Shown here one piece after another: positions 1 to 11,353 of a stretch of DNA of 11,353 nucleotides. A model generated the notes under the pieces. It was not told the origin of the DNA. It worked only from the letters and a program-made list of their open reading frames with translations, and did no database searches. Origin of the DNA: Brevundimonas sp. (lineage in GTDB: Bacteria; Pseudomonadota; Alphaproteobacteria; Caulobacterales; Caulobacteraceae); NCBI RefSeq assembly GCF_031082345.1, contig NZ_JAVHLH010000071.1:1-11353 (forward strand), written 5' to 3'. Numbering within the stretch: position 1 is the stretch's first letter; every line of letters begins with the position of its first letter. Both the position numbers and the translations under genes were made by a program.

Positions 1-250
1 GCACAGTGTCGGCGTCGAGGGCATTGAGGCCGTCGACCGGAGAGGCGTTGAGCAGGCGGGCCACATAGGCGACCGGGTGGAGGCGTTCGAGATCGGCGAT
101 GGCGGCTTCGGTGGCGGCGCGCCGGTCGCGCGACAGGCCGGCGTCGTCGAGGGCGTCGAGCACGGCGCGCAGCCGCTCGGGCCGCTCCGGATGACCGGCG
201 CCGGGCCGGTGCTCGATCATGTCGGGATGGGTGAAGAGGGCGACGCTCAC
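1..250 (-). CDS. Histone deacetylase family protein (AcuC/acetylpolyamine amidohydrolase-like), 5' part only
   Basis: The first 83 codons are visible; the rest lies beyond base 1. The start is a GTG at 250-248. An in-frame TAG only four codons upstream rules out an earlier start. The translated N-terminus carries a family signature, HRPGAGHPERPERL at about residues 14-27, followed by LERLHPVAYVARL near 54-66 and LNALDADTV at the cut edge. These match the N-terminal part of zinc-dependent arginase/deacetylase-fold enzymes, where HPERPxRL and the LDxDT segment are conserved. Family members remove acetyl groups from lysine side chains, polyamines or related amides. The zinc-binding Asp and His residues are downstream and cannot be checked, so the substrate is unknown. 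It is divergent from the GNAT gene at 314 with 63 bp between them. The family call is firm; the specific role is not. Confidence 0.82.
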   Translation of the reverse strand, partial: MSVALFTHPDMIEHRPGAGHPERPERLRAVLDALDDAGLSRDRRAATEAAIADLERLHPVAYVARLLNASPVDGLNALDADTV

Positions 251-313
251 GCGGGAAGACTATGCGTCCGCGCCGCACTTGTCGCGCCCGGATCGAGGTT
301 GTAGGCGCCGATC

Positions 314-841
314 ATGACCGAGCCCCTGATCCGCCCCGCAGTCGACGCCGACGCCGAAGCCCTCGGCGTGCTGGGGCGACAGACCTTCATCGACACCTTC
401 GTGGACGGGTTCGCCATCCCCTACCCGGCCGACGACCTGAAAACCTTCCTCGACGCCAGCTTCAGCGCCGAGACGATCCGCGCCAAGCTGAAGGAGCCGG
501 GCGCGGCCTGGTGGGTGGCCGAGCGCGACGGCGAACTGCTGGCCTTCGCCAACACCGGGCCGAACACCCTGCCCCATCCGGACGCCCGGCCCAGCCACGC
601 CGAGCTGCGGCGGCTGTATGTGTCGAAGGGGGCGCAGGGGCTGGGGCTGGGCACGAAGCTGCTGGCCGTGGCCCTGGAGTGGATGGAGGCGCACACCGAC
701 GGGCCGCTGTGGATCGGGGTGTGGAGCGGCAACCTGAAGGCGCAGAAGCTGTATGCGGCCTACGGGTTCGAGAAGGTCGGCGAGTATCAGTATCCGGTGG
801 GCGACTGGCTGGACGACGAGTTCATCTTGCGGCGCGGCTGA
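314..841 (+). CDS. GNAT family N-acetyltransferase
   Basis: A 175-residue protein with the complete GNAT fold. It should transfer an acetyl group from acetyl-CoA to an amine on a small molecule or protein N-terminus. The acetyl-CoA pyrophosphate loop (motif A) is LYVSKGAQGLGLGTKLL at about 101-117, with the Q/R-x-x-G-x-G/A pattern as Q108, G111 and G113. Motif B follows as N140, then KLYAAYGFEKVGEYQY at 145-160. The N-terminus (TEPLIRPAVDADAEAL) is the usual first strand and helix of a single-domain enzyme, and the length is normal for the family. It is the first gene of a plus-strand run; the VWA protein gene starts 20 nt after its stop, so the two are probably co-transcribed. The substrate cannot be told from sequence. 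Confidence 0.9.
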   Translation: MTEPLIRPAVDADAEALGVLGRQTFIDTFVDGFAIPYPADDLKTFLDASFSAETIRAKLKEPGAAWWVAERDGELLAFANTGPNTLPHPDARPSHAELRRLYVSKGAQGLGLGTKLLAVALEWMEAHTDGPLWIGVWSGNLKAQKLYAAYGFEKVGEYQYPVGDWLDDEFILRRG

Positions 842-861
842 GCCGGGCTCAGGTTAGGTCG

Positions 862-2040
862 ATGCTCCTGCCCTTCTTCACCGCCCTGCGCGACGCGAAA
901 GTGCCCGTGTCGATGAAGGAATGGCTCCATCTGATGGAGGCCATGGACAAGGACGTGGCGGGGCGGAAGGTCGACGACTTCTACCACCTGTCGCGGGCGG
1001 TGCTGGTCAAGGACGAGAAACACTACGACCGGTTCGACCAGGTGTTCGGCAAGGTGTTCGCCGGGATCGAGACCGTGGGCGCGGGCGAAGAGCCGGCGCT
1101 GGACGTGCCCGAGGACTGGCTGAAGCTGCTCAACGAGAAATATCTGACCGACGAGGAGAAGGCGCAGATCGAGGCGCTGGGCGGGTTCGACAAGCTGATG
1201 GAGACGCTGAAGCAGCGGCTCGAGGAACAGAAGGGCCGGCACGAGGGCGGCAACAAGTGGATCGGCACCGGCGGGACCAGCCCGTTCGGCCACGGCGGCT
1301 ACAATCCCGAGGGCGTGCGGGTCGGCGGGCCGGGCAAACAGGGCCGGGCGGTCAAGGTGTGGGAGAAGCGCGAATACCGGAACCTGGACGACCAGGTCGA
1401 GCTGGGCACGCGCAACATCAAGGTGGCCCTGCGCCGCCTGCGCCGGTTCGCGCGGCAGGGGGCGCCGGACGAGCTGGACATGGACGCCACCATCGACGGC
1501 ACGGCGCGCCAGGGCTGGCTGGACATCCATATGCGGCCCGAGCGGCGCAATACGATCAAGGTGCTGCTGTTCCTCGACATCGGCGGCTCGATGGATGCCC
1601 ATGTGAAGATGTGCGAGGAGCTGTTCTCGGCCGCGAAGACCGAGTTCAAACATCTGGAATTCTTTTACTTTCACAACTGCCTCTATGAGGGCGTGTGGAA
1701 GGACAACCGGCGTCGGCACAGCGAGAAGATCCCGACCTGGGAGGTGCTGAACAAATACCCCGGCGACTGGCGGGCCATCTTCGTCGGCGACGCGACCATG
1801 AGCCCCTATGAGGTGACCATGCCCGGGGGCTCGGTCGAGCACTGGAATGAGGAGGCCGGCGCGGTCTGGCTGAAGCGGGCGACGCAGCAGTGGGACAAGG
1901 TCGCCTGGCTGAACCCGTCGCCGGAACGCTACTGGAGCTATTCGGCCTCGGTCGGGATGATCCGCGAACTGGTCGACGAGCGGATGTATCCGCTGACCCT
2001 GGACGGGCTGGAGAAGGCCATGCGGGCGCTCGCCAAATAG
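862..2040 (+). CDS. VWA domain-containing protein, CoxE family
   Basis: A 392-residue protein starting at ATG 862. The open frame continues upstream to 262, but that part overlaps the GNAT gene in another frame and is not protein-like. The N-terminal half (about 1-130) is helical and charged (PFFTALRDAKVPVSMKEW at 4-21). A glycine-rich linker follows at about 129-165. The C-terminal half is a von Willebrand A domain whose metal-ion-dependent adhesion site reads DIGGSM at 239-244, giving the D-x-G-x-S pattern. This matches the CoxE-type VWA family, whose members usually work with a MoxR-type AAA+ ATPase as a chaperone or metal-insertion pair. It is cytoplasmic, with no signal peptide or membrane helix. 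No MoxR ATPase gene adjoins it here, which is less usual. The family call is strong; the client protein is unknown. Confidence 0.88.
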   Translation: MLLPFFTALRDAKVPVSMKEWLHLMEAMDKDVAGRKVDDFYHLSRAVLVKDEKHYDRFDQVFGKVFAGIETVGAGEEPALDVPEDWLKLLNEKYLTDEEKAQIEALGGFDKLMETLKQRLEEQKGRHEGGNKWIGTGGTSPFGHGGYNPEGVRVGGPGKQGRAVKVWEKREYRNLDDQVELGTRNIKVALRRLRRFARQGAPDELDMDATIDGTARQGWLDIHMRPERRNTIKVLLFLDIGGSMDAHVKMCEELFSAAKTEFKHLEFFYFHNCLYEGVWKDNRRRHSEKIPTWEVLNKYPGDWRAIFVGDATMSPYEVTMPGGSVEHWNEEAGAVWLKRATQQWDKVAWLNPSPERYWSYSASVGMIRELVDERMYPLTLDGLEKAMRALAK

Positions 2041-2064
2041 GCTAGTCTGGCCGGGCTGGTTTCA

Positions 2065-2069
2065 GGAGG
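2065..2069 (+). promoter_or_regulatory. Shine-Dalgarno for the gene at 2076
   Basis: A GGAGG core six bases before ATG 2076. This is one of the strongest ribosome binding sites in the window and fixes the start of the small hypothetical gene, which otherwise lacks family support. Confidence 0.75.
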
Positions 2070-2075
2070 TCCGCC

Positions 2076-2585
2076 ATGCTCGCCCTCGTCGCCGCCGTCA
2101 TCCTGCAACAGGCCGCCCCGGGACAGGTCGTGTGGCAGGAGCCCGCCCCGCCCGAGCCGGTCGTCGCCGAAGCGCCCGCCGCCCCCGCCCTGCCCGACTG
2201 GGCCCGGGCCGACCCCTATGGCTACGAGCGGTCGGAGTGCAGCCCGCTGATGCGCAAGGCCAATGAGAGCCTGGAGGCCTGTCAGGCGCGGGTCCGCGCC
2301 GCGCTGGCGCTCGATCTGGGCGGCGACCTTCCCCCGGGGCTGGCCGGCGGCGGGGCTGAGGAACAGTGCCGGCAGGCGGCGGCGGGCGATCGTTACGCCC
2401 TGCAATGCGGCGCGCCGAGCCGGTCGATGGCGAGCGGGCCCCGGCTGGTGGACACGACCTGCGAGACCCGGCCCCGCGTCCAGCCCGAGGGCGGCGTGGT
2501 CTGGACCGAGGAATGCCGCCCCGCCGACGGCAGTAAGCCCCCGGAAGAGGGCCTGCGCATCCGTCTCGGCGGCGACGACGACTAG
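2076..2585 (+). CDS. Hypothetical small exported protein with six cysteines
   Basis: A 169-residue protein that I do not recognise. The first 16 or so residues (MLALVAAVILQQAAPG) form a short hydrophobic stretch that could be a signal peptide, although it lacks the usual N-terminal positive charge. A proline/alanine-rich linker follows at about 20-42. Then comes a region with six cysteines (55, 69, 98, 111, 129, 147), an even number that fits disulfide bonding in the periplasm. The C-terminus is acidic (GGDDD). The gene starts 35 nt after the VWA gene stop, has a strong Shine-Dalgarno and ends just before a GC-rich hairpin, so it is probably the last gene of that transcript. Coding status is supported by the ribosome binding site and the tight fit between neighbours; the function is unknown. 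Confidence 0.68.
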   Translation: MLALVAAVILQQAAPGQVVWQEPAPPEPVVAEAPAAPALPDWARADPYGYERSECSPLMRKANESLEACQARVRAALALDLGGDLPPGLAGGGAEEQCRQAAAGDRYALQCGAPSRSMASGPRLVDTTCETRPRVQPEGGVVWTEECRPADGSKPPEEGLRIRLGGDDD

Positions 2586-2597
2586 CGGACACGCAAA

Positions 2598-2625
2598 CGC
2601 CGCGCCCCGGGAAGGGAGCGCGGCG
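2598..2625. terminator. GC-rich hairpin between convergent genes
   Basis: A perfect 8-bp inverted repeat, CGCCGCGC at 2598-2605 and GCGCGGCG at 2618-2625, encloses a 12-nt loop that could pair further (CCC with GGG). It lies 12 nt after the stop of the 2076 gene and 19 nt beyond the stop of the CsbD gene. On the plus strand it is followed by CTGGTTGGTT, only weakly T-rich. It probably serves as a terminator for both converging transcripts, but the lack of a clear T tract makes this a structural inference. Confidence 0.6.
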
Positions 2626-2644
2626 CTGGTTGGTTCAGTGCGGA

Positions 2645-2830
2645 CTAGTGACGCTTGTCGTCGCGCAGGGCGTCCTTGACCCCGCCGACCGCGTTCTGGA
2701 CCTTGCCCTCGAACTGGTCGGCCTTGCCTTCGGCCTTCAGCTTCTCGTCGCCGGTGAGGTTGCCGGCCGCTTCCTTGGCCTTGCCGCCCATGTTCTTGGC
2801 GGCGCCTTCGACTCGATCATGATCGGTCAT
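2645..2830 (-). CDS. CsbD family stress protein
   Basis: A 61-residue, highly charged, hydrophilic protein beginning MTDHDRVEGAAKNMGGKAKE. It carries repeated A/G-K-x-K-E-A-A-G and EGKxDQ-type segments, and the middle KLKAEGKADQFEGKVQNAVG (31-50) is the hallmark of CsbD-like proteins. These are abundant small proteins induced by general stress in many bacteria (SigB-controlled in Bacillus); their molecular activity is unclear. The frame is open upstream to 2884, but the start at 2830 is preferred. It has AAGGAG seven bases upstream, and the extra N-terminal residues do not resemble the family. The gene lies 82 nt after the GNAT gene on the same strand. It appears to have its own promoter of the EcfG (SigT) type at 2879-2903, and its stop faces the hairpin at 2598-2625. 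Confidence 0.9.
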   Translation of the reverse strand: MTDHDRVEGAAKNMGGKAKEAAGNLTGDEKLKAEGKADQFEGKVQNAVGGVKDALRDDKRH

Positions 2831-2837
2831 GTCTGAA

Positions 2838-2843
2838 CTCCTT
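2838..2843 (-). promoter_or_regulatory. Shine-Dalgarno deciding the CsbD start
   Basis: AAGGAG on the minus strand with a 7-nt spacer to ATG 2830. It selects the 61-residue product over the longer reading frame that extends to 2884. Confidence 0.75.
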
Positions 2844-2849
2844 GCAGGG

Positions 2850-2867
2850 CGCGGCAGGAACGCCGCG
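2850..2867. repeat. Small inverted repeat in the CsbD leader
   Basis: CGCGGC at 2850-2855 and GCCGCG at 2862-2867 form a 6-bp perfect stem with a 6-nt loop. It would lie in the 5' leader of the CsbD transcript, just upstream of the Shine-Dalgarno. It could affect mRNA stability or be chance in GC-rich DNA. Confidence 0.3.
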
Positions 2868-2878
2868 TATGCAAGACC

Positions 2879-2903
2879 AACCACCGGGCGGGCGTGACGT
2901 TCC
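2879..2903 (-). promoter_or_regulatory. Candidate EcfG/SigT-type general stress promoter for the CsbD gene
   Basis: Read on the minus strand, GGAAC (2903-2899) is followed after exactly 16 nt by GGTT (2882-2879). The alphaproteobacterial general stress sigma factor recognises GGAAC-N16/17-CGTT, so the match is eight of nine core bases with the expected spacing. A transcript would begin around 2872, leaving a leader of about 40 nt before ATG 2830. The site sits in the short gap after the GNAT stop at 2913. Stress control of a CsbD-like gene fits what is known of that family. No transcript data were available. Confidence 0.5.
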
Positions 2904-2912
2904 CTCGCTGCG

Positions 2913-3473
2913 TCAAAGCGTTCGGCGCATCCGGACCTTGCCCGAGGGCTTGTCGTCGACCCTGACGAAGCCGGCCCGGGCGAACAGCGGCACGGTCCCG
3001 GTCCAGACGAAGGCGGCGGCCTGGGGCTTGTCGGCCGCGACCGGATAGCCCTCGAGGGTCACGGCCCCCGCGTCGCGGCAGGCGTCCACAGTGGCGTCCA
3101 GCAGTGCGGTCGCCACGCCCTGGCCGCGCCGGCCCGCCTTCACGAAGAAGCAGGGGATGGACCAGACCCGATCGGCATCGTCGACGGCCAGCGACGGCGC
3201 GCGGTCGATGCGGGAGAAATAGCGGCGGGGGCCATAGGTGACCCAGCCCACCGGCTCATCCCCGTCGAAGGCGATCAGCCCCCGCCGGTCGCCGCAACTG
3301 ACCTCATCGCGCAGCCGGCTGTGGGCGATCTCGCCCTTGATGTCGTCGAACCGCTCGCCCTTCTCCAGCCTGACCCACTGGCACCAGCAGCCGGCGGTCG
3401 CGCCGCGGGGCCCGAACAGCCGCTCGAGCTCCGGCCACAGGTCCGCTGTCAGGCTGCGAACCGACAGGGTCAC
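2913..3473 (-). CDS. GNAT family N-acetyltransferase
   Basis: A 186-residue single-domain acetyltransferase. The start is a GTG at 3473-3471, overlapping the TGA of the upstream Nudix gene in a GTGA arrangement that implies translational coupling. Near the N-terminus AGCWCQWVR (27-35) is a Cys/Trp-rich motif seen in a subset of uncharacterised GNAT enzymes. The acetyl-CoA loop is RRGQGVATALL at about 115-125, with the R-x-x-G-x-A pattern at R116, G119 and A121. It is preceded by IPCFFVKAG (strand 4) and followed by PLFARAGFVRVDDKP (162-176), the usual C-terminal motif. It uses acetyl-CoA; the acceptor is unknown. It is not closely similar to the GNAT protein encoded at 314, so it is not a recent duplicate. 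Confidence 0.88.
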   Translation of the reverse strand: MTLSVRSLTADLWPELERLFGPRGATAGCWCQWVRLEKGERFDDIKGEIAHSRLRDEVSCGDRRGLIAFDGDEPVGWVTYGPRRYFSRIDRAPSLAVDDADRVWSIPCFFVKAGRRGQGVATALLDATVDACRDAGAVTLEGYPVAADKPQAAAFVWTGTVPLFARAGFVRVDDKPSGKVRMRRTL

Positions 3474-3913
3474 GGACGTCTTCGCAGCCAGACGGCGACG
3501 GCCCAGGCGTGGGCGTCGTGGCGAAGCTCGTTCAGGGCCGTGTGCGGGTGAAGCCAGACCAGCTCGTGGTCCTCCTCGACCTTGGCGGCGGGGTCGAGCG
3601 ACAGATGCTCGGCGATCCAGAACGACGCGACGTTGTTGACCGGCGCGCCGTCGGACTTGCGGAAATACTGGGCCGCCTCCGCGATGCAGGCGAAGGGACG
3701 GACGGCCATGCCCGTCTCCTCGACGAACTCACGGACCAGCGCCTGTTCGCCGGTCTCGTCGCCGTCGATGGCGCCGCCGGGCAGGTCGTAATAGCTGCCC
3801 GCGCCCCGGTCGACGCGGACGCAGGCCAGCTTGCCGTCCTGGAACACCAGGCCGAACGCCGTGGGCCGCGGGGCGTAGTCGAGGGACGGGTCGGGGTCGC
3901 CGAACTGGAGCAT
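3470..3913 (-). CDS. NUDIX hydrolase
   Basis: A 147-residue protein with an exact Nudix box. G47, five residues, E53, seven residues, then REFVEETGM at 61-69 fulfil the G-x5-E-x7-R-E-U-x-E-E-x-G-U pattern; the glutamates bind the catalytic metal. Such enzymes hydrolyse nucleoside diphosphates linked to another group, for example oxidised dNTPs, nucleotide sugars or ADP-ribose. The protein is close to the minimum family length and has no extra domain to indicate the substrate. The ATG at 3913 has only a poor Shine-Dalgarno. The gene overlaps the following GNAT gene by 4 nt, and the kinase gene ends 23 nt upstream on the same strand, so kinase, Nudix and GNAT could share a transcript. The family is certain; the substrate is not. 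Confidence 0.92.
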   Translation of the reverse strand: MLQFGDPDPSLDYAPRPTAFGLVFQDGKLACVRVDRGAGSYYDLPGGAIDGDETGEQALVREFVEETGMAVRPFACIAEAAQYFRKSDGAPVNNVASFWIAEHLSLDPAAKVEEDHELVWLHPHTALNELRHDAHAWAVAVWLRRRP

Positions 3914-3936
3914 GGAGAAAGCCTAGCGCGCGACGG

Positions 3937-5310
3937 TCAGAGATCGAAGGCCAGACGCGCGCGTACGCCGGCGTAATCCGGATCGTATTCGACCTTCGAC
4001 CCCAGCCCCGCGGCCAAGGCGGAGACGATCCTGCCGCCCAGGCCGGTGCCCTTGGGCTTGGCGTCGCCGAGGCCGGGACCGTCGTCCTCGACCGTCAGCA
4101 GGGCGCGGCGGGCCCGGGCGTCCGGCTCGAGACGGATGCGGATCTCGCCGCCCTGACCCGGGCGGTAGGCGTATTTGACGGCGTTGGTGACCAGTTCGGC
4201 GACGATGACGCCGATCGAGACGGCCTGGTCGGTCGAGACATTCAACGGTTGCGCCTGCAGCGACAGGGTCGGGGCGCCGGCGCCGGGGGCGAGGGACTGG
4301 CCGAGTTCGGCGACCAGCCCCTCGAGGTATTCGTCCATGGCCACCGAGGTCATGTCGTCGGAGGTGTAGAGGCGGCGATGGACGTGGGCCACGGCCTCGA
4401 TGCGGGCCTGGGCCTCCTTCAGCGCCGAGCGGGCGCCGTCGTCGGCGAGGTGCCGCAACTGCAGCGACATGAAGCTGGACACCAGCTGCAGCGAATTGCC
4501 GACGCGGTGGTTGACCTCGCGCAGCATGGCCTCGGCCCGGTCGCGGGCGAGGGTCAGCTGAGCGGTGCGGTCGCGGACCTGGGTTTCGAGCCCGGCGTTC
4601 ATCCGGTCCAGCGTGTCGCGCGCTTCCTGGATCTCGCCGATGTAGCGGCGAACCAGCCAGATCATGATACCGGCCAGCACCACCACCAGCAGTCCGCCGA
4701 GCGCATTGGCCCACAGGGTCAGCCCTGAGCCGTACTCCGACTGGCGGGTGCGCGACTCGAGGCGAACCATCTCGATCTCGTCGATGGCGCCGATCTGCGC
4801 CCGGATCGTATCCATCAGCGCCCGCCCCTGGCCCGAGCGGACCAGCTGGACGGCCTCGCCGATCCGGCCGGTGCGGGACAGGGCGACCGATCGCTCCAGC
4901 TCCGCCAGCTTGTCGCGCGAGGCCTCGAGCATGACGGCGACGTGCGCCTCCAGCTGGGGATCGCCGGCCGTCAGCCGCTCCAGTTCGGCCATCTGCTCCG
5001 GTACGGAGGTTTCGGCGCGATTGTAGGGGGCGAGGAATTCCGGACGACCCGTCAGCAGGAAGCCCCTCTGGCCGGTCTCGGCGTCGACCAGCGATATGAG
5101 CAGGGCGCCGGCCGCCCCGCGCACCTGTTGCGACCGCTCGACCTGGTCGTTGAAGGCGACGGTGCGCTGAATCATGACGAAGGTCGCCACGTTCACCGCC
5201 AGCAGCAGCAGAATGGCGCCCGCCAGCAAGGTCACGATCGACCGCCCGATGCTGGGGGTCCGCGCGAACCGGAGCAGGGCGGGCAGGGACGGGCGGACAG
5301 CCGAAAACAT
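3937..5310 (-). CDS. Membrane sensor histidine kinase, CHASE3-HisKA_2-HATPase
   Basis: A 457-residue inner-membrane kinase. A first membrane helix (about 24-48) and a second (about 198-222) bracket a periplasmic helical CHASE3-type sensor domain with the typical VDAETGQRGFLLTG segment (75-88). A coiled-coil region (about 224-260) leads to a dimerisation domain with REVNHRVGNSLQLVSSF at 264-280, where H268 is the expected phosphoacceptor. This is the HisKA_2 type. The ATP-binding domain has an N box (ELVTNAVKYAY, 372-382), a G1 box (EDDGPGLG, 408-415) and a G2 box (GTGLGGRIV, 421-429). The W-x-E signature of the related HWE kinases is absent. HisKA_2 and HWE kinases often feed the PhyR/EcfG general stress pathway in Alphaproteobacteria, but no regulator gene adjoins this one. 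The ligand is unknown. The start at 5310 places the first helix correctly. Confidence 0.9.
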   Translation of the reverse strand: MFSAVRPSLPALLRFARTPSIGRSIVTLLAGAILLLLAVNVATFVMIQRTVAFNDQVERSQQVRGAAGALLISLVDAETGQRGFLLTGRPEFLAPYNRAETSVPEQMAELERLTAGDPQLEAHVAVMLEASRDKLAELERSVALSRTGRIGEAVQLVRSGQGRALMDTIRAQIGAIDEIEMVRLESRTRQSEYGSGLTLWANALGGLLVVVLAGIMIWLVRRYIGEIQEARDTLDRMNAGLETQVRDRTAQLTLARDRAEAMLREVNHRVGNSLQLVSSFMSLQLRHLADDGARSALKEAQARIEAVAHVHRRLYTSDDMTSVAMDEYLEGLVAELGQSLAPGAGAPTLSLQAQPLNVSTDQAVSIGVIVAELVTNAVKYAYRPGQGGEIRIRLEPDARARRALLTVEDDGPGLGDAKPKGTGLGGRIVSALAAGLGSKVEYDPDYAGVRARLAFDL

Positions 5311-5383
5311 CGGGCGCGAGCATTAGCGGCCTCTTTCGGCCTGTCGAGTCGCGCGTGGAGGGAAACTGCCCCCTCCCCGCGGA

Positions 5384-5394
5384 TTTACGGTAAA
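5384..5394. promoter_or_regulatory. Short palindrome in the divergent intergenic region
   Basis: TTTAC-G-GTAAA, a perfect 5-bp dyad around one central base. It is one of the few AT-rich patches in the 106-bp gap between the kinase gene and the divergent membrane protein gene. It lies 22 nt before ATG 5417, so it could be an operator or part of a promoter. A second weak repeat, GGAGGG/CCCTCC (5357-5362 and 5371-5376), is nearby. No known regulator motif was recognised. Confidence 0.25.
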
Positions 5395-5416
5395 GATCAG
5401 CGCGCAGGGTGGGAGC

Positions 5417-6130
5417 ATGAATATGGTTTGGTGGTGGTGGATCGCGCCGGCGCTGGTCGCGCTGATCGGACTGGTGCTGTTGTTCCGGGGCCTGGCCGCC
5501 CTGTTCAAGGGACGGTTCTTCGGCGGCCTGCTGGGGGGCGTCGGGGGCGCGGGCTTCATCGCCGCGGCCATGATCGCGGCCCTGCTGGGCCTGGACGTCC
5601 AGACCTATTCCCGCCTGACCTACGAGCGCCCGGTGGCGACCATCGAGACCCGCCAGCTGGGCCCGCAGTACTATGAGGCCACAGTGATGCAGCCCGCCCG
5701 CGGCGAGGACGTCCCGGCGGTCAGCAACCTGTATCCGCTGCACGGCGACGAGTGGCGGATCGAGGCCCAGGTGCTGAAGTGGAAGCCGTGGGCCAATGTT
5801 CTGGGTCTGGATACGCAATACCGGCTGGACCGGCTGTCGGGCCGCTACAGCTCGATCGAGCAGGAGATCAACGCCGCGCGCAGCGTGCACCCACTGACCG
5901 GCGGGGACGCCGGCCCGAGCTGGCTGCCGTGGAGGGTCAGCGCCTGGGACACGGCCCGGAAATACCGCCATCGCGTCGACGCGGTCGACACCCTGTACGG
6001 CGGCGGCGCCTATATGCCGATGGCCGACGGGGCCAAATACGAGGTCTGGATCACCCAGTCGGGCCTGATCGCCCGTCCCGCCAACGACGCGGCGCGGGAA
6101 GCTTCGGCGGGGGGGTGGACCACCCAATAG
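5417..6130 (+). CDS. Uncharacterised membrane protein with two N-terminal helices
   Basis: A 237-residue protein. The N-terminus begins MNMVWWWWIAPALVALIGLV and forms a first membrane helix (about 5-29). A glycine/alanine-rich second helix follows (about 35-58). The remaining 175 or so residues are a soluble domain starting TYSRLTYERPVATIETRQLG, with a conserved-looking core WRIEAQVLKWKPWANVLGL (112-130) and YRLDRLSGRYSS (133-144). I have seen similar proteins called cation/multidrug efflux pump in annotations, but two helices do not support a transporter and I do not assign that role. The start has GGGAG shortly upstream. The gene is divergent from the kinase gene and convergent with flhA, separated from it by 31 nt holding a hairpin. 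It is clearly coding; function unknown. Confidence 0.8.
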   Translation: MNMVWWWWIAPALVALIGLVLLFRGLAALFKGRFFGGLLGGVGGAGFIAAAMIAALLGLDVQTYSRLTYERPVATIETRQLGPQYYEATVMQPARGEDVPAVSNLYPLHGDEWRIEAQVLKWKPWANVLGLDTQYRLDRLSGRYSSIEQEINAARSVHPLTGGDAGPSWLPWRVSAWDTARKYRHRVDAVDTLYGGGAYMPMADGAKYEVWITQSGLIARPANDAAREASAGGWTTQ

Positions 6131-6132
6131 AC

Positions 6133-6155
6133 CCTTCTCCCCTTGCGGGAGAAGG
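6133..6155. terminator. Perfect 9-bp hairpin between convergent genes; possibly a dispersed palindromic repeat
   Basis: CCTTCTCCC at 6133-6141 and GGGAGAAGG at 6147-6155 pair perfectly around the loop CTTGC. It lies 2 nt after the stop of the membrane protein gene and 6 nt beyond the stop of flhA, so it is well placed to end both transcripts. There is no T tract on either side. Similar pyrimidine-arm/purine-arm hairpins with a CTTG-type loop recur between genes in many alphaproteobacterial genomes, so this may be one copy of a dispersed repeat rather than a simple terminator. Confidence 0.65.
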
Positions 6156-6161
6156 ATGCGG

Positions 6162-8279
6162 TTACACCGTCCCGATGGTCCTGAGCCGGGCCTTGGGGTG
6201 GACCTCGTTCTGGCTCATCACCACCGTCTGGCCGCGGAAGCGTTCGATGATCGAGCGGACGTAGGGGCGGACCTGCGGGCCGGTCAGCAGGACGGCGGTC
6301 TCGCCGGCCATGGCGGCGCGTTCGAACACGTCGCGGACGGCGCGGATGAAGTCCTGCAGTTTCGACGGCGCCATGGCCAGCTGCTTGTCCTCGCCCTGCC
6401 CCACCAGGGCCTCGGCGAAGGCCTGCTCCCAGTCGGGCGACAGGGTGACGATCGGCAAGGCCCCGTCGTCGCCCTTGTGCTGCCAGCACAGTTGGCGCGC
6501 CAGGCGGGCGCGGACGTGCTCGACCAGCAGGGTGACCGACGAGGTGTGCGGCGCCGCCTCGGCGAGGCCCTCCAGAATGGCCCCGAGGTCGCGGATCGAG
6601 ACCTTTTCGCGGAGCAGCGACTGGAGCACCCGCTGCAGGGTGGTGACGGTGACCACCGAGGGGATCAGCTCGTCGACCAGCTTCTTCTCTTCCGGGCCCA
6701 GTTCCTTCAGCAGCTTCTGCACCTCGGCGTAGGAGAGCAGTTCGGCCATGTTCTCCTTGAGGATCTCGGTCAGATGGGTGGTCAGCACCGTCGACGGATC
6801 GACGATGGTGTAGCCGCGGAAGGTGGCCTCCTCGCGCAGGCTCTCGTCGATCCAGGTCGCGGGCAGGCCGAAGGCGGGTTCCCGGGTGTGTTCCCCGGGC
6901 AGTTCGACCTGGCGACCGGCCGGATCCATGGCCATCAGCGAGCCGAGGCGGACCTCGCCGGCGCCCGCCTCCATCTCCTTGATGCGGATGGCGTAGCCCT
7001 GGGTGCCGAGGCGCATGTTGTCGAGGATGCGCACCGACGGCATGACGAAGCCGTACTCCTGGGCCAGCGAGCGGCGCAGGGCCCGCACCTGGTCGGTCAG
7101 GCGCCGGCCCTCGAGGTCGTTGATCAGCGACAGCAGGGAATAGCCGAGCTCGATCTTGACCTCGTCGATGGTCAGGGCGGTGCCGATCGGCTCCTCGACG
7201 TCCTCCTTGGGACCGGAGGCGGTGGCGGCCATCTCGGCCTCGCTCGGCTTGGGCTTGAGGCGATTGCGGCCGAGGCGCCAGGCCATGAAGCCGGTTCCGA
7301 TGGCCAGGGCCGCGAACGGCAGCAGCGGCATGCCGGGGATCAGGCCGATCAGGCCGGCCGCGCCGGAGACGACGCCGAGGCTGACCGGATTGGTGGCCAG
7401 CTGGGCGACCAGGGCCTTGTCGGCCGTGCCCTCGACGCCCGCCTTGGACACCAGGAAGCCGGCGGCGATGGAGATGACGATGGCCGGGACCTGGGTCACC
7501 AGACCGTCGCCGATGGTCAGGGAGACATAGGAGTTGGCCGCCTCGCCGATCGGCATCTGGTGCTGGACCACGCCGATGAGAATGCCGCCGATGACGTTGA
7601 TGAAGACGATGATCAGACCGGCGACGGCGTCGCCGCGGACGAATTTCGAGGCGCCGTCCATGGCCCCGAAGAAGGTCGATTCCTGCTCCAGCTCCTTGCG
7701 CCGGCGCTTGGCGCCCTCCTCGTCGATCAGACCGGACGACAGGTCGGCGTCGATGGCCATCTGCTTGCCCGGCATGGAGTCGAGGGTGAAGCGGGCCGAG
7801 ACCTCAGCGATGCGGGTCGAGCCCTTGGTGATGACCACGAAATTCACCACCAGGATGATGGCGAAGATGATGATGCCGATGATGAAGCTGCCGCCCATCA
7901 TCAGCGCGCCGAAGGCCTCGATCACCTGACCGGCGCCGCCCGAGCCCTCGTGGCCGTGGCTGAGCACCAGCCGGGTGGAGGCCAGGTTCAGGCCCAGCCG
8001 GAACAGGGTCGAGACCAGCAGGACGGTGGGGAAGATGGCGAAGTCCAGCGGCTTCTTCATCATCACCGCGGTCATCAGGATCAGCACGCTGGAGACCAGC
8101 GACAGGGCGAGCAGCATGTCCAGCAGGAAGGTCGGGATCGGCAGGATCAGCAGCAGGATGACGCCGATGACGCCGATGGCCATGCCGACCTCGCCGCGCG
8201 CGACCCAGCCCATCATGTCGCGCCCGGTCGGACGGGCCATGCCGTCCTTCATCATGGTCGAGGCGGGGATGTCGGTCAT
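6162..8279 (-). CDS. flhA: FlhA, flagellar type III export gate protein
   Basis: A 705-residue protein, normal for FlhA. It forms the nonameric ring in the inner membrane that couples proton flow to export of flagellar subunits and docks chaperone-substrate complexes. About eight membrane helices occupy roughly 30-340. Between them lies the FHIPEP family signature, RIAEVSARFTLDSMPGKQM at 156-174 followed by AIDAD, and a conserved DGASKFVRGD segment at 208-217 containing the family's essential aspartate. The C-terminal part (about 345-705) is the cytoplasmic substrate-docking domain. The ATG at 8279 overlaps the TGA of the beta-lactamase gene (ATGA), and there is no purine-rich Shine-Dalgarno upstream, so translation probably depends on coupling. 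The flagellar rather than injectisome paralogue is indicated by the neighbouring fliN and flbD. It is the last gene of the operon, ending at the hairpin at 6133-6155. Confidence 0.97.
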   Translation of the reverse strand: MTDIPASTMMKDGMARPTGRDMMGWVARGEVGMAIGVIGVILLLILPIPTFLLDMLLALSLVSSVLILMTAVMMKKPLDFAIFPTVLLVSTLFRLGLNLASTRLVLSHGHEGSGGAGQVIEAFGALMMGGSFIIGIIIFAIILVVNFVVITKGSTRIAEVSARFTLDSMPGKQMAIDADLSSGLIDEEGAKRRRKELEQESTFFGAMDGASKFVRGDAVAGLIIVFINVIGGILIGVVQHQMPIGEAANSYVSLTIGDGLVTQVPAIVISIAAGFLVSKAGVEGTADKALVAQLATNPVSLGVVSGAAGLIGLIPGMPLLPFAALAIGTGFMAWRLGRNRLKPKPSEAEMAATASGPKEDVEEPIGTALTIDEVKIELGYSLLSLINDLEGRRLTDQVRALRRSLAQEYGFVMPSVRILDNMRLGTQGYAIRIKEMEAGAGEVRLGSLMAMDPAGRQVELPGEHTREPAFGLPATWIDESLREEATFRGYTIVDPSTVLTTHLTEILKENMAELLSYAEVQKLLKELGPEEKKLVDELIPSVVTVTTLQRVLQSLLREKVSIRDLGAILEGLAEAAPHTSSVTLLVEHVRARLARQLCWQHKGDDGALPIVTLSPDWEQAFAEALVGQGEDKQLAMAPSKLQDFIRAVRDVFERAAMAGETAVLLTGPQVRPYVRSIIERFRGQTVVMSQNEVHPKARLRTIGTV

Positions 8280-9178
8280 GCGCGGCCGAGGCGTTTCAGC
8301 GCGAGGCGGGCGGCCTCGGCGATGACGGCGTCGTTCCGGGCGGCCGGGGCGTCGCGCGTGGCGTGATAGTAGGCGGCGACGATCACCGGCGAGCCGGTCG
8401 GCGGGTAAAGCACCCCGATGTCGTTGGTCGGACCGTAGCCCCCGGTGCCGGTCTTGTGCGCCACCCGCCAGCCGCCCGGAACCCCGGCCTTGAGCCGGTC
8501 CGCCCCGGTCGGCGAGTCGACCATCCAGCGCAGCAGGATCGCCTTGTGTTCCGCCGAGAGCGGCGTGGCCGGATCGACCAGCAGACGCTCCAGATTGGCC
8601 GCCGAGCTCAGGGGCGTGATGGTGTCCTTGTCGCCATCCAGCCGGTTCATCTCGGGTTCGAAACGGTCCACCGTGGTGCTGTCGTCACCAAGTGAGCGGT
8701 AGAAGGCCCGCATCGGCTCCAGACCGCCCATGGCCTTGAGCAGCAGGTTGGCGGCGGGGTTGTCGCTGACCTCGACCGCGCCCTTCATCAGGGCCTCGAC
8801 GCTCAGGGCGCCGCCGACGGCGGGCTCGGTCACCGGGGCGTGGTGGGTCATGTCAGCGGCGGTGACGGGAATCCGGCGATCCAGCCGTTCCTCCCCCGCC
8901 TGCACCCGCAGGAAGGTGGCGGCGGCGAGAAACATCTTGAAGGTCGAGCAGTAGACGAACCGCTCGTCCCCGCGCCAGGCCAGGCGGCGACCCGTGCCGG
9001 CGTCATGGGCGACGAAGCCCAGACGGCCGCCGTTCTCACGCTCCAGCGCGGACAGGTCGAAGGCTTCGGGCGGGGTCGGCGCCTGCGCCGGCGGGGCGGG
9101 CTCGGCGCGGACGCAGCCGGCGACGCCCAGGGCGCCGAGACCGGTCAGGACGCTTCTGCGGTCCGTGGATCGGGTCAT
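8276..9178 (-). CDS. bla: Class A beta-lactamase inside the flagellar operon
   Basis: A 300-residue serine beta-lactamase. All active-site motifs are present: S78-T-F-K81 (Ambler 70-73), S138-D-N140 (130-132), E174-P-E-M-N178 (166-170) and K242-T-G (234-236). It should hydrolyse beta-lactams in the periplasm; the spectrum cannot be read from sequence. The N-terminus, DRRSVLTGLGALGVAGC, has a twin-arginine pair, a hydrophobic stretch and a lipobox-like VAGC with C22, so it may be a Tat-exported lipoprotein. A cysteine precedes the catalytic serine (C77), but its carbapenemase disulfide partner at Ambler 238 is a glycine. The omega loop has six residues between N178 and D185, two fewer than in TEM or KPC. 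The gene starts 2 nt after the flbD stop and overlaps flhA by 4 nt, with no Shine-Dalgarno. Base composition looks like its neighbours, so there is no sign of recent transfer. Confidence 0.95.
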   Translation of the reverse strand: MTRSTDRRSVLTGLGALGVAGCVRAEPAPPAQAPTPPEAFDLSALERENGGRLGFVAHDAGTGRRLAWRGDERFVYCSTFKMFLAAATFLRVQAGEERLDRRIPVTAADMTHHAPVTEPAVGGALSVEALMKGAVEVSDNPAANLLLKAMGGLEPMRAFYRSLGDDSTTVDRFEPEMNRLDGDKDTITPLSSAANLERLLVDPATPLSAEHKAILLRWMVDSPTGADRLKAGVPGGWRVAHKTGTGGYGPTNDIGVLYPPTGSPVIVAAYYHATRDAPAARNDAVIAEAARLALKRLGRA

Positions 9179-9180
9179 GG

Positions 9181-10575
9181 TCAGGCGGCCGCGTAGCCGG
9201 ACGAGGCCACGCCCGACTGCGGGGCGGGGATGCTGGTCCCCTCGTCGGCGTATTCGTTGAGCTTGTTGCGCAGGGTGCGGATCGAGATGCCGAGGATGTT
9301 GGCCGCATGGGTGCGGTTGCCGAGGCAGTGCGACAGGGTGTCGAGGATCAGCGTCTTCTCCATCTGCGCCACGGTCTGGCCGACGTGGGCGCGGGTGACG
9401 GCGTCGGCGACGTGGGCGGCGCGTCCGGCCACCCCCGCGTCGACGGCGGCGCCGTGGCTGCCGGCGCTGAGCGGCTGGCCGTCGGGCAGACGGATGGCCT
9501 CGACGTCGATCTCGGGTCCGACCGCCAGCAGCACGGCGCGGTGCATGGCGTTCTCCAGCTCGCGGACGTTGCCGTTCCAGCGGTGCGAGACCAGCGCGCG
9601 CTTCGCATCGGCCGAGATCGGCTTGACCGGCACGCCGTTGGCGGCGGCGTATTTGCGCACGAAGTGATCGGCCAGCACGGCGATGTCGCCCGGCCGCTCG
9701 CGCAGGGCCGGCAGGCGCAGGTTCACGACGTTGAGGCGGTACAGCAGATCCTCGCGGAACGTCCCCTCGCTGACCGACCGGGCCAGGTCGCGGTTCGAGG
9801 TGGCGATGATGCGGATGTTGACCGGCACCGGCTTGGTGCCGCCGACACGGTCGATGACCCGCTCCTGGATGGCGCGCAGCAGCTTGGCCTGCAGGCGCAC
9901 GTCCATCTCCGAGATTTCGTCGAGCAGCAGGGTGCCGCCGTCGGCCTCCTCGAACTTGCCGATGCGGCGGGCCATGGCGCCGGTGAACGATCCCTTCTCG
10001 TGACCGAACAGTTCGGACTCCAGCAGATTGTCGGGGATGGCGGCGCAGTTGACGCTGATGAAGGGCCGGTCGGCGCGCTTGGACCCGGCGTGCAGGTAGC
10101 GGGCCATGACCTCCTTGCCGACGCCGCTTTCACCGGTGATCAGGATCGAGGCCTCCGAACGGGCCACCTGGTCGGCCAGCTGGATGACGGCCTTCATCGA
10201 CGGATCGGCCGAGATCAGCGGGCGCTCGTCGTCGGCGACGGCCGACAGCACGGCGGCGATCAGATCGGCCTCGGGCGGCAGGGGGATGAATTCCTTGGCC
10301 CCGGCGCGGATGGCGTTGGCCGCATCGGTCGCATCGGCGTCGACGCCGCACGCCACCACCGGCACGTGGATGCGCTCGGCCTCGTTGGCCGCGATCAGGG
10401 CGGCGATGTCGACGCGGTAGTCGACCATCAGCAGGTCGGCCCCCTGCCCGCGCCGGAGCTGTTCCGTCGCCTGGTCGCCGCGCTCGACGTGGCTGACCTT
10501 GGCGCCGTGCGCCATGGCCATCTTCACCGCCGTCGCCAGCTGTCCGCTGAGCCTGCCAACCACCAGAAGCCGCAT
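9181..10575 (-). CDS. flbD: FlbD, sigma54-dependent flagellar transcription regulator
   Basis: A 464-residue NtrC-type activator. The N-terminal receiver (1 to about 115) is degenerate. D52 (LLMVDYR) is kept, but the usual acidic pair near residues 8-13 is replaced by VGRLSG, and the lysine near 100 is missing (EFIPLPPEADL). This agrees with Caulobacter FlbD, whose activity is set by the partner FliX rather than by ordinary phosphotransfer. The AAA+ domain (about 122-350) has Walker A GESGVGKE (148-155), the sigma54-contacting loop GSFTGA (195-200, variant of GAFTGA), Walker B LLLDE (216-220) and the arginine-finger region FREDLLYRLN (273-282). A Fis-type helix-turn-helix, ANILGISIRTLRNKL (425-439), binds ftr elements. 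It activates late flagellar operons and represses early ones. The start has AGGAG 7 nt upstream and lies 36 nt after the fliN stop. Confidence 0.95.
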   Translation of the reverse strand: MRLLVVGRLSGQLATAVKMAMAHGAKVSHVERGDQATEQLRRGQGADLLMVDYRVDIAALIAANEAERIHVPVVACGVDADATDAANAIRAGAKEFIPLPPEADLIAAVLSAVADDERPLISADPSMKAVIQLADQVARSEASILITGESGVGKEVMARYLHAGSKRADRPFISVNCAAIPDNLLESELFGHEKGSFTGAMARRIGKFEEADGGTLLLDEISEMDVRLQAKLLRAIQERVIDRVGGTKPVPVNIRIIATSNRDLARSVSEGTFREDLLYRLNVVNLRLPALRERPGDIAVLADHFVRKYAAANGVPVKPISADAKRALVSHRWNGNVRELENAMHRAVLLAVGPEIDVEAIRLPDGQPLSAGSHGAAVDAGVAGRAAHVADAVTRAHVGQTVAQMEKTLILDTLSHCLGNRTHAANILGISIRTLRNKLNEYADEGTSIPAPQSGVASSGYAAA

Positions 10576-10582
10576 CGGTCTT

Positions 10583-10587
10583 CTCCT
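10583..10587 (-). promoter_or_regulatory. Shine-Dalgarno of flbD
   Basis: AGGAG on the minus strand, 7 nt before the flbD ATG at 10575. It shows that flbD has independent translation initiation, in contrast to the beta-lactamase and flhA cistrons that follow without such a site. Confidence 0.7.
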
Positions 10588-10611
10588 CTAATCTCTACGC
10601 TCGTCGCCGGA

Positions 10612-10944
10612 TCAGGCGCCGCTGTCTTCCGTCTTGATGATTTCCGTCATGGTCACGCCCAGACGGTCCTCGACCACCACCACCTCGCCGCGGGCGACCA
10701 GGCGATTGTTGACGAAGATGTCGATCGCCTCGCCGACCTTTCGGTCCAGCTCCAGCACCGAGCCGCGGTTCAGCTTCAGCAGCTGGGCCACGGACATGTG
10801 CGCCTTGCCGAGCACGGCCGAGATGTTGACCGGCACATCAAAAACCGGGGCCAGGTCGCTGGCGCTCTTGTCGGTCGCCTCGTCGTTGACGGTGATCGCG
10901 GTGGAGTCGGCGAACTCCTCCAGGGCCATGGTGTCGGACGCCAT
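10612..10944 (-). CDS. fliN: FliN, flagellar motor switch protein
   Basis: A 110-residue protein. The variable, acidic N-terminus (1 to about 30) is followed by a SpoA/surface-presentation domain (about 33-105). It contains the family pattern VPVNISAVLGKAHMSVAQLL (37-56), then LNRGSVLELDRKVGEAIDIF and ARGEVVVVEDRLGVTMTEI. FliN forms the lower part of the C-ring, takes part in switching the rotation sense, and docks FliH with its export cargo. The length fits the short single-domain FliN type. The ATG at 10944 overlaps the stop of the upstream fliH-like gene as TAATG, and a strong Shine-Dalgarno, AAGGGAGG at 10957-10950, lies 5 nt upstream. The gene order fliH-fliN-flbD is that of the Caulobacter fliF operon. 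Confidence 0.95.
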   Translation of the reverse strand: MASDTMALEEFADSTAITVNDEATDKSASDLAPVFDVPVNISAVLGKAHMSVAQLLKLNRGSVLELDRKVGEAIDIFVNNRLVARGEVVVVEDRLGVTMTEIIKTEDSGA

Positions 10945-11353
10945 TACGGCCTCCCTTCCATTGTCGGTTCAGGGGTGAGGGTGTCAGCGTGGCCGGCTTC
11001 GGCGGCGAGGGCCGAGTCGAGCGCCTCGCGCATGCGGGCGAAGGCGGCTTCGGGCTCGAAGGCGGCGCGGCCGTCGGCCCATTCCAGCTGGAAGGCGGCG
11101 GGCGGCGCGCCCGGCTCCTCGCGGAAGGCCACCACGCCCGAGAAGCCGGCGTCGGCGCACAGCCGTTCGATGCGGGCGCGGTTGGCGTCGTCGAGCTCGC
11201 CGGCGCGGATGACCAGACGCGGCGAGGAGTCGATCTCCTGGCCGAGGGCCTCCAGCGCCGCCTGCAGTTGCTCGAGGCACCGCTTCCGCAGCGGACGGTT
11301 GGTCGACCAGTCGGTCGTGTCGAATGCCAGGCGCGCCGCGGCGATCGCGCGGT
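10944..11353 (-). CDS. fliH: FliH/FlbE-type flagellar assembly protein, C-terminal part
   Basis: About 135 C-terminal residues are visible; the start lies beyond the window edge. The reading frame runs open from 11353 to a TAA at 10946-10944. The translated segment includes LEQLQAALEALGQEIDSSPR, LVIRAGELDDANRARIERLC and FQLEWADGRAAF. This layout of amphipathic helix, beta strand and helix is that of the C-terminal domain of FliH-like proteins. FliH binds the export ATPase FliI and carries it to the C-ring through FliN. The assignment rests mainly on position directly before fliN and flbD, where Caulobacter carries flbE, since this family is weakly conserved. The tail (ADTLTPEPTMEGRP) is variable. 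TAATG overlap with fliN indicates coupled translation. Confidence 0.8.
   Translation of the reverse strand, partial: RAIAAARLAFDTTDWSTNRPLRKRCLEQLQAALEALGQEIDSSPRLVIRAGELDDANRARIERLCADAGFSGVVAFREEPGAPPAAFQLEWADGRAAFEPEAAFARMREALDSALAAEAGHADTLTPEPTMEGRP

Follow-up and report, generated by a model that had tools for sequence, protein, structure and literature searches.

A class A beta-lactamase gene lies inside a flagellar operon of Brevundimonas sp., between flbD and flhA, and this raises the question of how it came to occupy that position and what would determine its expression there. In the window, by which we mean the whole stretch of 11,353 nucleotides analyzed, the gene (bla) is an intact open reading frame of 300 amino acids with flbD as its upstream neighbor, both on the minus strand (Table 1). 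The coordinates agree with the first-pass annotation, which had placed bla 2 nt after the flbD stop codon and in a 4-nt overlap with flhA, and inspection by eye likewise revealed no trace of a Shine-Dalgarno sequence at the bla or flhA start in the window. The GC3 of bla is near that of its neighbors, and scans of the window with Rfam and for tRNAs both came back empty. At the other end of the operon, the gene upstream of fliN extends beyond the window end, and its position matches that in locus L205. The protein at the fliH position of L205 has no Pfam match, the name fliH/flbE being given by position.

Table 1. Features of the window, with position, strand and basis of assignment
Feature	Positions	Strand	Basis or remark
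bla, class A beta-lactamase	8276..9178	-	NF033103 265 bits; PF13354 144 bits; PDB class A matches, E down to 2e-75
bla N-terminal export signal (predicted)	9113..9178	-	twin-arginine residues 7-8, lipobox Cys residue 22
STFK motif (Ser70, Lys73)	8936..8947	-	translation and alignment
SDN motif (Ser130-Asn132)	8759..8767	-	translation and alignment
EPEMN motif (Glu166, Asn170)	8645..8659	-	translation and alignment
KTG motif (Lys234-Gly236)	8447..8455	-	translation and alignment
flbD stop / bla start junction, TGA-CC-ATG	9176..9183	-	sequence
bla stop / flhA start overlap, ATGA	8276..8279	-	sequence
flbD, sigma-54-dependent flagellar regulator	9181..10575	-	FlbD NF050807 804 bits, cut-off 750
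flhA, flagellar export gate protein, last gene of the operon	6162..8279	-	TIGR01398 913 bits, cut-off 772
fliN, flagellar switch protein	10612..10944	-	TIGR02480 101 bits
Gene upstream of fliN, 3' part, fliH/flbE position	10944..11351	-	open frame, GC3 0.90
Convergent ORF, 237 aa, no Pfam family	5417..6130	+	GC3 0.91; operon limit 3' of flhA

The product scores well above the cut-off of 200 bits for the class A serine beta-lactamase family, and all four catalytic motifs, which had been called intact, can be read in its translation (residue numbers follow the Ambler scheme). Among the 101 aligned copies from the same slot between flbD and flhA, Ser130, Asn132, Glu166, Asn170, Lys234, Thr235 and Gly236 are kept in every one, and Ser70 and Lys73 in 100, the sole exception being a frame-broken draft copy. 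With its twin arginine, hydrophobic stretch and lipobox cysteine, the N-terminus fits a Tat-exported lipoprotein; the Arg-Arg pair is aligned in 97 of the 101 slot copies and the lipobox cysteine in 86. The enzyme would most likely be exported by the Tat pathway, lipidated, and destroy beta-lactams in the periplasm.

A comparison of flbD-flhA junctions, which the first-pass annotation had proposed, showed that the arrangement is a family-level trait and no oddity of one genome. Since bla was found in 114 of the 121 Brevundimonas genomes sampled, its presence exceeds what chance would give; in all 114 it adjoins flbD and/or flhA. Four of the 121 have flbD and flhA without bla, and three were left unassigned as their contigs end at the locus. 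In seven other Caulobacteraceae genera, bla fills the flbD-flhA slot as well (13 genomes, 36–50% identity), bringing the arrangement to 8 of the 22 genera of the family sampled. An assembly error at the junctions, raised earlier as a possible objection, is excluded because 101 loci that differ in sequence share the identical gene order. In none of the 33 genomes of other families that have both genes do bla and flbD or flhA lie close together on one contig, and the 20 other-family loci retrieved gave no flbD or flhA match up to about 2 kb from bla, some of these stretches being shortened by contig ends.

The same slot across genera and the tight junctions speak for an old insertion captured without breakage of the operon, one of two explanations that had been offered at the outset. 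Much of the Caulobacteraceae probably descends from an ancestor that had acquired bla between flbD and flhA; since then purifying selection would have kept the gene, with individual lineages losing or relocating it. In the FlbD+FlhA tree (built without L090, which has no flbD on its stretch, and with the short rows L091, L092, L063 and L066 kept), the slot occurs in all three main branches and 12 changes are needed. In the free bla tree (8 hand-picked genus rows; L091, L092, L149, L159 and L161 omitted), the slot label needs five changes and a single slot clade appears in 0 of 200 bootstrap trees, and several exchanges of bla are therefore possible; a single slot clade was not rejected (p-AU 0.056). 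The copies of the genus form one clade with support of 100, in a tree from which L070, L134, L129 and thereafter alternate genus rows were left out. Class A beta-lactamases are often mobile, and bla might accordingly be seen as a recent mobile resistance gene inserted in the operon; however, the genus-wide clade, the host-like GC3 and the slot in eight genera argue against this, as does the lack of any mobile-element family match in the tested ORFs of the window, and the distribution in practice excludes it.

The junctions vary within narrow limits. In the genus, 82 of 87 loci have a gap of -26 to +20 nt between flbD and bla, and 72 of 87 show a 4- or 8-nt overlap of bla with flhA; in other genera, the flbD-bla gap is -23 to +4 nt in all 12 loci and the 4- or 8-nt overlap with flhA occurs in 6 of 11. 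In some genomes 47–60 nt, or 662 nt, separate bla from flhA, and some have an antisense HicAB-like pair between the two. The lack of a Shine-Dalgarno sequence is not a genus-wide rule, because 21 of 94 bla starts and 37 of 98 flhA starts have Shine-Dalgarno-like 4-mers (compared with 16% at random positions), and for this reason we rejected its absence as proof of coupling. The frequent overlap, and the flhA start of the window in which no Shine-Dalgarno sequence is visible, would suit a mainly translational role for bla, in which ribosomes ending bla pass to flhA and the enzyme is of little weight. We consider such a role very improbable: pairwise dN/dS values of 0.07–0.23 (six pairs) indicate that the protein is under purifying selection, the catalytic residues are intact, and flhA survives both the loss of bla and the longer spacers. 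The four genus genomes without bla, all of which have flbD and flhA, occupy four separate tree positions, and in two bla-less genomes deletion scars with the first bla codons persist. The proposal that disrupting bla could lower FlhA and motility thus found no support, since flhA is intact in these four genomes and is also kept where 47–60 nt or the HicAB-like pair follow bla.

Nor did we find support for the other initial explanation, a role in peptidoglycan remodeling during flagellum assembly. That bla serves flagellum assembly or polar peptidoglycan remodeling, its place in the operon mirroring its function, would be in keeping with the preservation of the slot in eight genera and with an operon expected to be active while the basal body is built. 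However, bla is absent from the four flbD- and flhA-bearing genus genomes described above, the class A catalytic set is intact, and among 19 family genomes yielding neither flbD nor flhA, 10 gave a class A bla match (cut-offs of E <= 1e-120 for flbD, 1e-150 for flhA and 1e-25 for bla). In other genera, moreover, bla follows unrelated genes (dxs, an S9 peptidase or an MFS transporter) or is paired with a PenR-like gene, and we regard a flagellar function as unlikely.

In related genomes the gene order is fliF-fliG-fliH-fliN-flbD-bla-flhA. The fliF promoter of the window's own genome is on another contig (C192) and was joined to the window by the gene order of its relatives. A CtrA-type box (consensus TTAA-N7-TTAA) precedes fliF by 50–83 nt in six genomes, including the window's own, where it is at -82; five loci, counted from the listed fliF start, have it between -50 and -83 with 0–1 mismatch (chance expectation in those loci, 0.0015–0.0075 per 210 nt), and in a further locus, L206, it is at -62, counted from an assumed fliF start. 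In Caulobacter, CtrA switches on the early flagellar genes, among them those for the MS ring and FlbD, and FlbD then represses fliF at a later stage (PMC3930126); the part of that paper on CtrA-driven early flagellar genes makes no mention of a beta-lactamase. The box supports transcription of bla with the early flagellar program. Bla lies on the same strand as its neighbors, with overlaps or few nucleotides on both sides, and neither a sigma-70-type promoter pattern nor a terminator pattern was found between flbD and flhA in the window. It would therefore be an internal cistron of a CtrA-driven operon, most likely transcribed from the fliF promoter and translated by stop-start coupling to flbD.

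Alternatively, bla might be driven mainly by a constitutive promoter of its own or inside the operon (in the flbD 3' part or upstream of fliN), uncoupled from the flagellar program. There is a precedent in blaA of the methionine operon of C. crescentus, for which an internal constitutive promoter is suspected and whose operon promoter is not induced by ampicillin, as far as the consulted part of the source states (PMC13046382); furthermore, constant expression favors resistance genes. Immediately upstream of fliN, at 10987-10960, there is one sigma-70-type pattern (9/12 match; expectation for the stretch, 0.1) from which an internal transcript might extend into bla, but at other loci a like pattern recurs in just 4 of the 72 stretches examined before fliN matches (60 nt each, placed by tblastn, partial matches included). 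The sigma-70-type pattern is a weak test in this bacterial group, and a promoter could therefore be hidden before bla. However, in 101 loci, over a span that begins 300 nt ahead of the flbD stop and ends 60 nt past the flhA match start, there was no excess of full CtrA boxes (<=1 mismatch; 2 found, 1.6 expected) or of sigma-54 patterns (<=3 mismatches; 967 found, 1108 expected). For the 8-base half box of CtrA, allowing one mismatch, 36 matches were found against 17.4 expected; most of those listed lie 314–345 nt after the flbD stop, within bla, and we read the excess as probable coding conservation. Reduced synonymous variation that would hint at a hidden promoter was seen neither at the flbD end nor at the bla end: four-fold homozygosity in the last two full windows of flbD is 0.71 and 0.64, and in the last 20 codons 0.56, against a mean of 0.675. 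We therefore hold a mainly internal promoter to be rather doubtful.

Regulators of the kind that commonly accompany related enzymes are missing from the slot. In PenR/AmpR-type systems bla is divergent from a LysR regulator, and such pairs are present in other genera of the family (g22, g3, g9), bla copies elsewhere in the family having a divergently oriented PenR/AmpR-like regulator beside them in 11 of 46 genomes; in contrast, slot copies have no adjacent LysR gene, no BlaI/AmpR-type gene lies beside the window's bla, and none of 26 genus genomes gave a PenR-like match at E <= 1e-85. PenR pairing as the ancestral state found no support, no PenR-like match having been found in the 20 fetched bla stretches, drawn from 36 bla-bearing genomes of other families. 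The first-pass annotation had predicted expression tied to the flagellar program instead of AmpR/BlaI-type induction; the second half is supported by the missing adjacent regulator, and the first is favored by the CtrA-type box before fliF while staying a prediction from sequence. In our view bla is probably an old, regulator-free passenger of the flagellar operon that confers beta-lactam resistance. Because no PenR/AmpR regulator lies alongside, expression of this passenger would follow the early flagellar program regardless of the drug, and a stable enzyme would make it near-constitutive across the whole population. A more tentative possibility is that in eight or more genera, Brevundimonas among them, resistance is gated by the cell cycle: CtrA would time bla through the fliF operon, the enzyme would be made predivisionally, and the early flagellar program would take the place of drug sensing.

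Chromosomal beta-lactamases are usually viewed as drug-inducible or as standalone constitutive genes, and members of Brevundimonas occasionally infect people. The nearest likeness is again blaA of C. crescentus, a chromosomal beta-lactamase gene in an unrelated housekeeping operon of the same bacterial family; that operon has five genes and serves methionine synthesis, whereas the Brevundimonas operon is flagellar, and blaA encodes a metallo-enzyme, unlike the class A bla (PMC13046382, in the part consulted). The class A beta-lactamase gene penP of Brevundimonas brasiliensis (299 aa) is likely the slot gene; it is listed simply as a resistance gene in the part of PMC10269605 consulted, and the terms flhA and flbD are absent from the main text of that paper. 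A review passage on resistance in Brevundimonas is silent on the slot gene (PMC8347278).

Throughout the genus, expression of a class A enzyme thus appears to be driven by a flagellar promoter under cell-cycle control, in an arrangement old enough to span genera at 36–50% protein identity. If this is true, the level of resistance would depend on CtrA, FlbD and the state of the flagellar checkpoint, and flagellar mutants could alter resistance; were resistance gated, it would be tied to the swarmer or predivisional state and to flagellar checkpoint mutations. With slot, PenR-linked and relocated copies, this one family offers a natural series for the loss of resistance-gene regulators.

The intact class A beta-lactamase gene (bla) that the first-pass annotation placed between flbD and flhA is real, and family scores leave no doubt as to the identities of the three genes. 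A complete set of class A motifs can be read from the translation of the window enzyme, and the catalytic residues are retained across 101 aligned slot copies (bla copies located between flbD and flhA), one frame-broken draft copy excepted. Since the aligned N-termini contain Arg-Arg in 97 of these 101 copies and a lipobox cysteine in 86, we infer Tat export and lipidation of the product. Six pairwise comparisons gave dN/dS values of 0.07-0.23, and the GC3 of bla (0.90, versus 0.92-0.95 for fliN, flbD and flhA) is near that of its neighbours, which marks it, by composition, as a resident gene. As a convergent ORF comes next, flhA is taken to be the last gene of the operon.

Features of the window, with positions and strands
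Feature	Position	Strand	Remarks
592-aa ORF	262-2040	+	CoxE-like von Willebrand A domain; codon-position GC pattern less pronounced than in the flagellar genes
Histidine kinase	3937-5310	-	contains CHASE3 and HisKA_2 (HWE-like) domains; close to the flagellar operon
Convergent ORF 3' of flhA	5417-6130	+	
flhA	6162-8279	-	start overlaps the bla stop codon as ATGA
bla, class A beta-lactamase	8276-9178	-	300 aa
flbD	9181-10575	-	stop 2 nt ahead of the bla start
fliN	10612-10944	-	
Sigma-70-type pattern	10987-10960	-	just ahead of fliN; the only one in 8000-11353 (0.1 expected)

Comparing flbD-flhA junctions across genera, we determined that the scope of this arrangement is much wider than the annotation could know. 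Because flbD and flhA matches flank bla in 44 of 53 loci from named relatives (including B. alba, B. vesicularis, B. bacteroides, B. huaxiensis and B. halotolerans), we take the genus of the window to be Brevundimonas. Among 121 genomes of this genus, the window's own included, 114 contain bla, 119 flhA and 116 flbD; with coordinates compared by eye, each of the 114 bla copies has flhA, flbD or both at most 0.7 kb away, the few that adjoin just one of them doing so where a contig ends. Seven genomes have no bla match. In three (G018, G040, G101), contig ends interrupt the locus, which may or may not contain bla; in the other four (G042, G097, G105, G110), flbD and flhA share a contig and their matches are 69-127 nt apart. 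G110 and G097 (loci L100 and L098) retain the bla start and twin-arginine codons directly 3' of the flbD stop, the only places at which a six-frame pattern search of the four bla-less loci found the first codons of bla, and these look like deletion scars; no scar was seen by eye in G042 or G105. Single genomes of the genus also encode a second class A beta-lactamase-like gene outside the slot (40% identity, G109:C1:3197275-3198093) and an additional, distantly related FlhA-like protein (37% identity, G120:C11:478951-480933).

The family sample comprised 159 genomes from 22 genera, of which 26 belong to Brevundimonas. Among the 133 others, a bla match reaches E <= 1e-25 in 59, as counted from the match table; it is located outside the slot in 46 and between flbD and flhA in 13 by visual comparison of coordinates (by genus: g5, G124; g6, G156 and G250; g10, G129, G145 and G157; g12, G131 and G158; g13, G132; g19, G138, G161 and G176; g21, G205), a count that includes G145 without flbD and G157 without most of flhA, at contig ends, and G176 with partial neighbour matches. 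In five genomes of genus g14, including loci L179, L180, L181 and L183, flbD and flhA are 0.4-5.8 kb apart, and the gap can contain other genes: L179 encodes a DUF2809 protein there in antisense orientation, and in L181 a diacylglycerol kinase gene comes immediately 3' of flbD. In the order sample (180 genomes), a bla match at the same threshold was obtained for 36 genomes from other families, 33 of which also have flhA at E <= 1e-150; bla and flhA are close on one contig in none of the 33 (nearest about 61 kb, G328), many of these drafts carrying them on separate contigs, which by itself leaves a junction possible. In the 20 of the 36 loci that were fetched, neither flbD nor flhA was matched out to about 2 kb from bla, or to the contig end where that came first. 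Among the genomes sampled, the slot arrangement is thus known only from Caulobacteraceae.

A tree of FlbD plus FlhA (55 rows) has the slot in each of its three main branches, at a cost of 12 changes. In the bla tree, the Brevundimonas copies form one clade; slot copies of all genera are scattered (5 changes) and form a single clade in 0 of 200 bootstrap trees, and a tree constrained to such a clade is not rejected (p-AU 0.056). A single old placement, followed by repeated loss or relocation, is the simplest reading and is compatible with scattered slot copies because relocated copies would make them paraphyletic; some exchange of bla between lineages is possible. This reading agrees with the earlier suggestion of an old insertion captured by the operon.

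A usable bla start was available in 87 genus loci, and in 82 of these it lies -26 to +20 nt from the end of flbD; the other five, at 68-203 nt, are in part copies that are broken or have a misassigned start. All 12 loci of other genera fall between -23 and +4 nt. With the distance taken, in each locus, to whichever flhA start is closest to the end of bla, bla and flhA are separated by -8 or -4 nt in 72 of the 87 (by 0 to 60 nt in the others, apart from one with 662 nt) and by -8 to -1 nt in 7 of 11 loci of other genera; in L054 and L056, the flhA start aligning with that of the window is 138 and 147 nt from the bla stop. These distances fit the stop-start coupling proposed in the first-pass annotation. 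However, a dependence of flhA on bla is not supported: flhA is intact behind spacers of 47-60 nt, behind a HicB/HicA-like pair, or without bla, and can therefore do without coupling to bla. The toxin-antitoxin-like pair (Pfam PF15919, PF07927) separates bla from flhA in a Brevundimonas draft and is antisense to both (L068:4429-5040, minus strand). In L087 (g13), the bla-flhA gap of about 400 nt is occupied by an antisense ORF whose glycine-rich repeats suggest, by eye, a glycine-zipper protein.

The order fliF, fliG, fliH-position gene, fliN, flbD, (bla), flhA is shared by six related genomes, L204-L209, of which one lacks bla; automatic ORF calling missed fliN in L204. FliF, FliG and FliN were confirmed by Pfam in L205, as was FliF in L207 and L208, the other genes being assigned by position and length. 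In five of the six, a CtrA-type box (at most one mismatch; chance expectation 0.0015-0.0075 per 210 nt) lies between -50 and -83 relative to the fliF start as listed. In L206 a box at 4046 lies 62 nt ahead of an in-frame start at 4108, assumed to be the real fliF start, and in the window's genome, where fliF is on another short contig, the box is at -82. In C. crescentus, CtrA is reported to activate early flagellar genes and FlbD to repress fliF (PMC3930126).

The nearest analogue of flbD-bla-flhA is C. crescentus blaA, which encodes a metallo-enzyme in a five-gene methionine operon; ampicillin does not induce the operon promoter, and an internal promoter is suspected there (PMC13046382). By analogy, the main rival explanation is that an internal promoter might serve bla as well. 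The flbD-to-flhA stretch of the window contains no promoter or terminator pattern, the sigma-70 pattern being a weak test in this bacterial group; of 72 stretches preceding fliN matches, just 4 contain a pattern similar to the one ahead of fliN in the window, and one terminator-like pattern lies within fliN (1.0 expected). A penP gene is listed for B. brasiliensis (PMC10269605), and no description of the flbD-bla-flhA arrangement was found in searches of open-licence PubMed Central texts.

A LysR gene lies within about 200 nt of bla, in divergent orientation, in 11 of the 46 non-slot genomes (g22, g3, g9; six seen in full); the best NCBIfam model for the two LysR proteins tested is PenR, at 419 and 424 bits, below the model's exception cut-off of 625 bits. 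PenR-like regulators (E <= 1e-85) occur in 28 of the 159 family genomes, some without class A bla alongside, in none of the 26 Brevundimonas genomes, and in two of the 13 non-genus slot genomes (G129, G161), on a contig apart from bla. Further non-slot copies lie a few nt behind an S9 peptidase gene (g14, two checked), dxs (G187 of g6) or an MFS transporter gene (G123 of g4). Given such varied neighbours, bla repeatedly travels with unrelated genes in this family. The functional link to the flagellum considered previously is disfavoured, because 10 of the 19 family genomes with neither flbD nor flhA at the thresholds used, several of them incomplete drafts, yield a match to bla at E <= 1e-25. 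Thus far, the sequences describe a family-level, old and regulator-free placement in a CtrA-type flagellar operon, with an enzyme that looks working, and bla is most likely a passenger gaining from dependable transcription. Cell-cycle gating of resistance would, if true, be a testable consequence of this placement.
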